Source: Nitrospira defluvii
Lineage (GTDB): Bacteria > Nitrospirota > Nitrospiria > Nitrospirales > Nitrospiraceae
Direction: 5' to 3'
Assembly: GCA_000196815.1 (NCBI GenBank)
Contig: FP929003.1
Span: forward strand, 2,317,501-2,381,500
Length of the DNA stretch: 64,000 nt
Each line of letters begins with the position of its first letter. The stretch's first letter is position 1. The notes below the pieces were generated by a model that was given only the letters and a program-made list of their open reading frames with translations, was not told where the DNA came from and did not search any database. A program made the position numbers and the translations under genes. Of this stretch, positions 1 to 64,000 are shown piece by piece.

Positions 1-158
1 TGATGATCAGCCACCGGCAATTGGAAGCCGAACGACGCAAACTCTCCCTGGCCTATCCTCAGCCGACGGTTCGCCAGATCATCGAACTGGCGAATTTGCA
101 CAAGACGATCTCGCTGATCGATGCCGGCGTGTCGAGCCTGGCTAAGAAAAGCGCCTAA
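1..158 (+). CDS. STAS-domain protein, C-terminal end only
   Basis: An open frame enters from the left window edge and stops at 156-158. The visible tail contains VRQIIELANLHKTISLIDA, which closely resembles the C-terminal part of the next gene (VKEIITLANLHQ). I therefore read it as the end of a STAS-domain anti-anti-sigma factor, the protein class that is phosphorylated on serine by RsbW-type kinases. It sits 32 bases before the second STAS gene and probably shares its operon. The phosphorylatable serine would lie upstream of the window, so function cannot be tested here. Confidence 0.6.
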   Translation, partial: MISHRQLEAERRKLSLAYPQPTVRQIIELANLHKTISLIDAGVSSLAKKSA

Positions 159-190
159 GATCGGGACTGAGCCCGGGAGAGGAGCCGTGC

Positions 191-541
191 ATGCAGATCA
201 CTGAACGCCGTATCGGACAGTCCATCATTCTCGATCTGACGGGAGAACTCAGCTACGCCAATCGCACCACGTTCAAAGCGGCGGTGGAGCGGAGTAAGCG
301 AGCCGGCTGTCGGCATCTGATTTTGAACATGCAAGGGGTTCGCTTTCTGGACAGTTCGGCACTGGGCACATTGGCGCTGTTGGCCCAAAGCTTTCCGGCC
401 GCGCAAGGCATGGTCAGCCTGCTGAACCCCCAGAGCTATGTCAAAGAAATCATCACCTTGGCGAATCTCCATCAGATCCTGCCGGTTTATAACTCCGAAC
501 AGGATGCCCTTGCGGGGAGCCGTCTTCCGGCGGCCGGATAA
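191..541 (+). CDS. STAS-domain anti-anti-sigma factor (RsbV-like)
   Basis: A 116-residue protein that spans a complete STAS domain. It shows the usual beta-strand start (MQITERRIGQSIILDLTGEL) and the switch loop VRFLDSSALGTL near residues 50-61, where the second serine of DSS is the expected phosphorylation site. In known partner-switching systems the unphosphorylated protein binds an RsbW-like kinase and releases its target. A strong ribosome site (GAGAGGAG) precedes the ATG at 191. The gene lies between another STAS gene and a PP2C phosphatase, and the kinase-like partner is encoded at 2186-3085, so a full switching module is present. The physiological output is not evident from the sequence. 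Confidence 0.88.
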   Translation: MQITERRIGQSIILDLTGELSYANRTTFKAAVERSKRAGCRHLILNMQGVRFLDSSALGTLALLAQSFPAAQGMVSLLNPQSYVKEIITLANLHQILPVYNSEQDALAGSRLPAAG

Positions 542-564
542 CACCGGGATCAGGAGCAGCAGAC

Positions 565-1830
565 GTGGCTGAGCCAGCGCATCGCATCGTGGATGATCCT
601 CTTGCCGGGAAGGCCGCCAAGCCTATGCCGGTCATCCTCCTCGTCGACGACGACCAGATTACTCGTATCAGTATGGCCGGACGGCTGAAACGACTGGGCT
701 ACCGTGTCATCGAAGCCGGCGATGGAATCGCCGGCTTGGCTGCCATCCGCGCACAGCGTCCGGATCTGGTGATTCTCGATTGGATGATGCCGGGTCTCGA
801 CGGCCCCAGCGTCTGCGAGGCGATCCGTGCGGATGGGGAGTTACGGTCCAGCCAAGTCGTACTCATGACCGCGCACGACCAGCCCGAGCAAATTGCGGAG
901 GGGCTCTCGCGCGGCGCCGACGATTTCCTCAGCAAAGCGGCGAGCAAGCAGGAAGTCCTGGCACGGGTGCAGGCCAGCCTTCGATCCAGTGCGCTGGTCC
1001 GTGAAATCGAACGCACGCGCGACGATCTCGATCGTTCTCATCGGTTACTCTCCGCGAAACAAACTGAATTGGAGAGCGAACTGCAATCGGCCGCCGACTT
1101 TGTCCGTGCACAGCTTCCTCTGCCCGGTATGCCGGCTCCCGGAGTCAGCATGCAGTGGGCCTACCAACCGTCTCTCGCCTTGGGCGGCGACTTGTTTCAG
1201 GTGAGCGTCTGGGGTTCCGAGACACTCGGTCTCTATATTCTCGATGCGTCGGGCCACGGTGTGGCCGCCGCTTTGCGCGCCGTCGCACTGATGACGTTCT
1301 TGCGTGAGGACAATCTCGCGAAAGTCGTCGGAAGTTTCGATCCCGGAGCGATCATCACGGAAGCGAACCATCGGTTTCCGCTGACCCAGGACGGGGAATA
1401 TTTCACCCTGTGGGTCGGGCGTCTGCATCTTCCGTCGCGCACCCTCTCCTATGCAGCAGCGGGGCACTCCGGCGCCTTTCTCCATTCCCTCCAAGGAGTC
1501 TCGCAATGGTTATCGTCGGCGAGCCTGCCCCTCGGGTTCGACCCGACAATCTCGTTCGACAGCGCGACCGCACAATTGCTGCCTCGGGATCGTCTGTATC
1601 TCCTGAGCGATGGGATCTATGAAGCCCCGTCGCCGACCGGGGAGTTGTGGGGGAGGGATCGTTTGCAGGCCACACTGGAAAGCCACCGGGCGCACACCTT
1701 GGCGCACAGCATCGGAGACACCATGACCACCGCTCGACAATGGCTAAAGGGCGACATTTTCCCCGACGATGTGGCGCTCCTCGGCGTCGAAGTGCTCGAC
1801 GGCACGGCACCGGCAAAGGAGAAGTCATAA
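565..1830 (+). CDS. Receiver domain plus PP2C/SpoIIE phosphatase (RsbU-like)
   Basis: A 421-residue two-domain protein. Residues about 20-140 form a receiver domain (acid pocket VDDD, phospho-acceptor in LVILDWMMPG, threonine in VLMTAHD). The conserved lysine occurs as LSKAA, without the usual following proline. A coiled stretch at about 150-175 leads into a PP2C-type phosphatase with the metal-binding motifs LGGDLF, ILDASGHG, LLSDGIYEA and PDDVALL. Such proteins dephosphorylate STAS proteins when their receiver is activated. The start is a GTG at 565 with AGGAG ten bases upstream; an ATG at 625 is less likely. The stop overlaps the start of the Hpt gene by one base, which implies translational coupling. 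Confidence 0.92.
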   Translation: MAEPAHRIVDDPLAGKAAKPMPVILLVDDDQITRISMAGRLKRLGYRVIEAGDGIAGLAAIRAQRPDLVILDWMMPGLDGPSVCEAIRADGELRSSQVVLMTAHDQPEQIAEGLSRGADDFLSKAASKQEVLARVQASLRSSALVREIERTRDDLDRSHRLLSAKQTELESELQSAADFVRAQLPLPGMPAPGVSMQWAYQPSLALGGDLFQVSVWGSETLGLYILDASGHGVAAALRAVALMTFLREDNLAKVVGSFDPGAIITEANHRFPLTQDGEYFTLWVGRLHLPSRTLSYAAAGHSGAFLHSLQGVSQWLSSASLPLGFDPTISFDSATAQLLPRDRLYLLSDGIYEAPSPTGELWGRDRLQATLESHRAHTLAHSIGDTMTTARQWLKGDIFPDDVALLGVEVLDGTAPAKEKS

Positions 1831-2189
1831 TGGACGCTCAACCCGTCATGGACCTGGCGGCCGCCATGGAACGGTTCGACGGCGATCAGGACTTATTTCT
1901 GACCTTGGCCGAGATGTTTCTCGAGCGTTCGCCCGCCGCTCTCGCTGCAATCCAGACCGCTCTCGCGGACCAGAATCTTCCGATGCTGGCCAAGGAAGCG
2001 CACAAATTGAAAGGATCGGCCATGGAGTTTTGCGCTCGCCCGACGGTGGCCGCGGCAGCGCAGCTTGAAGAATCAGCCCGACAGTCGGCCGTGAGCGACA
2101 TGGCGGCGATCGGAGAGCGGGTCCAGGCCGAAGTTCAGCGACTCACGGCCGCCCTGCAGGTAATCATCGAGAAGGGATTTCCGTCGTGA
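1830..2189 (+). CDS. Hpt-domain phosphotransfer protein
   Basis: A 119-residue, mostly helical protein with an Hpt signature, AKEAHKLKGSAMEF, in which the histidine of AHKLKGSA is the expected phosphorylation site. Hpt proteins carry phosphate between receiver domains in multistep phosphorelays. The ATG at 1830 overlaps the stop of the phosphatase gene (TAATG), and its own stop overlaps the next GTG, so it is embedded in a coupled operon whose two neighbours both contain receivers. It could link these receivers to a histidine kinase encoded elsewhere. No histidine kinase is visible in this window. Confidence 0.87.
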   Translation: MDAQPVMDLAAAMERFDGDQDLFLTLAEMFLERSPAALAAIQTALADQNLPMLAKEAHKLKGSAMEFCARPTVAAAAQLEESARQSAVSDMAAIGERVQAEVQRLTAALQVIIEKGFPS

Positions 2190-3085
2190 CGCGTCCCGCC
2201 GCATCCAGAACGCTGTTGATCGTGGAGCCCTGTGCCGAGACGCTGGCCATGGTCATGGAACAGGCGAAGACCCGAGACCTCTCGATCATGACAGCCCCTG
2301 ATCCGCATGTGGCCTTGGCGATGATGGACATGGCGTCGCCGGATGTGCTCATGACCGATCTGTTTCTCCCTGAGCCAAACGGGTTGATGCTCATCCGCGA
2401 AGCGCTCAAACGCAATACACGGACCGCGGTCATTGCCACCACCCGGGCGGGGAATGAACAGGCTCTCCTGGAAGCTGTTCGAGCCGGCGCGGGAGATTGT
2501 CTGTACAAACCGGCTCAGGGAGAAGAACTCGGCGTGGCGCTGGATCGGGCGCTCCGGCGAATCCCTCAGACCATCGATGATATCCCGGGCATCGAGCAGT
2601 TGGAGTATCGCCTGGTCATTGGAACCGATCCCGGCGACGTTGAATCCTGCGTGGCCTGGCTGATCGAAAGCACGGCTATGGAGCTTCCGGAAACCCAACG
2701 GCTGCACCTTCGTACAACCTTGATCGAGCTGATTGTCAATGCGGTGGAACACGGCAGCCTGGAAATCTTTTATCGGGAAAAACATGAGGCGTTGAGTACC
2801 GACCGGTTTGATGCCCTGATCGATGAACGACGCCGCAACCCGCGCTTCGCCCAACGTCGAGTCATCGTCCGGGCACTGTATGACAAGTTCTACCGTCGCA
2901 TGCGATATGCCATCACGGATGAAGGAAACGGCTTCACCTGGAACCGCTTCCTGACGCGATCGGATCAACCCTGCGACAGTCGCGACGCAAACGGGCGCGG
3001 CGTATTTCTCGCCAAGGCGTTCTTTCCCGATCTCACCTACAACGAGCGCGGAACCGAGGTCACATTTTCTGTGCCGCTGCCATAG
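2186..3085 (+). CDS. Receiver domain plus RsbW-like anti-sigma HATPase
   Basis: A 299-residue fusion. The N-terminal 125 residues form a receiver-like domain (LLIVEP, acceptor region LMTDLFLPEPNG, lysine in LYKPAQ). The acid pocket is reduced: the usual double acid is EP. The C-terminal half is a GHKL ATPase of the RsbW/anti-sigma type, with the N box ELIVNAVEHGSLEI at about 180-195 and an ATP-lid motif ITDEGNGFTW. This would be the kinase that phosphorylates the STAS proteins, possibly gated by its receiver. It starts with a GTG overlapping the Hpt stop (GTGA). Unusually, the ATPase has an insertion rich in arginine between the N box and the DEGNG motif. Confidence 0.86.
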   Translation: MTRPAASRTLLIVEPCAETLAMVMEQAKTRDLSIMTAPDPHVALAMMDMASPDVLMTDLFLPEPNGLMLIREALKRNTRTAVIATTRAGNEQALLEAVRAGAGDCLYKPAQGEELGVALDRALRRIPQTIDDIPGIEQLEYRLVIGTDPGDVESCVAWLIESTAMELPETQRLHLRTTLIELIVNAVEHGSLEIFYREKHEALSTDRFDALIDERRRNPRFAQRRVIVRALYDKFYRRMRYAITDEGNGFTWNRFLTRSDQPCDSRDANGRGVFLAKAFFPDLTYNERGTEVTFSVPLP

Positions 3086-3169
3086 CCTGCACAATCTCGC
3101 GATCTCGCGACGAAACTATCGAGAGGCTACTTGTGGGGTTGCAGCGGAGTGCTCGTGAATCCTGCAGGC

Positions 3170-3198
3170 TAGGCATGCACGCAGGAAGCTACTATAAT
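3170..3198 (+). promoter_or_regulatory. Candidate sigma-70 promoter for hicBA
   Basis: TAGGCA at 3170-3175 is followed after 17 bases by a perfect TATAAT at 3193-3198. Transcription would begin about 40 bases before the hicB start codon. HicB autoregulation is common in this family, but I see no clear palindromic operator here. Confidence 0.5.
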
Positions 3199-3244
3199 GC
3201 CCCTCACATGTAGGCACATTTAGAAAGTAGCGGGGTACGGCGCT

Positions 3245-3469
3245 ATGGTGATACGAAGCTATACGGCGATTGTCGAAAAAGAAGGCGCAGGATATGTTGC
3301 ACTGTGTCCGGAACTCGATGTGGGCAGCCAGGGCGACACGGTCGAATCAGCAACGGCTAACCTCAAGGAGGCCGTCGAACTGTTTCTGGAATGCGCCGAT
3401 TCGGGGGAGGTCGAGCGCCGCCTTCACACTCAGGTCTTTGTAACCAGATTCGAAGCGGCCCATGGGTAG
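3245..3469 (+). CDS. hicB: HicB-family antitoxin
   Basis: A 74-residue protein matching the RNase H-like fold of HicB antitoxins: YTAIVEKEGAGYVALCPEL at the N-terminus, then GDTVESATANLKEAVELFLE. HicB binds and neutralises the HicA mRNA interferase encoded immediately downstream; the two genes overlap by eight bases. It is the short form, without an obvious C-terminal DNA-binding domain. The order antitoxin first, toxin second occurs in part of the family. It is the first of five toxin-antitoxin loci packed around wecB. Confidence 0.92.
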   Translation: MVIRSYTAIVEKEGAGYVALCPELDVGSQGDTVESATANLKEAVELFLECADSGEVERRLHTQVFVTRFEAAHG

Positions 3470-3683
3470 GCTCCGCGTGCTCTCCGGGCGAGAAGTCTGC
3501 AGCATCTTGGAGCAACATGGCTTTCAGGCAGTCCGACAGCGTGGCAGTCATATCGCCATGCAGCGGCAGACCGATGGAGGCACGGTGACGGTTCCTGTCC
3601 CCAATCATCCAGAACTGAAAATCGGCACGCTCCTGTCGATTATCCGCCAGAGCGGCATCACGCGTAACGCCTTCGAAGAGTAA
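3462..3683 (+). CDS. hicA: HicA-family mRNA interferase toxin
   Basis: A 73-residue protein with the double-stranded RNA-binding-like fold of HicA. It opens with RVLSGREVCSILEQHGF, and the conserved catalytic histidine lies in the RQRGSHIAMQ segment. The end NHPELKIGTLLSIIRQSGI is typical of the family. HicA cleaves mRNA independently of translation rate and is restrained by HicB. Length and catalytic histidine are intact, so the pair is probably functional. The gene overlaps hicB by eight bases. Confidence 0.93.
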   Translation: MGRLRVLSGREVCSILEQHGFQAVRQRGSHIAMQRQTDGGTVTVPVPNHPELKIGTLLSIIRQSGITRNAFEE

Positions 3684-3754
3684 CACCACAAATCCTGGGC
3701 AATTCACTCTCTTCCGCGCAGAGCGCGACGGAGGTGTGCCTCGATGAAGGCCGC

Positions 3755-3783
3755 TTGACGGAAATACACACGCGGTCTATCCT
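3755..3783 (+). promoter_or_regulatory. Sigma-70-like promoter for the small lipoprotein gene
   Basis: TTGACG at 3755-3760, a 17-base spacer, then TATCCT at 3778-3783. This is five of six matches at -35 and good spacing. It lies about 50 bases upstream of the ATG at 3832. Confidence 0.5.
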
Positions 3784-3831
3784 CTTCCTCCGAATCAAGC
3801 AGTTGCTTCCTACACCTAATAGAGGCACAGC

Positions 3832-4071
3832 ATGACAACACTCTCTCGCGTCTCGTGTTCCCTCCTGGTCGTATGCGTACTGGCCGCATGCAGTACCAGC
3901 GAATGGGTGCATCCCAACCGCCCGAAAGATCAATTCACGCTGGATTACAACAAGTGTCAAGCCGACACCCTGCGCGATCCCAAACTCCAACAGGGGATTC
4001 AATTGCTCATCATTCAGGCCACCGAGCGCTGCGTCCAGAAACAGGGATGGCGCTTGGTCGAAAAAGAGTAG
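3832..4071 (+). CDS. Small hypothetical lipoprotein
   Basis: A 79-residue protein with a signal peptide and lipobox (VCVLAACST, cysteine near residue 20). The mature part contains three further cysteines and polar segments such as DYNKCQADTLRDP and ERCVQKQGW. It resembles the many tiny outer-membrane lipoproteins of Gram-negative bacteria that have the pattern YxxCxxD...C. No function can be assigned. It has its own promoter and is separated from wecB by about 385 bases. Confidence 0.7.
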   Translation: MTTLSRVSCSLLVVCVLAACSTSEWVHPNRPKDQFTLDYNKCQADTLRDPKLQQGIQLLIIQATERCVQKQGWRLVEKE

Positions 4072-4456
4072 GCGCGCGCGACTGTATCCCTTCCGAGCCG
4101 ATCAAGACCCCTCCGGAATGATTCGCTGCACAGGCCCGTTCGCCCGGCTGAGCTTCAACGGGAGGACGGTTTGACTCGCAGGACCGCACCCCGGTATCAA
4201 TGCCCGCCCGCTCGTGAACAGAGCCGTTTTTGTTGACTGACGGGTCCGGCTCCGCTATGTACATGATGAGACGCCCCTCGCCATAACATGCCGTCGGTTG
4301 TACCACGTGCATCCCGGATCAGCCGGGGCCGTGCATCGGAATCGGGCCGTCTTTCAGCTCATCGTCGCGTGAGCATGTAGGCATTGAACCTCATTGCCCT
4401 GCCTCGCCGGCGAGGACGGAATCGCAGATTGCCCAAACCCAGACAGGATTAGACTT
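4072..4456 (+). other. Intergenic region with wecB promoter
   Basis: No convincing gene. Near the middle, TTGACT at 4233-4238 is followed after 17 bases by TATGTA at 4256-4261, a good sigma-70-like promoter. It would give wecB an untranslated leader of roughly 190 bases, long enough for a regulatory structure, although I did not identify one. Confidence 0.5.
4233..4261 (+). promoter_or_regulatory. Candidate sigma-70 promoter for wecB
   Basis: TTGACT, a 17-base spacer and TATGTA. Five of six -35 positions and four of six -10 positions match the consensus. The next gene downstream is wecB, about 195 bases away. Confidence 0.5.
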
Positions 4457-5557
4457 ATGAAACGTATCGATCTCATTGCCGGCGCCCGGCCGAATTTCAT
4501 GAAAATCGCGCCGATCATCGACGCCTTGAATGCCGCTCGCTCGAACGGCAGCGAGTTGCGCTTCCGCCTCATCCATACGGGACAACACTACGATCGAGCC
4601 ATGTCGGGGAGCTTTTTCGAAGAGCTCGGCATACCGGATCCGGACATCAATCTGGAGGTGGGGTCGGGGACACAGGCCGAGCAAACGGCCGGTATTATGG
4701 TGAACTACGAGCGGGTTCTGACGAAAGAGAAGAGCGACCTCTGCCTGGTCGTCGGGGACGTCACTTCAACCATGGCCTGTTCGATCGTAGCTCGCAAAAT
4801 GGGCATTCCGGTGGCTCATGTGGAAGGCGGCATTCGCTCGAACGACTGGACAATGCCGGAAGAGATCAATCGTGTCGTCACCGATTCCCTCACCAATTGG
4901 TTCTTTACCACCAGCGACACCGCCAACGATAATCTGCGGCGCGCCGGAGTGACGGACGACCGGATCTTCTTCGTCGGCAACACCATGATCGATACGCTGC
5001 TGAAGCAACTCCCACGGTTACGACCGCCGTCATGCTGGAGCTCGCTCGCGCTAAAACCCAACTCATACTTTGTCGTGACGCTACATCGACCGGCCAATGT
5101 GGATGGGGAGCAGCAACTGCTCGGGCTGTTGCAGGCCATTGCAGACGGCACCCACGGGTTGCCGGTGGTTTTTCCGGTGCACCCGCGTACCGCCAAGAAT
5201 TTGCGCGAAGCCGGCAAGACGCTTCCGTCCATGCACTATGTCGATCCGCTGGGCTACCTCGAATTCAACTATCTCGTGAAACACGCCCGCGGGGTGATCA
5301 CCGATTCAGGCGGCATCACCGAAGAAACGACCGTGCTCGGAGTGCCCTGTCTGACCTTGCGCGATAACACTGAGCGGCCGGAGACCGTCACGATCGGGAC
5401 CAACGAACTGATCGGAACCGATCCGAGCAAGCTCCCTCCGGCTCTTGCGCGCTTGATGGCCGGTGAATGGAAGAAAGGCGCGATTCCGCCGAAATGGGAC
5501 GGGAAAGCGGCGGAGCGAATCGTGGGACATCTGGAGACACTGCTGGTGCGACAATAG
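4457..5557 (+). CDS. wecB: UDP-N-acetylglucosamine 2-epimerase (non-hydrolysing)
   Basis: A 366-residue cytoplasmic enzyme that interconverts UDP-GlcNAc and UDP-ManNAc, supplying ManNAc-type sugars for surface polysaccharides. Family motifs are visible: GARPNFMKIAPI at the N-terminus, HTGQHYDRAMSG, VVGDVTSTMACS, HVEGGIRS, VTLHRPANVD, and the C-terminal ITDSGGITEETTVLGVPCL followed by TERPETV. The ATG at 4457 matches the usual start; upstream codons are not family-like. It is the first biosynthetic gene before the main exopolysaccharide locus. Its 3' end is unusual because partial copies of it recur three times in the next 1.7 kb, between toxin-antitoxin modules. Confidence 0.95.
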   Translation: MKRIDLIAGARPNFMKIAPIIDALNAARSNGSELRFRLIHTGQHYDRAMSGSFFEELGIPDPDINLEVGSGTQAEQTAGIMVNYERVLTKEKSDLCLVVGDVTSTMACSIVARKMGIPVAHVEGGIRSNDWTMPEEINRVVTDSLTNWFFTTSDTANDNLRRAGVTDDRIFFVGNTMIDTLLKQLPRLRPPSCWSSLALKPNSYFVVTLHRPANVDGEQQLLGLLQAIADGTHGLPVVFPVHPRTAKNLREAGKTLPSMHYVDPLGYLEFNYLVKHARGVITDSGGITEETTVLGVPCLTLRDNTERPETVTIGTNELIGTDPSKLPPALARLMAGEWKKGAIPPKWDGKAAERIVGHLETLLVRQ

Positions 5558-5626
5558 AGAAGCCTCCGAGGCCGACACCTGAGCCTGCAGGAAGAAATAA
5601 CAATCTCCGATGCCATGGAGGAAACC

Positions 5627-5853
5627 ATGAAGGAATTGAATCCTATCACCACGGACCCAGCGGTCATGGGAGGGAAACCCTGTATCCGGGATATGCGAGA
5701 ACCGTCGGGACAATCATAGGTTTAATGGCGGCGGGAAACGCGATTGAGGAGGTGTTGGCGGCCTATCCCTACATCGGACGGGAAGATAGTTTGCAAGCCT
5801 TAACCCACGCTGCTTGGCGCTCGGAGGAAAAAGACCTGCCGTTGGTCTCCTGA
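5627..5853 (+). pseudogene. DUF433 antitoxin gene, frameshifted
   Basis: The frame from ATG 5627 reads NPITTDPAVMGGKPCIRDMR, the normal N-terminus of DUF433 proteins, and then hits a stop at about 5717. The second half of the family (VGTIIGLMAAGNAIEEVLAA and YPYIGREDSLQALTHAA) continues in another frame to 5853. Loss of one base near 5698-5705, in the codons that normally encode a V-T-V-G-type turn, explains the break. DUF433 proteins are antitoxins for DUF5615 PIN-like toxins, and a remnant of such a toxin follows directly. A sequencing error is possible, but the toxin is also broken, which favours real decay. Confidence 0.8.
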
Positions 5854-6010
5854 TGAAATTTCTCCTCGACATGAATCTGACGCCTGGCCTGAGGCGCTTC
5901 ACATTGTGCTCATCAATACAATCAAGCAATTCCACCGGGAACTCGAATCAGGGGCGCTGATCTCTATCGACCTTCAACGTGCTAGAGCACGAGCCTTACC
6001 GTTCGATTAG
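5853..6010 (+). pseudogene. DUF5615 PIN-like toxin remnant (internal deletion)
   Basis: The ATG at 5853 overlaps the DUF433 stop and begins MKFLLDMNLTPGL, the usual start of DUF5615 nuclease-like toxins with the first acidic active-site residue. After about 13 codons the match jumps. In another frame, ending at 6010, the C-terminal family segment QFHRELESGALISID is followed by ARARALPFD. About half of the normal length is missing between the two parts, so the toxin cannot be active. Together with the frameshifted antitoxin it forms a dead module. Confidence 0.75.
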
Positions 6011-6078
6011 CCGGAGAATCGAAGCGGCGCACTGTTCATTCGAGAATCTGGAACGAGATATTGTCGGGTTGTTCAGAA

Positions 6079-6126
6079 GCAGACCGAGCGGCCCGAGACC
6101 GTGACGGTCGCCACCAACGAACTCAT
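6079..6126 (+). repeat. wecB-derived fragment A
   Basis: About 48 bases aligning with wecB positions 5369-5416. Translated in the wecB frame they read TERPETVTVATNELI against TERPETVTIGTNELI in the intact gene. Several differences fall at third codon positions, so the fragment seems to derive from a related wecB allele and not from a fresh copy of the neighbour. It separates the dead DUF433/DUF5615 module from brnTA. Confidence 0.75.
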
Positions 6127-6180
6127 CTCTCTCATTTCCCTCTTCTCTCGACGGCATGCGGACACAATCTCGGCGAAGCC

Positions 6181-6209
6181 TTGACGTACATACATGGCGT
6201 ATGTACACT
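6181..6209 (+). promoter_or_regulatory. brnTA promoter with overlapping palindromic operator
   Basis: TTGACG at 6181-6186, a 17-base spacer and TACACT at 6204-6209 resemble a sigma-70 promoter. A perfect 8-bp inverted repeat, GTACATAC at 6186-6193 and GTATGTAC at 6199-6206 with a 5-base centre, overlaps it. BrnA is a ribbon-helix-helix autorepressor in characterised systems, and a palindrome inside the promoter is what one would expect for its operator. The expected transcription start lies near the GTG at 6216. Confidence 0.5.
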
Positions 6210-6506
6210 CACCCCGTGAGTTTCGAATGGGACGAAGTAAAACGAACCACAAACCTTGCCAAACATGGCATCGATTTTCTGGATGTCCCGGAGATCTTCA
6301 CCGGCCCAATGGTGGTAGGCCCGGACGTTCGAAACGACTACGGCGAATCCAGGAAAATCGGCTTCGGGTTCATTCGCGGGCGGCTTATGGCGGTGGTATT
6401 TACAGAGCGAGCCAGGGTCATTCGCATCATCTCCGCACGAAAGGCAAACACCCGTGAAGAAGCACGCTACAAAAAAGCGTTCGAGGACAAACTGGGCAAC
6501 AATTGA
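6201..6506 (+). CDS. brnT: BrnT-family ribonuclease toxin
   Basis: A 101-residue protein of the BrnT/DUF497 family, which folds like RelE and cleaves RNA. Visible family features are FEWDEVKRTTNLAKHGIDF at the N-terminus, the central GRLMAVVFTERARVIRIISA, and the terminal ARKANTREEARYKKAF. The start could be ATG 6201 or, more in line with family alignments, the GTG at 6216 (VSFEWD). The palindrome over ATG 6201 favours the GTG. It overlaps brnA by about 50 bases. Length and conserved residues look intact, so it is likely active. Confidence 0.9.
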   Translation: MYTHPVSFEWDEVKRTTNLAKHGIDFLDVPEIFTGPMVVGPDVRNDYGESRKIGFGFIRGRLMAVVFTERARVIRIISARKANTREEARYKKAFEDKLGNN

Positions 6507-6720
6507 CGCGCTCCAGGACAAGGAGATTGATACATCCGACATCCCGGAACAGGGGAACATCTTCTTCAAACGCGCCGTGCTCAGGCTTCCCGAACCGAAG
6601 ACTGCAGTCACCATCCGCTTGGATCGTGAGGTCTTGGATTGGTTCAAAGCAAAAGGGCCCGGGTATCAAACGCGAATCAACGCGCTCCTGCGAGCCTACA
6701 TGCAGGCGCATCGATCGTGA
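6454..6720 (+). CDS. brnA: BrnA-family antitoxin
   Basis: An 88-residue antitoxin of the BrnA family. A charged N-terminal arm leads into the toxin-binding region, and the C-terminal ribbon-helix-helix domain reads KTAVTIRLDREVLDWFKAKG, then GYQTRINALLRAYMQAH, which matches DNA-binding BrnA antitoxins. In known systems it binds BrnT and represses its own promoter, consistent with the palindrome at 6186-6206. The start overlaps brnT, as is usual for this pair. Immediately after its stop the sequence turns into a wecB-derived tail. Confidence 0.92.
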   Translation: MKKHATKKRSRTNWATIDALQDKEIDTSDIPEQGNIFFKRAVLRLPEPKTAVTIRLDREVLDWFKAKGPGYQTRINALLRAYMQAHRS

Positions 6721-6765
6721 AACGTGTCCACTGCCTGCAAACGTCTGCGAGAAATTTTGCAATTC

Positions 6766-6867
6766 ATGGCCGGACAGTGGAAGAAAGGCGCGATTCCGCC
6801 GAAATGGGACGGGAAGGCGGCGGAGCGAATCGTGGGACAGTTAGAAAGGCTGCTAGTCTTATGGTAA
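6766..6867 (+). repeat. wecB-derived tail copy B
   Basis: Bases 6766-6839 match wecB 5456-5529 almost exactly, with only a few differences over 74 bases. In the wecB frame the segment stays open and reads MAGQWKKGAIPPKWDGKAAE, then RIVGQLERLL, ending with a TAA at 6865-6867. It is the true C-terminal coding end of a WecB-like protein without the body of the gene. It sits directly between brnA and the truncated antitoxin. Confidence 0.85.
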
Positions 6868-7037
6868 GTCCGGCCAGGGATCGACTGGAATTTGTCGTCG
6901 ACGAGGACGGACGGGTGGTTGTGCTTCCCGCGAGTGTCGATGCCTCGGAGCTTGCCGGCATGCTCAAGCGGCCGGCAAAGCCAGTCACTGTCGAGGGGAT
7001 GAATCAAGCGATTCGCAAGCGTAGCGGGCGACGGTGA
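6861..7037 (+). pseudogene. AbrB-type (VapB-like) antitoxin, N-terminus replaced by wecB tail
   Basis: From about 6879 the reading frame encodes DRLEFVVDEDGRVVVLPASV, which matches the second half of SpoVT/AbrB-type antitoxins, followed by a toxin-binding tail ending in RKRSGRR. The usual first half, with the swapped-hairpin sequence around KGQVTIPK, is absent. In its place lies the wecB-derived tail B. The frame is open from ATG 6861, but the DNA-binding hairpin is incomplete, so I treat the gene as a remnant. Its end overlaps the following PIN-domain fragment (GTGA), as in vapBC operons. Confidence 0.7.
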
Positions 7038-7117
7038 TCGGGATCGATACAAATGTGCTCGTCAGGCACTTGGTACAAGATGACCCCCGACAGTCACACG
7101 CGGCCGCTCAAGCATGA
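7034..7117 (+). pseudogene. VapC PIN-domain toxin fragment
   Basis: The GTG at 7034 overlaps the antitoxin stop and encodes MIGIDTNVLVRHLVQDDPRQ, the signature start of VapC PIN-domain ribonucleases including the first catalytic aspartate (GIDTNVL). After 27 codons it stops at 7115-7117, exactly where wecB-derived sequence (fragment C) begins. A normal VapC has about 130 residues, so roughly four fifths of the gene is missing and the toxin is dead. Confidence 0.8.
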
Positions 7118-7203
7118 ACGGCCGGAACGGTCACGATCCAAACACTGCTTCTGGCACTTGCACGCTTGATGGCCGGATAGGCGACGGGAGGCGCGATTCC
7201 ACC
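7115..7203 (+). repeat. wecB-derived fragment C
   Basis: Two pieces align with wecB. GAACGGCCGGAACGGTCACG (from 7116) resembles 5371-5392. The stretch TTGCACGCTTGATGGCCGGA (from about 7158), followed by GGCGCGATTCC, resembles 5445-5488. The intervening 60 bases are deleted and small indels break the frame. This is the most decayed of the three wecB-derived segments. It separates the vapC remnant from the minus-strand yefM-yoeB pair. Confidence 0.65.
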
Positions 7204-7214
7204 TGCGGAGCGCT

Positions 7215-7469
7215 TCAGTAATGGAAGCGCAGCTGAGCGATCATCAGAGCATCATTTTCAAGACGGTACACCATGCGATGTTCGTCAGTGATTCGGCGAG
7301 ACCAGAATCCTGACAGCGCATGCTTTAACGGTTCGGGCTTGCCCATGCCCGCAAATGGCTCGCGCTGCGTCTCGCGTATCAGCTTATTGATTCGCTCGAC
7401 CATGCGCTTGTCTTGCTGTTGCCAGTACAAGTAATCTTCCCATGCCTCGTCGGCGAACATCAGCTTCAC
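7215..7469 (-). CDS. yoeB: Txe/YoeB-family ribosome-dependent mRNA interferase
   Basis: An 84-residue toxin of the RelE superfamily, YoeB branch. It starts KLMFADEAWEDYLYWQQQDK and carries IRETQREPFAGMGKPEPLKH followed by LSGFWSRRITDEHRMVYRLE, with the C-terminal RFHY that contains the catalytic histidine-tyrosine pair. YoeB cleaves mRNA in the ribosomal A site and is held by YefM. It overlaps the antitoxin gene by four bases. Length and end residues are intact, so it is probably active. Confidence 0.95.
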   Translation of the reverse strand: MKLMFADEAWEDYLYWQQQDKRMVERINKLIRETQREPFAGMGKPEPLKHALSGFWSRRITDEHRMVYRLENDALMIAQLRFHY

Positions 7470-7717
7470 TTGGCTAACTTCCGCTGAACACCTTTGCCGG
7501 CGTTCAGCTGTGCCGCGGCAGCAAGAAGACGTGTGGCGTTGGCAGGGGTGCGCAAGAGATAGGCGGTTTCTTCGAGCGCCTTGTAGTCTTCAAGTGAAAG
7601 CATGACGACGGACTGTTCTCCATTCCGAGTAATGATTAAAGCCTCATGGTCCTCGCATACGCGGTCCATGGCGCTTGCGAGGTTTGCGCGAACGGTCGTA
7701 TAGGTAATTGCATCCAT
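7466..7717 (-). CDS. yefM: YefM/Phd-family antitoxin
   Basis: An 83-residue antitoxin. The N-terminal part DAITYTTVRANLASAMDRVC and ALIITRNGEQSVVMLSLEDY is the Phd/YefM DNA-binding fold; the C-terminal tail (LLAAAAQLNAGKGVQRKL) wraps the toxin. It is preceded by AAGGAGG seven bases before the ATG. It both neutralises YoeB and represses the operon in characterised cases, and the promoter region contains the TGTACA-type palindrome expected for YefM. Confidence 0.95.
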   Translation of the reverse strand: MDAITYTTVRANLASAMDRVCEDHEALIITRNGEQSVVMLSLEDYKALEETAYLLRTPANATRLLAAAAQLNAGKGVQRKLAK

Positions 7718-7733
7718 GGCAGGCCTCCTTATA

Positions 7734-7751
7734 TGTACGTGTTACTGTACA
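7734..7751 (-). promoter_or_regulatory. Candidate YefM operator
   Basis: TGTAC at 7734-7738 and GTACA at 7747-7751 form an inverted repeat just upstream of the yefM ribosome site. The E. coli YefM operator is known for TGTACA-core palindromes, so this is a likely autoregulatory site. Confidence 0.5.
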
Positions 7752-8438
7752 TTGCGAGCGATCGAAAGTCTAGCTCCGAAAAAAACGCCAACCTGACATC
7801 GTGAACCTGACTGTGTGCCGGGTTCTGCGTGCAACGAACGCGGCACTCATCGGCCCAGTGTCACCGGAGGATAAGAATATGGGATGCGAGCAACTACTGC
7901 CGAGGAAGGCCGCAACAAGGTCGCGGGCGGCAGGACTCGGTTAACATAGCAGGAGCTTTTGAGAAGGGTACTTGAACGACCTAAGAGGATAGAAAAGCCA
8001 TCGCCGGGACAGACAAGTATCCGGGATGCCGGAAAACAGCAGGAAAGCCACTAGCAGGATGCGGAAAAAGTCCGCCAGCGGCGTTCTCGCATCGCTCAGC
8101 GGCTCACCGTGCCGCAAGAGTACGATTCGCCCCTGTGCTCGCTGCGGCCTTGCTGGACGGCCTTTTTGCGCATCCTGCGAGGCTGTTCAACGTCGTCCCA
8201 CACCGCGTATCTGTGGTGGCTTTGGGACTCAACATGAGTTTTTCCGCAACCTGTTAGGAGTCTGTCCGAGTCATCCTTCGTTGCGAGGCGAAGGAGCTGC
8301 TGGTAGTTGTGAGGCTGCAGGCGCGAAAAAACCGGAGGTATATTCACTGGAATACGTTGAGGATTTTTTCGGGCCGAAAACGACGCAGATGCCGGCAGAT
8401 CGTTATTCGCAGCAGAATGGCATGACTCGAGCAGACTC
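7752..8438. other. Gene-free region with MITE-like element
   Basis: No convincing gene. Several overlapping open frames exist but none shows family features. The main content is the repeat at 8051-8257. The left part (7752-8050) is not recognised; the right part (8258-8438) runs to the end of the convergent-side lyase gene. Confidence 0.5.
8051..8257 (+). repeat. MITE-like repeat with terminal inverted repeats, copy 1
   Basis: The left end CTAGCAGGATGCGGAAAAAG (8051-8070) is the inverse complement, with few mismatches, of the right end TTTTTCCGCAACCTGTTAG (8239-8257). Inside, at 8162-8178, CTTTTTGCGCATCCTGC is a further inverted copy of the end, preceded by GCGGCCTTGCTGGACGGCC. The second copy at 62467-62814 has the same ends and shares the inner block in opposite orientation. 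No transposase is encoded, so it would be non-autonomous. Confidence 0.75.
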
Positions 8439-10427
8439 CTACACGAATCGCAAACGCGTCATGAATTCATGCGGGATAGCACCGGTATAGGCGACCCGCA
8501 GCGTCGTGATTGGATGCTTGGAACCATACCGTGTCGAAGCCCATCCGCCCACCGGTTGCACGCTACCCTCGCAAAGGGTACTTGTCCCTCCCTCAACGGT
8601 GAGTAGGAGCGGGTGATCGAACCCTTCCAAGCGATAGCCCCCCTCCACGGGAATCGGTCGGCAGCCTAAGTGCCAGTTCAGTTCAACATGATGCGTGCCG
8701 GTGCCCGTCAGCCAGTCCCAGATCATCCAGGAGCCGGGCGGCTCATACGAGACTCCCCGCAAATGAGTCACCCCTAACCGTTCCTTGTATCCATAGTGCC
8801 TGGCGATGACGGTTATTTTTCCCTCGGGCGTCTCGTCTTTGTACACGAGATGCGTATCGAAGGGCAGAGACCAGGCCAGTGGACCATCCTGGACCGCCTG
8901 GTCCAACCCGTCGATGGTCACCGTATTATGGGCGCGTGTACTACGAAAATACGTCCGCCACTCATCATGACCCGTACAGGTATAGGTACCCGGGTCGATC
9001 AGCACATCACGCGCTCCCACCTGAAGCAACAAAGACAGCGCATCGGCATGACCGTGCCGATACCGTGGGGCCATCCCCAGCGCGCCATGATCGAAAATCG
9101 CCTTGTCTCGCATCCGGCCGCGAAGGATCGAATACCCCGAAAGATGAAAGGTGGTCAGCCCGGGAGAGTGCGCCTTGGTAGGATGAATAAAATGCATGTA
9201 TGGAGACAGCGCGTGCTCATCCTCGCCTTCCCCGATCGGCGGAAGCTTCCCGTCGGTTGAGTTGCGGAATGCATCCAGAAAATCGCGGCTGCGCGCAAAC
9301 ACCTGGCGGATCTTCTCAGGCACAGGCGACTGCCGGTGATCGAGAAGCGTTAACACCATCCCATACAGATCCGTACAGAATTGTAGGTATCCCACTCCCT
9401 GCTCCTGGCTGCCGCCGTCATGACTGATGTGCCGGGGAGTTTCTTCTTCCAACAGGTAATGCCCGAACGCGAGCCATCGCTCGGCCATGTCCATTTCAGG
9501 AAAAAGACTGCCGGCATAGATCAACGCCACCGCAGCCGCCAGCGTGTCATGAGGGGTAATCAAGCGAAGCGACAGACGTTTTCGGATCAATTCCGCATGA
9601 CCGGCAATGAGGGTCAGCACCGCAGGCCACACTCGGTCAGAAGTGGGCGCTAATGGACGGAGTGCATCCATCGCATGACAGACCGCCAGGAGGCGCAGCG
9701 CGCATTCTGTCGGAGAGATGTAGTGGATCCCGGTCAAAAACGGATTCGCCTCAACCCAGGAAACGAGCTGTGCCTCTACCGCCGCCACGGCCGATGAACG
9801 CACAACCGGTTCAGCCTGCTGTGCCAACATAGCCAGGAGCACCAGGTGCTGGAGGCGTGAAGGCTCCCACGCCATGCGAATATCTCCGCAGGGGTTGCCG
9901 GACTGAAACGGGATGTCGGCAAAAAACCGTCGTGGCCAGAGAGCTCCCGTATCCGGCGCTCGATGCCAACAGGAGCCGTCGGGAGCCCAGGCCCAGGAAT
10001 ACCCAAAGATGGTCACGACGCCTTTGAGCAGAGCCTCCAGCCGGTCATCGTCTGCCGGAAGATGCCAGGGCAAGGGAGGCAGCATCGGCGAGGGACCGGC
10101 GCAGAATGAATAGCGCGGCACATCCTGCGCCGTAAATGGTCGATGGAGTGATTGCCGACCGAGTCCCTGCCGCAGGTGCAGCAGCGAAAACAGCGCGCGT
10201 TCTCTCGCATGACTCCACCATTCCAATCGTCCCGGCGCGGCGAGGGCTTTCACCGACGAAGCGAGGCGTTGGGGAAGGGCATTGGGATTGAATGACAGCG
10301 TTACGCGCACTGACAAGCCATGCAGAATGAATGGGAAAGAAATTGGTGAACAAGGCTCCGTCCATTCGGCCTTGATTAAGTGCCACGTCGAACAAGGCAC
10401 AGTACATTCGTCGAGCGCTGAGGTCAA
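8439..10427 (-). CDS. Heparinase II/III-family polysaccharide lyase
   Basis: Up to 662 residues. The N-terminal half is an alpha-toroid-like domain; the C-terminal half carries the heparinase II/III domain with MAPRYRHGHADALSLLL, LIDPGTYTCTGHDEWRTYFR and STRAHNTVTIDG, containing the histidines and tyrosine expected near the active site. Such enzymes cleave uronic-acid polysaccharides by beta-elimination. The start is uncertain: the first 40 residues look unlike the family, and a GTG near SVRVTLSFNPN is a likely true start. No signal peptide is clear. It is transcribed away from the rest of the locus and resembles a second family member at 23186-24886. Confidence 0.85.
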   Translation of the reverse strand: MTSALDECTVPCSTWHLIKAEWTEPCSPISFPFILHGLSVRVTLSFNPNALPQRLASSVKALAAPGRLEWWSHARERALFSLLHLRQGLGRQSLHRPFTAQDVPRYSFCAGPSPMLPPLPWHLPADDDRLEALLKGVVTIFGYSWAWAPDGSCWHRAPDTGALWPRRFFADIPFQSGNPCGDIRMAWEPSRLQHLVLLAMLAQQAEPVVRSSAVAAVEAQLVSWVEANPFLTGIHYISPTECALRLLAVCHAMDALRPLAPTSDRVWPAVLTLIAGHAELIRKRLSLRLITPHDTLAAAVALIYAGSLFPEMDMAERWLAFGHYLLEEETPRHISHDGGSQEQGVGYLQFCTDLYGMVLTLLDHRQSPVPEKIRQVFARSRDFLDAFRNSTDGKLPPIGEGEDEHALSPYMHFIHPTKAHSPGLTTFHLSGYSILRGRMRDKAIFDHGALGMAPRYRHGHADALSLLLQVGARDVLIDPGTYTCTGHDEWRTYFRSTRAHNTVTIDGLDQAVQDGPLAWSLPFDTHLVYKDETPEGKITVIARHYGYKERLGVTHLRGVSYEPPGSWMIWDWLTGTGTHHVELNWHLGCRPIPVEGGYRLEGFDHPLLLTVEGGTSTLCEGSVQPVGGWASTRYGSKHPITTLRVAYTGAIPHEFMTRLRFV

Positions 10428-10967
10428 TGCCGAAATACCACGTAACCCTGCACCGTTGGCGTGACGCAGGCGTGCCGACAGAGCGGGAGACGTGCGTCAG
10501 AATACGACAGCCGGTGCATGGATTTTCAGTCGGGGGCGGATGGCACTAACACTACGTAGCTGAATTGTGATAAGGAACCTGCTTTAGTGAATAGTTTTGC
10601 AAGAACATGTGTGATTGACTGGCCAACGTCGCCAAAGATTCTGTGGCGAAACACCGTTAGGCCTAACACCTTCTGGGGTGCGCAAGCGCGATGCACGATT
10701 AAAAACCCCTGCATCAATGGTTTCAGTAATATCCATCGTCAGCTTAAGGGGCCTCAAGCTCTTAGCGATTTCTAGCTATTCTGGTGTGCGGCTAATTGAT
10801 CAATCACCCATTTCACCGCTCCCTCACGCAAAGGCGTTGAAGCCTCATATGCCACATTCGGCACTTCTGGCCTGCATGTGCGGAAGTCTACCCCTGGGAA
10901 GGGAACCAGTTTGATATTTATATGCATCAAACGACGCGCGACTATCTACTAAGGTGGGGAGATAACG
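10428..10967. other. Intergenic region between divergent polysaccharide genes
   Basis: About 540 bases without a supported gene. It holds a perfect 12-bp palindrome GTTAGGCCTAAC at 10656-10667 and a looser inverted repeat with GATGCA/TGCATC arms about 25 bases further on. Both may be regulatory sites for the divergent genes. Composition becomes AT-rich here. A strong ribosome site (AAGGTGGGGAG) closes the region before 10968. Confidence 0.45.
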
Positions 10968-13265
10968 ATGATGCTAGCACCGCAATCGATTTCCCAATGT
11001 TTTCGTAAAATGAACGCACTCATTCCAACAAAATACGTCCAATGTGCGACTCCGAAACCTGCCGCTGGCTGGAAACAGACGCCAGGCAAAGATCAATGGC
11101 AGCAATCATATGCCAGACGGTTACTACCCATCATGGTTGGATGCCTACTGCTATCTCTGCCTGTTTCAGAAGCTTTTCCAGGAGCACGCATTGTTGCTTC
11201 CCGCGTAGATCCGCAGCCTAACTATCATTTCACGCAAGATGCAGGCGACGTTGCACAACTCACCGATGGCCAAACTGTGCTCTATCCACTCTGGAAAAAT
11301 CGAGCCGCGGTAGGATGGGCAAGAGCTACGCCGATAAAAATTTGGTTAACCTTACACGGAGTACCTCCTACACAATCTCAGTTCTCAGGCCGGCTAAGCA
11401 TTCATACCGTAGTACGCTCAAAATCAGGCATACAGATACCCAATCGAGTGGATGTCTACACCTCCGATGGGAAAAGTTTATGGGCACATGTTAATGGTAT
11501 GCAACTGAAGCCTTCTGAATTCAAAGATGGGCAAGATCATTGGTTGCACATGGATATTAGCAGTGTTTCATCTAAACTCTTGGTAGTGATTCACGCAAGT
11601 GGTGAATATTTTTTCACTGATGAGATAATTTGGGAAGATACACCCGCGCCACCAGTTGCTTCTGAACGTCCAAATCTAAAAGGGCCCCAACAGGCTGTGA
11701 CTGATAGTCTTTCACGAATGAAAAAAAATTTTACAGCGAGCACACTGGCCACGCCTCAGCAGATTTTACAATGGGGTTCGTCCTTCGGCGGGGAACCCAT
11801 TGTGGCTTGGGTTGAAAACCCATGGGATACACTGACAAGCACCCCTAGCCCGACACGTATTCAGGATGGGGCAGGAAAATCAGTTCGCTTAAGTGGCATT
11901 CAAAATGAGTACGAGACAAGTTGTATAGGCATATTGAACCCTACATCGTCAGATCGCATGGTCTCTTTATCTTGGGATGGGGATGCAACTGTTGCGCAAG
12001 CCGTGCAAGTTCGCATCGTGAAAGCGGTGATGGCTGCGGACGGAAAAATTGTTTACGACGCCTTAATTCCGCATGCCTTAAGTGAACCAATCAACATGGC
12101 CCCGAATACTACTACCTATCTCTGGCTGACGGTAGACTTACGTCGCTTACCGGTGGGCTCTAGTACAGCTAGTCTTGAGCTGAGTAGTTCCAAGTTCAAG
12201 TTACGCATACCAATCGAAATTCACGTTGCGAACACTACATTACAACAAGGTGAGATAGGTGCGGTAAACTGGGCATACACCAAAGATCTACCGATTTGGC
12301 AAGCTCCTAAAGCAGCCGTGAATGACTTAGTTGCTCACAGGATCAACGTTTTTGTTATTCCGGCATCAGATCTACCCCAGCCAACCACAAGATCAACAGC
12401 TTATGCCGCCACTTTCCCGAAACTCTCTGCCTATCTACAACTATTCGGCACGAAAAGCTTCTATCTACTCTACTTCCAATGGATACCAGAACGATTTAAC
12501 GAACAAGGCCTTTCCTGGCTGGATCCATCCAGTGGATTTGATCCACATCAACGGCGCAGAGCGGTGGAAGATTGGTTAAAGCTTATCAGAGATACAATGG
12601 CTCAGGCCGGTGTTAAAGAGTCACAATGGGCTCTCTATCCAGTTGATGAGCCGAGCGGAAAGCATCGGGCATTCATGCAATTCATGCTATCGCTCTTAAA
12701 AGAACTCGCCCCTACAGTTCAAATCTATGCTAATCCCATAGACACTCCCAGTAACCCGACGAGTGTGAGCGATTTACAGGCCTTGGAGCCATATGTGGAT
12801 ATTTGGCAGCCCGATATCAGTTTTGCAGAAAAATCCGGGAAAGGATTTTTCCAATCTCTTAGGAAGAAGTGGTGGATCTACGGCAATCCGACTCGCCCGG
12901 CAAAATCACAAGCACCCATGCATTACCGATCTATCTCATGGCGGGCTTGGCAATTAGGGGCTTCAGGTGTCGGATTCTGGTCCTACAGTAATACGGGTGG
13001 CACGTCCGCCTGGGATGACTTGGATGGGCGGATGCCGGATTGGGCTGTGGTCTACGAAGGCGACCCGCTCATAAGCAGTCGGCGATGGGAAGCGTTCAGA
13101 GAGGGCGTCGAAGATTTCCTGCTACTTCGCTACCTTGATCCCCAACGAACCTTATTGGAGCAACAATTCAAAGAATATGACAATAGAGAAATCAGTGCGT
13201 ACATGAATCGCTCACGTGAAGCGCTCTTGGCGCGCTCTCTAAATATCAGGCACGGGGAGCCTTGA
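10968..13265 (+). CDS. DUF4091 glycosidase-like secreted protein
   Basis: A 765-residue protein with a hydrophobic export segment (MVGCLLLSLPVSEAFPG) about 56 residues in; ATG 11133 could be the true start. The middle forms beta-rich domains. The C-terminal part matches the DUF4091 family related to GH123-type glycosidases: ALYPVDEPSGKH with an acidic pair, VDIWQPDISF, and GVGFWSYSNTGGTSAWDDLD followed by SSRRWEAFREGVEDFLLLRY. It may hydrolyse or modify the polymer outside the cytoplasm. Its stop overlaps the start of the polymerase gene by one base, so it is part of the biosynthetic operon. Base composition is clearly more AT-rich than the regions to either side. Confidence 0.78.
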   Translation: MMLAPQSISQCFRKMNALIPTKYVQCATPKPAAGWKQTPGKDQWQQSYARRLLPIMVGCLLLSLPVSEAFPGARIVASRVDPQPNYHFTQDAGDVAQLTDGQTVLYPLWKNRAAVGWARATPIKIWLTLHGVPPTQSQFSGRLSIHTVVRSKSGIQIPNRVDVYTSDGKSLWAHVNGMQLKPSEFKDGQDHWLHMDISSVSSKLLVVIHASGEYFFTDEIIWEDTPAPPVASERPNLKGPQQAVTDSLSRMKKNFTASTLATPQQILQWGSSFGGEPIVAWVENPWDTLTSTPSPTRIQDGAGKSVRLSGIQNEYETSCIGILNPTSSDRMVSLSWDGDATVAQAVQVRIVKAVMAADGKIVYDALIPHALSEPINMAPNTTTYLWLTVDLRRLPVGSSTASLELSSSKFKLRIPIEIHVANTTLQQGEIGAVNWAYTKDLPIWQAPKAAVNDLVAHRINVFVIPASDLPQPTTRSTAYAATFPKLSAYLQLFGTKSFYLLYFQWIPERFNEQGLSWLDPSSGFDPHQRRRAVEDWLKLIRDTMAQAGVKESQWALYPVDEPSGKHRAFMQFMLSLLKELAPTVQIYANPIDTPSNPTSVSDLQALEPYVDIWQPDISFAEKSGKGFFQSLRKKWWIYGNPTRPAKSQAPMHYRSISWRAWQLGASGVGFWSYSNTGGTSAWDDLDGRMPDWAVVYEGDPLISSRRWEAFREGVEDFLLLRYLDPQRTLLEQQFKEYDNREISAYMNRSREALLARSLNIRHGEP

Positions 13266-14644
13266 TGGTGACTGAGAACTTTCTGGTTACTCCAGCAGAG
13301 ACTATCAAGCACGAGCATCACGGAGACTTCCTTGCTGGCCTCTTTCTGACCGGCGCACTCGTCATGTCAACCTCCCTGGATTATCTTTGGTATGGACCGC
13401 TTCCGGCGTGGTTGATTGTCAGTCTGACCGGTCTTGCAGTTAGCACCCTCTTGCCAAAGCACCGCTCAGCCATGGGACAAGTTATTCGCCATGCGGGGCT
13501 TTCGATCATTCTGCCATGGCTCGCATTTATCCTCCTGGTCTCAGCTCTGGATGCGACGAAAGGCCTCATTGAAGAGAGCTTCTCAAAGCGCGTTCTGCTC
13601 AGTTCGTCCACGCTTTTGTTGCTGATTATGACGGCTGTATGGGCCGCACGCGTCAGACCGGCAGTGGTTGTATACGTACTCGCTGTCATCATCGCCGTGC
13701 AAGGCATTGTGTGTATGGCTCAGTATAGCAACATAGGCTCTGCATGGAACCTACCTGAGACTATTCTGAAGAAGAGCGGGGCCCGAGCAGATAAAGTTAC
13801 TTTATATGATATTGAATTCAAGGATGTGGGCAGAGTTCGTGGCACTAACCCTCTTGTGCATAAGTTTAACAGCATGCAAGGGGTTGCATCGGTATTTTTG
13901 TTGGCGGTTTTAGTGCTTAATCTACAGTTCAATAATCCGCTACGCATACGCATGGCATTATTGGTACCCCTGACTCTCTGCGGTAGCGTTGGAATGGTCC
14001 TTACCTTCTCGCGATCAACCATTTTTGGTACCGTCGTGGCACTCCTTGTTATTCTTTGGAATATTCGCAAGGCAGGAACTGTATTGGTGCTTGTGGTAGC
14101 CGGTGGACTTATCTACTTAGGCGCAGAGCAGCTGGGGATACGGGAGGCGAAGCAGTTCAATCGAGTCACGGATTTCTCCCTAACTCGAGCGACTAACGCT
14201 AGTCGGCTAGCGCAATATTCTTATGCCTTAAAGGAGATTTCAGAGAACCCTTTGATGGGAAAACCCGAGGGCGCCTCAACTGATCGATTGCTCGTACATT
14301 CTGTTATTCTGCGCCTTATGACAGACTACGGACTGATAGGAACGCTACCTTATCTGCTAGTCCTGCTGAATCTGACACTGTTCTTTTTCCGTCATCGCGC
14401 GGAGAGAGGCCATCATACCAAAATCCTGGCACTCGCAAGCATCTGTTCTCTTTGCGTCGGAGTCCTTGATGCCTGGTCTCATTCGAGCGGGATCATGGTT
14501 CGTGACGTTGCTCAACCTGCAATGTATGGTGCCTTTTGGGGAGCGATGCTTCGGCAACTTCCAGCACCTGCCCCACCGCCAAGAATTCGAGATATATACT
14601 CGTCGCAAGATGCGTTTTTACTTCCGACTGTTCAACAACGATGA
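13265..14644 (+). CDS. O-antigen ligase / Wzy-like polymerase
   Basis: About 459 residues with roughly eleven to twelve membrane segments and a large periplasmic loop after residue 160. The features LTFSRSTIFG, ATNASRLAQYSYAL and HSVILRLMTDYGLIG resemble the Wzy_C/O-antigen ligase family, which joins repeat units or transfers the finished chain in the periplasm. The ATG at 13265 overlaps the preceding stop; the TTG three bases earlier is less likely. A flippase gene overlaps its end, matching a Wzx/Wzy-type assembly route. Confidence 0.85.
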   Translation: MVTENFLVTPAETIKHEHHGDFLAGLFLTGALVMSTSLDYLWYGPLPAWLIVSLTGLAVSTLLPKHRSAMGQVIRHAGLSIILPWLAFILLVSALDATKGLIEESFSKRVLLSSSTLLLLIMTAVWAARVRPAVVVYVLAVIIAVQGIVCMAQYSNIGSAWNLPETILKKSGARADKVTLYDIEFKDVGRVRGTNPLVHKFNSMQGVASVFLLAVLVLNLQFNNPLRIRMALLVPLTLCGSVGMVLTFSRSTIFGTVVALLVILWNIRKAGTVLVLVVAGGLIYLGAEQLGIREAKQFNRVTDFSLTRATNASRLAQYSYALKEISENPLMGKPEGASTDRLLVHSVILRLMTDYGLIGTLPYLLVLLNLTLFFFRHRAERGHHTKILALASICSLCVGVLDAWSHSSGIMVRDVAQPAMYGAFWGAMLRQLPAPAPPPRIRDIYSSQDAFLLPTVQQR

Positions 14645-16056
14645 AATTCATTCAATATTTTCACTCCGCCACCGGTTGGCTGGCGATCGCGCTTTTCCTT
14701 CGTTTAGGATCAGGGATTCTGCTTCTGCCCCTGATCTTGCGATATGTTCCGGAGAACCAACTAGGCCTCTGGTATGTCTTTCTGAGCGTAGGCAACGCTG
14801 CAGTTATGATTGATCTGGGGTTTTCCAAAACTGCGATTCGTTCGGTCTCAGCGCTATGGGCGGGTGCAGGTCAACTCACAGCTCAAGGCGTGGCGCTAGC
14901 CGACAGGGCCATGCCAAACTATGGCGGTGTGCGAGACCTCCTTGCTGCCATGCGGCTGCTCTATCTCCTAATGGCTCTTGTCGTAGCATTATATTTGATT
15001 ATTGCTGATTACTTTCTAATTCCTTGGGGCGCGGTGAGTGACTTGACACCGAACTCGCCGCGGTTCGCATGGTACGTGTATGCCGCGGGACAGGTCGTTA
15101 CAGCCTATACTCGATGGCAAATCCCGGTTCTGTCGGGAATAGGCAAGATGCGTCTATCGCAACAATACGTCGCCGCAAGCACGGTGATTTACCTCGGCAC
15201 GGCCGCCTTCCTGCTGGTAATTGGTTATGAACTTCTTGGAATCGCGATAGGGCAACTCGTTCAAATCGTCCTAGGTCGAATCTTGTTTGCCAACGCGCTC
15301 AAGAGGTTCGTGCCTGTCTCACTGACACGCATCTCGCTGTCCAAACTTTTTAGTATTGTCAGTACGATCTGGCCAAACACGTGGCGCCATGGCTGCATGA
15401 TTCTCTCTGGTACGCTAGTTGCCAGTACAAATACTCTCATTGTTGCAAATCAGTTAGGGCTGGAACAGGCGTCTCGGTTTGGCCTCAGCCAGCAGCTTTT
15501 TGGACTGCTCGAGCAACTTGCAGGTATCTTGGTGGCTGCTAAGATTGCCGATCTTACAGCGTTGCAGGTGCAGGGAAAGCTCGATGCAATGCGGAGAATG
15601 GTCTTACCTAGACTATCGGCGAGCTGGTTACTGTTTAGTGCTGGGGCTTTCGTCATTATACTAATCGGCCCCTCCATTCTGCATCTCCTCGATAGCAAAA
15701 CCTCTCTGCTGACACCCGCTGCCCTTCAACTGTTTGCCGCGGAGCGTTTCTTCCAGTTCAATCAAAATCAACACGTCAGATTGGTTGTAGCTACCAATCG
15801 AATTCCCTTTTTAACCGGCTATATTGTGTCAATGCTTCTGGTGCCGCCTTTAGCGTGGCTTGGGGCTTCCTATGCAGGCATAATGGGCTTGATTGCGGCA
15901 AATTTCATTGTGCAGTGGTTATACAACAATCCAGTCTCGGCGTTTCATGCTGCGAATGACTTGGGCTTTGGTGTCATGGAATATTATCGTGCAGCGATCA
16001 TGTCCCTGGCGGAGAAATTCGGAAGGCTTAAATCAATGTGCACGGTTGTGCTGTGA
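14641..16056 (+). CDS. Wzx-type polysaccharide flippase
   Basis: A 471-residue protein with about twelve to fourteen membrane segments, starting MKFIQYFHSATGWLAIALFL. The N-terminal segment LRLGSGILLLPLILRYVPEN, then LGLWYVFLSVGNAAVMIDLG, is typical of MOP-superfamily oligosaccharide flippases, which move lipid-linked repeat units across the inner membrane. The ATG at 14641 overlaps the polymerase stop. The adjacent polymerase, glycosyltransferases and methyltransferases support this role. Confidence 0.88.
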   Translation: MKFIQYFHSATGWLAIALFLRLGSGILLLPLILRYVPENQLGLWYVFLSVGNAAVMIDLGFSKTAIRSVSALWAGAGQLTAQGVALADRAMPNYGGVRDLLAAMRLLYLLMALVVALYLIIADYFLIPWGAVSDLTPNSPRFAWYVYAAGQVVTAYTRWQIPVLSGIGKMRLSQQYVAASTVIYLGTAAFLLVIGYELLGIAIGQLVQIVLGRILFANALKRFVPVSLTRISLSKLFSIVSTIWPNTWRHGCMILSGTLVASTNTLIVANQLGLEQASRFGLSQQLFGLLEQLAGILVAAKIADLTALQVQGKLDAMRRMVLPRLSASWLLFSAGAFVIILIGPSILHLLDSKTSLLTPAALQLFAAERFFQFNQNQHVRLVVATNRIPFLTGYIVSMLLVPPLAWLGASYAGIMGLIAANFIVQWLYNNPVSAFHAANDLGFGVMEYYRAAIMSLAEKFGRLKSMCTVVL

Positions 16057-17060
16057 CTCCAGATAAAAGAATATATAAACTTAGCGTTGTCATTCCTGCC
16101 TATAACGTTGCCGGCTATGTGCAGCAGGCAATACACTCCGTGCACGCCCAAACAAGACGCGCTGACGAAGTCGTTGTGGTGAACGATGGTTCGACAGACG
16201 AGACCGCTGCTCTCCTGGCTGACCTGCCGGGTATTAAAGTCGTGACACAAAGCAACCGCGGGCTCTCAGCGGCTCGAAATGCGGGAACACGGGCCGCCAC
16301 TGGTGACTTTATCGTACTGCTGGACGCTGATGATTATTGGCATCCGCAACATCTAGAAGTTATTAGTCGTGTACTCATCTACCGACCAGAGGCTAAGTGG
16401 ATCAGCACATGTTGGACCTCGTTTAACTCGCCCAATCCCACTATGCCTCTCCCCATCACGATGCAAAAGGTTATCCGCTACGATTATCCGTTGTATGCTG
16501 CCTATCGTAATCGCCTCCTTCCCAGCGCCACCGCCGTAGCCAGAGATACGCTTGTTTCAATAGGTGGATTTCCAGATGATGTCCGCCGATCCGGTGAGGA
16601 TAAGATCTGCTGGGCCAACTTGGCAGCGGCAGGGCATCATCTTTATTTTGTAAAGGCGGCAACATGCTTTTATCGATTACACCCCACCTCTATCAGCAGT
16701 ACCGAAGCCGCATCGACTGAGCGGCTCTCAACTCTGTTCGACCGACATAGTCGAGTGCAGCACGCGATCCTAGCGGGCACAAGTACAGCGTCAACTCTCG
16801 CATTCCTGCGTGGCATGGCCTTAAGAACTCTATTGCCCGTCCCTGACTATACGGGTAGTGCGGAGGCGTTGCGTATCTGGGATCAGAAATGGGGCCCTTA
16901 CGCTGGTCTGATCGGAAAACTGTTCCGTCGAGCGATAAGCATGCAGCGCCCCATTACCCGCTTATCACAGTTCACTTTGAAGGCCTATCTCAGGCTAGCA
17001 GGCATATGGACCGCACGTCGGGCACGCGTATGTCAATTTGTCTTCCAAGAAGATAGGTAA
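16053..17060 (+). CDS. Glycosyltransferase family 2
   Basis: About 335 residues. The GT-A domain shows LSVVIPAYNVAGYVQQAI, VVVNDGSTDET, NRGLSAARNAGTRAATGDFI, and the metal-binding LLDADDYW. GT2 enzymes transfer a sugar from a nucleotide donor to the growing lipid-linked oligosaccharide. The GTG at 16053 overlaps the flippase stop (GTGA) and puts the catalytic domain near the N-terminus; a GTG at 16038 is an alternative. The C-terminal part has a basic helix but no clear membrane segment. Donor and acceptor cannot be predicted. Confidence 0.9.
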   Translation: MTPDKRIYKLSVVIPAYNVAGYVQQAIHSVHAQTRRADEVVVVNDGSTDETAALLADLPGIKVVTQSNRGLSAARNAGTRAATGDFIVLLDADDYWHPQHLEVISRVLIYRPEAKWISTCWTSFNSPNPTMPLPITMQKVIRYDYPLYAAYRNRLLPSATAVARDTLVSIGGFPDDVRRSGEDKICWANLAAAGHHLYFVKAATCFYRLHPTSISSTEAASTERLSTLFDRHSRVQHAILAGTSTASTLAFLRGMALRTLLPVPDYTGSAEALRIWDQKWGPYAGLIGKLFRRAISMQRPITRLSQFTLKAYLRLAGIWTARRARVCQFVFQEDR

Positions 17061-17109
17061 CGAGGATTCGCTTGAGCACAACCCAGTTAGTTACCAACGA
17101 AGGTTCCGT

Positions 17110-17859
17110 ATGAGACATTTGCTTAGAACATTTCAGCAATACTATCGGACGTTAGGTCCGAAGGGGATTGTGTACCTACTCCAAGCTTACGCCTTCCCCA
17201 GCTCAGCAATGCGCCAGATCTATCATCCCGACATAAAGCATTCATTCTACTTACGGATCGGTAGTGCAGATGTTCTTACCTACCGCCAGATTTTCGTCGA
17301 TGAAGAATATGCCTTTGAACCATCGCGCACGCCGAGAAGCATCATCGATGCCGGTGCGAACATCGGTTTGGCCACACTCTATTTTGCTAATCGTTTCCCG
17401 GACGCGTCTATCATTTCCGTCGAGCCGGAGGGACATAACTATCGATTGCTGGAGAAGAACGTATCTGCCTATCCACAAATTAAAACCGTCCAAGCGGCGA
17501 TTTGGAAAGATAACGAAGAGATAAGTGTAATTGACCCTGGGTTAGGCGAATGGGGCTATCAAACGGCAGCCGGAGAAGGTTTACTTACATCGCCTTCACG
17601 CCATGCCGTGCAAGGCTTAACAATCGATCGGCTCATGGCAGATCATGGAATAGACTTCGTCGACATTCTAAAGATCGACATTGAGGGCGCAGAAAAGGAA
17701 GTCTTTGAGAATCCATTCCTTTGGATTGATCGAGTTGGTGTCCTGATCATCGAATTGCATGAACACCTGAAAATCGGCTGTAACCGAAATTTCTACAACG
17801 CAACCAATCATTTTTCTTCAGAATGGCTACAAGGAGAGAACGTTTTTCTTACACGATGA
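17110..17859 (+). CDS. FkbM-family methyltransferase
   Basis: A 249-residue protein if started at ATG 17110, which has GAAGG upstream. An alternative TTG at 17038 would overlap the previous gene. The SAM-binding motif SIIDAGANIGLATLYFANRF is followed by ISVEPEGHNYRLLEKNV and by DILKIDIEGAEKEVFENP, the hallmarks of FkbM methyltransferases that O-methylate sugars. It lies among glycosyltransferases, so the target is probably a sugar of the repeat unit. Confidence 0.9.
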   Translation: MRHLLRTFQQYYRTLGPKGIVYLLQAYAFPSSAMRQIYHPDIKHSFYLRIGSADVLTYRQIFVDEEYAFEPSRTPRSIIDAGANIGLATLYFANRFPDASIISVEPEGHNYRLLEKNVSAYPQIKTVQAAIWKDNEEISVIDPGLGEWGYQTAAGEGLLTSPSRHAVQGLTIDRLMADHGIDFVDILKIDIEGAEKEVFENPFLWIDRVGVLIIELHEHLKIGCNRNFYNATNHFSSEWLQGENVFLTR

Positions 17860-17909
17860 CCGCATTCGTGAGCCACTGATGCGTAAGAAACAACGTTCGA
17901 CCACATTTG

Positions 17910-18605
17910 ATGGAAGCCCCCATGTTTAACAACTACCTGCGTCGATTCAACCCTCGGAGTTGGAGCAATGACGAATTGCGCTTTGTCTTATCGCATTGCC
18001 CGAAAGGTGGCCGTGTTGTAAACGTATCTGGTTGGCAGGACCGAGACAAGGAAGGAGGTCTTTACAAAGACTACTTCCCGAGACCCACTTTGTATCACAT
18101 CTCGAATTATGAGGGCGATGCTGCACGCGGAGCTGCTGCGCGGACTGACCTTGTGCTCGACCTCACGAAGCCATTAGCGGCAGCATACGAAAACAAGTAT
18201 GACATTGTGTTCAATCATACGGTACTCGAACATCTGGAAGAGCCAACTTTCGCTTTCGCCCAAATCGGAAAACTGACGACCGACATGATCGTGACCGTAG
18301 TACCTTTCAAGCAAAAATTGCACTTCGAATACGGCATGTTTGGTGACTATTACCGGTTTACACCGTTCTCGATGAGGCGGTTGCATGCGCAAAATGGCTT
18401 CTCTGTACTGTATGAATCATACACCCCAAGACCTTCACTCGATGTATATCTTCTGTATGTCGGAACCCGTGATGTTGCAAGACATGCAACATTTCCGCAA
18501 CAGCTGGCCGACATGCGCTCACTGAATCAGCGGATTGGCAGCTTCAGTGCGAGCGATCTTGCGGCCAACATTGCAGCCCGATTTCTGAGTAAGTATGTCA
18601 AGTAA
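17910..18605 (+). CDS. Class I SAM-dependent methyltransferase-like protein
   Basis: About 231 residues. The core resembles a class I methyltransferase of the type found in polysaccharide clusters: GGRVVNVSGWQDRD in the SAM-binding position, DLVLDLTKPL, and FNHTVLEHLEEPTFAFAQIG. The glycine-rich first motif is degenerate (NVSGWQ), so catalytic activity is not certain. The C-terminal part YYRFTPFSMRRLHAQNGF is typical of this group. The ATG at 17910 or 17922 may be the start. Confidence 0.7.
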   Translation: MEAPMFNNYLRRFNPRSWSNDELRFVLSHCPKGGRVVNVSGWQDRDKEGGLYKDYFPRPTLYHISNYEGDAARGAAARTDLVLDLTKPLAAAYENKYDIVFNHTVLEHLEEPTFAFAQIGKLTTDMIVTVVPFKQKLHFEYGMFGDYYRFTPFSMRRLHAQNGFSVLYESYTPRPSLDVYLLYVGTRDVARHATFPQQLADMRSLNQRIGSFSASDLAANIAARFLSKYVK

Positions 18606-19767
18606 CAGAGGGGACATGTTGCGTGTTCTGCAAATAGTTATTGCGCCGCAGGTACAACGATCCGGTCAACCCATTGGCGTCACCGGACCGGAACGACGTG
18701 CCGCAAACCTTGCCCCATATTGGCGCGAGTATGGAATCGAACCTATAGTGTGCTATCCACAACGAGGCAACTTGCGAGGACATTTTGTCGGTGCGGGTTT
18801 GAAAGTCATCGATTTCGAGATAGGAAACAAGCTGAATCTATCCGCGATCAGACGTATCGCGACCCTGGCATTAGAGCACTCGGTGCAGTTGATCCATACC
18901 CAAGGCCCGGCCTCACTTGATATGCTCGCATGCTTCGGAGGCTTGTATGCGGGTATCCCTGTAATTATAACGAGGCCGGTAATGATAGAAGATCAAATCA
19001 CATACTCGCCACCACGCCGGCGGCTCTATAGCCTCATTGATCGTGCAACGACTCTCCGGCTCGTACGGCGCGTGATTGCTGTGAGTCACAGGGGCTACCA
19101 GCATCTCCATGACTACTGCAGGCTCGAAGAGAGGCGCTTGCAACGGATCTACAATGGCATCAATCTACGTCGCTTTGAGATTCGGCAGCACAACGAAAAT
19201 CGCGGCGAATCTAACGGCCCGCCACTCGTGATTGGTATGGTGGCGCAACTGTTTGCCCCAAAAGGTTGGCCGGATTTCATCAAGGCAATCGCTCGGCTGC
19301 GTGATCAAGGTGATAATGTATTGGGGCTGATAGTCGGTGAAGGCGAATTGCGCGACGCCCTGGAGGCCGATGTTGCCAATCGTGGTCTGCATGCCAACAT
19401 CGAATTCACTGGCTTTCGCGAGGATATGGCCAAGATCTATCAGCGCATGGACTTCTTGTTATTCACCACTCATCGCGAAGGCCTGTCTGTCGCCGTCATT
19501 GAAGCCCTGGCCTCAGGCCTTCCGATTGTCGCAACCGATGTAGGCGGTATCCGGGAACAGGTAGAGGAGGGCCGCAACGGCCACATCGTCCAGGTCGGCG
19601 ATCTCGATCTAATTGTACAACACTGTACGCGACTAATCCGCGACCCTGCCCGGCGCGCAGCTATGGGGCTTGCATCGCGCACAATCGCCGAGGAACGATT
19701 TTCAGAACGTCGAATGTTGGAAGAATATGTGACTTGTTATCAACAAACAGCTAGCGGAATATCGTAA
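18595..19767 (+). CDS. Glycosyltransferase family 4
   Basis: A 390-residue GT-B enzyme. The N-terminal domain begins LRVLQIVIAPQ and includes GPERRAANLAPYW; the C-terminal donor-binding domain shows VIGMVAQLFAPKGWPDFIKA, VGEGELRDALE and the E-x7-E region HREGLSVAVIEALASGLPIV. It likely adds one sugar with retention of configuration. The ATG at 18595 overlaps the preceding methyltransferase by 11 bases; an ATG at 18616 preceded by AGAGGGG is an alternative. It belongs to the AT-richer block. Confidence 0.92.
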   Translation: MSSNRGDMLRVLQIVIAPQVQRSGQPIGVTGPERRAANLAPYWREYGIEPIVCYPQRGNLRGHFVGAGLKVIDFEIGNKLNLSAIRRIATLALEHSVQLIHTQGPASLDMLACFGGLYAGIPVIITRPVMIEDQITYSPPRRRLYSLIDRATTLRLVRRVIAVSHRGYQHLHDYCRLEERRLQRIYNGINLRRFEIRQHNENRGESNGPPLVIGMVAQLFAPKGWPDFIKAIARLRDQGDNVLGLIVGEGELRDALEADVANRGLHANIEFTGFREDMAKIYQRMDFLLFTTHREGLSVAVIEALASGLPIVATDVGGIREQVEEGRNGHIVQVGDLDLIVQHCTRLIRDPARRAAMGLASRTIAEERFSERRMLEEYVTCYQQTASGIS

Positions 19768-19783
19768 CGGAACGCTCATAAGC

Positions 19784-21019
19784 ATGGCTACTCTAGGAAT
19801 TTTTACAGTCAAGAAAGTGTGTTCGCACGATGGGCAATACTACACCTATGGAGGTTTTGGGGAATATCTCGCAGCCATGCGTGCAGAATTTCCTCGCGTC
19901 CTCCTCGTCGCTCACGTCAGGAACGCTGTTCCCCCCAGGGGCTATTACCTGATTCCACCAGGTGATGACTTAAGAGTCATTCACCTGCCGTGGGTAAATT
20001 CTGAGCTCGGAACATGGTTGATCATGCCGCTTGTGTTCTGGCGCGCATGGCAGGCGTCCGGGCAGATAGATGTCGGGCATGCACGGATGCCCAATCATAC
20101 CGGAGTCATAGGTGCCTTCTTGTGTCGGATCCGTGGCGTGCCAGTCTTTTGCCAGATTATTGCTGACTGGTATATCGAAGCACAACGTATGCCAGTCACG
20201 CGCAAATATGGCCTTGGGCTGGCAATGAAACTGCACCTGTATCTGTACGATCTGATGGAGCGTCTGGTCTGCCGTGGCCAGATGGTCTTTGCGCAGGGAC
20301 AAACGTGTTTTGACAAACACCATGCGCACAGTGACTGTGAGTTGGTGTTATCTACAGCCCATCATCTGCGCGATATCGTTCTACCAACAGGGCGATTCCA
20401 GCAGCGGCCGTTCACGATTTTGACCGTGGCACGCCTCACACGAGTTAAAAACCAGGAGCTCACACTGCACGCGCTGTCACGACTATGCTCTGAGGGGGAG
20501 GATTGGAACGTCGTGTTCGTCGGTGAAGGACCACGCCGAGAGGCCCTCGAAATGTTAGCGCATGAACTGGGAGTACGCACACGTGTAACCTTTGCGGGCC
20601 AGGTGCAACGAGGCGATGCCCTCTGGCAGTACTTCGACACCGCTGACTGTTTTGTATTGTCGAGTCGCTCAGAAGGGACACCGAAGGTCCTGCTTGAGGC
20701 CATGGCAAGAGGCCTTCCGGTTATTGCTTCAAATGTTGCTGGTGTTCCGACTTCCGTTACCCACCAAGAACGAGGCCTGTTGTTTGAAGATGACGATCTT
20801 ACAGGGCTAGTGGCGTCTCTACGTTGGCTTGCAGCAGATCCAGCGCTGCGTGAATGTGTAGCTGCGAACGCTCATCACTTCTGTATCGAACACACTGTAG
20901 AGAAGGCCACAGGTCGAATGCTGGACAAGGTATTTTCTTGCTGGCCTCATTTAGGAGGTTCCAAGAAAATGGCCCCTCTCAACGCCCACGTGCAACAGGT
21001 GAATGATAGCGCGAGCTAG
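19784..21019 (+). CDS. Glycosyltransferase family 4
   Basis: A 411-residue GT-B enzyme, 16 bases after the previous GT4. The C-terminal domain has ILTVARLTRVKNQELTLHAL, VFVGEGPRREALEMLA and the conserved SRSEGTPKVLLEAMARGLPV. The N-terminal acceptor domain is divergent. It probably extends the repeat unit. A poorly conserved tail of about 20 residues follows the family domain. Sugar specificity cannot be inferred. Confidence 0.92.
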   Translation: MATLGIFTVKKVCSHDGQYYTYGGFGEYLAAMRAEFPRVLLVAHVRNAVPPRGYYLIPPGDDLRVIHLPWVNSELGTWLIMPLVFWRAWQASGQIDVGHARMPNHTGVIGAFLCRIRGVPVFCQIIADWYIEAQRMPVTRKYGLGLAMKLHLYLYDLMERLVCRGQMVFAQGQTCFDKHHAHSDCELVLSTAHHLRDIVLPTGRFQQRPFTILTVARLTRVKNQELTLHALSRLCSEGEDWNVVFVGEGPRREALEMLAHELGVRTRVTFAGQVQRGDALWQYFDTADCFVLSSRSEGTPKVLLEAMARGLPVIASNVAGVPTSVTHQERGLLFEDDDLTGLVASLRWLAADPALRECVAANAHHFCIEHTVEKATGRMLDKVFSCWPHLGGSKKMAPLNAHVQQVNDSAS

Positions 21020-21327
21020 GTATTTCAGTACGGGCGTACTAGCACGGCACTCGGCGATGCACAGATGAAATGTCCATGCTGTACGTAGTATGTCTAGGCA
21101 CTCTACCGTGAGTCGGCTCACGGCAACTTGTGCTGAGGGTTCTTCTCAACATGGAACGCCATGAATCTCGGCAACGCGCTCTGACCAAACCCAGACTAAC
21201 ACTTACCTAATGTTCAATCGGCACGTGTATGCAGAAATTCTTTGGACAACACCGGCATAGCCTATCTGCTCAACGATGCGTGTGCTCGGAATGGGCGGTC
21301 AGGCTGTAGATGCCAGCGATAACATAA
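21020..21327. other. Intergenic region, nothing recognised
   Basis: About 308 bases between two glycosyltransferase genes. I see no gene, strong hairpin or clear promoter. The break in otherwise tight gene spacing suggests the end of one transcription unit and the start of another. Confidence 0.4.
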
Positions 21328-22449
21328 ATGAAGACATCGACACATGTTGTAGTCTGGATTCACCACGGGTTGGGCGACGTCATTATGGCGTTACCGATGC
21401 TGATTTCCGTCGATCGGCAATTGGCGGAAGGATCGCGCCTTACGATGTTGGTCAAATCCATACATGAGGAGCGGCTGCTACAGTTAGTGCCTTGGCGCTG
21501 TCAGGTCGAGTATGTAAACCTAGGCTATTATGGTGCCTGGAACTATCGCGCGGTGCTGACGGTAGGATTAATGCTGCGCAGTCGTTTCCCGGATGTTTTC
21601 ATTGCCCCGCACGCAAGTGCGGGGCTGCTCCCTCCGCTGTTTGCCCGACTCGTCGGGGCGCCGCGTTCCGTAGGACCCGAAGGGCTCTGGCGCCAATTAG
21701 GATTCACCTATGCGGTCCCACAGATCTTGGGTCAACACAAGGTTGAATACTATGGGGAGTTCGCACGACAAGTTGGATTAATCGGGCCACTCACAACTCA
21801 CATCCAGCTAACGATCAGCGGGGCGAATGAACAAGCTGCCGCGCAACTACTGAATTTGGAAGGACAGAACACCTCACGGTGGATTGTTCTCGCACCCGGC
21901 TCTTCGCCAGTCGAACTCCACAAGCGGTGGCCTGTTGTGAGATATCGCGAGTTGATTGAACGACTGGTCGGTCTGAACTCGGACCTTCGTATTGCCTTAT
22001 TCGGAAGTCCGAATGAAATACCCTTACTAAAGGATCTCGCTGAATTTATCCCCTCCGGTCGCGGCCGAATTATTGCGCAACCGAACATCGAGTTGTCTCT
22101 CGCCTTACTACGTCGTGCGGCGTTGCTTGTATGTGGCTGCACCGGAGCCGGTCATATGGGCGCTCTCGCCGGCACACGCATTCTTGGAATCTATGGGCCG
22201 ACAAACCCAAGCGTGACGGCCCCATTCACACCGCAGTTCAGACTCCTCCGTCAGAACTATGCCTGCGCACCCTGCTATCGCCCAGGATTCGAGCATGGCT
22301 GTGGAACTCCAGTCTGCATGACGGATATCACCGTCGATCAAGTGATGCTTGCCATCCAAGCAATGCTTCGCGACGAACCTGTCCCGAAAATGCCACAGCT
22401 AGTGACCACCACGGCGACACATCCATTACGGGAAACAGCAGTCGTATGA
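21328..22449 (+). CDS. Glycosyltransferase family 9 (heptosyltransferase-like)
   Basis: A 373-residue protein. The N-terminal WIHHGLGDVIMALPML replaces the usual RxGxxGD of heptosyltransferases. The donor-binding half carries IVLAPGSSPVELHKRWPVVR, ALFGSPNEIPLL and LVCGCTGAGHMGALAGTRIL followed by GIYGPTNP, all typical of family 9. The cysteine-containing C-terminal motif ACAPCYRPGFEHGCG matches the C-x-x-C...C end found in heptosyltransferases II. It transfers heptose or a related sugar. The downstream acetyltransferase overlaps its stop. Confidence 0.92.
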   Translation: MKTSTHVVVWIHHGLGDVIMALPMLISVDRQLAEGSRLTMLVKSIHEERLLQLVPWRCQVEYVNLGYYGAWNYRAVLTVGLMLRSRFPDVFIAPHASAGLLPPLFARLVGAPRSVGPEGLWRQLGFTYAVPQILGQHKVEYYGEFARQVGLIGPLTTHIQLTISGANEQAAAQLLNLEGQNTSRWIVLAPGSSPVELHKRWPVVRYRELIERLVGLNSDLRIALFGSPNEIPLLKDLAEFIPSGRGRIIAQPNIELSLALLRRAALLVCGCTGAGHMGALAGTRILGIYGPTNPSVTAPFTPQFRLLRQNYACAPCYRPGFEHGCGTPVCMTDITVDQVMLAIQAMLRDEPVPKMPQLVTTTATHPLRETAVV

Positions 22450-22898
22450 ATGCAATCACGCCCTGCAAACTTGCACGCCGGCTCTACTTGAGTCGCATTC
22501 CTGTGTTACCAAAACTCATTTACTACCTGATGTTTCTTGTGTACAACTCGTCCATTCCATTTAAAGCAGAGATTGGCCGAGGAACCCGGTTCGGTTATGG
22601 AGGAATGGGTGTAGTGATACACGAACGCTCTCGCATCGGTGAGGATTGTATCATATCGCAGCAGGTCACCATCGGTGGTCGCGCCGGGCATATAAACCCA
22701 CCACGTGTTGGTAACCGGGTATATGTTGGGGCCGGTGCTAAGCTCATCGGTGACATCGACATTGGAGATGAATGTGTAATTGGGACCAACTCTGTCGTGA
22801 TGCAGAATGTGCCTAACCGCTCGGTCGTGGCGGGCATTCCGGCTCGAGTTATCAAGTCTAATATAGATATAACCTATTACATGAAACACGCTGAATAG
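22446..22898 (+). CDS. Serine acetyltransferase-like hexapeptide transferase
   Basis: A 150-residue protein with left-handed beta-helix hexapeptide repeats: IGRGTRFGYGGMGVVIHERS, RIGEDCIISQQVTIGGRAG, VGNRVYVGAGAKLIGDIDIG, DECVIGTNSVVMQNVP. It ends in the cap VVAGIPARVIK. This form resembles CysE-type and sugar O-acetyltransferases; within a polysaccharide cluster O-acetylation of a sugar is the likely job. The ATG at 22446 overlaps the stop of the GT9 gene by four bases. A short hydrophobic N-terminus may dock it to the membrane. Confidence 0.88.
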   Translation: MNAITPCKLARRLYLSRIPVLPKLIYYLMFLVYNSSIPFKAEIGRGTRFGYGGMGVVIHERSRIGEDCIISQQVTIGGRAGHINPPRVGNRVYVGAGAKLIGDIDIGDECVIGTNSVVMQNVPNRSVVAGIPARVIKSNIDITYYMKHAE

Positions 22899-23185
22899 AT
22901 ATTCCCTCATATTCTTTGATGCACCTAAACATAGATTTTGTCTATTTCGTCGGGAGAATATCCCTGCTGGTTAGGTCTCATGCGTCGTTGCAGATTTCGC
23001 GTTCTCCAGAACTTTCTGGGAATATATAAATCCACGGACAACCTAAAGGAAGCGGACGGTCTGTATTACACCCCTTCTTGACGCTCTTAGGACGAGCACC
23101 TCAAGCACGCTTTTCGATCGCAGAACTTCTGAAGCGACACATTATAGCCTTTGATGTTAATTCCCTAGACTTGCCGGTTCCTATA

Positions 23186-24886
23186 ATGAAGCGACTCCTG
23201 CTTTACGCAAATACCTTGCGCCACCTACGTACTTCCCAGATTTCCGCGCTAATTCGCAAACGCCTGTTGCCGACCGCTACTCGATCGCTGCACGTGAACG
23301 ATGTGCAATTACGGGCCGGGATCGGACTCAGTTCCAGTGCTTGTCGGACACTTTCCACGGGCAGAGCCTATACGTTCCGCTTCTTGAACTGCGAAAAGGG
23401 CTTCTCTAATGCACGAGTAGATTGGGAGAGCGCCGATATGCCGAAGCTCTGGCGCTACAATTTGCACTATTTTGATTATCTCTCCGAGCCTGGACGAAGC
23501 CACGATGAAAAGGCGGCGTTGATTTCGGACTGGATCGAACACAACTCACTGGGAGCGCCGGACGCCTGGGAGCCTTATACGCTGTCCTTACGGATGGTGA
23601 ACTGGATTAAGTTCTTCGTAGAGACCAAGATGACGATTCGAGAGGAATGGGTACGAAGTCTCTATATACAAGGGCTTTGGTTAGAACACAATATTGAGGA
23701 TCACCTCCTTGCCAACCACTATCTCAAGAACGGCGTGGCGCTGTTTTTTGTCGGCGTGTATTTTAAGGGAGCCGACGCAGACCGATGGCTTGCGAGGGGG
23801 CGGCAGATCCTCGCCGAGCAGTTAGACGAACAGTTTCTGCCCGACGGCGGCCACTACGAACGTAGTCCGATGTACCACGCTATCAGCCTGGTGGATTACC
23901 TGGATGTGTTGAACCTCATGAAAGGATCCAGGGAGGCACTCACTTTCGATGAGCAGGGTCGATTCACGGGCAGAGTAGAGGAAGCGCTTACCTTCCTGGA
24001 GGACGTTTGTCTTCCTGACGGCAATATTCCATTATTCAACGATGCCGCGTTCGGCATTGCCCCATTGCCCGAGCAGATTGTGGCCTACGGCAATCGTATC
24101 GCCAACTATCGATGCCGACCAGTCCCAAAACATCTCACAGTGACCGACAAGCCTCATACCGGCTACTACGTGATACGGGACAGGTCGGACATGATGGTGA
24201 TCGACTGCGGAGCGGTGGGCCCGGATTATCAGCCCGGCCACGCCCATGCGGATACGCTGAGTTTCGAACTCGCGTTGAACGGCCACCGCATCATCGTGGA
24301 CAGTGGAGTCTATGACTATGAACCAGGACGGCGCAGGACCTATGCACGCAGCACCAGAGCGCACAATACGCTCTGCATTGATCAGCAGGACCAGTCTGAA
24401 ACCTGGGGGGTCTTTCGGGTGGCCCGACGAGCCTATCCGATCTATGGACGCATCACAGAGGATGGAGAACATCGTGCGACGTTTGAGGGAGCTCACAACG
24501 GGTATGCCAGATTACCCGGCCGACTGACGCATTCCCGAATGATTGAGTATTTATCACCGGGCGAGTGGACGGTTCGCGACACAGTGAACGGGGAGGGCGT
24601 CCATACGATCGAAAGCTTGCTTCACATCCACCCCAATTACCGACTCCTGTTAGTGGGTCAGTGTGCAGAGATCCGAAATGACAGGGGCAATGCCATCCTC
24701 GTCATCGCGCCGACACCGAACGTGGCATTGAGTATCGAGCCGGGATGGTATTTCCCTGAGTTCGGTTTGGAGTATCCCAACAGTACGCTCGTCATGACCT
24801 ATCGGGGGACCGTACCCGTGACCATAATCTACCGGATGACGAAAACCGGTTCGACGCGTCCCTGTTTCGCTGGATGTCCCCTCTGA
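23186..24886 (+). CDS. Heparinase II/III-family polysaccharide lyase
   Basis: A 566-residue protein if started at ATG 23186 (RLLLYANTLRHLRTSQ), the usual beginning of this group. The alginate-lyase-like toroid includes WRYNLHYFDYLSEPG and LEHNIEDHLLANHYLKNGVA. The C-terminal beta-sandwich carries YQPGHAHADTLSFELALNGH, VDSGVYDYEPG and RSTRAHNTLCID, placing the conserved histidines as in heparinase II/III. No signal peptide is visible. Members are common inside exopolysaccharide clusters, where they may trim or recycle polymer. It is a distant paralogue of the minus-strand gene at 8439-10427. Confidence 0.9.
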   Translation: MKRLLLYANTLRHLRTSQISALIRKRLLPTATRSLHVNDVQLRAGIGLSSSACRTLSTGRAYTFRFLNCEKGFSNARVDWESADMPKLWRYNLHYFDYLSEPGRSHDEKAALISDWIEHNSLGAPDAWEPYTLSLRMVNWIKFFVETKMTIREEWVRSLYIQGLWLEHNIEDHLLANHYLKNGVALFFVGVYFKGADADRWLARGRQILAEQLDEQFLPDGGHYERSPMYHAISLVDYLDVLNLMKGSREALTFDEQGRFTGRVEEALTFLEDVCLPDGNIPLFNDAAFGIAPLPEQIVAYGNRIANYRCRPVPKHLTVTDKPHTGYYVIRDRSDMMVIDCGAVGPDYQPGHAHADTLSFELALNGHRIIVDSGVYDYEPGRRRTYARSTRAHNTLCIDQQDQSETWGVFRVARRAYPIYGRITEDGEHRATFEGAHNGYARLPGRLTHSRMIEYLSPGEWTVRDTVNGEGVHTIESLLHIHPNYRLLLVGQCAEIRNDRGNAILVIAPTPNVALSIEPGWYFPEFGLEYPNSTLVMTYRGTVPVTIIYRMTKTGSTRPCFAGCPL

Positions 24887-24894
24887 GATAACCC

Positions 24895-26145
24895 ATGCAT
24901 ATCCTTTTCCTCTCTCACTATTTCCCGCCCGAGGTAAACGCTCCGGCCTCTCGCACCTATGAACATTGCCGACAGTGGGTACGGGACGGACATCGCGTAA
25001 CGGTCGTCACGTGCGCCCCCAATCACCCCCAGGGAAAGGTCTATCCGGGCTATCGCAATACGTTGGTGACGCGTGAAGAGAAAGACGGAATCACGGTCAT
25101 TCGTGTCTGGACCTATGTCACAGCCAATGAAGGATTTTTGAAGCGAACCCTGAACTACGTCTCCTATATGGCGGCGGCAATTGTGGCGGCGCCGTTCCTT
25201 CAGAAAGTCGATATCGTCATCTCCACCTCACCCCAATTTTTTAACGGGCTGGCAGGGTATGTCGTCAGCCGCATGAAGCGATCCCCATGGGTGCTGGAGA
25301 TCCGAGATCTCTGGCCTGAATCCATCCTCGCAGTGGGCGCCATCAAGAATCCATTCATCATACGTCTATTAGAATGGCTGGAGTTGTTTGCCTACCGGCA
25401 GGCCGATCGAATCGTACCGGTCACCGATGCGTTCCAACGGCACATCGTGAAAAAGGGCATCGATAGAGCGAAGATCACCGTAATCAAGAATGGGGCTGAC
25501 CTTACGTTGTATAAACCGGTCACCGGTACGAACAGGCTGGCTGAATCGCTTGGAGTGCAGGGAAAGTTCGTGGCCGCTTATTTGGGCACGCACGGAATGG
25601 CCCACCACCTCGAAACGGTACTCTATGCGGCGCAACGGGTACGCAACTATCCGCATATCGTGTTGCTCCTTGCCGGTGACGGCGCCGAGCGTCGGCGATT
25701 GATGGCGTTGCGGGAGGAACTTGGCGTGACCAATGTCCTCATGTTGGAGCAACAACCCAAGGAACAGATGCCTTGGGTCTGGGCACTCGCCGATGTCAGC
25801 CTCATCCTGCTCAAGAAATCCGCTGTCTTCAAGACCGTCATTCCCTCAAAGATTTTTGAGAGTATGGCCATGGAGAAACCGATTATCCTCGGGGTTGAAG
25901 GCGAAAGCGCTGAACTTCTTCGGGCTGCGGACGCCGGCTATTGCATTGAGCCGGAGAATGATCGAGAGCTTGCAACGCGCCTGATAGAACTGCATACAGA
26001 CAAGGCGCTCTGCCAAAAATTTGGCACAAATGGCCGCATGCACGTTACGAACTACTATGATCGCATCCAGTTGGCAAAACGCTTCATGGAATTATTGGAA
26101 GCTACTCATAACGAGAAGTGCAGACACATGCGATCCCACCTGTAG
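24895..26145 (+). CDS. Glycosyltransferase family 4 (WbuB-like)
   Basis: A 416-residue GT-B enzyme, nine bases after the lyase. The start MHILFLSHYFPPEVNAPASR and the segments VIRVWTYVTANEGFLKRTLN and SPWVLEIRDLWPESILAVGA are characteristic of the WbuB-like branch, which adds amino sugars. The donor site includes KNGADLTLYKP, LAGDGAERRRL and VIPSKIFESMAMEKPIILGV. Base composition here is back to that of the GC-rich backbone. Confidence 0.93.
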   Translation: MHILFLSHYFPPEVNAPASRTYEHCRQWVRDGHRVTVVTCAPNHPQGKVYPGYRNTLVTREEKDGITVIRVWTYVTANEGFLKRTLNYVSYMAAAIVAAPFLQKVDIVISTSPQFFNGLAGYVVSRMKRSPWVLEIRDLWPESILAVGAIKNPFIIRLLEWLELFAYRQADRIVPVTDAFQRHIVKKGIDRAKITVIKNGADLTLYKPVTGTNRLAESLGVQGKFVAAYLGTHGMAHHLETVLYAAQRVRNYPHIVLLLAGDGAERRRLMALREELGVTNVLMLEQQPKEQMPWVWALADVSLILLKKSAVFKTVIPSKIFESMAMEKPIILGVEGESAELLRAADAGYCIEPENDRELATRLIELHTDKALCQKFGTNGRMHVTNYYDRIQLAKRFMELLEATHNEKCRHMRSHL

Positions 26146-26504
26146 CCGCTCGAAGGTGAACGTAGCGACCTTCTCCCGACAATTTGGTCGACGCGCTTAA
26201 CGGCCCGATCCTTTTGGCCCTACCATCAGTCTTGCAACATTATCTATGTAAAATACCATAGTCGCATTCCTGCGCACTCGACCACGCATATCGTATCAAA
26301 ATGCGACAAATTGTAGGTATTTCCATTCATGCCATGGAAATACCTATGCAATTTTAGAATTTTCAGAAAAAAGTGCTTGCGCAGTTTTTTGGTTTTAAGT
26401 ATTGTTCAAGCAACGTTCAGGATAAGTAGTTGAATAAAGCGACTTTCTGTTTCGTATAAGGGCAGGTACGCGTGACATTCACTTTCCCGTCTGAAGGAGA
26501 AACG
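26146..26504 (+). promoter_or_regulatory. Regulatory region of the VPLPA-CTERM gene
   Basis: An AT-rich gap of about 360 bases. A long inverted repeat, TAGGTATTTCCAT at 26314-26326 and ATGGAAATACCTA at 26334-26346, is extended outward by AAATTG and CAATTT. Its right arm overlaps TGGAAATACCTATGCA (26335-26350), where GG and GC sit at the spacing of sigma-54 promoters. Further on, TTGCGC at 26377 and TATTGT at 26400 are 17 bases apart and could serve sigma-70. A good ribosome site (GAAGGAG) precedes the ATG at 26505. Confidence 0.45.
26314..26346 (+). promoter_or_regulatory. 13-bp inverted repeat upstream of the VPLPA-CTERM gene
   Basis: Arms of 13 identical complementary bases are separated by seven bases. 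A further six-base complementarity lies outside, with a two-base bulge. It is not followed by a T-run, so an activator site or an mRNA structure is more likely than a terminator, although it also lies downstream of the glycosyltransferase gene. Confidence 0.55.
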
Positions 26505-27188
26505 ATGAAAATGACAAAGCTGGATCCATCTATGCCTGTCATGGCCCTTAAGGCCGGAGTGCTGTGTGCTATTTTGCTTTCTCCCCTGGCGAGCACCGCA
26601 GCTCCAATCTCGTTTAATTTCGGCGGTTCAGTCGACTCGGTTCATGGCGGAGTCTTCACTGCAGGAGGAACCGGTACAAACGGATTTAGTTCTTCACTAC
26701 CCATGAAAGGGAGCTTCACGTTTAACTCGAGTACGCCCGACAGTAATGGAGGTGCACTCATCGGCCGCTACAACGGTACGATCCAAAATTTGACCGTGAC
26801 CGTCGGCAACTACACAGCTACCTATAACCCAGGAAGCAGCTTCATCCGCGTGGAGAATAACCCCGGAGTGGGTAGCACCTATCATGTCGAAGTGACCAAC
26901 TTGAGTGGCCCCTCTGTGAACGGACGCGCTCCAAGCTCTTTCGAAATTACTCTGGAAAATCCAACCGGGACTGCCTTTGCGAATGATCATCTCCCGACTA
27001 CGCCGCCAAGCCTGTCGTCTTTTGCGTCGAGTTCATGGCGTCTAATTTTCGGAGGGGTTGGGCACAGAGTACAGGGTGGACTGACCTCACTGGTTCCTCT
27101 ACCTGCTGCCGTGTGGTTGTTCGGTGCCGGGTTGATCGCCCTGGTCGGGTTGGGGTCGCGTGGGCTGGTCACAAGAAAAGAGTCGTAG
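26505..27188 (+). CDS. VPLPA-CTERM (PEP-CTERM-like) sorting-domain protein
   Basis: A 227-residue exported protein. A signal peptide covers about residues 1-33 (ending LASTAAPI). The mature part is rich in Gly, Ser, Thr and Asn, with no cysteine. The C-terminal sorting region begins with VPLPAA near residue 197, followed by a hydrophobic helix (VWLFGAGLIALVGLG) and a basic end (SRGLVTRK). This is the VPLPA-type variant of PEP-CTERM signals, which exosortases recognise in the inner membrane. The exosortase gene follows directly, so it is the probable substrate. The function of the mature domain is unknown; such proteins usually end up in the extracellular matrix. Confidence 0.9.
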   Translation: MKMTKLDPSMPVMALKAGVLCAILLSPLASTAAPISFNFGGSVDSVHGGVFTAGGTGTNGFSSSLPMKGSFTFNSSTPDSNGGALIGRYNGTIQNLTVTVGNYTATYNPGSSFIRVENNPGVGSTYHVEVTNLSGPSVNGRAPSSFEITLENPTGTAFANDHLPTTPPSLSSFASSSWRLIFGGVGHRVQGGLTSLVPLPAAVWLFGAGLIALVGLGSRGLVTRKES

Positions 27189-27311
27189 ATTTGATTCGGA
27201 AGCTGCGGGCCGGCTTTTCTTACGCCCGCATTGTTTCGCTATTCGAGGTGTCTAGCGGCCACCTCACTTCCGGCGAAACGATCAGGGCTTTCATCGCTCA
27301 CCCTCTTCTTT

Positions 27312-27335
27312 CCTCTCCCCCGGCTGGGGGAGAGG
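27312..27335 (+). terminator. Perfect GC-rich hairpin between substrate and exosortase genes
   Basis: CCTCTCCCCC and GGGGGAGAGG form a perfect ten-base stem with a four-base loop. There is no T-run after it, so it is not a textbook intrinsic terminator. It may attenuate transcription or stabilise the upstream mRNA. Its position argues that the exosortase starts after it. Confidence 0.45.
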
Positions 27336-27359
27336 ATTAGCATTACATCCAGGTGCTCA

Positions 27360-28904
27360 GTGGCTGTCATCGGATTACTGACTGTAGCCATTTTGGGCTA
27401 CATCTACGCCGACAGCTTAGTGTTTCTGTTCAGCCAATGGGGGCGAGACGACTATAGCCATGGGCCATTTATCCCGATCATCAGTGCAGTGCTTATTTGG
27501 CAACGATGGACACAGGTGGCGAGGGTCGGAATCTCCCCGTCCTGGTGGGGGCCGATGCTCGTTGCCATCGGAATGCTGCTCTTCATCCTGGGCGACTATG
27601 CCACGCTCTACGTCGTGCTGCATCTCTCATTATGGATCGTGATCGTTGGCGTCGCCCTCTCCTTCATCGGTCGTCCCGCGTTGCGAGTACTGGCCTTCCC
27701 GTTGGGCTATTTGTTAACGGCCATCCCTCTGCCGATTTTCCTCTACAATACACTCTCAAACCAGCTGCAGTTATGGTCCTCGGCGCTGGGGGTCGGATTT
27801 CTGCAGGCGATCGGGGTCACGGCTTACAGAGAAGGCAACGTCATCGACCTCGGTCCCGTCCAATTGCAAGTTGCCGAGGCGTGCAGCGGGATCCGGTATC
27901 TTTTTCCTCTCACCTCTCTGGCTCTTCTGTGTGCCTATCTCTACCGCGATCGTCTGTGGAAACGCATCGTGCTCGTGGTATCGGCTCTTCCAGTGTCGAT
28001 CTTCATCAATGGCCTTCGCATCGGAATTGTCGGGGTGCTCGTGGAACTCTATGGTCCGCAGGCGGCCGAAGGATTCCTGCACCTCTTCGAAGGCTGGGTC
28101 TTGTTCCTCGCCACTTTGGCACTACTCCTGCTCGAGATGTGGGGCTTATCGAAATTCCAAGCTCCGCCCGGATCAGAAGGGTTGTCGGAACGGTTCTCAT
28201 GGCAAATCATTCCGGAATCGACGGGAGCGGCTACGGTCACGTCAGGCAGACCACCCAGGATACAGCCCAAGATACCCGCCTATGTCGGGAGTTTAGCCCT
28301 GATTCTTCCCGTTGCGGTCTTGGCTCCGTCGTTCGGGGAGCGAACAGAGATCGTTCCTGATCGTTCAGCGTTTATGGATTTTTCCATGCGCATCGGGGAA
28401 TGGCAGGGCAATCCACAACCGGTGGAGCCTCAACTCATTTCAGCTCTGCGATTTGATGATTATTTGCTGGCCGACTATGCAGCACCGGGAGGTGGGCCGC
28501 TGACGCTGTACATGGCCTATTACCAATCTCAGCGCAAGGGCCAATCCGCCCATTCCCCGGCAAGCTGCATTCCCGGTGGAGGGTGGGAAATCACCTCTCA
28601 TCGCAGAATAAGCCTGCCCATGGATGGACACCCCGAAATGGTCAACAGTGTGCTGATTCAAAAGGACCGACAGAAACAATTGGTAATCTATTGGTTCAAG
28701 CAGCGGGATCGGGTTTTGTCCAATGAATATCTGGTGAAATTTTATTTATTCTGGGATGCATTAACGAGACAACGCAGCGACGGAGCACTCATTCGCCTCT
28801 CGGCTGCCGTCGAACTCGGCGAAAGCGAACAACAAGTCGAACATCGACTGCTGGAATTTGCCCGAAGTATTCAACCTCAACTCACTCGGTATATTCCGGA
28901 CTAA
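27360..28904 (+). CDS. xrtD: Exosortase fused to EpsI domain (XrtD-like)
   Basis: About 514 residues from the GTG at 27360. The N-terminal 280 residues form an eight-helix exosortase with the catalytic cysteine in VAEACSGIRYL, the arginine in NGLRIGIVG and the histidine in GFLHLFEGW. These act as a transpeptidase that cuts the C-terminal sorting signal. After a linker, a second membrane helix leads to an EpsI/DUF3485 domain (FSMRIGEWQG, SQRKGQSAHSPASCIPGGGW, VLIQKDRQKQLVIYWFKQRD). The fused layout and the adjacent VPLPA substrate fit XrtD. Upstream codons stay open to 27231, but they cross the hairpin and do not look coding. Confidence 0.92.
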   Translation: MAVIGLLTVAILGYIYADSLVFLFSQWGRDDYSHGPFIPIISAVLIWQRWTQVARVGISPSWWGPMLVAIGMLLFILGDYATLYVVLHLSLWIVIVGVALSFIGRPALRVLAFPLGYLLTAIPLPIFLYNTLSNQLQLWSSALGVGFLQAIGVTAYREGNVIDLGPVQLQVAEACSGIRYLFPLTSLALLCAYLYRDRLWKRIVLVVSALPVSIFINGLRIGIVGVLVELYGPQAAEGFLHLFEGWVLFLATLALLLLEMWGLSKFQAPPGSEGLSERFSWQIIPESTGAATVTSGRPPRIQPKIPAYVGSLALILPVAVLAPSFGERTEIVPDRSAFMDFSMRIGEWQGNPQPVEPQLISALRFDDYLLADYAAPGGGPLTLYMAYYQSQRKGQSAHSPASCIPGGGWEITSHRRISLPMDGHPEMVNSVLIQKDRQKQLVIYWFKQRDRVLSNEYLVKFYLFWDALTRQRSDGALIRLSAAVELGESEQQVEHRLLEFARSIQPQLTRYIPD

Positions 28905-28906
28905 CC

Positions 28907-30535
28907 ATGACCAGCGCGGTCTTTTTCAGCTTCATTACCTCCCTCTTCATCTGCATGGCGTTGATCCCGCCACTGCAGTTGAACGCGGGGCGTTGGAGCT
29001 TCATGGATCTGCCCGGCGAGCGAAAGGTTCATGCGAATCCGATTCCGCGGATCGGCGGCATCGCATTTGGCTTCGCGGCACTCCTCTCCATTTTCTTCTG
29101 GGTACCGCAAGATCCGGTCATTGCGCCGGTATTGGTGAGCGCGTCGATTATTCTCGGATTCGGCATTTGGGACGACCGTGCCAACCTGAACTACAGAGTC
29201 AAACTCGTGGGGCAACTGTTGGCCGTCTTCGTGGTGGTCGCCATTGGTCATATCCGGTTCGAGCAGATCCCGTTTTTTTATGAAGAAGAAGCACCGGTTT
29301 GGCTGACGGTACCCCTGACGGTGGTGTTTCTGGTCGGGGCCTCGAACGCCGTCAACCTCTCCGACGGCCTCGATGGGTTAGCCGGGGGACTGGCCTTCCT
29401 GAGTTTTGCCGGTACTGCCTACCTGGCATACCTGTCGCGTGATCTGACGGTGCTGGTACTGGCCTCCGGTTTCTTAGGCGGATTACTGGGATTTTTGCGA
29501 TACAACACCTATCCGGCCCGCATTTTTATGGGTGACGCGGGAAGCCAGTTGCTCGGGTTCTCGATGGGAGTGCTCGTTCTCCTCTTGAACGACCCTGCGC
29601 GTGCTCCCTTCCCTGGGGCCATCGGGTTGCTGGTGCTGGGGCTGCCGTTCCTCGACACACTTGCGGTCATGGGGCAACGGCTTGCGAAGGGTCGATCACC
29701 CTTCATCGGCGATCGAAATCATGTGCACCACAAGCTTCTGGGGCTTGGGCTGTCGCATTACGAAGCCGTCATCGTGATTTATGCGATCCAGGCGGTGATG
29801 GTAGGTCTGGCGTATCTTCTGCGATGGCAATCCGATGCACTGATTCTCACCATGTACGCCGCCTTTGCCTTGGCCATGTTCACTCTGTTCGTCGCGACTG
29901 AGCGCCGCCGTGCTCTGTCGTCAGTGTCATCGAACGGCCGGGTGCTCTCAGACACCAAACTGGCCAGGGCAGGATTGTGGCTCAGCGAGATGGCCCCTCG
30001 ATTTCTGGCCGTCGTCGTTCCACTCTTTCTTGTCTTTAATGTTTTCTTGCCGGGTCGGGTGCCGATGGATGTCGGATACGCCGCACTGAGTCTCTTTGGA
30101 ATCGTTATTGCCGGAATGTGGTTCATGCCGCAATATCGCGCCCACTTCGTGCGGGGAGGGTTGTATGTCGGCGCTGCCTTTCTCATGTACATGGGGGAGC
30201 AATCCGGCGTACCTGACATCTGGCCGATCTATGTCACGCAAAATACGCTCTTGGCCCTTATTGCCATTCTGGTGTTGTTGAGTATGCGATTCAGTCGCGG
30301 CAATCGATTTCAAACCACCCCATTGGACTACCTGATGGTGTTTTTCGCCTTGATCGTCCCCTTGCTGCCGGAAATGCGCGCGGATATGCCCACCCTGAGC
30401 ATCCTCGCCGCCAAGTTGATCGTCTTGTACTTCTCATTCGAGCTGTTGCTCCATACGTTCGTCGATCGAGTGAAACAATTCGGATTCCTGTCTTTATGGA
30501 TTCTGTTTGGACTGGGAGTGAGAGCATGGCTGTAG
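28907..30535 (+). CDS. WecA/MraY-family undecaprenyl-phosphate sugar-1-P transferase
   Basis: A 542-residue polytopic membrane protein. The N-terminal two thirds match the MraY/WecA family, which starts lipid-linked polysaccharides by loading a sugar-1-phosphate onto undecaprenyl phosphate: DLPGERKVHANPIPRIGGIA, GIWDDRANLNYRVKL, NAVNLSDGLDGLAGGLAF, YPARIFMGDAGSQLLGFSMG and GDRNHVHHKLLGLG. The C-terminal 180 residues add about six membrane segments beyond the catalytic family, as in exosortase-linked members. The gene starts one base after the exosortase stop region and its end overlaps the next reading frame. Confidence 0.93.
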   Translation: MTSAVFFSFITSLFICMALIPPLQLNAGRWSFMDLPGERKVHANPIPRIGGIAFGFAALLSIFFWVPQDPVIAPVLVSASIILGFGIWDDRANLNYRVKLVGQLLAVFVVVAIGHIRFEQIPFFYEEEAPVWLTVPLTVVFLVGASNAVNLSDGLDGLAGGLAFLSFAGTAYLAYLSRDLTVLVLASGFLGGLLGFLRYNTYPARIFMGDAGSQLLGFSMGVLVLLLNDPARAPFPGAIGLLVLGLPFLDTLAVMGQRLAKGRSPFIGDRNHVHHKLLGLGLSHYEAVIVIYAIQAVMVGLAYLLRWQSDALILTMYAAFALAMFTLFVATERRRALSSVSSNGRVLSDTKLARAGLWLSEMAPRFLAVVVPLFLVFNVFLPGRVPMDVGYAALSLFGIVIAGMWFMPQYRAHFVRGGLYVGAAFLMYMGEQSGVPDIWPIYVTQNTLLALIAILVLLSMRFSRGNRFQTTPLDYLMVFFALIVPLLPEMRADMPTLSILAAKLIVLYFSFELLLHTFVDRVKQFGFLSLWILFGLGVRAWL

Positions 30536-32976
30536 GTTCAAGGCAACCAGTGCATCGTATGATCTCGATGACCGGCCTGCGGCCTTCCTTCCTCAGGCCT
30601 TGCACGGCCATGATCGCGCTGGCCGTGATACTCACGTTATCGGCCTGTGGAGGGCCCCAGGAGCGGAAGGCGCAATATCGCAGCAAGGCGCAGGACTACA
30701 TCCAGGCCGGCAACTTCCCGAAGGCCCGGGTTGCCCTCCGCAACGTGTTGAAGATCGATCCCAAGGACGCGGACGCCTACTTCCTCGTGGCACAGGTCGA
30801 AGAAAAGGAAAAAAACTGGCGCAATGCGGTCGCCAACTACCAGCAAGTCATCGAGATCGTACCGGACCACAAAGAGGCCCTGATTGTCTTGGCCAAGTAT
30901 TATCTCGAAGCCAAACTGGTGGATGAGGTGGGACGGGCGGCGGACAAGGTTCTGGAAAAGCATCCTCAAGACCCGCAGGCTCAGGCGCTGAAAATTGCCA
31001 TGCTCGCACAGCAAGACAAAATGGACCGAGCCATAGTCCGGGGGGAAGAACTGATCAAACAATACCCGACCGAGCCGGATGTCGCCATTCTCCTGGCCAC
31101 GCTGTATGGTCAGATGGGCCGCTTGCAAGAGGCCAGAGCGACGTTGCATCGTGCGCTTCAGGCGCATCCACATCACCTGGATCTCTTACGCAATCTGCAA
31201 ACCATCCTCGACAAAGCCCACGACGACAAGGCTACGGAACAGGTCTTACGCCAGATGATTCATGAAGAGCCCACGCTCTATGACCCCCGGCTGAAACTGG
31301 CTCGTTTTTTCGACCAGCGCCACGCAACTGACCAGGCCGAAGCAGTGCTGCGCGAAGCGTTAACAGTGTTCCCCGAGAACGAACAGGCTTGGTTGGCCCT
31401 GGCTGACTTTTTGAACATACGCCGGGGAAAGGACGCAGCGCGGGTCGCACTTCGGCAAGCTGCTGAGCAGCTGCCCTATTCCACTCAAATACCATTCGCA
31501 TTGGCTGCGCTGTATGAGTCCCATAAAGATCTCGCGGAAGCGAAACGGGTTTACGAAACGCTTGCGAAGGACTACGACAAGAAGCCGGCTGGGTTGGATG
31601 CCCAGGTCAAAATCGCACAACTCGACTTCAACGCCGGGCATCAGGCAGAAGCCGATCGACGATTGTCGGAAGTGTTGCGGCAGAATCCCCGTTCGGCCCA
31701 GGGGTTGATCCTGCAGGGCAAGGTGTCTTTGATCGGGCGAAACGGCAAGGATGCGGTGCAGGCGTTTCGGACAGTTCTCCGTGATCAGCCGGAGCTTGCC
31801 CATGTGCAGCACCTTCTCGGCCAAGCGTATTTGATGACGGGAAACTCGGCGTTGGCGCGTGAAAGTTTCGAGCGTGCCACGGCCCTCTCTCCTGGCTTAC
31901 CCGAACCTGGATTGGCCCTAGCGATGATGGAGAGCCAAAATGGGCAAACTCAACGAGCCAGGACTCGATTGAAGGACATATTGAAATCTTATCCCGACCA
32001 TCGGCAGGCGATGGAGCTCATGTTTGACTTGGACCTTGCGGACGGCAATTGGAATCATGCCGCGTCGACTCTAAGCCGCCTACGGCAATTGGAGGGAGAA
32101 AGTGCCGCTCTCCTTATGGCAGAGGGCAAGTTATACAAGAGTCAAAAGGACTTTACCCGTGCCATCGCCGCCTATGAGCGAGCGGTGACACTGGAAGCCG
32201 ATGCGCAGGATCCTCTGGTGGCAGTCGTCCATCTCGATCTTCAGAATAAGCAGCCTGAGCGTGCGAGACGCCGCTTGGAAGCCATCATCACCGCTCGTCC
32301 CAATCATCCGTACGCCCATGGTTTGATGGGAGAGGTGTTGTCCCTCATCGGACGGCAGGATTCGGCCATGGCCCACTTCCGTGAGGCAACCAGAATCAAT
32401 CCGACCTGGATCACTCCGTGGCTAGACTCGGCAACACTTTCAATTTCACAGGGACAGGCAGACAGCGCGATTCGAACGTTGCAAGAAGGCTTGGCCGCAA
32501 ACCCGGCCAGTGAAGAGTTGAACATGTTGCTCGCATCGGTGTTGGCAAGCCAAGGTTCGGTCGATGAGGCCATTGCGGCCTATGACGCCGTACTGCGCAT
32601 GAATCCACGTAATATTTTTTCAGCGAACAATCTCGCGTCGCTGCTGGCGGATCACAAAAGCGACGCACCGAACTTGGAGCGTGCGTTTTTATTGAGCCGT
32701 GAATTCGAAAGAGACGCCCCACACCCGCTGTTTCTCGATACGCTGGCATGGGTGCGGCTAAAAATGGGGCATCTCGAAGATGCGCTTCGCATTATGCGGC
32801 AGGCGATTGTGAAGGCCCCGGATCTCCCGGTCCTCAATTATCACCTCGGTGCGGCACTCTATCAGTCAGGCCGCAATGTCGAAGCCAAGGTGTATCTCGC
32901 GAAAGCGCTGAAGAGCACAGAACAATTCCAAGGTCGACGTGAAGCGCAACAGTTGCTCGCCCGGACGAGCGGATAG
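30526..32976 (+). CDS. prsT: PrsT-type TPR-repeat lipoprotein of the exosortase system
   Basis: About 816 residues. A signal peptide with lipobox (VILTLSACGG) precedes more than fifteen tetratricopeptide repeats, for example AGNFPKARVALRNVLKIDPK, EKNWRNAVANYQQVIEIVPD and SVDEAIAAYDAVLRMNPRN. This length and layout match the TPR lipoprotein regularly encoded in PEP-CTERM/exosortase loci, thought to aid assembly or export of the polymer at the outer membrane. The start is uncertain: ATG 30526 overlaps the previous gene, and ATG 30559 is a possible alternative closer to the signal peptide. Confidence 0.9.
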   Translation: MAVGSRQPVHRMISMTGLRPSFLRPCTAMIALAVILTLSACGGPQERKAQYRSKAQDYIQAGNFPKARVALRNVLKIDPKDADAYFLVAQVEEKEKNWRNAVANYQQVIEIVPDHKEALIVLAKYYLEAKLVDEVGRAADKVLEKHPQDPQAQALKIAMLAQQDKMDRAIVRGEELIKQYPTEPDVAILLATLYGQMGRLQEARATLHRALQAHPHHLDLLRNLQTILDKAHDDKATEQVLRQMIHEEPTLYDPRLKLARFFDQRHATDQAEAVLREALTVFPENEQAWLALADFLNIRRGKDAARVALRQAAEQLPYSTQIPFALAALYESHKDLAEAKRVYETLAKDYDKKPAGLDAQVKIAQLDFNAGHQAEADRRLSEVLRQNPRSAQGLILQGKVSLIGRNGKDAVQAFRTVLRDQPELAHVQHLLGQAYLMTGNSALARESFERATALSPGLPEPGLALAMMESQNGQTQRARTRLKDILKSYPDHRQAMELMFDLDLADGNWNHAASTLSRLRQLEGESAALLMAEGKLYKSQKDFTRAIAAYERAVTLEADAQDPLVAVVHLDLQNKQPERARRRLEAIITARPNHPYAHGLMGEVLSLIGRQDSAMAHFREATRINPTWITPWLDSATLSISQGQADSAIRTLQEGLAANPASEELNMLLASVLASQGSVDEAIAAYDAVLRMNPRNIFSANNLASLLADHKSDAPNLERAFLLSREFERDAPHPLFLDTLAWVRLKMGHLEDALRIMRQAIVKAPDLPVLNYHLGAALYQSGRNVEAKVYLAKALKSTEQFQGRREAQQLLARTSG

Positions 32977-32988
32977 GAGTCGTGAACC

Positions 32989-33600
32989 ATGCAGTGCAGT
33001 ATTCAGATCGTTCAGAGAATCGCGTTCGGATTGATCATAGGGCTGTGCCTGACCTCCACTGTGAGCTGCCAATACGCTGATGTGCGCCGCACGCTTCAGG
33101 AGGCACCAAATGCCGAGCAAGGGTATCAGCTCGGCCCCGAAGATGTGCTGCTCATTTCCGTCTGGAAGGATGAGCACCTCACAAGAGAGGTCGTCGTCCG
33201 GCCAGATGGCATGATTTCGTTTCCCCTGGTTGGAGATGTGGCGGCTGAAGGGCGAACGGTGGAGGAGCTGCGAATAGACCTCGCCAAACGATTGATCAAA
33301 TATATTCCTGCTGTCAACATCACGGTCGCCGTCATCAAGCCGTTGAGTTATAAAGTGTATGTCGTCGGGAGAGTGGCAAAACCCGGTGAGTTCCTCGTCG
33401 GTCACTACACCGATGTGCTCCAAGCCTTGAGCCTCGCGGGAGGATTGACTCCCTTTGCGGCAGAAAATGACATCAAGGTCGTGCGCCGGGTCATGGGACA
33501 ACAGCAGACCTTTCCGTTCCGTTACGGTGATGTGCGAAAAGGAATCGATCTGGAGCAGAATATCACCTTACAGCGCGGCGACGTTGTGATGGTGCCGTAA
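32989..33600 (+). CDS. Polysaccharide export lipoprotein (Wza/EpsE-like)
   Basis: A 203-residue exported protein with a lipobox-like TSTVSCQYA near residue 27. The Poly_export domain reads GYQLGPEDVLLISVWKDEHL, VVRPDGMISFPLVGDVAAEG, and the SLBB part VYVVGRVAKPGEFLVGHYTD followed by VLQALSLAGGLTPFA. It forms the periplasmic and outer-membrane export ring for the polymer. It is shorter than E. coli Wza, as usual for exosortase-linked versions. It follows prsT by 12 bases. Confidence 0.92.
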   Translation: MQCSIQIVQRIAFGLIIGLCLTSTVSCQYADVRRTLQEAPNAEQGYQLGPEDVLLISVWKDEHLTREVVVRPDGMISFPLVGDVAAEGRTVEELRIDLAKRLIKYIPAVNITVAVIKPLSYKVYVVGRVAKPGEFLVGHYTDVLQALSLAGGLTPFAAENDIKVVRRVMGQQQTFPFRYGDVRKGIDLEQNITLQRGDVVMVP

Positions 33601-33603
33601 CTC

Positions 33604-34839
33604 GTGAAGTTGTCGTCGCTCAGTTGCAAGAGAACATTGAGAGATGGGCAGGTCAGAAAGCACCTGTCTTATTCTTCGATTGTGACTCTAGTCTTGGCCA
33701 TCACCGCCCCTTGTCTCGCGACCGAATGGTCTCTGACGCCATCAATGAGCACAAAGGCCTATTACACCGACAATCTGTTGCTGACTAAGCTGCCTCACGA
33801 CCCGACCTATGGCTATTGGATTTCGCCGGGGGTTGAATTTGCAGGAAAGACGGAACGCCTGGAGCTGAGCGGGAGAGCGACGCTGGACTTCGTCGACTAT
33901 TATGGAGGCGCGTCGACTCGTTTCACAAACGTCTTTTTGCCGCTGACGATGAAGTATCGGACTGAGCGAGACGAATGGGGATTCACCGGCGGATTCACCA
34001 GAGACAACACTCAAATGGGTGAGCTTTTAGCCACTGGTTTGCTTCTGCGATTTACCCAGCGAAACCTTTGGAGCCTAAATCCTACATGGTCCAGAACGAT
34101 AACAGAAAATTTGGCATTTCAGAGCACATTTCAATTCAACGATGCATCGTATGAGGATGGGCTTCGATTCGGTCTAACTAACCACCGTGTGCTTGGGATA
34201 TCTGCCGGGTTTCTCTACCATGTGACCGAAAAGGATGATGTTCAACTAGCTGGATCCTACACCAATTTCCGAACGACCAATGCGCCATTGAGCCTGCGGG
34301 CAAATTACCCGGGCGCAACGGTAACGATCACTCATGCGTTTACAGAAGAGTTAAAAGGAACCGTCTACGGAGGACCACGCTTCATTTCCACCACTAGTCA
34401 ATTGGCAGATGGTGATGCTCACACCCAGTCAACTACATGGATTTATGGTGCAAGCTTGACGAAACAGTTCGAACGCGCTTCGATTCAGGCGATATTGAGT
34501 CGAGAAATTTTTCCCAGTGGCTTCGGATTGTTACTCCAGACAGACCGTTTTGGAATATCAGCATCTTACAAAATATCTGAAGCGGTAACGTTCTTGCTAG
34601 ACACATCCGCATATGTCATTGCAGGGGCAACGCCGCAGACTCGTGGGGGAGAGCTACCGGAGCAACGGCTTCTGTATAGTACCCCCAAGCTTTCATGGCA
34701 TTTTTCCGAGTGGTGGACCGCTGAGATTTCCTACAATCACAGATGGCGCGATGTGGATCATCAGGGCGATCCTGTTATGTCCAACACACTAATGTTCATG
34801 TTGACCTATTATCCTCCAAAACTTGCGCGCTCTGAATAA
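33604..34839 (+). CDS. Outer-membrane beta-barrel protein of the exopolysaccharide locus
   Basis: A 411-residue protein from a GTG start. A signal peptide (LVLAITAPCLATEWS) is followed by alternating amphipathic strands typical of outer-membrane barrels (YYTDNLLLTK, LELSGRATLDFVDYYG, AEISYNHRWRDVDHQ). Proteins at this position in PEP-CTERM loci are often annotated as exosortase-system-associated outer-membrane proteins and may form the export pore. The sequence from here to about 35.2 kb is clearly more AT-rich than the genes before and after, suggesting recombination. Confidence 0.8.
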   Translation: MKLSSLSCKRTLRDGQVRKHLSYSSIVTLVLAITAPCLATEWSLTPSMSTKAYYTDNLLLTKLPHDPTYGYWISPGVEFAGKTERLELSGRATLDFVDYYGGASTRFTNVFLPLTMKYRTERDEWGFTGGFTRDNTQMGELLATGLLLRFTQRNLWSLNPTWSRTITENLAFQSTFQFNDASYEDGLRFGLTNHRVLGISAGFLYHVTEKDDVQLAGSYTNFRTTNAPLSLRANYPGATVTITHAFTEELKGTVYGGPRFISTTSQLADGDAHTQSTTWIYGASLTKQFERASIQAILSREIFPSGFGLLLQTDRFGISASYKISEAVTFLLDTSAYVIAGATPQTRGGELPEQRLLYSTPKLSWHFSEWWTAEISYNHRWRDVDHQGDPVMSNTLMFMLTYYPPKLARSE

Positions 34840-34880
34840 CGAGCTTTGAAACCGTACTTTAACTTATGGACTAGAGACTT

Positions 34881-36650
34881 ATGCCTACTCATTCACCGAC
34901 CAGCCAATTAGAACCGACGTTCAATCTTCGTGAGTACCTAGCGATACTACAGCGGCGACGCCTATCGATTCTTCTTGTCGGCGGTCTATTGTTATGCATA
35001 AGCCTGACCGCTGCTATTATCTGGCCAGCAAGCTACAAATCAACAGCCACCATCCTTATCGAAGAACAAGAAATCCCTGCAGAACTAGTACACAGCACAA
35101 TTACTAGCTATGCCGACCAGCGCATTGAAATGATCAAGCAGCAGGTGATGAGTCGGTCAAGTCTCTGGCGTGTGGTAGAACAGTACGATCTATACCCAAC
35201 CATGCGACTTGAAAATCCCACAGAGGGTGTGATCAAGCAGTTTATCAAAGACATCGAGGTCGAGGTGCTGAGCGCAGATGTCATCGACAAACGAACTCAG
35301 CATGCCACCAAGGCGACCATCGCATTCACCGTTTCCTATAATAGCGGAACGGCCCAGACGGCACAGAAAGTGGCGAATGAGCTCACCAGTCTGTTTCTCG
35401 GTGAGAATCTCAAGAGCCGCGAACGGCAAGCACAGGAGACCACCACGTTCCTCAAACAGGAGGCGGAGAGCCTTGCGGCGCATATCGAGGAGGTGGAGGC
35501 CAAGCTGTCCAAGTTCAAACAGCGAGCGAGTGGGGCGTTGCCCGAGTTAATGCCGTTGAATCTCCAAATGATGAACCAGGCGGACCGTGAGCTGATGGAC
35601 CTCGATCAACAGATCCGCAGCCTTGAGGAGCGAAAGTCGTATCTCGATGGAGACTTAGCGACGATCAAGCCGAATACGCCCATCCTCTCCGTCACTGGAG
35701 AACGTATTCTCGATAGCGTGGAGCGGTTACGCGGACTCCGGGCCGAATATGCCGGAGTGGCCGCGAATCTTTCACCGGACCATCCGGACGTGATCAAGAT
35801 GAAGCAGGAAATCTCCGCACTGGAGAAGGAAACCGGCGCGAATCCGGAAACCCAGGAGATCGCCAAGCAATTGATCGATGCGCGAGCCAGACAGGCCACA
35901 CTCGCCGACCGTCTCGGGAAGGACCACCCCGACGTGCTTCAGGCCGCCCGAACCATCGGGGCGCTCGAGCGGGAGCTCAGCCGGATCGGGACCACTCCAG
36001 GTAATAGGCCAATGCAACGGCCTGAGAATCCGGCCTACATCAACATCCAGGCACAACTCAATTCGGTGAATTCTTCGCTGGAAGCGCTGAAAATCAGCCG
36101 CACGACTATCAAGCGGCGCCTCCAGGATTATGCCGCACGTATTGAGCGGACACCCGAACTGGAACCGGACTATCTCGTTCTCGCGCGCGACCGCGACACC
36201 TCGTCTCAAAAGTATCAGGACATTCGCTCGCGACTCCTGGAAGCCAAGGTGTCGGAGGGCCTCGAGGTGCAACGGAAAGGCGAACGATTTTCGCTCATCG
36301 ATCCGCCGGGCCTGCCGGAGTCGCCTGAAAAACCCAACCGGAAAGCCATTGTGTTGTTAGGGTTCATCCTGGCGTTGGCGGGTGGCGCAGGAAGCGCGGC
36401 AGTCGCGGAACACCTCGACCGCTCGATTCGCACGCCGGAACAAGTGGTTCGATTGACGCAGGCCTTCCCGTTGGCTGTCATTCCCTATATGCCGAACAGG
36501 GAAGACCTCGCTCGTGCGTTGAAACGCAGACGAATGATTCGAACCGCAAGCTTCGGGGCCCTTGTCTTGGTCTTGCTCGTGAGTCATCTTTTCTGGACTC
36601 CCTTGGATGTGCTCTGGTACGCAACGCTCAAGCGGTTCGGCGTTGAATGA
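34881..36650 (+). CDS. Wzz/GumC-type chain-length determinant
   Basis: A 589-residue inner-membrane protein. It has a first membrane helix at about 28-52 (LSILLVGGLLLCISLTAAII), a large periplasmic coiled-coil region (about 170-420), and C-terminal helices at about 490 and 555. The pre-helix motif LIDPPGLPESPEKPNRKAIV contains the proline-rich signature of polysaccharide co-polymerases. It controls chain length and activates the tyrosine kinase encoded next. An internal near-repeat, SPDHPDVIKMKQEISALEKE and GKDHPDVLQAARTIGALERE, lies in the coiled coil. It lacks the kinase domain, which is a separate gene. Confidence 0.9.
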   Translation: MPTHSPTSQLEPTFNLREYLAILQRRRLSILLVGGLLLCISLTAAIIWPASYKSTATILIEEQEIPAELVHSTITSYADQRIEMIKQQVMSRSSLWRVVEQYDLYPTMRLENPTEGVIKQFIKDIEVEVLSADVIDKRTQHATKATIAFTVSYNSGTAQTAQKVANELTSLFLGENLKSRERQAQETTTFLKQEAESLAAHIEEVEAKLSKFKQRASGALPELMPLNLQMMNQADRELMDLDQQIRSLEERKSYLDGDLATIKPNTPILSVTGERILDSVERLRGLRAEYAGVAANLSPDHPDVIKMKQEISALEKETGANPETQEIAKQLIDARARQATLADRLGKDHPDVLQAARTIGALERELSRIGTTPGNRPMQRPENPAYINIQAQLNSVNSSLEALKISRTTIKRRLQDYAARIERTPELEPDYLVLARDRDTSSQKYQDIRSRLLEAKVSEGLEVQRKGERFSLIDPPGLPESPEKPNRKAIVLLGFILALAGGAGSAAVAEHLDRSIRTPEQVVRLTQAFPLAVIPYMPNREDLARALKRRRMIRTASFGALVLVLLVSHLFWTPLDVLWYATLKRFGVE

Positions 36651-36653
36651 TCG

Positions 36654-36681
36654 TTGGCAGGTGTCAGAGGTGATGTACAAT
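36654..36681 (+). promoter_or_regulatory. Candidate promoter for the BY-kinase gene
   Basis: TTGGCA at 36654-36659, a 16-base spacer and TACAAT at 36676-36681, about 40 bases before the kinase start, which has an AGGGGG ribosome site. Confidence 0.45.
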
Positions 36682-36722
36682 AGTCGCGATAATTCACGAA
36701 GGACGAACTAAAGGGGGCAGCC

Positions 36723-37547
36723 ATGGAATGGTTTCAAGCCGCGCTTGATCGATACAAACAGCAACAGCCCCAGAATCGTCCTGCGTCCAGGATCAACCGC
36801 GGTCCGTCCGCTCGAACGGCTCCTGCTCAAATCGTCTACACCCGGACACGGTCGCTCCACATTCCTGAAGCGGTATTGCGTGAGCGTCGCATCATTGCTG
36901 GTTTTGAGGGCGGGCGGTTCGTCGATGCCTTCAAGATTCTTCGCACTCAGATCACCCATCGAATGCGCGAGAAAGGCTGGAACGTCATCGGCGTGACCAG
37001 CCCCGGCCTGGGGGAGGGCAAAACGCTCACGGCAGTAAACCTTGCCGTCAGCCTGGCGATGGACGTCACCCAATCGGTCCTGCTCGTGGATGCCAATCTC
37101 CAGAGTCCCACGATCCACGAAGTGTTCGATCTCGGCCCCAGCGAAGGGTTGGCCAACTATCTCCTCGACGATACCCCGCTCGAAGATCTGTTGATCCATC
37201 CCGGCATCGGCCGGTTTGTGCTGCTTCCGGGCGGACGTGCTGTGCCACACTCAGCAGAGGCCTTGACCTCTCCCAGGATGATTGCCTTGGTGGAAGAGCT
37301 GAAACATCGCTACCACTCGCGGATCATCATGTTCGATCTGCCGCCGCTCCTAAACACATCCGACGTGCTGGCCTTTTCACCCTATATCGACGCGCTGCTA
37401 TTGGTCATCGAAGAAGGGCAGACGAAAGTCGAGGATGTCGAACGGGCGTTGTCGTTGGTGAAGCACTCAACCCCGGTGCTTGGCACGGTCTTGAACAAAG
37501 CGGGGCGGGCGGGGATCGGCCCGGCTGAGATGAAGAAACTCGTCTGA
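36723..37547 (+). CDS. CpsD-like polysaccharide tyrosine kinase ATPase
   Basis: A 274-residue cytoplasmic protein of the BY-kinase/Mrp family. The P-loop reads VTSPGLGEGKTLTAVNLAVS, Walker A' VLLVDANLQSPTIHEVF, and Walker B MFDLPPLLNTSDV. With the preceding Wzz-like protein it forms a two-part kinase regulating chain length and export. The usual C-terminal tyrosine cluster is missing: the protein ends AGIGPAEMKKLV. It may therefore act as an ATPase switch without autophosphorylation, like some exosortase-linked members. Confidence 0.88.
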   Translation: MEWFQAALDRYKQQQPQNRPASRINRGPSARTAPAQIVYTRTRSLHIPEAVLRERRIIAGFEGGRFVDAFKILRTQITHRMREKGWNVIGVTSPGLGEGKTLTAVNLAVSLAMDVTQSVLLVDANLQSPTIHEVFDLGPSEGLANYLLDDTPLEDLLIHPGIGRFVLLPGGRAVPHSAEALTSPRMIALVEELKHRYHSRIIMFDLPPLLNTSDVLAFSPYIDALLLVIEEGQTKVEDVERALSLVKHSTPVLGTVLNKAGRAGIGPAEMKKLV

Positions 37548-37657
37548 TCGTTCGAACGGCCGATGTACAAACCAGTATGGGCTTGGAAGCAGGTCCGGCA
37601 GCTGTTGAATGGGAGCCGTTACTTGCAGGACAATACCGACGCACGTTCCTTCACACC

Positions 37658-39808
37658 ATGAAACAAATTCTTCAGCATAAGCGGTCCGGTGCGGTGACGG
37701 TAGAGGAGGTGCCTCCCCCCTGCCTTCGCGGCAGCGGCCTGCTTGTGCTTAACGAGGCGTCTCTCATCAGCCCGGGCACCGAAAAATCGACGATCCAGAG
37801 CACGAAGCAATCTCTCGTCGCCAAGGCCATGGAACGGCCCGAAAAGGTCAAGAAGGTGCTCAGCGCAATTCACACGGATGGGCTGGCTCTTACGCTCTCC
37901 CGGGTGTTCGACAAGTTGGACTCACCTGCCTCGCTGGGCTACAGCTGCGCCGGCACGGTGGTAGACGTGTCCCGCGATGCAGATTGCTTTTCCGTTGGAG
38001 ACCGAGTGGCCTGTGCCGGACAGAATTATGCCTCTCACGCAGAAATGATTTACGTGCCGAAACATCTCTGCGTCAAAATTCCGGACGGCGTGGACTCCGA
38101 GGATGCCTCCTTCGTGACGCTCGGAGCGATCGCCCTCCAGGGCGTCCGTCAGGCAGAACCCAGGTTGGGAGACCGGATCGCCGTCATCGGCCTTGGGCTG
38201 TTGGGTCAGTTGACCGTGCAATTGTTGAAGGCATCCGGATGCCGCGTGCTCGGCTCCGACTTAGATCAATCCAAACTGCAATTGGCGCAACAATTAGGCG
38301 CAGACCTGGTCGCGCCGTCATCCGATCTCGTCCATGCCGCCGCAACCTTTTCCGACGGCCATGGCGTGGATGCAGTCATCATCACGGCCAGCACCAAGGA
38401 CAATGGTCCCGTGGAAGTCGCCGGCGAGATCGCCAGGAAAAAGGGCAGGGTGGTGGTGGTCGGCGCCGTAGGGATGAACATTCCGCGCGAGCCCTATTAT
38501 AAAAAGGAATTAGAACTGCGGCTGTCTATGTCGTACGGGCCTGGCCGTTACGACACGCAATACGAGGAACATGGACGCGATTACCCGTTCGGATACGTGC
38601 GCTGGACGGAGCAACGCAACATGCAGGCGTTTCTCGAATTGGTTGCGGAACGCAAGGTGGTCCTCAAGCCGCTGATTACCCATCGTTTTGCCATCGAGCA
38701 AGCTGAATCCGCCTACGCCCTGATGATGGAGGGTTCGGTACCCTACATCGCCATGATCATTACCTATCCCTCCAACCGCGCTCACCCCTTGCCGCGAACC
38801 ATTTCCGTCGGAACAGCGCACCCCGCTCGTCCGGTGACACTGGGGATTATCGGAGCGGGGAACCATGTGAAAGATATGCTGCTGCCGCCGCTGCAAGCCA
38901 TGAACAATGTCGGCATTCGCAGCATCTGCACCGCCTCAGGCATCACCGCGAAAACCCTCGCCGCAAAAATCGGCGCCGCCTCTTGCACGAGCGACAGTCA
39001 GTCCATCTTGGACGACCCGACAATCAATACGGTGTTGATCGGCACTCGCCATGATAGCCATGCAGCCTTGACAATACACGCGTTGCTCGCGGGCAAACAT
39101 GTGTTCGTCGAAAAGCCTCTCTGCCTGACGGAGGAAGAACTGCAGGAGATCCGCTCAACCTACGACAAAAAGGCCGCTGAGGGTCTCCATCTGATGGTGG
39201 GGTTCAACCGGCGATTTTCGCCGCACGCGAAGGAAGCGCGGACATTCTTTTCTTCGCGCTCGAATCCGCTCGTCATGCTCTATCGCATCAACGCGGGGCG
39301 TATTCCAGCGGATCATTGGGTACAGGATCCGGACGTGGGCGGGGGGCGCCTCATCGGTGAAGTCTGCCATTTCGTCGATTATATGCACGCGCTCTGTGCG
39401 TCGCCGCCCACCTCGGTGTTTGCCTGTAGGATCGGGACACATAGCTCCGGCGTCACCGCAGACCAGTGCAGCATCTCACTGACGTTCGGAGACGGGTCCA
39501 TCGGCACCATCGTCTACACGGCTGAAGGGAGCAGCGAGCTCCCGAAAGAACACTTTGAGGCTCACGCGGACGGAAAGTCGCTCGTCATGAACGACTTCGT
39601 CGAGACACGGACCTATCAAGACGGCAAGTGCGCTGTCTTCAAGACCTCAAAACGGGACAAGGGATTTGCGGAAGAAATGGCGCAGTTTGTACAGGCTATC
39701 GAACGGGGCCTTCCTCCGGTCATCCCGTTCGAGCAGATCGACGCCGTCACCCGCGCCTGTTTTCTGGCAGTGCGAAGCCTGAGCAGCGGCGCTGCCCATC
39801 AGCTCTAG
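37658..39808 (+). CDS. Bi-domain oxidoreductase (zinc-type dehydrogenase plus Gfo/Idh/MocA)
   Basis: A 716-residue fusion. The first half is a medium-chain alcohol-dehydrogenase-like domain (GYSCAGTVVDVSRDAD, VGDRVACAGQNYASHAEMIY, IAVIGLGLLGQLTVQLLKAS). The second half is a Gfo/Idh/MocA dehydrogenase (LGIIGAGNHVKDMLLPPLQA, HVFVEKPLCLTEEEL, VGFNRRFSPHAKEA, GGGRLIGEVCHFVDYMH). Such fusions occur in polysaccharide loci, often near heparinase-like lyases, and are thought to make or process oxidised nucleotide sugars. The ATG at 37658 matches family starts; upstream codons are not conserved-looking. Confidence 0.9.
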   Translation: MKQILQHKRSGAVTVEEVPPPCLRGSGLLVLNEASLISPGTEKSTIQSTKQSLVAKAMERPEKVKKVLSAIHTDGLALTLSRVFDKLDSPASLGYSCAGTVVDVSRDADCFSVGDRVACAGQNYASHAEMIYVPKHLCVKIPDGVDSEDASFVTLGAIALQGVRQAEPRLGDRIAVIGLGLLGQLTVQLLKASGCRVLGSDLDQSKLQLAQQLGADLVAPSSDLVHAAATFSDGHGVDAVIITASTKDNGPVEVAGEIARKKGRVVVVGAVGMNIPREPYYKKELELRLSMSYGPGRYDTQYEEHGRDYPFGYVRWTEQRNMQAFLELVAERKVVLKPLITHRFAIEQAESAYALMMEGSVPYIAMIITYPSNRAHPLPRTISVGTAHPARPVTLGIIGAGNHVKDMLLPPLQAMNNVGIRSICTASGITAKTLAAKIGAASCTSDSQSILDDPTINTVLIGTRHDSHAALTIHALLAGKHVFVEKPLCLTEEELQEIRSTYDKKAAEGLHLMVGFNRRFSPHAKEARTFFSSRSNPLVMLYRINAGRIPADHWVQDPDVGGGRLIGEVCHFVDYMHALCASPPTSVFACRIGTHSSGVTADQCSISLTFGDGSIGTIVYTAEGSSELPKEHFEAHADGKSLVMNDFVETRTYQDGKCAVFKTSKRDKGFAEEMAQFVQAIERGLPPVIPFEQIDAVTRACFLAVRSLSSGAAHQL

Positions 39809-40035
39809 CACGGTGGGGAAAATGGTCGTCGGTTTTCTGGGAGATTGTGGTTCAGGCCAAGACTGAGATTGAGAGAGTCTGTATCGCACAGATCGAATTC
39901 CTCGTGTCGCAGGACACTCTGCCTGCTTCGCTCTCGATGCGTTGCCCAAAGTACATCACGTCGTGCACCAATGAAGTCGGCTGACGCCAATGAATGCTAT
40001 TGACCTTCAGACGGTTGTCCCGTAAGTAGGAGCGT

Positions 40036-41460
40036 ATGTACGAAGCCTTTTATAACCTGAAACTCAGGCCCTTTACGCTGGCACCGAATCCGGATTTCCT
40101 CTATCGGGGAGACACGCATCGGCTCGCGATGGCAACATTGGAATACGGCCTCCTTAACGAAGCCGGCTTTGTCGTACTCACAGGCATGCCCGGGATGGGA
40201 AAAACCACCCTCCTGCAACAACTCCTGGCTGAGCATCAGCGCCATTTCACGACCGGGTTGATCACCAACACCCATCCCGGCATGGATACTCTGCTCCCCT
40301 GGATTCTGCTCGCATTCGGTCTGGGCGGAGCACACCCAGACAAACTGCAGGCCTTCTATGAGTTTGAGCAATTCCTCGCGAAGGAGAGCATCGCCAGACG
40401 GCGGGTGCTCTTGATCGTCGATGAAGCACAGAATCTCGGGGCGAATCTGCTGGAAGAGCTGCGCCTACTCTCCAACCTGAATAAGGACAAGGCGCCTATT
40501 CTCCAGATCATTCTGTCCGGGCAACCGGACCTGCGACAGCTTCTACAACGCAAAGATCTCACCCAGTTCGCTCAACGCGTCATGGTGGATTACAGTCTCG
40601 ATCCCTTTCAGGAAGAAGACAGCATAGGCTACATCGCCCATCGTCTGCGGGTGGCGGGTCGCGAGGAACCGATCTTCACCCAGCACGCCACTCGGATGAT
40701 TCATCGACTCACCGGCGGCATTCCACGCCTGATCAACCAACTGTGCGATACGGCCCTGACCTATGGGTACGCGGAGGGCGCCCCCTTTCTCTCCACCAAG
40801 ATCGTGGCCGAAGCGGCGAAAGACCGGAGCAAAGGGGGCATTCTCCCGCTCGCGGGCGCCGATGCGCTGACGGCCATGACACCGGAACAGGAATCAGCGG
40901 AGCAGACTGAGCTCGCCACGTTTGCATCACAAACCGTTTCTGCTCCCGGCAGCGCCGACCGGTCGGTCAACAGCCCGCAGGCAACCTCAACAGCCAGCCT
41001 GCCCGGTCGTGACGCGCAGGAAGCCTACGAACGCGGCCTGGCGCTCAAGAAAGTCGGGCTGCATAATGATGCGCTGCAGCAGTTTTCGCTTGCCGCCCTG
41101 GATGCGTCTCTCGCCTTCAGGGCCATGGCGCAAGTCGGCATTTGCCTGAAAGCCCTCGGCCAATCCGAGGAAGCCGCCACCGCATTTCAAAAATCCCTGC
41201 AGGCGCAACGAGGCATATCCGCCGATACGATTCAGGTACGGTATCTGCTCGCGCGCACACTCGAGTCCTTGGGACGAATCGAGAGCGCGCTTGAGCATTA
41301 CCGTTGGATCAGGCGGGAAGAACCTGCCTTCAAGGACGTAGCCGAACGACTCGACCGCCTGAGCAGCCGCCGACCCGCATCGACTCGTGACGGGGAGCAC
41401 GGCAGCGACGGATCCTCCTGGATGGCCCAACTCCAGCGCATCCTTGGCGCCTCCAAGTAG
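40036..41460 (+). CDS. ExeA-like AAA ATPase with TPR tail (exosortase-associated)
   Basis: A 474-residue protein. Residues 1-270 form an ExeA/GspA-type ATPase: MYEAFYNLKLRPFTLAPNPD, Walker A TGMPGMGKTTLLQQ, Walker B VLLIVDEAQNLGANLLEELR, and GQPDLRQLLQRKDLTQFAQR. Homologues are a fixed part of PEP-CTERM/exosortase loci. A low-complexity linker (about 290-330) leads into two to three TPR-like repeats (AYERGLALKKVGLHNDALQQ). The TPR tail is less common and may dock the ATPase to the export machine. It ends the exopolysaccharide locus. Confidence 0.9.
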   Translation: MYEAFYNLKLRPFTLAPNPDFLYRGDTHRLAMATLEYGLLNEAGFVVLTGMPGMGKTTLLQQLLAEHQRHFTTGLITNTHPGMDTLLPWILLAFGLGGAHPDKLQAFYEFEQFLAKESIARRRVLLIVDEAQNLGANLLEELRLLSNLNKDKAPILQIILSGQPDLRQLLQRKDLTQFAQRVMVDYSLDPFQEEDSIGYIAHRLRVAGREEPIFTQHATRMIHRLTGGIPRLINQLCDTALTYGYAEGAPFLSTKIVAEAAKDRSKGGILPLAGADALTAMTPEQESAEQTELATFASQTVSAPGSADRSVNSPQATSTASLPGRDAQEAYERGLALKKVGLHNDALQQFSLAALDASLAFRAMAQVGICLKALGQSEEAATAFQKSLQAQRGISADTIQVRYLLARTLESLGRIESALEHYRWIRREEPAFKDVAERLDRLSSRRPASTRDGEHGSDGSSWMAQLQRILGASK

Positions 41461-41548
41461 CCCACCGCTTCGCCAATCCGCCAACCCGATTGAGTGGCAT
41501 TCAAGTTTCGCCTGGTCGCAACCGATGAGGATCCAGGGGAGTGCCGAC

Positions 41549-42271
41549 ATGGGATTGGAAATCATTCAAATCGTCGAAGACGATCACAGTCAAGCCAAGT
41601 TACTGGATCAAATCCTTCGTCAGGCATCATTCCGCACCAACGTCGCATTCGATGGCCCGTCCGCCATGCAGGATGTCTGGCGCATCAAGCCCTCGTTGAT
41701 CGTGGCCGACGATAATCTGCCGGGCCTGAACGGACGCGAAATGTGCAAGCGTCTGCGACAAGATCCCTCCACGAAACATATCCCCTTCATCGTACTGTCC
41801 GGTTATTCCTCAGAGGAACGCCGGGTTGAAGCGCTCGATAGTGGAGCGGATGATTTCATCGTCAAACCGTATGGAGCGGCCGAACTGGTTGCGCGAGTCC
41901 GCGCACTCCTCCGTCGAACGCAACAAGGGCAGGGGCAGGAGGAGGAACTGGGCGAAGACCTTGCGCTCACCGAGAATCTTTATGCGGTGGAATACCGTGG
42001 GCGCAAGCTCATCCTCTCCACAGAAGAATGGAAGACCTTACGCCGATTGGTCGGCAGCGTCGGAAGCGTGGTGCCTCGCGAAGAACTCAGTACCCTGTTG
42101 TGGGGAAACGACGCACTCCTGCACGACGGTGAAATGGACCGCTGCATGGAACAATTGAATACCAAACTGACCGGGGAGGGGCCGGCGGTGGGAAGCATCA
42201 AAATCGTGCCCGGCGGATTTCGACTGCTCCTTCCATCATCAGAAAAGTCAGACGTCCTCCCGGCTCGCTAA
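41549..42271 (+). CDS. Response regulator with atypical winged-helix output
   Basis: A 240-residue protein. The receiver is complete: IIQIVEDDHSQAKLLDQILR, acceptor region LIVADDNLPGLNG, IVLSGYSS and the lysine in FIVKPYG. The C-terminal part resembles an OmpR-type winged helix (LSTEEWKTLRRLVGSVGSVV and REELSTLLWG) but is divergent. Its layout matches the regulator at 56897-57601, with which it shares DPSTKHIP against TPSTRHIP and a similar KP-x-x-x-x-E-x-V segment, so the two are paralogues. Its 3' end overlaps the convergent CHAD gene by 24 bases. No histidine kinase is adjacent. Confidence 0.85.
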   Translation: MGLEIIQIVEDDHSQAKLLDQILRQASFRTNVAFDGPSAMQDVWRIKPSLIVADDNLPGLNGREMCKRLRQDPSTKHIPFIVLSGYSSEERRVEALDSGADDFIVKPYGAAELVARVRALLRRTQQGQGQEEELGEDLALTENLYAVEYRGRKLILSTEEWKTLRRLVGSVGSVVPREELSTLLWGNDALLHDGEMDRCMEQLNTKLTGEGPAVGSIKIVPGGFRLLLPSSEKSDVLPAR

Positions 42272-43102
42272 CGTCTCGTTCCGATCCACCCCCATCCACA
42301 GCTGCCCGGATGCCAGGACATCCGGCAGCCAAGCTAACTCTCCCGGTACTCGCCTGGCTCGTCTGCGAGCCCGCTTCCAATCCCGCTCGATACGTGCCTG
42401 CACGGTGAGGTTCAGCTTCTTGCCCCAACGCCTAAAATCCGCCAATTCCTCATAACGCCCCAACAAGGCCTGCACCGGCTTGATTCGTTTCAGCACATCT
42501 TGTTTGATCGAGGCTCGCCCCGGCAGCCATTCCGTCTGATACCGGATCGTCTTGAGCATGAGGCGTAACGCATGGAGACGTTTGCGACGCGGCTTTTCCA
42601 AGGCCTTCTTGATCAACTGCGAGAGGACACGCTCATGCTCATGTCTCAACACTTCCAGCCGGCGCTTCAGGGAAAGACTCGCGGGAGTGATCAGTGGAAG
42701 CGCCTGCTTCCAGACGACCTGTTCAATCTTGTGATAGGCCTGTGCGCGAGTCAGCTTATGTTCTCGTCCGGCGATCCAGACCTCGACGGCCGCGATGTCC
42801 GAATCGGGGGCCTCAATCTTCATCAGATATTGCCGGAACACGTGTGAGGCCCGGAGCCGACTCAAGCGACTCACGGCCTGAGCCATCACGGTGGCGCGAT
42901 CTCGATTATCACAGAGCTCCAGTACTGCTTGAAGTCTCCGGCAATGAGTGCGAATCGAGTGGACGGTCTCAGCGGAGCCTTCACCTGCAATCGCATGGCG
43001 TATCAGGCCAAGGACTGTGGATTGATACGCCGCCGCCGTCCGAACGATATCTTGCCCGAGACCGGGCGGTGCGGTATGAATAGGGGAGCTCTGCCTTCTC
43101 AC
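42248..43102 (-). CDS. CHAD-domain protein
   Basis: A 284-residue, very basic helical protein. CHAD domains are built from two helical bundles with conserved histidines and arginines: VHSIRTHCRRLQAVLELCDN near the start and RLHALRLMLKTIRYQTEWLP near residue 180 show this. CHAD proteins are known to bind polyphosphate, which fits the neighbouring phosphatase SixA and the ppx-phoU-pst operon. It begins with a GTG. Confidence 0.9.
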   Translation of the reverse strand: MRRQSSPIHTAPPGLGQDIVRTAAAYQSTVLGLIRHAIAGEGSAETVHSIRTHCRRLQAVLELCDNRDRATVMAQAVSRLSRLRASHVFRQYLMKIEAPDSDIAAVEVWIAGREHKLTRAQAYHKIEQVVWKQALPLITPASLSLKRRLEVLRHEHERVLSQLIKKALEKPRRKRLHALRLMLKTIRYQTEWLPGRASIKQDVLKRIKPVQALLGRYEELADFRRWGKKLNLTVQARIERDWKRARRRARRVPGELAWLPDVLASGQLWMGVDRNETLASREDV

Positions 43103-43221
43103 GGCAACCTGTGAGTGGACGTGGGTGGCGACAGACAGAGGACAGCGGCAACACTTCGAGTTATGATTGAACTCATGACTGCCCCCCGATCACCCACGTT
43201 CTTGCTGCTGGAGGATGCCCG

Positions 43222-43719
43222 ATGGACTGCCTCTTCTTTCGACATGGTATCGCAATCGAGCGTCAGAACTGGAACGGGCTGGAAGAGGACCGCCCCCTGA
43301 CCGACCAAGGCGCCGCCCGGACCAAGGAATCCGGCAAGGGACTCCTCAAGTTGCGCCTGAGGCCGACCCACATTCTTTCAAGTCCCCTGACACGGGCGCA
43401 CGAAACCGCTGTCATTCTTCAGTCCTTGATTCGTTCCAAGCCGAAGATCCGGATCTGCACAGAACTCGATCCTGCCGCGGCACCGCGCGCCCTGTTTTCG
43501 CTATTGGATGCCTTGCCGGCGGATGCCGTCGTGTTGTGTGTCGGCCACGAACCGCACCTAAGCCTCGCTGCGGGAATCCTGCTGACCGGCAAGCCCTGCA
43601 GCGGCCTGTCGCTCAAAAAAGCAGGCGCCTGCCTGATGCACATTGAAGAGTCCGTGAAGCCTGCGGCAGGACGGCTCGAGTGGTGGCTGACAGCTGGACA
43701 ATTGCGCGCGCTCGCGTGA
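43222..43719 (+). CDS. sixA: Phosphohistidine phosphatase SixA
   Basis: A 165-residue histidine-phosphatase-family protein. The catalytic RHG motif lies at residues 7-9 (LFFRHGIAIE), and LSSPLTRAHETAVIL and VVLCVGHEPHL give the second arginine and the conserved histidine. SixA removes phosphate from histidine in phosphorelay or PTS proteins. Upstream GGAGGATG serves as ribosome site. The gene lies between CHAD and Ppx genes, a common grouping in polyphosphate metabolism. Confidence 0.92.
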   Translation: MDCLFFRHGIAIERQNWNGLEEDRPLTDQGAARTKESGKGLLKLRLRPTHILSSPLTRAHETAVILQSLIRSKPKIRICTELDPAAAPRALFSLLDALPADAVVLCVGHEPHLSLAAGILLTGKPCSGLSLKKAGACLMHIEESVKPAAGRLEWWLTAGQLRALA

Positions 43720-43752
43720 TCTCCAGCCGGATCACAAATCAATCGAACCAGC

Positions 43753-43790
43753 AGCAGGGTGCGGGAAACGTCCGCCGCCGGTGTTCTCGC
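43753..43790 (+). repeat. Half copy of the MITE-like repeat
   Basis: AGCAGGGTGCGGGAAACGTC and the following CGCCGCCGGTGTTCTCGC resemble the left end and first inner part of the element at 8051 with several mismatches. No matching right end is present before ppx begins at 43823. It is a decayed solo end. Confidence 0.5.
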
Positions 43791-43822
43791 GACCTGCGCG
43801 CCCGGCCGCGTGGACCGACGTT

Positions 43823-45376
43823 TCAGGTAGTTTCGTCGTCCTGGCTTGTCAGGACGAACTGAATCGGCCGCTTGAACACCTTCTCGAACAAATCGCTGCG
43901 ACCCCGCGCCGCCCAGATTTCCAGCTCGGCATCACCGGAGACCTGCACCGTTATGACGACGGACTTCCCGAGTTTCACATCGACGTTCCGCACCACGGAA
44001 AACTGGCTTCGATCTAATCCGTCGGCAATACGGAGCAGGGCGGACAGCACATTGATGATACGTTGGTTCCCTTGCGGCAACGCGGTGAACTCACTGTGTT
44101 TCCGGGTGGGAACCGAACGGCGGTGATACCGCGCGACATTCGCGACCAGATCGATTTCCTCCGCGGTGAATCCGGAGAGATCGCTGTTCTTGATCAGGTA
44201 ATAGGCATGTTTGTGATGTTGCCGTGAATTGATCAAATATCCGATATCGTGCAGGATGGCCGCGAACTCCAGCCACTCACGCTCCCGCTGCCCGAATCCG
44301 TGCAAAGACGTGGTTTGATCGAACAGCCGTAACGCGAGTCCGGCGACATGGAGCGCATGCGTCTCGGAAACATGACACCGACGAGCCAGGGCCAGGATGT
44401 TCCGTTTTCGGACATCGGGAATGTCCCGCTCCGCCTGAATGCCCTCGTGGTGTCGCTGGATAAAATCGTAAATGATCCCTTCGCGAATCGCCTTGTCGCA
44501 GATCGTCAGCTCCTGCTTCCGTAACACATCGAGCAGAATTCTGAACACCATCGTCGCAGGAAGCAGGGTATCCACGCGCTTGGGATCCAGCCCAGGCATG
44601 GCCAACCGGGTTTTGAGCGTGGCCTCAGCCAGACGCTTTTCAACGGCGGCAATTTCTTTCGCGGAAATCTTTGTGAGATTGAGCTGCTGGAGCGGGCGGC
44701 CGGTGCGCTGCAGGTAAATGACTTCGGCGAGATTGCCCGCCATCCCGGAGGTGGCGATGATCTGCTCCACGCGTTTCGTCTTATAGGAACGAAGCGCCTG
44801 CTTGAGTTGTCCGGTCACGGCGTCTTCCAATTCGTGCAGCATCGCTTTGGAGGGCGGCGTCTTGGTCAAATACAGGTCTTTCAGGCGAATGGCTCCCAAC
44901 TTGAGGCTGCGAGCGTGATAGATCGTCTCCCGGTTTCCAACGATCACCTCGACCGACCCGCCTCCGATATCGATCACGAGGGTCGGTGGCTCAGGCAGAG
45001 CCACGCTGTTTTGCACGCCGAGAAAAATCAAGCGGGCTTCTTCCCCACCCGTGATGACCCGAACCGTCAAGCCGGTCTGCTGCGCGACATGATCCAGAAA
45101 TTCTCCGCCGTTTCGCGCCTCCCGTACCGCGCTGGTCGCCACGCCTTCGATCCGCTCGTAGCCCTTGTTCCTGGCCAGCGTGACCAGGTTCCGGATGACT
45201 TCGAGGCCGCGCATCATCGCCTGATCGGACAGGCGGCGCGACGTGAACACTCCGTCACCAAGACGGGTCATGTCTTTGAAGCGGTCGAGGATTTTATAGG
45301 TGTAGTCCGGCTGAACTTCCGCCAAGACCATATGAATGGAATTGGTGCCGATATCGAGGACGGCCAGCTTGGGCAT
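43823..45376 (-). CDS. ppx: Exopolyphosphatase, Ppx/GppA family
   Basis: A 517-residue enzyme that removes terminal phosphate from polyphosphate (or from pppGpp). The ASKHA ATPase-type motifs are visible: LAVLDIGTNSIHMVLAEV near the start, VATSAVREARNG, VITGGEEARLIFLGVQ, and VIDIGGGSVEVIVGN. The C-terminal part carries an HD-like domain (LEFAAILHDIGYLINSRQHH), as in long Ppx. It begins directly after the phoU stop codon and closes the pst operon, so phosphate uptake and polyphosphate use are expressed together. Confidence 0.94.
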   Translation of the reverse strand: MPKLAVLDIGTNSIHMVLAEVQPDYTYKILDRFKDMTRLGDGVFTSRRLSDQAMMRGLEVIRNLVTLARNKGYERIEGVATSAVREARNGGEFLDHVAQQTGLTVRVITGGEEARLIFLGVQNSVALPEPPTLVIDIGGGSVEVIVGNRETIYHARSLKLGAIRLKDLYLTKTPPSKAMLHELEDAVTGQLKQALRSYKTKRVEQIIATSGMAGNLAEVIYLQRTGRPLQQLNLTKISAKEIAAVEKRLAEATLKTRLAMPGLDPKRVDTLLPATMVFRILLDVLRKQELTICDKAIREGIIYDFIQRHHEGIQAERDIPDVRKRNILALARRCHVSETHALHVAGLALRLFDQTTSLHGFGQREREWLEFAAILHDIGYLINSRQHHKHAYYLIKNSDLSGFTAEEIDLVANVARYHRRSVPTRKHSEFTALPQGNQRIINVLSALLRIADGLDRSQFSVVRNVDVKLGKSVVITVQVSGDAELEIWAARGRSDLFEKVFKRPIQFVLTSQDDETT

Positions 45377-46045
45377 CTACAGGCTCGCAGAGGGGGCTAC
45401 GTGTCGGATGTTCTTGCCTTCAACCATGTAGACGACAAGCTCCGCAATATTAGTGGCATGATCGGCGATCCGTTCGAGCGACTTCGCCACGAAGGTGAGG
45501 CGGATCGCGCGGGTGATGGTCCGCGTGTCTTCCAGCATAAAGGAGAGCAGTTCTCGAAACAACTGTTCGTTCACCTCATCGACAAAGTCATCGTCGGCGC
45601 ATACCTTCCGCGCCAGCACCGGATCTGAATTCACGAAGGCATCCAGACAATCCTTGACCATGCGCATCGTCCAATTGGCCATGCGTGGAATGTCGATATA
45701 GGGCTTCAGCTGCGGCTCGCCGTTCAGCTCCAGGGTGCGCTGCGCGATGTTGTCGGCGAGATCGCCCATCCGTTCCAGTTCAGACGAAATCTTCATCCCC
45801 GTCGTCACGAACCGCAGATCACGGGCCGTGGGCTGCTGCAGCGCCAGCAACTGGATGCAGAGTTCATCGATCTCGACATCCAACGCGTTGACATCGTGGT
45901 CCTGCTTGATGACATCGACCGCCAGATCGGAATCCCGATCCACCAACGCCTGCAGAGCCTGTTGAATCTGCGATTCGACGAGCCCGCCCATACGGAGCAA
46001 TGTCTGCTTGAGATGCGCGAGGTCTTGATCGAAATGTCGTTGCAT
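45377..46045 (-). CDS. phoU: Phosphate transport regulator PhoU
   Basis: A 222-residue helical protein formed by two PhoU three-helix bundles, with the metal-binding motifs DLRFVTTGMKISSELERMGD near residue 80 and ARAIRLTFVAKSLERIADH-like sequence near residue 190. PhoU links PstB activity to the PhoR/PhoB sensor and restrains phosphate uptake. A strong ribosome site (GGGAGGAG) precedes the ATG. The next gene, ppx, begins immediately at its stop. Confidence 0.96.
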   Translation of the reverse strand: MQRHFDQDLAHLKQTLLRMGGLVESQIQQALQALVDRDSDLAVDVIKQDHDVNALDVEIDELCIQLLALQQPTARDLRFVTTGMKISSELERMGDLADNIAQRTLELNGEPQLKPYIDIPRMANWTMRMVKDCLDAFVNSDPVLARKVCADDDFVDEVNEQLFRELLSFMLEDTRTITRAIRLTFVAKSLERIADHATNIAELVVYMVEGKNIRHVAPSASL

Positions 46046-46065
46046 GCTCCAACTCCTCCCGCGAG

Positions 46066-46926
46066 TTATCCAAACCGGCCGGTAATGTAATCTTCCGTTC
46101 GTTTATCATGCGGGGTCGTAAAAATCGTCTTGGTATCGCCGAACTCTACCAATTCGCCCATCAGGAAAAAACCGCATTGATCCGACACCCGCGCAGCCTG
46201 CTGCATATTGTGCGTCACGATCACCACCGTGTAGGTATCCTTCAAGGTATAGATGAGTTCTTCGATCTTGCCGGTCGCGATGGGATCCAGGGCCGAACAG
46301 GGCTCGTCCATCAGAATGACTTCGGGTTGGACCGCCAGCGCGCGCGCGATGCACAACCGCTGTTGTTGTCCGCCGGACAGTCCCAGGGCGCTTTGCATCA
46401 ACCGGTCCTTTACCTCATCCCACAGTCCGGCGCCCTGCAGACTATGCTGCACGAGTTCATCCAGAGACCGTTTATCCTTGGTACCGTGCAGACGCGGCCC
46501 ATAGGCGACATTGTCGTAGATCGATTTGGGAAACGGGTTCGATTTCTGAAAGACCATGCCCACGCGCTTCCTGAGATCGGTGACGTCGATGGCGGGATCG
46601 TAGATGTCGACACCGTCCAGTTCCACACGCCCCACCGCGCGCGCCCCTTCTACCAGATCGTTCATACGATTCAGACATCGCAGCAATGTCGATTTTCCAC
46701 ACCCCGACGGACCGATGAAGGAGGTGACCGAATGGGTCCGTACCGTCAGTGAGACCCGAAAGAGGGCCTGCCGTTGGCCATAGTAGAAGTCGAGATTACG
46801 GACCAGCACTTTTGCATCGACGGACGTTCCGTGCGCCACGTGGGGACGAGTGAGACGCGGTTGGGGAACCGTCGGACGCAGTGACATGGCCGGCGTCGGC
46901 GACAGGCTACGAGTCTGGATATCCAT
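46066..46926 (-). CDS. pstB: Phosphate ABC transporter ATPase PstB
   Basis: A 286-residue ATPase. About 35 N-terminal residues of low complexity precede the family body. Walker A is [20 protein letters not shown], the signature is [16 protein letters not shown], and Walker B is [20 protein letters not shown]. It powers phosphate import through PstCA. The ATG at 46926 with AAAGGA upstream is preferred over the TTG two codons earlier. It lies 18 bases downstream of pstA and 20 upstream of phoU. Confidence 0.96.
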
Positions 46927-46944
46927 GCGCAATCCTTTCTGTGA

Positions 46945-48594
46945 TCACACTGTCGATGCGGCAAATCGGCGCCGTAACCGGTTGCGGAGCCGCACCGCCG
47001 CCCAATTCAGCGACACCACCACGAGGATCAGAATCAGCGTGGTCATGTATACCATCGGCTTCGCCGCCTCGACGTTCGGGGACTGAAACCCGACGTCGTA
47101 AATATGGAACCCCAAGTGCATGAACTTTCGATCGAGATGCAGAAAGGGAAGGTATTCGTCCAGCGGGAGGGCAGGGGCCAATTTTACGACCCCGGTCAAC
47201 ATCAACGGCGCCACTTCTCCGGCGGCCCTCGCCATGGCCAGGATCAGTCCCGTTAAAATGCCCGGTAACGCGCAGGGGATGATCACATGCCGGAGCGTTT
47301 CAAATTTGGTCGCGCCCAGTCCGAGCGAACCTTCCCGGAAATCGCGCGGGACTGCAGACAGTCCTTCCTCCGTCGCCACGATCACGACCGGGACGGTGAG
47401 CAGCGCCAGGGTCAACGACGCCCACAGAATGCCGCCCGTGCCGAAGGTGGGATTCGGGAGCGCCTCAGGAAACAACCAGTGGTCGATGGTGCCACCCAGC
47501 GCGTAGACAAAAAAGGCGAGGCCGAACACCCCGAAGACAATGGACGGCACACCGGCGAGATTGTTCACCGCGATCCGAACCAGCCTGACCAGCAGGCCCT
47601 GTGTTGCGTATTCCCGCAAATAGACGGCCGCCATCACGCCGAACGGCATCACCGCCAAGGTCATCAGAAAGACCATCAACACCGTACCGAAGATCGCCGG
47701 AAAGATCCCGCCCTCCGTGTTCGCTTCACGCGGCTCAGTGGAGACGAACAGCCACAGACTCCGGACATAGGCCAGGAGTTTCTCACCCCAATGCATCCCG
47801 TTCGGCCGACTGACGGCCAACACCTCATCGAGAGAGAGCCGCACCGACCGGCCGGTGGAGAGGGTCAAGAACAGGACTTCCTGCCCGGCATCCTTGTGGA
47901 GCCGCTCAAGCGCCTCAGTCTTGGCGAGATAGTCTCGTTCCAGCACGGCAATCTGATCGAGGAGGAGCCGGTCTCTGTCGGCGTCGTCGGGGTCGAGTCG
48001 GCCGCCCAGGGTCAACGCATGCCGGGCGAGCCTGGCCTTCTCAATCCGATAGTTGATGGAGCCGATTTCCTCCCGCTCCAGATGTTCGATCCGCCGACGT
48101 AACTGATTGGCCCGCTCCACCAGCGTCTTCACCGTCGTCCATGAACTTCCGCTTGCGCTTCCTGTCGCGGCCCCCTCCACGCCGACCGTGATGCGACCAA
48201 AGGCAGGCCCCCACTCACGCCGCTCGACAAGCGTGAGATCCTCGGGACGCGCGCTCGACACAATATCCGCGGCATTGATCCAACGATATTCGGACCCGAA
48301 CACATCCCGATTGCCGACGCGATACCGAAACCGGCGCTGTCCGGCCGGCGAGTCCGGCGTGATCGAATTGGGGATGACTTCTTCTCCCACCACCTGACCG
48401 ATCACCGTCTCCTGCGTCTTCAGCGTCGTCTCCTGCAAGGCACCGGGCCAGAATTGCCCCAGGCCGTTGACCATAATCAGGCCAAGCATGCCGGCCACCA
48501 TCAACAGGCTGAGCGCCACCCCGGAGGCCGTCATCCAGACGAACAGTTCGCCCCCGCGCCAGAAGTCCCTCATGAGCTTCGACGGCTCACCCAT
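46945..48594 (-). CDS. pstA: Phosphate ABC permease PstA, long form
   Basis: A 549-residue permease. After the first membrane helix (WMTASGVALSLLMVAGMLGL) comes a soluble insert of about 250 residues with a coiled coil (LVERANQLRRRIEHLEREEI). The classical five-helix permease domain follows, with the ATPase-contact loop EGLSAVPRDFREGSLGLGAT. The start ATG 48594 overlaps the pstC stop by eight bases. The long form is known from Pseudomonas-type systems. The insert may sense a periplasmic or partner signal. Confidence 0.93.
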   Translation of the reverse strand: MGEPSKLMRDFWRGGELFVWMTASGVALSLLMVAGMLGLIMVNGLGQFWPGALQETTLKTQETVIGQVVGEEVIPNSITPDSPAGQRRFRYRVGNRDVFGSEYRWINAADIVSSARPEDLTLVERREWGPAFGRITVGVEGAATGSASGSSWTTVKTLVERANQLRRRIEHLEREEIGSINYRIEKARLARHALTLGGRLDPDDADRDRLLLDQIAVLERDYLAKTEALERLHKDAGQEVLFLTLSTGRSVRLSLDEVLAVSRPNGMHWGEKLLAYVRSLWLFVSTEPREANTEGGIFPAIFGTVLMVFLMTLAVMPFGVMAAVYLREYATQGLLVRLVRIAVNNLAGVPSIVFGVFGLAFFVYALGGTIDHWLFPEALPNPTFGTGGILWASLTLALLTVPVVIVATEEGLSAVPRDFREGSLGLGATKFETLRHVIIPCALPGILTGLILAMARAAGEVAPLMLTGVVKLAPALPLDEYLPFLHLDRKFMHLGFHIYDVGFQSPNVEAAKPMVYMTTLILILVVVSLNWAAVRLRNRLRRRFAASTV

Positions 48595-50815
48595 GGCTGT
48601 ACTTATCCCGGAGGCGCTGACGAATGAGTTCGGCCAACGAGTTGATGACAAACGTGACGATGAACAAGAGCAAGGCGGCCAGGAATAACACCCGATAGAG
48701 ACTGCCGCCATGCGGGGCTTCCGGAATTTCCACGGCGATATTGGCCGACAACGTCCGGAAACCGTTCGCCCAGTTCCAATCCAAGATCGGAGTATTTCCC
48801 GTGGCCATCAGGACGATCATGGTGTCCCCGATCGCGCGTCCGAACCCGATCATCACGGCGGAAAAGATCCCGGGACTGGCGGACAGCAACACCAGATGCA
48901 GAACGGTTTGCCAACGGGTCGCCCCCAATGCGAGCGAGCCGGCGATTTGGATTTTCGGCACATTGGAGAGCGCTTCTTCGGCAATGCTGTAGATCACCGG
49001 GACGATGGCAAATCCCATCACGATGCCGACGATCAGGGCGTTGCGCTGATCGTATTGAATGCCGAGCCGGCTTGAGAGCCAGGCCTTGACGTTCCCGTCG
49101 AACCACCAGCCTTCGATAAACGAATTGGCCCAGAGACACCCGGCGATGCCCAGTCCCAGCAGAGGGATCAACAACAAGGCTTCCTGGCCCTGCGGGAGGT
49201 GTCGTTTCACGGACAACGGACAGAGGTACCAGCCGAACGAGGCCAGGACAACCAGCAGTGGCAACACGAGCGCCATGCCGGCCACTGCGGGGAGCATTCG
49301 TTCAAGGAGGGGAGCCAGCCAGAGCCCGGCAAGGAAACCAAGCACCACGGTCGGCAACGCCGCCATAACTTCAATAATCGGTTTAATTTTTGCGCGCAGG
49401 TCCTGATGCATGAACTGAGAGGTGCACATCGCCGCCAGAATGGCAATCGGCACGGCGAGAAACAGGGCGTACATCGTCCCTTTGAGCGTTCCGAATGCCA
49501 GTGGAAGCAGACCGAGCTTCGGCTCCACATCATCCGACCCGGAGGAGGATTGCCACACATGGGCCGGCTGATCGTACCCCTCGTACCAGACCTTGCCGAA
49601 CAATGTCTCAAGCGTCACTTCAGGATAGGCATTCTGCACCTGGTACAGAGACAGTTGCCCGGCCCCGTCCAACGCGATCAACCCGTCGCCTTTCGGCGCG
49701 AACGCCACGGCACGGATCGGAAATTCGCTGTTGGCCAGCCGCAACAACGTTTGAGAAGAGGTCGCATGGTGCAGGAACAGATTGCCCTTCCTATCGCCGG
49801 TCACAAACCCCTTGACCCGCTGCGACGGAGCAAATGCGGTGACCGGCGCATTGTGAGCCCGGAGGGTATGGATTTGGGTCAGGGTCCAACCGGACGGGGC
49901 GTCGGCGCGTCGCACAAGTCCCCAGGTCGAGACCGCACCGTCCCCGGACATGACCACCAGGCTACGATCGCCGCTCAGGAACCCCAACGTCGTGACGGCC
50001 GTCGAGGAGGCGGCGACGGTATAGGCGGCCCTCATCTCCGGCGGTTCCGTCTCAGACAGGCCGACATGCACCACCTGTCCGTCCGCGGTTCCCACATACA
50101 GATTTTCAAGTAACGCGTCCAGGGCGAGGGCCGTGACCTCACCTCGCGGCTGCGGCAGTTCTGTGATGATGGGATGGTGGCCCGCCACGTCATCCGCCGC
50201 GATGCGCGCGACGAGCAGCCGGCCGCCCTTCGACAGGAGGGCCAGCAGGCTTCCTTGATCATTGGCCCGATAGGCCAGCCTGACGATGGGGCTTTTCGTC
50301 AGTGGAATCGGTTGACCGGCGCGAATATGCGGGCGCTTGCGTCGCTCGCCTTGATCGGTGAATTCCGTCGTGGTGCCGACTTTCAAGAAGAGGACTTCGC
50401 CATCGGCTGTGCCCACGGCCAACCGCGGAGCATTGCCGCCACCCGACGCCATCGCCGTGATCTGGCGGGCCTTCACCTGTGCCGGCGTCTCCAATGGGAT
50501 GGGTTGGCCCGATGCCAGGTCGAAGAACTGGATGGCTCCGGATGTGAACACCTGCGCGATCTCACGATGTTCATCGACCGCCACTTGAGCCGGACCTTCG
50601 TCCACCAGCAGGGCAGGCACACTCAAGCGTTGAGTCAACTTCGCGCTCGGCGCGGTGAACAACGGGGTGACTTCGCGAAACAGAAAGAAGAAGATCCCGA
50701 GAATGCTGATGATAGTCGCGAGCCCGCCGACGGTAATAACGGCCCGGGCGAGCCGATCGAACCATGTCCGGAGATGCACAGGCTTCAGCATCAGTTGGAA
50801 TCGCTCGGTGATCAT
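48587..50815 (-). CDS. pstC: Phosphate ABC permease PstC, long form with beta-propeller-like insert
   Basis: A 742-residue permease. The first membrane helix (VITVGGLATIISILGIFFFL) is followed by about 390 residues of WD40/propeller-like repeats (VFTSGAIQFFDLASGQPIPL, LYVGTADGQVVHVGLSETEP, VVMSGDGAVSTWGLVRRADA). The C-terminal 300 residues are the permease with the EAA-like loop EEALSNVPKIQIAGSLALGA. The start overlaps the pstS stop by one base. The insert is longer than in E. coli PstC (about 320 residues in all). Confidence 0.93.
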   Translation of the reverse strand: MITERFQLMLKPVHLRTWFDRLARAVITVGGLATIISILGIFFFLFREVTPLFTAPSAKLTQRLSVPALLVDEGPAQVAVDEHREIAQVFTSGAIQFFDLASGQPIPLETPAQVKARQITAMASGGGNAPRLAVGTADGEVLFLKVGTTTEFTDQGERRKRPHIRAGQPIPLTKSPIVRLAYRANDQGSLLALLSKGGRLLVARIAADDVAGHHPIITELPQPRGEVTALALDALLENLYVGTADGQVVHVGLSETEPPEMRAAYTVAASSTAVTTLGFLSGDRSLVVMSGDGAVSTWGLVRRADAPSGWTLTQIHTLRAHNAPVTAFAPSQRVKGFVTGDRKGNLFLHHATSSQTLLRLANSEFPIRAVAFAPKGDGLIALDGAGQLSLYQVQNAYPEVTLETLFGKVWYEGYDQPAHVWQSSSGSDDVEPKLGLLPLAFGTLKGTMYALFLAVPIAILAAMCTSQFMHQDLRAKIKPIIEVMAALPTVVLGFLAGLWLAPLLERMLPAVAGMALVLPLLVVLASFGWYLCPLSVKRHLPQGQEALLLIPLLGLGIAGCLWANSFIEGWWFDGNVKAWLSSRLGIQYDQRNALIVGIVMGFAIVPVIYSIAEEALSNVPKIQIAGSLALGATRWQTVLHLVLLSASPGIFSAVMIGFGRAIGDTMIVLMATGNTPILDWNWANGFRTLSANIAVEIPEAPHGGSLYRVLFLAALLLFIVTFVINSLAELIRQRLRDKYSHG

Positions 50816-51831
50816 TACCGGATCTGGCTCAGCTGCTTCTCGGCCAAGGTGGCATCGACCGGGAAGTAGCCGTCCCTCAGCACGTCGGATTGCCCCTCCC
50901 TGCTGTACACGTAGGCCAGAAACTCTTTCACGATGGGGGAGAGTGGTTTGCCCGGAGCCTGGTTCACATAGATGTACAAGTATCGCCAGAGCGGATACGT
51001 GCCGTTCCGCGTGTTCGCCTGGGTGGGTTCGATGAACGGTTGGCCCGGCTTCACCGCCAGCGGAAGCATGTTCACTCCGGACGTGCTATAGCCGATCCCG
51101 CTGTACCCGATGCCGTAACGATCTTCGCTGATCCCTTGCACCACCGAGGCGGAACCGGGCTGTTCCTTCACCTGATCCTTGAAGTCGCCATTTTTGAGGG
51201 TATGTTCCTTGAAGAATCCGTATGTGCCGGAAGCAGAATTGCGGCCGTACAGACTGACCGGCGCAGCGGCCCAGTCTCCGGTCAATCCGAGTTGCCCCCA
51301 CTTGTTCAGGTCGACGGCATGGCCCTGCCTTCGGGACTTGGAAAACAGCGCATCCGCCTCCGCGACCGTGAGTCCCTTGATCGGATTGTCTTTGTTGACG
51401 AAGAGCGCCAACGCATCCACCGCGACAGGGTAGGCAGTCGGCGGATACCCGAACTTCGTTTCGAATGCATCGATCTCGCTCGACTTCATCGTTCGCGACA
51501 TGGGACCGAGCTGAGCCGTGTTTTCAATGAGCGCAGGCGGCGCCGTACTGGACCCCTTCCCCTCGACTTGAATTTTCACATTGGGATATTGTTTCCGGAA
51601 TCCTTCGGCCCACAACGTGATCAAGTTGTTCAAGGTGTCGGAACCGATGCTGTTGATCGTCCCGGAGACGCCACTGACCTTGCCATAGGACTTGAGCTTC
51701 GTATCGACGTTTCCCTGTTCAATGGCAGCAACGGGCTCAGCGGCACCGGCTGTCCAAAGATCGGTCGTCATGAACGGTCCCAACACTGCGAGCGTCATGC
51801 TCATACAGACTCGGCCGGGAGATAAGGACAT
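50815..51831 (-). CDS. pstS: Phosphate-binding protein PstS (operon copy)
   Basis: A 338-residue periplasmic binding protein, first gene of the minus-strand pst operon. A signal peptide covers roughly residues 1-31. Phosphate-contact motifs are present: INSIGSDTLNNLITLWAEGF, LGPMSRTMKSSEID, and YGRNSASGTYGFFKEH. It delivers phosphate to PstCA. The upstream divergent region contains two tandem GTTAAC-type repeats resembling Pho boxes. Three more family members lie within 10 kb; this one is the only one joined to permease genes. Confidence 0.95.
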   Translation of the reverse strand: MSLSPGRVCMSMTLAVLGPFMTTDLWTAGAAEPVAAIEQGNVDTKLKSYGKVSGVSGTINSIGSDTLNNLITLWAEGFRKQYPNVKIQVEGKGSSTAPPALIENTAQLGPMSRTMKSSEIDAFETKFGYPPTAYPVAVDALALFVNKDNPIKGLTVAEADALFSKSRRQGHAVDLNKWGQLGLTGDWAAAPVSLYGRNSASGTYGFFKEHTLKNGDFKDQVKEQPGSASVVQGISEDRYGIGYSGIGYSTSGVNMLPLAVKPGQPFIEPTQANTRNGTYPLWRYLYIYVNQAPGKPLSPIVKEFLAYVYSREGQSDVLRDGYFPVDATLAEKQLSQIR

Positions 51832-51905
51832 CTTCGCACTCCTCTATAAATGTATTCGCACGTCAACCGTATGAACGACACCATAGGCGCACACGATTGC
51901 ACCTT

Positions 51906-51934
51906 GTTCACAGCCGTGTTAACGCAGAGTTAAC
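51906..51934 (-). promoter_or_regulatory. Pho-box-like tandem repeat upstream of pstS
   Basis: GTTAAC occurs at 51918-51923 and again at 51929-51934, 11 bases apart, with a weaker GTTCAC at 51906-51911. Eleven-base direct repeats are the general layout of PhoB/PhoP boxes. Confidence 0.6.
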
Positions 51935-52019
51935 TCTTTTTGCACTGCCAGTCCGTCGCCACGGCCGGAGATGCGGATCCTGCTCACTTGAGAGTACGGT
52001 GTGCGAGGGGGCATCCGTA

Positions 52020-52036
52020 GTTAACGATTCTGTAAC
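52020..52036 (+). promoter_or_regulatory. Pho-box-like tandem repeat upstream of the porin
   Basis: GTTAAC at 52020-52025 and TGTAAC at 52031-52036, start to start 11 bases. It lies about 100 bases before the porin start, in the same divergent gap as the pstS box. Confidence 0.55.
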
Positions 52037-52133
52037 ACTGTCGCAATGCTTCCGTGACGGACTACTGATAGACCTCGACAAGGCCTGATATTCATTGATT
52101 GCGATTCTTCGAGATTGTATGAGAGGAGACTGT

Positions 52134-53663
52134 ATGAGCCCCCATCTGCGACAAGCCATGACCGCGAGTCTGGCCGGGATATGTCTGTGGAGCCTGGGAG
52201 TGGCGGCCTGGGCGAGTGAGAGCGGACCCTTATCGAAAACTCCAGGGCCTGCTCCAGTCGCCGCACAAGGGGAAATTGCTGCTCCCGTCCCTTCAGGCTC
52301 CCAGGGGCCTACAGTCCTCCCCCCGGGCGGGACCTCCGTCGAGGACCTGTTGCTGCAAAAAGGCACGATCACGATGGACGAATGGATTCAGATCCGTGCG
52401 GAACAGGAATACAGCGGAGCAGAAAGCGCGAGGCGGATCGATGCAATCGAGGACTGGAAAACCAGAACCGAGCTGTTGCCGATGTTGCGGGACAAAGTCA
52501 ATTTCGGCCTGAATGCGCTGCAATTTCTTTACAGCCACCAGGACGCGCACGTGCCGGAAGGAAAGAGCCAGGACAACTTCTCGATTCGCCGCTCCGAGCT
52601 ACTGTTCTGGGGGCGGATCAGCGATACCTTGCCCCGTTGGCATGCGCTCATGGAGTTTCAGAGCATCAATTTCGGACGTGAAACCCCGACCGGAGGAAGC
52701 GGCGCCGCCACAGGGCAGCCGATTGCCGCGACCTTTTTTCGGGAATCGTATATCGACTTTCGTCCTTTCCAATCCTGGGCGCCCTACATGAACTTCATCC
52801 GTATGGGCATTTTCCGGATGCCCTTCGGCATTTTCACCGAGACGTCCGGCGGTCTCCGCGACATCATCAGCTCGCCTTATCTCACCTCGGTGGGTAGCGG
52901 TAACGGCAACAGGACCGGATCGGCAGGTAGCATCGATTTCCTGCAGGAACGGGATTTCTTCGTCGACGTCCGCGGAAAACTCTTCAATCGGCTTGAATAT
53001 GTGGCCGGCATCATGAACAACAACAACTTTCATGCGAATGCGACGGGAGCCAATGCCCCGAAGAGCTTCTACACCCGCGTACGCCTCTTCGGCTCAGACG
53101 TGTCCTGGATCAGCTTCACGACCATTCAAGGCGAGTCGAACAACGCCAATACCAATATCAACGGGCGCGGCAAGGGAGCATTCGACCGGTACGGGCTGGA
53201 TTTCCGCTATACCTCGAAAATCATACCGGGATTCATGGTGCAAGGCGAATGGTGGCAGGGCCATGACGGTTCCAACCAGACCACGGTCGGTCGGCCGGCT
53301 AACGGGGCCTGCCTCGACCAATCGATCTGCGGTGGATCCGGGGCCCCCGGCGCGCAGCGACGTACGTGGTACGTGCTGGCCAAATATTTGATTTCCGATG
53401 GTCTTTTCCAGAACTGGGAGCCGACCGTCATGTACGAACAATTCGACCCCAGCACCAGCATGTCCAACGACCTGTACACAAGAACCATTCTTGGCCTCAC
53501 GTATTACTTTGAGAATTTTCCCCCGAAGGTCCAATCTAAGATCCAGTTCAATTATGAATTCAGGCACCACCAGGGAAACGGACCGGGCGTGGCGTACGAT
53601 ACGACCTTCGATGCCTTCGCGCAGAATGCATTCCTTGTCCAATTCCAAATCCGATTCATGTAG
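52134..53663 (+). CDS. Outer-membrane porin, phosphate-selective type (OprO/OprP-like)
   Basis: A 509-residue protein from ATG 52134, which has a strong GAGAGGAG ribosome site. A signal peptide (SLGVAAWASES) is followed by a short proline-rich region and a coiled segment, then a beta-barrel with typical porin strands (NFSIRRSELLFWGRISDTLP, LDFRYTSKIIPGFMVQGEWW) and an aromatic end (FQIRFM). Its place opposite pstS with a shared Pho-box-bearing promoter region suggests it passes phosphate or polyphosphate. A second porin of similar style begins beyond the right window edge. Confidence 0.85.
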   Translation: MSPHLRQAMTASLAGICLWSLGVAAWASESGPLSKTPGPAPVAAQGEIAAPVPSGSQGPTVLPPGGTSVEDLLLQKGTITMDEWIQIRAEQEYSGAESARRIDAIEDWKTRTELLPMLRDKVNFGLNALQFLYSHQDAHVPEGKSQDNFSIRRSELLFWGRISDTLPRWHALMEFQSINFGRETPTGGSGAATGQPIAATFFRESYIDFRPFQSWAPYMNFIRMGIFRMPFGIFTETSGGLRDIISSPYLTSVGSGNGNRTGSAGSIDFLQERDFFVDVRGKLFNRLEYVAGIMNNNNFHANATGANAPKSFYTRVRLFGSDVSWISFTTIQGESNNANTNINGRGKGAFDRYGLDFRYTSKIIPGFMVQGEWWQGHDGSNQTTVGRPANGACLDQSICGGSGAPGAQRRTWYVLAKYLISDGLFQNWEPTVMYEQFDPSTSMSNDLYTRTILGLTYYFENFPPKVQSKIQFNYEFRHHQGNGPGVAYDTTFDAFAQNAFLVQFQIRFM

Positions 53664-53738
53664 TGTACGCAGCGGCCTGGACCACGATCATCTCCGTGCG
53701 GTTGCAACGCGGCAGAGCAAGGAGTAAGGAGGGTACTC

Positions 53739-54272
53739 ATGACTCGTCACTGTGGAAGCGTTATCCTGGTCATCGGGCTTGCGCTGGCGGCCTGCGGGCC
53801 GACCCAGATTTTTCCAGGCGCCATGATGGACGGCGTGGAAACGAACTTCGATTTCACGGCCTGGCGTACCGTGCCGAACGCCCAAACCGACCGGAAGGTG
53901 CAGCTTGGCGGACGCATCGTGCAATCCAATAGGGAGCAGGGCGCACACGTGATCATCGTGACCCAACTCCCGATCGTCGAGCAGCCGGCCTATGGGCCGA
54001 AAGATATCGGCAGGCGTTCCGGCGAGTTTGCCGTCGTGTACCCGGGCGCCCTCGATCCCAAATGGCTGGCACCGGGACATCGGCTGGTTGTCATCGGCAC
54101 AACCGGGCAGGCCAAGGCGGTGATGGTGGACGACGTGCAGCGAAGTTTGCCTTCCCTGACCGCTCGATGTGTTCACATCTGGAGGACTGCGGGACGGGAA
54201 ATCTCAGACTTCCCCCATAATGCCGGCGGTGGGTATGAGCCTTTGGAAGAGGAAACTCACTGCGCCTCCTGA
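53739..54272 (+). CDS. Slp-family outer-membrane lipoprotein
   Basis: A 177-residue lipoprotein with lipobox LALAACGPT at about residue 19. The body matches the Slp family (starvation-inducible outer-membrane lipoproteins): VQLGGRIVQSNREQGAHVII, PIVEQPAYGPKDIGRRSGEF and LAPGHRLVVIGTTGQAKAVM. Slp proteins are induced by starvation or acid stress. It follows the porin by 75 bases and is probably in the same Pho-controlled unit. Confidence 0.85.
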   Translation: MTRHCGSVILVIGLALAACGPTQIFPGAMMDGVETNFDFTAWRTVPNAQTDRKVQLGGRIVQSNREQGAHVIIVTQLPIVEQPAYGPKDIGRRSGEFAVVYPGALDPKWLAPGHRLVVIGTTGQAKAVMVDDVQRSLPSLTARCVHIWRTAGREISDFPHNAGGGYEPLEEETHCAS

Positions 54273-54296
54273 GCCCGCGAAGAGCGGGAACCGCCT

Positions 54297-54623
54297 ATGA
54301 AGATGTCGACACGACCACTCGGATATGTTCTCCTCCCGGTTCTACTGGCCGGAACAATCGGCTGCACTCACGAGGCCACCTTCGTCCGGGAGACAGACCA
54401 TGGCGGCCTCGTCTCCTATCCGTTCCAAAGCGACGCCGAAGTTCTCGCCTCCTCAGGCCGTCGCGACGCCATCCAACGGATGACCGAGAAATGTCCGAAG
54501 GGCTCACGTATCGTGCGAGAGGGAGAAATTCCAAAGGTGAGTAAGGCTGCCGACCGCGCCTGGCGGGGACAGATGGGGATGGATCGCCTCTGGGGAATTG
54601 AATTCGTATGCGGACAATCCTAG
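54297..54623 (+). CDS. Small hypothetical lipoprotein
   Basis: A 108-residue protein with a signal peptide and lipobox (LLAGTIGCTHE). The mature part includes GGLVSYPFQSDAEVLASSGR and ends with a cysteine-containing segment (IEFVCGQS). I know no function. It starts 24 bases after the Slp gene and overlaps the next lipoprotein gene by 16 bases, so all three are probably co-transcribed. Confidence 0.7.
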   Translation: MKMSTRPLGYVLLPVLLAGTIGCTHEATFVRETDHGGLVSYPFQSDAEVLASSGRRDAIQRMTEKCPKGSRIVREGEIPKVSKAADRAWRGQMGMDRLWGIEFVCGQS

Positions 54624-55555
54624 GCCGGCACCGTCGCACACTGATCACGTGGCGTCTGACCCTCTCGATAGGAGGCTGTGCGCTCCTACTTACAGGTTGT
54701 CAATTCTTCGACCACCAACGACTCACCTTCAACGAGCGAGGAGTGAGGGTCGGCATTGAACCCGATCCATCCGTGCACCGTTCGTCCCCGGCCGCCTTGA
54801 ACGAGCATCCGGGACACCTGACCCCTCAAGAGATTCAGGCCTTGCTGGGAGCCGTTCGTGTGAGCGGATGGAGCGGAACGGTCGTCGGCTGGTTTGACCA
54901 GCCGAGGCCCGTTGCACTGTTTGATGAGGCGGATCTTCAGACCATCGCCAAGCCGATCGCCGATGCCGTCCAACAGGCCTCACCGACGGAGCGGATCGTA
55001 TTTTCCCTTTCCAATCCAACGTCCGCCTATGGCGACGCCACCACCGGTGCCCTCTTCCTCCGGCATGCATCCCTGCACCTGGTTGTCACCGATCATAAAG
55101 CGTTCCTACGTGCGGACACTGCAGGGGGAGATGAAAAAGACCTGCGGGATACCAAAGGGATGACCTTGAGTCTTCCGCGTGCCTATCAAGCCGCGGTGCT
55201 TCGCCGCGCAGACGAACCGGATTGGGCGCCGTTTGAACGGGTCCATCTCTCAATGCAGGTGAAGGAGATGCTGGCTCAAGCTCACCGGACCGTACATGGC
55301 ACGGGGACGCCCTCTGAACACATCCAGCCGGAGCTGAAGTCTCAGCCGCCGGTGGTGACCGAGCCGGCCGCGGCTTCACAGGAACTCCGACTGCAGATTC
55401 GCGAGTTGACCCAGTCGAATCTCGATCTGCGCGATCGACTTAATCGACAAACCGAGCAACTGCAGGAATTGAAGGAGGAACTGACCAAGCTGCGTCGGGA
55501 GTCGGAGGGCACAAAATCCAAGCGGTCTCCATCTAGGAAACCCGTCGCGCCCTGA
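54608..55555 (+). CDS. Hypothetical lipoprotein with C-terminal coiled coil
   Basis: A 315-residue lipoprotein (lipobox ALLLTGCQF). The central domain, LTPQEIQALLGAVRVSGWSG with SPTERIVFSLSN and LFLRHASLHLVVTDHKAFL, resembles the lipoprotein at 61664-62347 over its whole length, so the two are paralogues. A C-terminal coiled coil (LRLQIRELTQSNLDLRDRLN and onward to 300) and a basic proline-rich tail follow; the shorter paralogue lacks both. Function unknown; both lie next to pstS-like genes. It converges with the minus-strand PstS-like gene at 55585. Confidence 0.75.
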   Translation: MRTILGRHRRTLITWRLTLSIGGCALLLTGCQFFDHQRLTFNERGVRVGIEPDPSVHRSSPAALNEHPGHLTPQEIQALLGAVRVSGWSGTVVGWFDQPRPVALFDEADLQTIAKPIADAVQQASPTERIVFSLSNPTSAYGDATTGALFLRHASLHLVVTDHKAFLRADTAGGDEKDLRDTKGMTLSLPRAYQAAVLRRADEPDWAPFERVHLSMQVKEMLAQAHRTVHGTGTPSEHIQPELKSQPPVVTEPAAASQELRLQIRELTQSNLDLRDRLNRQTEQLQELKEELTKLRRESEGTKSKRSPSRKPVAP

Positions 55556-55584
55556 ATCTCTCGGAGAGACGTCGGCTCAGCCGA

Positions 55585-56700
55585 CTATTCTTTCGCAGGT
55601 GCGGGCGTGTGCGGGAGAAATCCCAGGGCAACCGACAACTTTTCCACCTGATCCATCGGCAGGGGATAGAAACCTGCTCGCACCACAGATTCCTGACCCT
55701 CCCGGCTCTTGACGAACGCCAGGAACTCCTGCACCGCCGGCGATAATGGTGTTCCAGGCTCCTTATCCAGATAGAGGTAGAGGAGGCGGCGAAGGGGGTA
55801 ACTCTGATCGGCAACGGTGGCGGCCGACGGAGTGATCGGCGGCAGGCCCTCGATTTCGGCCAGCGGCAGGATCCGCACGCTGGACGTCTGCAGACCGATC
55901 CCGCTGTACCCGATGCCCAGCTGATCGCGGCTGAGCGCCAAAATTACCGATGCGGCTCCCGGTTCCTCATGCAGGGTCGGCTTGAACTCTCCACCGGCCA
56001 GGACATGTTCTTGAAAAAACGCTCTGGTGCCCGACTTGCGATCACGTCCATAGGATTGAATCGGCGCGGTCTCCCAACCTTGACCGAGGCCCAAGTCTCC
56101 CCACACCGTGATGTCCTTCTTGTATCCTCGCTGGCGGGCCATCGAAAAAATGGCATCCGCCTGGTCCAGAGTCAATCGAGTCAGGGGATTGTCTTTGTGC
56201 ACGTACAAGGCAACGGCATCGATCGCGATCGGAATGGCGAGGGGCTCGTAGCCTCGTGCCGTGGAGAATTGTTTTTTCTCGGTATCCAACAGCTCCCGGG
56301 AACTACTCACCAGCAGGATCTGTTTCGCCCGCTCCTCTTTGACGACGATCCGGCCCGGCTGAGGAGGCTCGATAAACTCTGCAATCGCCTTGGCTGACCC
56401 GCCGGATTTTAGGTCGATGGCGACCTTGGGTTGGCGAGCCTGAAAGTCACTGACGAGCCGGCGCATCAGCGCATGCATCGTGTCGGATCCTTGCACTCGA
56501 AAACCGCCTGCCACTTGGGACTTCGGGCTATATCGTTCCAGGCTGGAATCGACCACTACACCCGCGAACGGCCCGCTTTGCTCCGCCTGAGTCCGATCAA
56601 AGCCGCCCAGGACAAGCACCAACGCAGCGAAGGCTATCCGGATCCCGGACATCGCCTGCCGCGTGAACGGAGTCTTCTGAGTGTTGTCGGAAGAGACCAT
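55585..56700 (-). CDS. PstS-family phosphate-binding protein (paralogue 2)
   Basis: A 371-residue protein from ATG 56700, which has AGGAGG seven bases upstream. A hydrophobic export segment (IRIAFAALVLVLGGF) is followed by the family motifs FRVQGSDTMHALMRRLVSDF, LVSSSRELLDTEKKQF and YGRDRKSGTRAFFQEH. It contains the SGT phosphate contact. It is transcribed divergently from a PhoB-like regulator across a gap with two Pho-box-like repeats. No permease genes are adjacent, so it may feed PstCA or serve another role in phosphate capture. Confidence 0.88.
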   Translation of the reverse strand: MVSSDNTQKTPFTRQAMSGIRIAFAALVLVLGGFDRTQAEQSGPFAGVVVDSSLERYSPKSQVAGGFRVQGSDTMHALMRRLVSDFQARQPKVAIDLKSGGSAKAIAEFIEPPQPGRIVVKEERAKQILLVSSSRELLDTEKKQFSTARGYEPLAIPIAIDAVALYVHKDNPLTRLTLDQADAIFSMARQRGYKKDITVWGDLGLGQGWETAPIQSYGRDRKSGTRAFFQEHVLAGGEFKPTLHEEPGAASVILALSRDQLGIGYSGIGLQTSSVRILPLAEIEGLPPITPSAATVADQSYPLRRLLYLYLDKEPGTPLSPAVQEFLAFVKSREGQESVVRAGFYPLPMDQVEKLSVALGFLPHTPAPAKE

Positions 56701-56787
56701 TTCTTGCCTCCTGTCAATCGAGTCGCTGGAATAATTCACGTATCGCGCGGACTATAAACCAATCAGATTGCCGCGGAAACACGGCCA

Positions 56788-56805
56788 TGTTACCGAATTG
56801 TTAAC
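56788..56805. promoter_or_regulatory. Pho-box-like tandem repeat
   Basis: TGTTAC at 56788 and TGTTAAC from 56799, 11 bases apart, in the divergent gap between the PstS paralogue and the regulator gene. Confidence 0.5.
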
Positions 56806-56833
56806 TTTTCCTGCCAGATATCGCGTACCTCAA

Positions 56834-56850
56834 GTTAACAGCACGGTAAA
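56834..56850. promoter_or_regulatory. Pho-box-like tandem repeat
   Basis: GTTAAC at 56834-56839 and GGTAAA at 56845-56850, 11 bases apart; second block in the same gap, about 50 bases before the regulator start. Confidence 0.45.
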
Positions 56851-56896
56851 ACCAGCAAGACGGGCAGGAAACATCTCCGCAGTAGCATTTCGATCT

Positions 56897-57601
56897 ATGA
56901 CCGCTTCGATCGTCCAGATTATTGAAGACGAGCCACTCCACGCCGACCTGCTGGACCGCGCGTTGCGCCAGGCCCAATTCGCGACGACGCTGGCCGCGGA
57001 TGGTGAAAGTGGATGGCGTGACGCACAACGACTGCTGCCTTCGTTGATTCTGCTCGACCTCATGCTGCCGGGTCTGAGCGGCCATGAGGTGTGCCGATTA
57101 GTCCGACGCACACCGTCCACGCGCCATATCCCGATCATCATGCTGACGGCCGTCGGAACAGAAGCAGACCGTATCGCCGGCCTTGAGATGGGAGCAGACG
57201 ACTACGTGGTGAAGCCGTTCAGCCCGAGGGAGGTCGTGTCCCGCGTTCAGGCCGTGCTGCGCAGAGTCCATGAGACACGTCGTGAGGACCCTGTTCTGTT
57301 TTCCGATGCCTCCATCACAATGGAGGGGCCTTACTTCGTCCTGTCCTTGCAGGAACGGCAAATCACCGTCTCGAGCACAGAACTGAAGTTGCTTCAGTAC
57401 CTGCTGACTCGGGACGGGGAATTAGTGCGCGGCGATGATTTGTTGAAGCTTCCAGGCGAGGAACTCGGGAACGCGAGCAGAGAAGAACTGGATCACCGTG
57501 TTCGCTTTCTTCGCCGAAAACTGGAGAACAGCGGAACGGGATCGATTGAGATTTTGCCGGGGTCTCGCTATCGCTTCCTGGCCCATCCGAGGCCGACCTG
57601 A
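56897..57601 (+). CDS. PhoB/OmpR-like response regulator
   Basis: A 234-residue regulator. Receiver: IVQIIEDEPLHADLLDRALR, acceptor LILLDLMLPGLSGHEV, IIMLTAVGTE, and YVVKPFSPREVVSRVQAVLR. The C-terminal winged helix has VSSTELKLLQYLLTRDGELV, REELDHRVRFLRRKLENSG and IEILPGSRYRFL, typical of OmpR/PhoB proteins though somewhat divergent at the start of the recognition region. Its position among pstS genes and Pho-box-like repeats makes it a candidate Pho regulator; no sensor kinase is adjacent. It is a paralogue of the regulator at 41549-42271. Confidence 0.88.
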   Translation: MTASIVQIIEDEPLHADLLDRALRQAQFATTLAADGESGWRDAQRLLPSLILLDLMLPGLSGHEVCRLVRRTPSTRHIPIIMLTAVGTEADRIAGLEMGADDYVVKPFSPREVVSRVQAVLRRVHETRREDPVLFSDASITMEGPYFVLSLQERQITVSSTELKLLQYLLTRDGELVRGDDLLKLPGEELGNASREELDHRVRFLRRKLENSGTGSIEILPGSRYRFLAHPRPT

Positions 57602-57710
57602 GACTTCCGGCCGGACGACCGCCTCATTCGGAACGCTGCGGCACTCACACACAACCACCCGGCAGGGACAGGCTATCTCAAAGTGTCACCTGAGACCTGT
57701 CACACGAGGA

Positions 57711-57950
57711 TCAGCCGGCGCAGGCTAAGACTCGCGCCTTTGACGACATCCGTTCGATCTCGTACTCGAAGCCCCTTCGAAGCAGGATGATCTCTCCGCG
57801 CCGGCTCAGCTCGTCGACGGTCTTAAAGACCTGGTTCCAGCTGAGCTCCGGCAGCAGGGTCACGACCTGCTCCAGCGTCAGGGAGTTTCGCAGGCCTAAG
57901 AGATCGAGAATCAGACCTTCGCTGGTGGGGGAAATGGATGGATGCACCAT
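57711..57950 (-). CDS. Small winged-helix-like protein
   Basis: A 79-residue protein from ATG 57950, preceded by AGGAGG six bases upstream. The pattern ILDLLGLRNSLTLEQVVTLL, SWNQVFKTVDELSRRGEIIL and LRRGFEYEIE resembles a compact winged helix of the DprA/ROK/MarR style, so it may bind DNA. It ends converging on the regulator gene with a 109-base gap. Its role is unknown; its placement suggests a phosphate-related accessory regulator. Confidence 0.65.
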   Translation of the reverse strand: MVHPSISPTSEGLILDLLGLRNSLTLEQVVTLLPELSWNQVFKTVDELSRRGEIILLRRGFEYEIERMSSKARVLACAG

Positions 57951-58112
57951 GGTGCGCCTCCTAGTTGGGAATCCTTCACTCACCCTTGTCGCAGACCCGG
58001 GCAGCTGTGGAGTCGGCGATCACGTGCGGCCGCTAACATGAAGAAACCGTATGTCGATGCCATCACCGCCGCATCAATTCCGAGTTAACTCGTTCCAGGA
58101 GTCACCTCACCG

Positions 58113-58622
58113 CTAGATTTCCTCACGGCCGCAGGACGATCCTCTCCCGGTTCCGTCGCCCTGTGCCGGCGAACAGCGCACCGCCACCACCCGAATCGCC
58201 CCGAGCGCCAGGAGAATGGCTCCGAGCGAGAGCAACTTCATGTGGTCCGCATCCTTGAACCAGAGAGAAATGATTTCCGTCAACATGACCACGAGGATGG
58301 TATCGACGATGAAGGTGACTTTGACGCGGCCTTCAGAAAAATAGGTCAGCGTGGTTTTGAACACTTCCACCACCGCGAGAAGGATCAGCGTATCGACGAT
58401 GATCTGCCGGAGTCCGATCTCCACCGGAGCATGCAGCAGCAGTCCGATATCCAGAAACGTTTTGACAACCCCGCCGGTCAGGGCAATGAGGATCGTCAGA
58501 ATCAGCAGGCTGAGAACTGCCTTGATCCCTTTCATCCAGAGTTCGGTGAGATCCGTGTCGATCACATGCCCGATCAGATCGGAGAATCGATGCGCCCGGG
58601 GCTCAAAATTCGCAAAACTCAT
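58113..58622 (-). CDS. psiE: PsiE-family phosphate-starvation membrane protein
   Basis: A 169-residue membrane protein with four helices (AVLSLLILTILIALTGGVVK, IIVDTLILLAVVEVFKTTLT, VTFIVDTILVVMLTEIISLW, LSLGAILLALGAIRVVAVRC). This pattern and the conserved VVEVFKT region match the PsiE family, named after an E. coli phosphate-starvation gene. An AAGGAG ribosome site precedes the ATG. A 38-residue membrane peptide gene lies just upstream on the same strand. Confidence 0.85.
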   Translation of the reverse strand: MSFANFEPRAHRFSDLIGHVIDTDLTELWMKGIKAVLSLLILTILIALTGGVVKTFLDIGLLLHAPVEIGLRQIIVDTLILLAVVEVFKTTLTYFSEGRVKVTFIVDTILVVMLTEIISLWFKDADHMKLLSLGAILLALGAIRVVAVRCSPAQGDGTGRGSSCGREEI

Positions 58623-58674
58623 GCTTCACACTCCTTGTTGTGAGGGTACGTTTTGTATAAACGGCACAGTTCGA

Positions 58675-58791
58675 CTACTCATATTTGATCAAGATGGACC
58701 ACAGGCCGAAAAAGAGGCCGATGAGCAAGATCATGGCAAGATGGAAAGCGTCATTGGAGAATTCTGATGTCATGAAGTCGGCAGTCTGCAT
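58675..58791 (-). CDS. 38-residue single-helix membrane peptide
   Basis: A short frame encoding MQTADFMTSEFSNDAFHLAM and then a clear membrane helix (ILLIGLFFGLWSILIKYE). A good ribosome site, GAGAGGGT, sits nine bases upstream. It lies 52 bases before psiE on the same strand and downstream of the divergent Pho-box-like region. Amphipathic start plus one helix is typical of small membrane subunits that stabilise larger complexes. No family is recognised. Confidence 0.6.
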   Translation of the reverse strand: MQTADFMTSEFSNDAFHLAMILLIGLFFGLWSILIKYE

Positions 58792-58885
58792 ATACAACCC
58801 TCTCAGTTATGAATAAGCATGTACCCATCGAAGCCCCACTCTTGATCCACTATATCGAGACGCTGTTCCGGGAAGGTCACTGCTT

Positions 58886-58902
58886 GGTTACGGCCTTGTT
58901 AC
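58886..58902. promoter_or_regulatory. Pho-box-like tandem repeat
   Basis: GGTTAC at 58886-58891 and TGTTAC at 58897-58902, 11 bases apart, in the gap between the small membrane peptide (minus) and PstS paralogue 3 (plus). Confidence 0.5.
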
Positions 58903-58996
58903 TTCTGAAGAATAGGCCCGGGACTCTCGCTGGGATGTCGTCGAGTACCCAACCGCAACGAGCGACGGTCTGTGTCCCGATCACGCAGGACCGAGA

Positions 58997-59024
58997 GTTA
59001 ACACCGAGTTAACATCTCGCTAAT
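58997..59024 (+). promoter_or_regulatory. Three-unit Pho-box-like repeat upstream of PstS paralogue 3
   Basis: GTTAAC at 58997, GTTAAC at 59008 and GCTAAT at 59019: three units with exact 11-base periodicity. This is the clearest block in the window and lies about 80 bases before the start codon. Confidence 0.65.
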
Positions 59025-59102
59025 TGACCGGCAATTCACCACAGGTATCCTGGCACCAGTTCAAGACAGCATGTTGTTGTTTTTTCTCAAGAGAGCAATC
59101 CA

Positions 59103-60296
59103 ATGAGCAGCATTCATCACTTGATACGGAGGCGTCAGATGACAAGACAGCAGCAGACAGGTTTCAGACATCCCCGTGGCGCGCGTTCAGTTTTTACCGC
59201 GCTGGCTACCGCCGCGGCGCTGGCTCTATTCGGAGGCTATGCCGGAGCGGAACATGCGGGAGGCCTGGAACGGCCCACTGCAGATAGCTCCCTGGTTGCG
59301 TATGAACCGGCCAAGGGGATCGAAGGGCGATTGACCATCACGGGCTCGGATACGATGGCGCCACTCATGGATAGACTGGCTAATGAATTTACACGGCTGC
59401 ATGGGTATCCCAAGGTGAATCTCTTCGTCGAACATCCCGGAACTAATCCGGCGATGCGGCAATTCTTGTTGAAATATTCCAATCAGCGGCGCGGCGATAA
59501 AGCCCGCACTGGTCACACCGGAGCGGGGTTTCCTGAAGTTCTCGCGTCATCCCGCGCGATGTCGCCAGAAGAACGCGCTATCTTCAAATCCCAAAACGGC
59601 CATGAAGTTTTCGAGATCCCGATCGCAATGGATGCCGTGGCTCTTTACGTGAGTCAGCAAAACCCCCTTCAGCGCTTGACGATGGTTCAGGCCGATGCCA
59701 TTTTCGGCACCGCTCGCAAGCAGGGTGCCACCGCCGACGTCAACACCTGGGCTGCTGCCGGTGTTGCGGAATGGTCGTCTCAATCGATTCATCTCTATGG
59801 GCGTACCCGCACCTCTGCAACGCACGATTTCTTTGCTCAAAACGTGTTGAAAGGCGGTACCTTTAAGTCACAGATCCAAGAGGTACCGGGAACGGCCATG
59901 GAAATGCTTGCCGTGGCTCGTGATCCGCAGGGTATCGGCTATGCCGGTATTGGATATGAGAATTCCTTTGTCAGAATGGTGCCGCTGGCACAGACAGCAG
60001 AGAGCCCCGCTGTTGCACCAACCGCCGAATCGGTGACGAATGGAACCTATCCGCTCAGCCGGACGCTCTACCTGTATATTAATGAAGATCCGACCAAAGT
60101 CATTGCCGACCCTCTCCTTCGCGAATTTCTCAAGTTCGTCAATACCAGGGAAGGACAGCAGGTCGTTGCGGATGCCAAGTTTTATTTACTGCCGAAGGAA
60201 CGAATCATGCAAAATCTCATGCTGATTCAAGGGCCGACGACCACGGCCTCTCTCATGGACACAAGGCAGCAGGCCGTGACGGTTCTTGTCGAATAA
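59103..60296 (+). CDS. PstS-like binding protein (paralogue 3)
   Basis: A 397-residue protein. A basic start and a hydrophobic segment (ALATAAALALFGGYAGAEHA) act as signal peptide; ATG 59139 (MTRQQQ) is an alternative start. Motifs include LTITGSDTMAPLMDRLANEF and LASSRAMSPEERAIF. The usual SGT phosphate-contact triplet appears as SAT in YGRTRTSATHDFFAQN, so ligand binding may be altered. A 20-residue insertion (NQRRGDKARTGHTGAG) is shared with the next gene, indicating tandem duplication. It probably heads a two- or three-gene Pho-controlled unit. Confidence 0.87.
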   Translation: MSSIHHLIRRRQMTRQQQTGFRHPRGARSVFTALATAAALALFGGYAGAEHAGGLERPTADSSLVAYEPAKGIEGRLTITGSDTMAPLMDRLANEFTRLHGYPKVNLFVEHPGTNPAMRQFLLKYSNQRRGDKARTGHTGAGFPEVLASSRAMSPEERAIFKSQNGHEVFEIPIAMDAVALYVSQQNPLQRLTMVQADAIFGTARKQGATADVNTWAAAGVAEWSSQSIHLYGRTRTSATHDFFAQNVLKGGTFKSQIQEVPGTAMEMLAVARDPQGIGYAGIGYENSFVRMVPLAQTAESPAVAPTAESVTNGTYPLSRTLYLYINEDPTKVIADPLLREFLKFVNTREGQQVVADAKFYLLPKERIMQNLMLIQGPTTTASLMDTRQQAVTVLVE

Positions 60297-60409
60297 CGGA
60301 AACTCGTTTGGTCAAGCGAGCGAACGGCGCGCAGCCGGTCCAAGCGCTGCCGGCGACATTGATCGCATGGTTCATATCGGATGTTGCAGGTGTGGAAGGA
60401 GGAGCAAGG

Positions 60410-61537
60410 ATGAGTATCAGTCACAGTCAAAGCATTGGGTCCCTGTTCGTGAAAGCGACAGCCTGTTCCATTTTCACCGCGACACTCCTTAGCAGCGGCG
60501 GCGCCTTGGCGGAGCGTGCCAGCGTGGCAGAGAATCCCACCATTGATGGATCGCTGACTGCCTATGAGCCACTCAATAAACCTGAGGGAAAGCTGACGAT
60601 CACCGGCTCGGATACGATGGCGATGTTGACGGATCAGCTGGCCTTCGAATTCACGCGGATGTATGGGTATCCCGCCGTCACGGTGTTTGTCGAGCACCCG
60701 GGCTCCAACTTCGCGATGCGTGAATTCCTGGTCGGCTTTTCGAAACAGCGACGAGGCGATAAGGCCAGAAGCGAAGGACACGAGTCGGCGGCCTATGCGG
60801 ATATTTTGGCATCCTCGCGGGCCATGACCCCTGAGGAACGGGGACATTTTAAATCACGATACGGCCATGACGTCATGGAGATTCCAATCGCCCTGGATGG
60901 TGTCGGCATCTACGTGCATGCCGCCAATCCTATCCCGCAGCTCACACTGCAACAGGTCGACGCCATCTTTAGTTCCAGCCGCAAGCAAGGCTTGCCCTCG
61001 GACATTAAGAATTGGGGCGAGGCCGGTGTCGAGGGATGGTCGTCGCAGGAGATCCATCTGTATGGTCGAGATTCAAAATCTGGAACGCGCGAGTTCTTCA
61101 TTCAAACCGCGTTGGGCGGCGGCACGTTGAAGTCCGAGCTTCATGAACAGCCAGGATCCGCGATGGAAATTCTATCTATTGCCCGCGATCCACAGGCTAT
61201 TGGATACGCCGGGATCGGGTACCAAGGCTCCTTCGTGAAGGTGGTTCCGATTGCGGCAGAGGCCGAAAGCCAGGCGGTTCTGCCGACTGCGGACACCGTC
61301 ACGAATAACCAGTACCCGCTCAGTCGCAAGTTGTACCTCTATGTCAACCATGAGCCGGGCAAGAAATTCGAGAATCCGGTGCTGCGCGAGTTCCTCCGGT
61401 ACGTCAACAGCCGTCAAGGCCAGGAAATCGTCAGCAAGGCCCAATTTTATCCGGTGACGAAGACACAGCTCGCGCAGAACCTGGTCTTGATTCAAGACAA
61501 GTCGGCCACAGCTGCGTTGTTAGAACCGACGAAATAA
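60410..61537 (+). CDS. PstS-like binding protein (paralogue 4)
   Basis: A 375-residue protein from ATG 60410, which has AAGGAGGAG upstream. The signal segment ACSIFTATLLSSGGALAERA is followed by LTITGSDTMAMLTDQLAFEF, LASSRAMTPEERGHF and an intact YGRDSKSGTREFFIQ site. It shares the KQRRGDKAR insertion and overall alignment with paralogue 3, which ends 113 bases upstream. No separate Pho-box-like repeat is seen before it, so it may be co-transcribed. Confidence 0.87.
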   Translation: MSISHSQSIGSLFVKATACSIFTATLLSSGGALAERASVAENPTIDGSLTAYEPLNKPEGKLTITGSDTMAMLTDQLAFEFTRMYGYPAVTVFVEHPGSNFAMREFLVGFSKQRRGDKARSEGHESAAYADILASSRAMTPEERGHFKSRYGHDVMEIPIALDGVGIYVHAANPIPQLTLQQVDAIFSSSRKQGLPSDIKNWGEAGVEGWSSQEIHLYGRDSKSGTREFFIQTALGGGTLKSELHEQPGSAMEILSIARDPQAIGYAGIGYQGSFVKVVPIAAEAESQAVLPTADTVTNNQYPLSRKLYLYVNHEPGKKFENPVLREFLRYVNSRQGQEIVSKAQFYPVTKTQLAQNLVLIQDKSATAALLEPTK

Positions 61538-61663
61538 GCAGCATGCCGACGGAACGACCCTCGCGTTGAATCACGTGATCTGGTATACACACGCACCAGG
61601 CAATGATCGACACGGTGACCGTGATCGATCATTGCCTCGGCCCCATCTTGCAAAGGCTTGACC

Positions 61664-62347
61664 ATGACTCGATTCTCTCCCACCGTTCGCCTGCTTCTCC
61701 TTGGTCTCGGTCTGACTATGGCCGCTTGTGCTGCCAGTCCCGCACCACGCCTTGTCTATAAAGACGCGACGACCCTCGTCCAGGTTCAGCATGATGTTCA
61801 CGCCGAGTCCGGCAACAGTCATCCGGCGAGGCTTTCTGTTCCGACGATCAAGCAGGTGTTGACGGGAGTGCGCGTGCAGAAACGCGGGGACATTGTTCTC
61901 AGTTTGGTGACGGGAGAAACCGAAGCCGTACCCGCCTTTTCGAATGCAGAGATTGAGGATCTCGCTCCGAGAATCAGCCAGGCCCTGGCGACTGCCACCC
62001 CCACGGAACTTGTCGGGTTCTATCGCCGGGTTTCCGATTCCGGGCTTGGCCTTGGCGTGACCTCCGGCGGCATCCTTGTCAGAGACGGACTCCTGTATGT
62101 CGTGCTCGCCAACCATCGGTCAAGGTTTTCCGATGCCATGCGGGAGGGGCTGTCCTATGAAGTAGATCCGGTCCGCGACCCGCTCCTCTCACTACGCTCC
62201 CGCGCATTCAAAGTATCCTTTGTCACGGATCGAGCCGTTGCCCACCCCGTCAAGGCCTGGGACTATATCGACTCCGGCAAGCTTGTGGTCCTTGAGATTC
62301 AAACGCTGGAAAGTCTTTTCCAGCCCACACCAGCCTCCCAACGTTAG
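61664..62347 (+). CDS. Hypothetical lipoprotein, paralogue of the 54608 protein
   Basis: A 227-residue lipoprotein (lipobox LGLTMAACAA). The body, with IKQVLTGVRVQKRGDIVLSL, PAFSNAEIEDLAPRISQALA, TATPTELVGFYRRVSDS and GGILVRDGLLYVVLANHRS, aligns with the longer lipoprotein at 54608-55555 but lacks its coiled-coil tail. Both follow pstS-like or porin genes in the Pho-box-rich region. It may be an outer-membrane partner of the binding proteins; function unknown. Confidence 0.75.
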   Translation: MTRFSPTVRLLLLGLGLTMAACAASPAPRLVYKDATTLVQVQHDVHAESGNSHPARLSVPTIKQVLTGVRVQKRGDIVLSLVTGETEAVPAFSNAEIEDLAPRISQALATATPTELVGFYRRVSDSGLGLGVTSGGILVRDGLLYVVLANHRSRFSDAMREGLSYEVDPVRDPLLSLRSRAFKVSFVTDRAVAHPVKAWDYIDSGKLVVLEIQTLESLFQPTPASQR

Positions 62348-63186
62348 TCACCAGCTCGAACGAGTGTTCTATCCCTCCACGGCAAGCGTCCTGTTGCACC
62401 GTCACCTAATCTTCAGACGACGCTTAGGCCGAAGCGCAGCTCCGCCCCCTTGCACATCTCCACTCTCTAGCAGGCTACGGAAAAACTCGGTCTTTTCTCA
62501 GGAGCTCGCAATCAACTCACGTGCTTTGTTGGGGTCAGAATCACCCGCAGAATGAGCAAAATGGCCGTCCAGCAAGGCCGCAACAGGGTCCGCGACGCCG
62601 AAGGATCATGAGTCTTACGTCTGCGGACGGGCGCGAGCCGGTGAGCGCCCCGTATCTCAGAGGCGAATTGTTCATTCTTACCCCCCATCCCGAGCCTGCC
62701 AAGACAGGCTCTTGTCCCGTGGCCGTAGGGTGAGCCTCTGAGGTTCACGACGCGCGGAATAACGCGCGTCACGTATGTGAACGCCGCTAGCGGCCTTTTT
62801 CCGCATCCTGTTAGGGACACATCCAGCTCCTCGCTTGGTTTTGCTCCGTATCAAACTGTCTTGTCTTCGCCCAGCTTCGTGTTGTCCATCATGGAATCGG
62901 CCGCAGGAAGACTTGATAACCGATGGTCGTCATGGAGAGCCGAACGCTACATGAGGGAGCTGCAGGTCACCAGGGAAGGACCGTCTTCGTGCTTGAAAGA
63001 AGTCGGAAAAGATGATTCTCTCCGGATCATTGTCAATGGTTCCGGATTACAGAGACCTGGCAGATCCGTCGGTTTATCGGCACTCAGACATGCGGATGCA
63101 GGTGTTGGAGAGTGTCATACCGGTTCGAGAATGGGTAGAAGCCGGTATCAAGCCGAATGCCGCTCGATACCGGCTCATCCTGCAGA
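62348..63186. other. Gene-poor region with MITE-like element
   Basis: No supported gene. The first half holds the second copy of the inverted-end repeat (62467-62814). In the second half short open frames exist on the plus strand up to 63194, for example one with DYRDLADPSVYRHSDMRMQV, but I recognise no family and coding character is weak. Confidence 0.45.
62467..62814 (-). repeat. MITE-like repeat with terminal inverted repeats, copy 2
   Basis: The ends CTAGCAGGCTACGGAAAAA (62467-62485) and TTTTTCCGCATCCTGTTAG (62796-62814) are inverse complements with two or three mismatches, as in copy 1. The inner block TGGCCGTCCAGCAAGGCCGC (62562-62581) is the inverse complement of the block before 8162 in copy 1, so this copy is in opposite orientation. 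It is longer (348 against 207 bases); the extra part is unique. Confidence 0.72.
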
Positions 63187-64000
63187 TTAGTTGAAGAAAT
63201 ATTGGATCTGAAAACGCAGCCAGTGTCCGTACAGCTCATCCTGTGAACGATTCAATGCAAGGACTGTGGTGTCCAATCGGTCGTGCAGTGAGTATTCCGA
63301 CACAAGCCGGAGATGGGTATCAGGCTCCCACACTAAACCAAAGTTCCACATGGTATTATCAGCGGCTGCCCCTTGAAAATTCTTCATGCCGCCGTGGTAA
63401 TAGCTATACCGCACATACGGCGTCAATTGACCTACATCTGAGTAGCGCCAGGTATAGTTGACCTGGGCATACCCTCCATGGAGTTCCTGTTCCGCGACAA
63501 AGCCCTGCGCATTGCGCTCTGGTCCTCGACCGACCGTATATTCGCCCTGGAATCCCCAGGGTTGTGGAGGGGTGAAGATGTACGCGGTGACACGTTGATC
63601 CTGGATTTCACACCCGCCGTGTGTCAGGACTTTGGCGCAGCGAGAACCGGATGTACTGGTCGGGGCACCGACGTTTTGTACATTGTAGATTCCGGTAAAG
63701 GCCAGGACACCGGCTTCCAGAAGTCGACCGTTAGGCAACTCGAACGGGTAGGAGAGTTTGGCGCCGAAATGTTTATCTCGGTTTCGTTCGATTTGGTTGC
63801 GGCCTTGTCCATTGTAGACCATGATGCCGAAAACCCCGTAATCTCCAGGGCCATTGTGGTACGTCGTCATAGTTGCGAACCGTTCTTGAGCAACCTTGGG
63901 GCTCCAATAGTACGCAAGACCGAAATCTCGCTCACCGGGAGCGCCGGTCTGAACGGATTCGGATCGATCCAATTCTTGTCGTTGACTGCTGGACCGATAG
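63187..64000 (-). CDS. Phosphate-selective-type porin, C-terminal part
   Basis: The frame is open to the right window edge, so the N-terminus is missing. The visible 270 residues alternate as outer-membrane strands (FGAKLSYPFELPNGRLLEAG, GFQGEYTVGRGPERNAQGFV, LTPYVRYSYYHGGMKNFQGA, LRLVSEYSLHDRLDT) and end RFQIQYFFN, an aromatic C-terminus as used for barrel assembly. The segment with two cysteines (SRCAKVLTHGGCEIQ) could form an extracellular disulphide. It resembles OprP/OprO-type porins and fits the phosphate context. Confidence 0.75.
   Translation of the reverse strand, partial: YRSSSQRQELDRSESVQTGAPGERDFGLAYYWSPKVAQERFATMTTYHNGPGDYGVFGIMVYNGQGRNQIERNRDKHFGAKLSYPFELPNGRLLEAGVLAFTGIYNVQNVGAPTSTSGSRCAKVLTHGGCEIQDQRVTAYIFTPPQPWGFQGEYTVGRGPERNAQGFVAEQELHGGYAQVNYTWRYSDVGQLTPYVRYSYYHGGMKNFQGAAADNTMWNFGLVWEPDTHLRLVSEYSLHDRLDTTVLALNRSQDELYGHWLRFQIQYFFN

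Follow-up and report, generated by a model that had tools for sequence, protein, structure and literature searches.

Positions 8051–8257 of a 64,000-nucleotide stretch of the Nitrospira defluvii genome (FP929003.1, 2,317,501 to 2,381,500; the whole stretch is called the window here) hold what the initial annotation described as a MITE-like element with inverted ends. A third copy of the end lies inside it, and the locus raises the question of what a transposon-like unit with one end too many is carrying. The features discussed below are as follows (window coordinates).

8051–8054, no strand: left 4-bp target duplication (CTAG); flanking 4-mers are identical in 17 of 21 aligned copies
8055–8176, plus strand: 122-nt structured hairpin core (left end, inner helices and internal third end), from the alignment, folds, covariation and a covariance model
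8055–8074, plus strand: left terminal inverted repeat and 5′ arm of the hairpin; end type as in the likely parent IS
8158–8181, minus strand: internal third end, the 3′ arm of the hairpin; position 10 is G opposite G in 107 of 112 unique cores
8177–8238, no strand: variable right module, subfamily-dependent, from copy comparison
8239–8253, minus strand: outer terminal inverted repeat, CAGGTTGCGGAAAAA on the minus strand; matches autonomous IS ends
8254–8257, no strand: right target duplication (TTAG), altered at its first base; a second repeat also has its edge here, from flank comparison
43753–43790, plus strand: left-half relic between convergent histidine phosphatase and Ppx/GppA genes (84% over 38 nt)
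62467–62814, minus strand: second copy, reversed, with an enlarged loop and all three ends, from copy comparison and the end motif

The element proper occupies 8055–8253 (199 bp), a correction of the 8051–8257 given initially; the four bases on either side (8051–8054 and 8254–8257) are target duplication and lie outside it. In this copy the duplications read CTAG and TTAG, with one base changed. Target-site duplications had been suggested as a check, and identical NTAR 4-mers do flank 17 of the 21 aligned genome copies; CTAG and TTAG are the most frequent targets, and CTAA, GTAG and ATAG also occur. The inverted ends are real, 8051–8072 being 86% complementary to 8236–8257, and so is the further inverted copy, with 8158–8181 88% complementary to 8051–8074. 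The end motif occurs three times in the unit, at 8053–8069 (plus strand), 8163–8179 (minus) and 8239–8255 (minus). Six occurrences at three or fewer mismatches are present in the window against 0.18 expected, and none of 100 shuffles reached six.

The internal third end is a regular component of the unit, in which it supplies the right-hand side of a conserved hairpin. At position 10, where the hairpin retains a G facing a G, it departs from the sequence of a working end. Transposition of the core alone by way of the internal end was considered and rejected, as position 10 differs and the duplications sit outside the outer end. The 8051 copy lies within an open reading frame (8026–8490); a coding role is unlikely, since core lengths range from 120 to 124 nt in steps that are not multiples of three, which speaks against a conserved reading frame.

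The source genome is a single contig of 4,317,083 bp, and a family of many copies in it, which had been predicted from three sites in the window, was found. A blastn search with the first 130 bases, in which 40 of 135 candidates were scored, gave at least 44 matches. With a covariance model of the core the count was at least 119 at E ≤ 0.01, 150 of its 2359 candidates having been scored. From the 119 model matches listed, the three weakest (E 0.005–0.009) were left out, and the 116 analysed became 115 without 1313830, 108 after matches under 100 nt were dropped, and 107 with readable arms. The longer copy at 62467–62814 has the same three-ended design in the opposite orientation (left end 62795–62810, internal end 62548–62563, outer end 62471–62486), with an enlarged loop. 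A loop insert of about 66 bases is common to it and to the copies at genome positions 1821008, 650182, 3604382, 1447924 and 3731946. The half copy at 43753–43790 retains the left half only. The initial description of the three sites as relics suits 43753 but does not suit 8051: that copy is a member of a young group of 11, of which four are identical to the group consensus between the duplications. Old cores also form tandem arrays, at genome positions 2715448–2715833 (spacing 131 bases) and 423837–424186; the latter directly follows the stop codon of a gene that we call ATP-grasp-like from its look.

A transposase carrying the same ends had likewise been proposed as a check, and the same genome supplies one. 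It contains two PF01609 genes, one of which lies within a 1316-bp element that has CAGGCTGCGGAAAAAC at both ends and TTAG on both flanks; the corresponding end of the unit is CAGG[A/T]TGCGGAAAAA. The 342-aa protein of the 1316-bp element matches NF033581 (IS5 family, labelled IS5_4) with 278.9 bits against a cut-off of 140, and also matches PF05598 and PF01609. By its ends and flanks, this IS5-family element is the likely parent of the MITE. The other PF01609 gene (L064:1420–2190) encodes a different IS5-type transposase (NF033580) and has a right half of the unit some 600 bp away. Relatives of the transposase of the 1316-bp element are present in 48 of 147 genomes of the family at E ≤ 1e-20. 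Among 30 such IS loci examined, 25 had a readable end pair, and 16 of these 25 are flanked by identical 4-mers. Their ends vary with transposase subgroup: GCGG in the closest, GTTG in two 54–56% relatives, CAGTCTGCTG in a 53–54% group and TTGACAAAC at about 43%. MITE copies in the family also end in GCGG, GTTG and TTGACAAA, and the IS end types met again at MITE ends include GCGG, GTTG and TTGACAAAC. This correspondence fits mobilisation of the MITEs by such IS5 enzymes.

The gap in which the 8051 copy lies looks like a repeat hot spot. In two relatives the orthologous place lacks the unit and has another repeat instead. This third, hairpin repeat, with ends GGATTATTCATGAATGCC and GGCATTCATGAATAGTCC, occupies the unit's place at L194:900–1090 and L195:880–1040, and it is also found beside the site A copy (below) in several genomes. 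In N. defluvii itself a second repeat of about 187 bp (window 8255–8441), with ends TAGGAGTCTGTC... and ...GCAGACTCCTA, abuts the unit; it has many copies across the genus, and TAGGAGTCTGTC sequence likewise borders a further copy of the unit, L013.

The initial MITE reading holds for the unit, its copies, the duplications and the transposase; what it did not foresee is that the first 122 nt are a conserved, folded core found family-wide. RNAalifold gave a weak consensus on the raw alignment, and so we used the mean of individual folds. By that measure 112 unique cores of 120–124 nt, taken from many genomes, form one long hairpin in which the left end pairs with the internal end. Its features are G opposite G at end position 10 (107 of the 112), an A-run opposite a T-run, an inner covarying helix, a CGTAC/GTACG tip and the unpaired bases GTTCT, which are almost invariant. 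Covariation was measured on 31 of 32 sequences chosen for diversity (L028:38–158 was left out). In the drawn structure standard pairs make up 86.9% against 80.3% in shuffles; 23 pairs have changed on both sides against 13.3, and two-sided cells number 81 against 24.3 (0 of 500 shuffles attained these values). When the partners are slid by one to three columns, pairing falls to 32–43%. The inner helix lies outside the transposon ends, and two-sided changes occur in all 10 of its pairs. The helices thus covary beyond the controls, as expected of a conserved structured RNA, and an Rfam search with the core gave no match at the gathering score or at E ≤ 1.

Is the hairpin kept once a copy can no longer jump? 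Copies were sorted according to how many of the first 15 left-end bases are mismatched, three or more counting as a ruined end; the arm test disregarded four pair positions (end positions 8, 9, 10 and 17). The 33 ruined-end copies carry 106 compensated two-sided stem changes; when the right arms were shuffled 2000 times among the same 33 copies, the number averaged 43.0 and never exceeded 64. Their broken cells number 164 against 257 in the shuffles. Neither these shuffles nor those that follow allow for relatedness, and conversion from one copy to another could produce part of the same pattern of paired changes.

Two insertion sites allow orthologous copies to be followed in place. At site B (genome position 4194565), between two convergent genes, the left end is now GCGGGCACTGAAAAT and no longer looks like a transposon end. 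Both flanks were found in 24 genomes, 23 with the insert and one (G061) empty; in five others the search did not recover the two flanks together. Analysis of 21 of the 23 filled loci (no right arm was found in L431 and L433; L459 was left out as identical to L442) gave 13 two-sided pairs against 5.6 expected and 29 two-sided cells against 9.7, with 0 of 500 shuffles as high for either. Half-changed intermediates are visible among them, and the G-G mismatch is kept in 20 of the 21. At site A (genome position 1562554) the upstream gene is present in all 29 genomes of the genus: 14 have the core in the same orientation, 4 in the opposite one, 7 have partial or rearranged pieces, 3 are empty and in one the contig ends too soon. 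In the 14 copies the two-sided cells number 27 against 11.1, whereas the two-sided pairs come to only 6, with 4.9 expected and 65 of 500 shuffles as high. Site A is the weaker on the pair measure; its inner helix comes in two block-like types, and replacement by other copies may be among its changes. Overall, these counts support the view that selection keeps the hairpin shape in old copies whose ends have decayed. Such copies are probably unable to jump, and the upkeep of their hairpin suggests that the bacteria have come to use it.

The core is present in 142 of 147 Nitrospiraceae genomes and in all 22 genera sampled. It was found in 95 of 295 genomes of a phylum sample, where only three genomes outside the order matched, and those weakly (E 5e-6 to 9e-4). 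An exact scan of a species collection gave at least 116 stretches, and all 80 of those listed carry the titles Nitrospira, Nitrospiraceae, Nitrospirae or Nitrospirota; viral contigs gave no match to a 30-base core pattern. Within the family, first-look candidates are most numerous in genomes of genus g10 such as G074, G100 and G103, at up to about 250 per genome. In the genus of N. defluvii the sampled genomes have 53 to 169, apart from G061 (one contig, 4.2 Mb), which is nearly free of the element (17 first-look candidates, best E 8.9e-10). With its few copies and with sites A and B both empty, G061 shows that the element is dispensable at the genus level.

Old copies sit at the ends of genes. 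Gene context was taken from a home-made, codon-scored gene caller, whose count superseded a crude first one. A same-strand stop codon lies within 12 nt upstream of the core in 39 of 86 old copies, and in a slightly wider set 26 of 92 directly adjoin the stop codon. Both neighbouring genes could be called for 63 old copies, which are flanked by convergent genes in 31 cases, by tandem genes in 32 and by divergent genes in none; the baseline for neighbouring gene pairs in the window is 7 convergent and 6 divergent of 43. An apparent orientation bias toward the upstream gene (41 vs 8 in the first count) vanished at equal distances, the fair count within 100 nt being 45 vs 30 (p = 0.1). A stop codon survives insertion, since the duplicated target itself includes TAG or TAA. 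The gene would be left intact, so that copies would be expected to accumulate at gene 3′ ends.

From these observations we consider it rather probable that the unit is an IS5-driven, non-autonomous MITE and that its hairpin is kept once the unit has inserted, probably as a 3′-end RNA structure. A transposase like that of the 1316-bp element would recognise the left end and the outer right end, and to judge from the ends and duplications the unit would have inserted at NTAR sites with duplication of 4 bp. Insertion at a stop codon would spare the gene, and copies would build up at gene 3′ ends. The cargo would be the 122-nt hairpin, whose shape selection would keep even after the ends decay, and which would work in RNA, read from either strand, to end or protect the transcripts of flanking genes. 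That it is a 3′-end RNA structure usable from either strand in this way we hold with moderate confidence, and we take pure selfishness and a DNA-level role seriously as rivals. It is possible, and we put this more tentatively, that the core is an undescribed structured RNA of the whole Nitrospiraceae, dispersed by IS5 and domesticated copy by copy as a shared 3′-end element.

A rival reading is a purely selfish MITE, its hairpin serving transposition only, gene ends being harmless sites and old copies junk. The ends, the duplications, the likely parent IS and the young identical copies are all as such an element would have them. Its YTAR targets include stop codons (in the window, 6 at stops vs 78 intergenic), absence from divergent regions is expected under selection against promoter damage, and the gene-end positions could follow simply from copies being kept out of promoter regions. 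What it leaves unaccounted for is that copies with ruined ends maintain pairing by paired changes, orthologous copies in place included, and that the inner helix and the near-invariant loop bases lie outside the ends; we regard it as unlikely. The arms might instead match through a mutational process, quasi-palindrome templating or conversion between copies, and not through selection. Long inverted repeats are prone to templated correction, and the two block-like inner-helix types at site A could be replacements. Templating should remove the G-G mismatch, however, and this persists in 107 of 112 unique cores and 20 of 21 site B copies; the half-changed intermediates at site B also argue against such a process, which would leave the near-invariant unpaired loop bases unexplained, and it is very improbable as the explanation.

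If the hairpin is kept by selection, its role might differ from the one that we prefer. The A-run and T-run flank a GC-rich stem (AAAA in 25 and TTTT in 24 of the 31 diverse cores) and convergent gene pairs are enriched, as would suit a bidirectional intrinsic terminator carried by the MITE, with A-run, GC stem and T-run on both strands. Yet the T-run is often broken in resident copies (TTTT in 9 of 21 at site B, GTTT at site A), and the loop is far longer than in usual terminators. The core is not a short-loop GC stem followed by a T-run, and a short-loop scan found no terminator at 8051, its loop limit of 3–8 nt being unable to see the core hairpin. The classical terminator reading is not well supported, and its bidirectional form seems doubtful. 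Wobble pairs leave the strand undecided, as their counts (8 vs 18, 38 vs 43 and 24 vs 14) favour neither strand consistently. This leaves room for a role at the DNA level, in which the core, as a cruciform or single-stranded hairpin, might for instance bind a protein or serve in recombination, and the conserved mismatch, the near-invariant loop bases and the tandem arrays of cores would be in keeping with it. The position at gene 3′ ends better suits transcription, however, and this analysis identified no partner protein, so that we think a DNA role quite unlikely.

It has long been suspected that MITE hairpins in bacteria were co-opted for mRNA processing, and to our knowledge the known cases rest on few loci. 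Here one genome holds more than 100 copies of every stage, ranging from recent, identical ones to old ones that have lost their ends, together with the likely parent transposase, and orthologous copies across 29 genomes of the genus let the drift of the hairpin be traced pair by pair. The timing of the change from selfish hairpin to functional structure is thus directly testable, in bacteria relevant to nitrification. If the core is indeed an RNA dispersed by IS5 and domesticated in this way, a regulatory RNA structure spreads through a genome by jumping into stop codons.

We found no description of this repeat in Nitrospira in the literature searched, most subscription journals lying outside the search. 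Among known repeats, REPs are tied to other transposases. They resemble the core as repeated extragenic hairpins (PMC12306157); they are palindromes of 20–40 bp (PMC3733652), and a 122-nt hairpin would escape a RepRanger count, in which loops are limited to 11 nt (PMC12306157). The closest transposon parallel is MITEPsy1 of Pseudomonas syringae, an IS5-type MITE of 100 nt whose 18-nt ends are nearly identical to those of ISPsy2; it targets CTAG or YTAA with a 4-nt duplication, its transposition has been demonstrated and the studied strain has six copies (PMC3189936). It differs in that the available parts of that account describe no internal third end, family-wide core or compensatory evolution of resident copies (PMC3189936).

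The closest functional parallels, as far as the accessible portions of these sources go, are ERIC and the Correia elements (PMC2229807, PMC2759123). Correia/NEMIS of Neisseria is a MITE with a long-hairpin transcript, for which RNase III processing of neighbouring mRNA has been proposed; it has other ends and a TA-type target, and no internal third end is described in the part consulted (PMC2229807). ERIC (IRU, RU-1) of enterobacteria is a family-wide, MITE-like intergenic repeat of 127 bp with a long stem-loop, which is transcribed with its neighbours and has a reported effect on upstream mRNA stability; its duplication is TA and its mobilising enzyme unknown (PMC2759123, PMC2229807). The Nitrospira unit, in contrast, has a 4-bp NTAR duplication in place of TA and a likely parent of IS5 type, and its copies hug stop codons.
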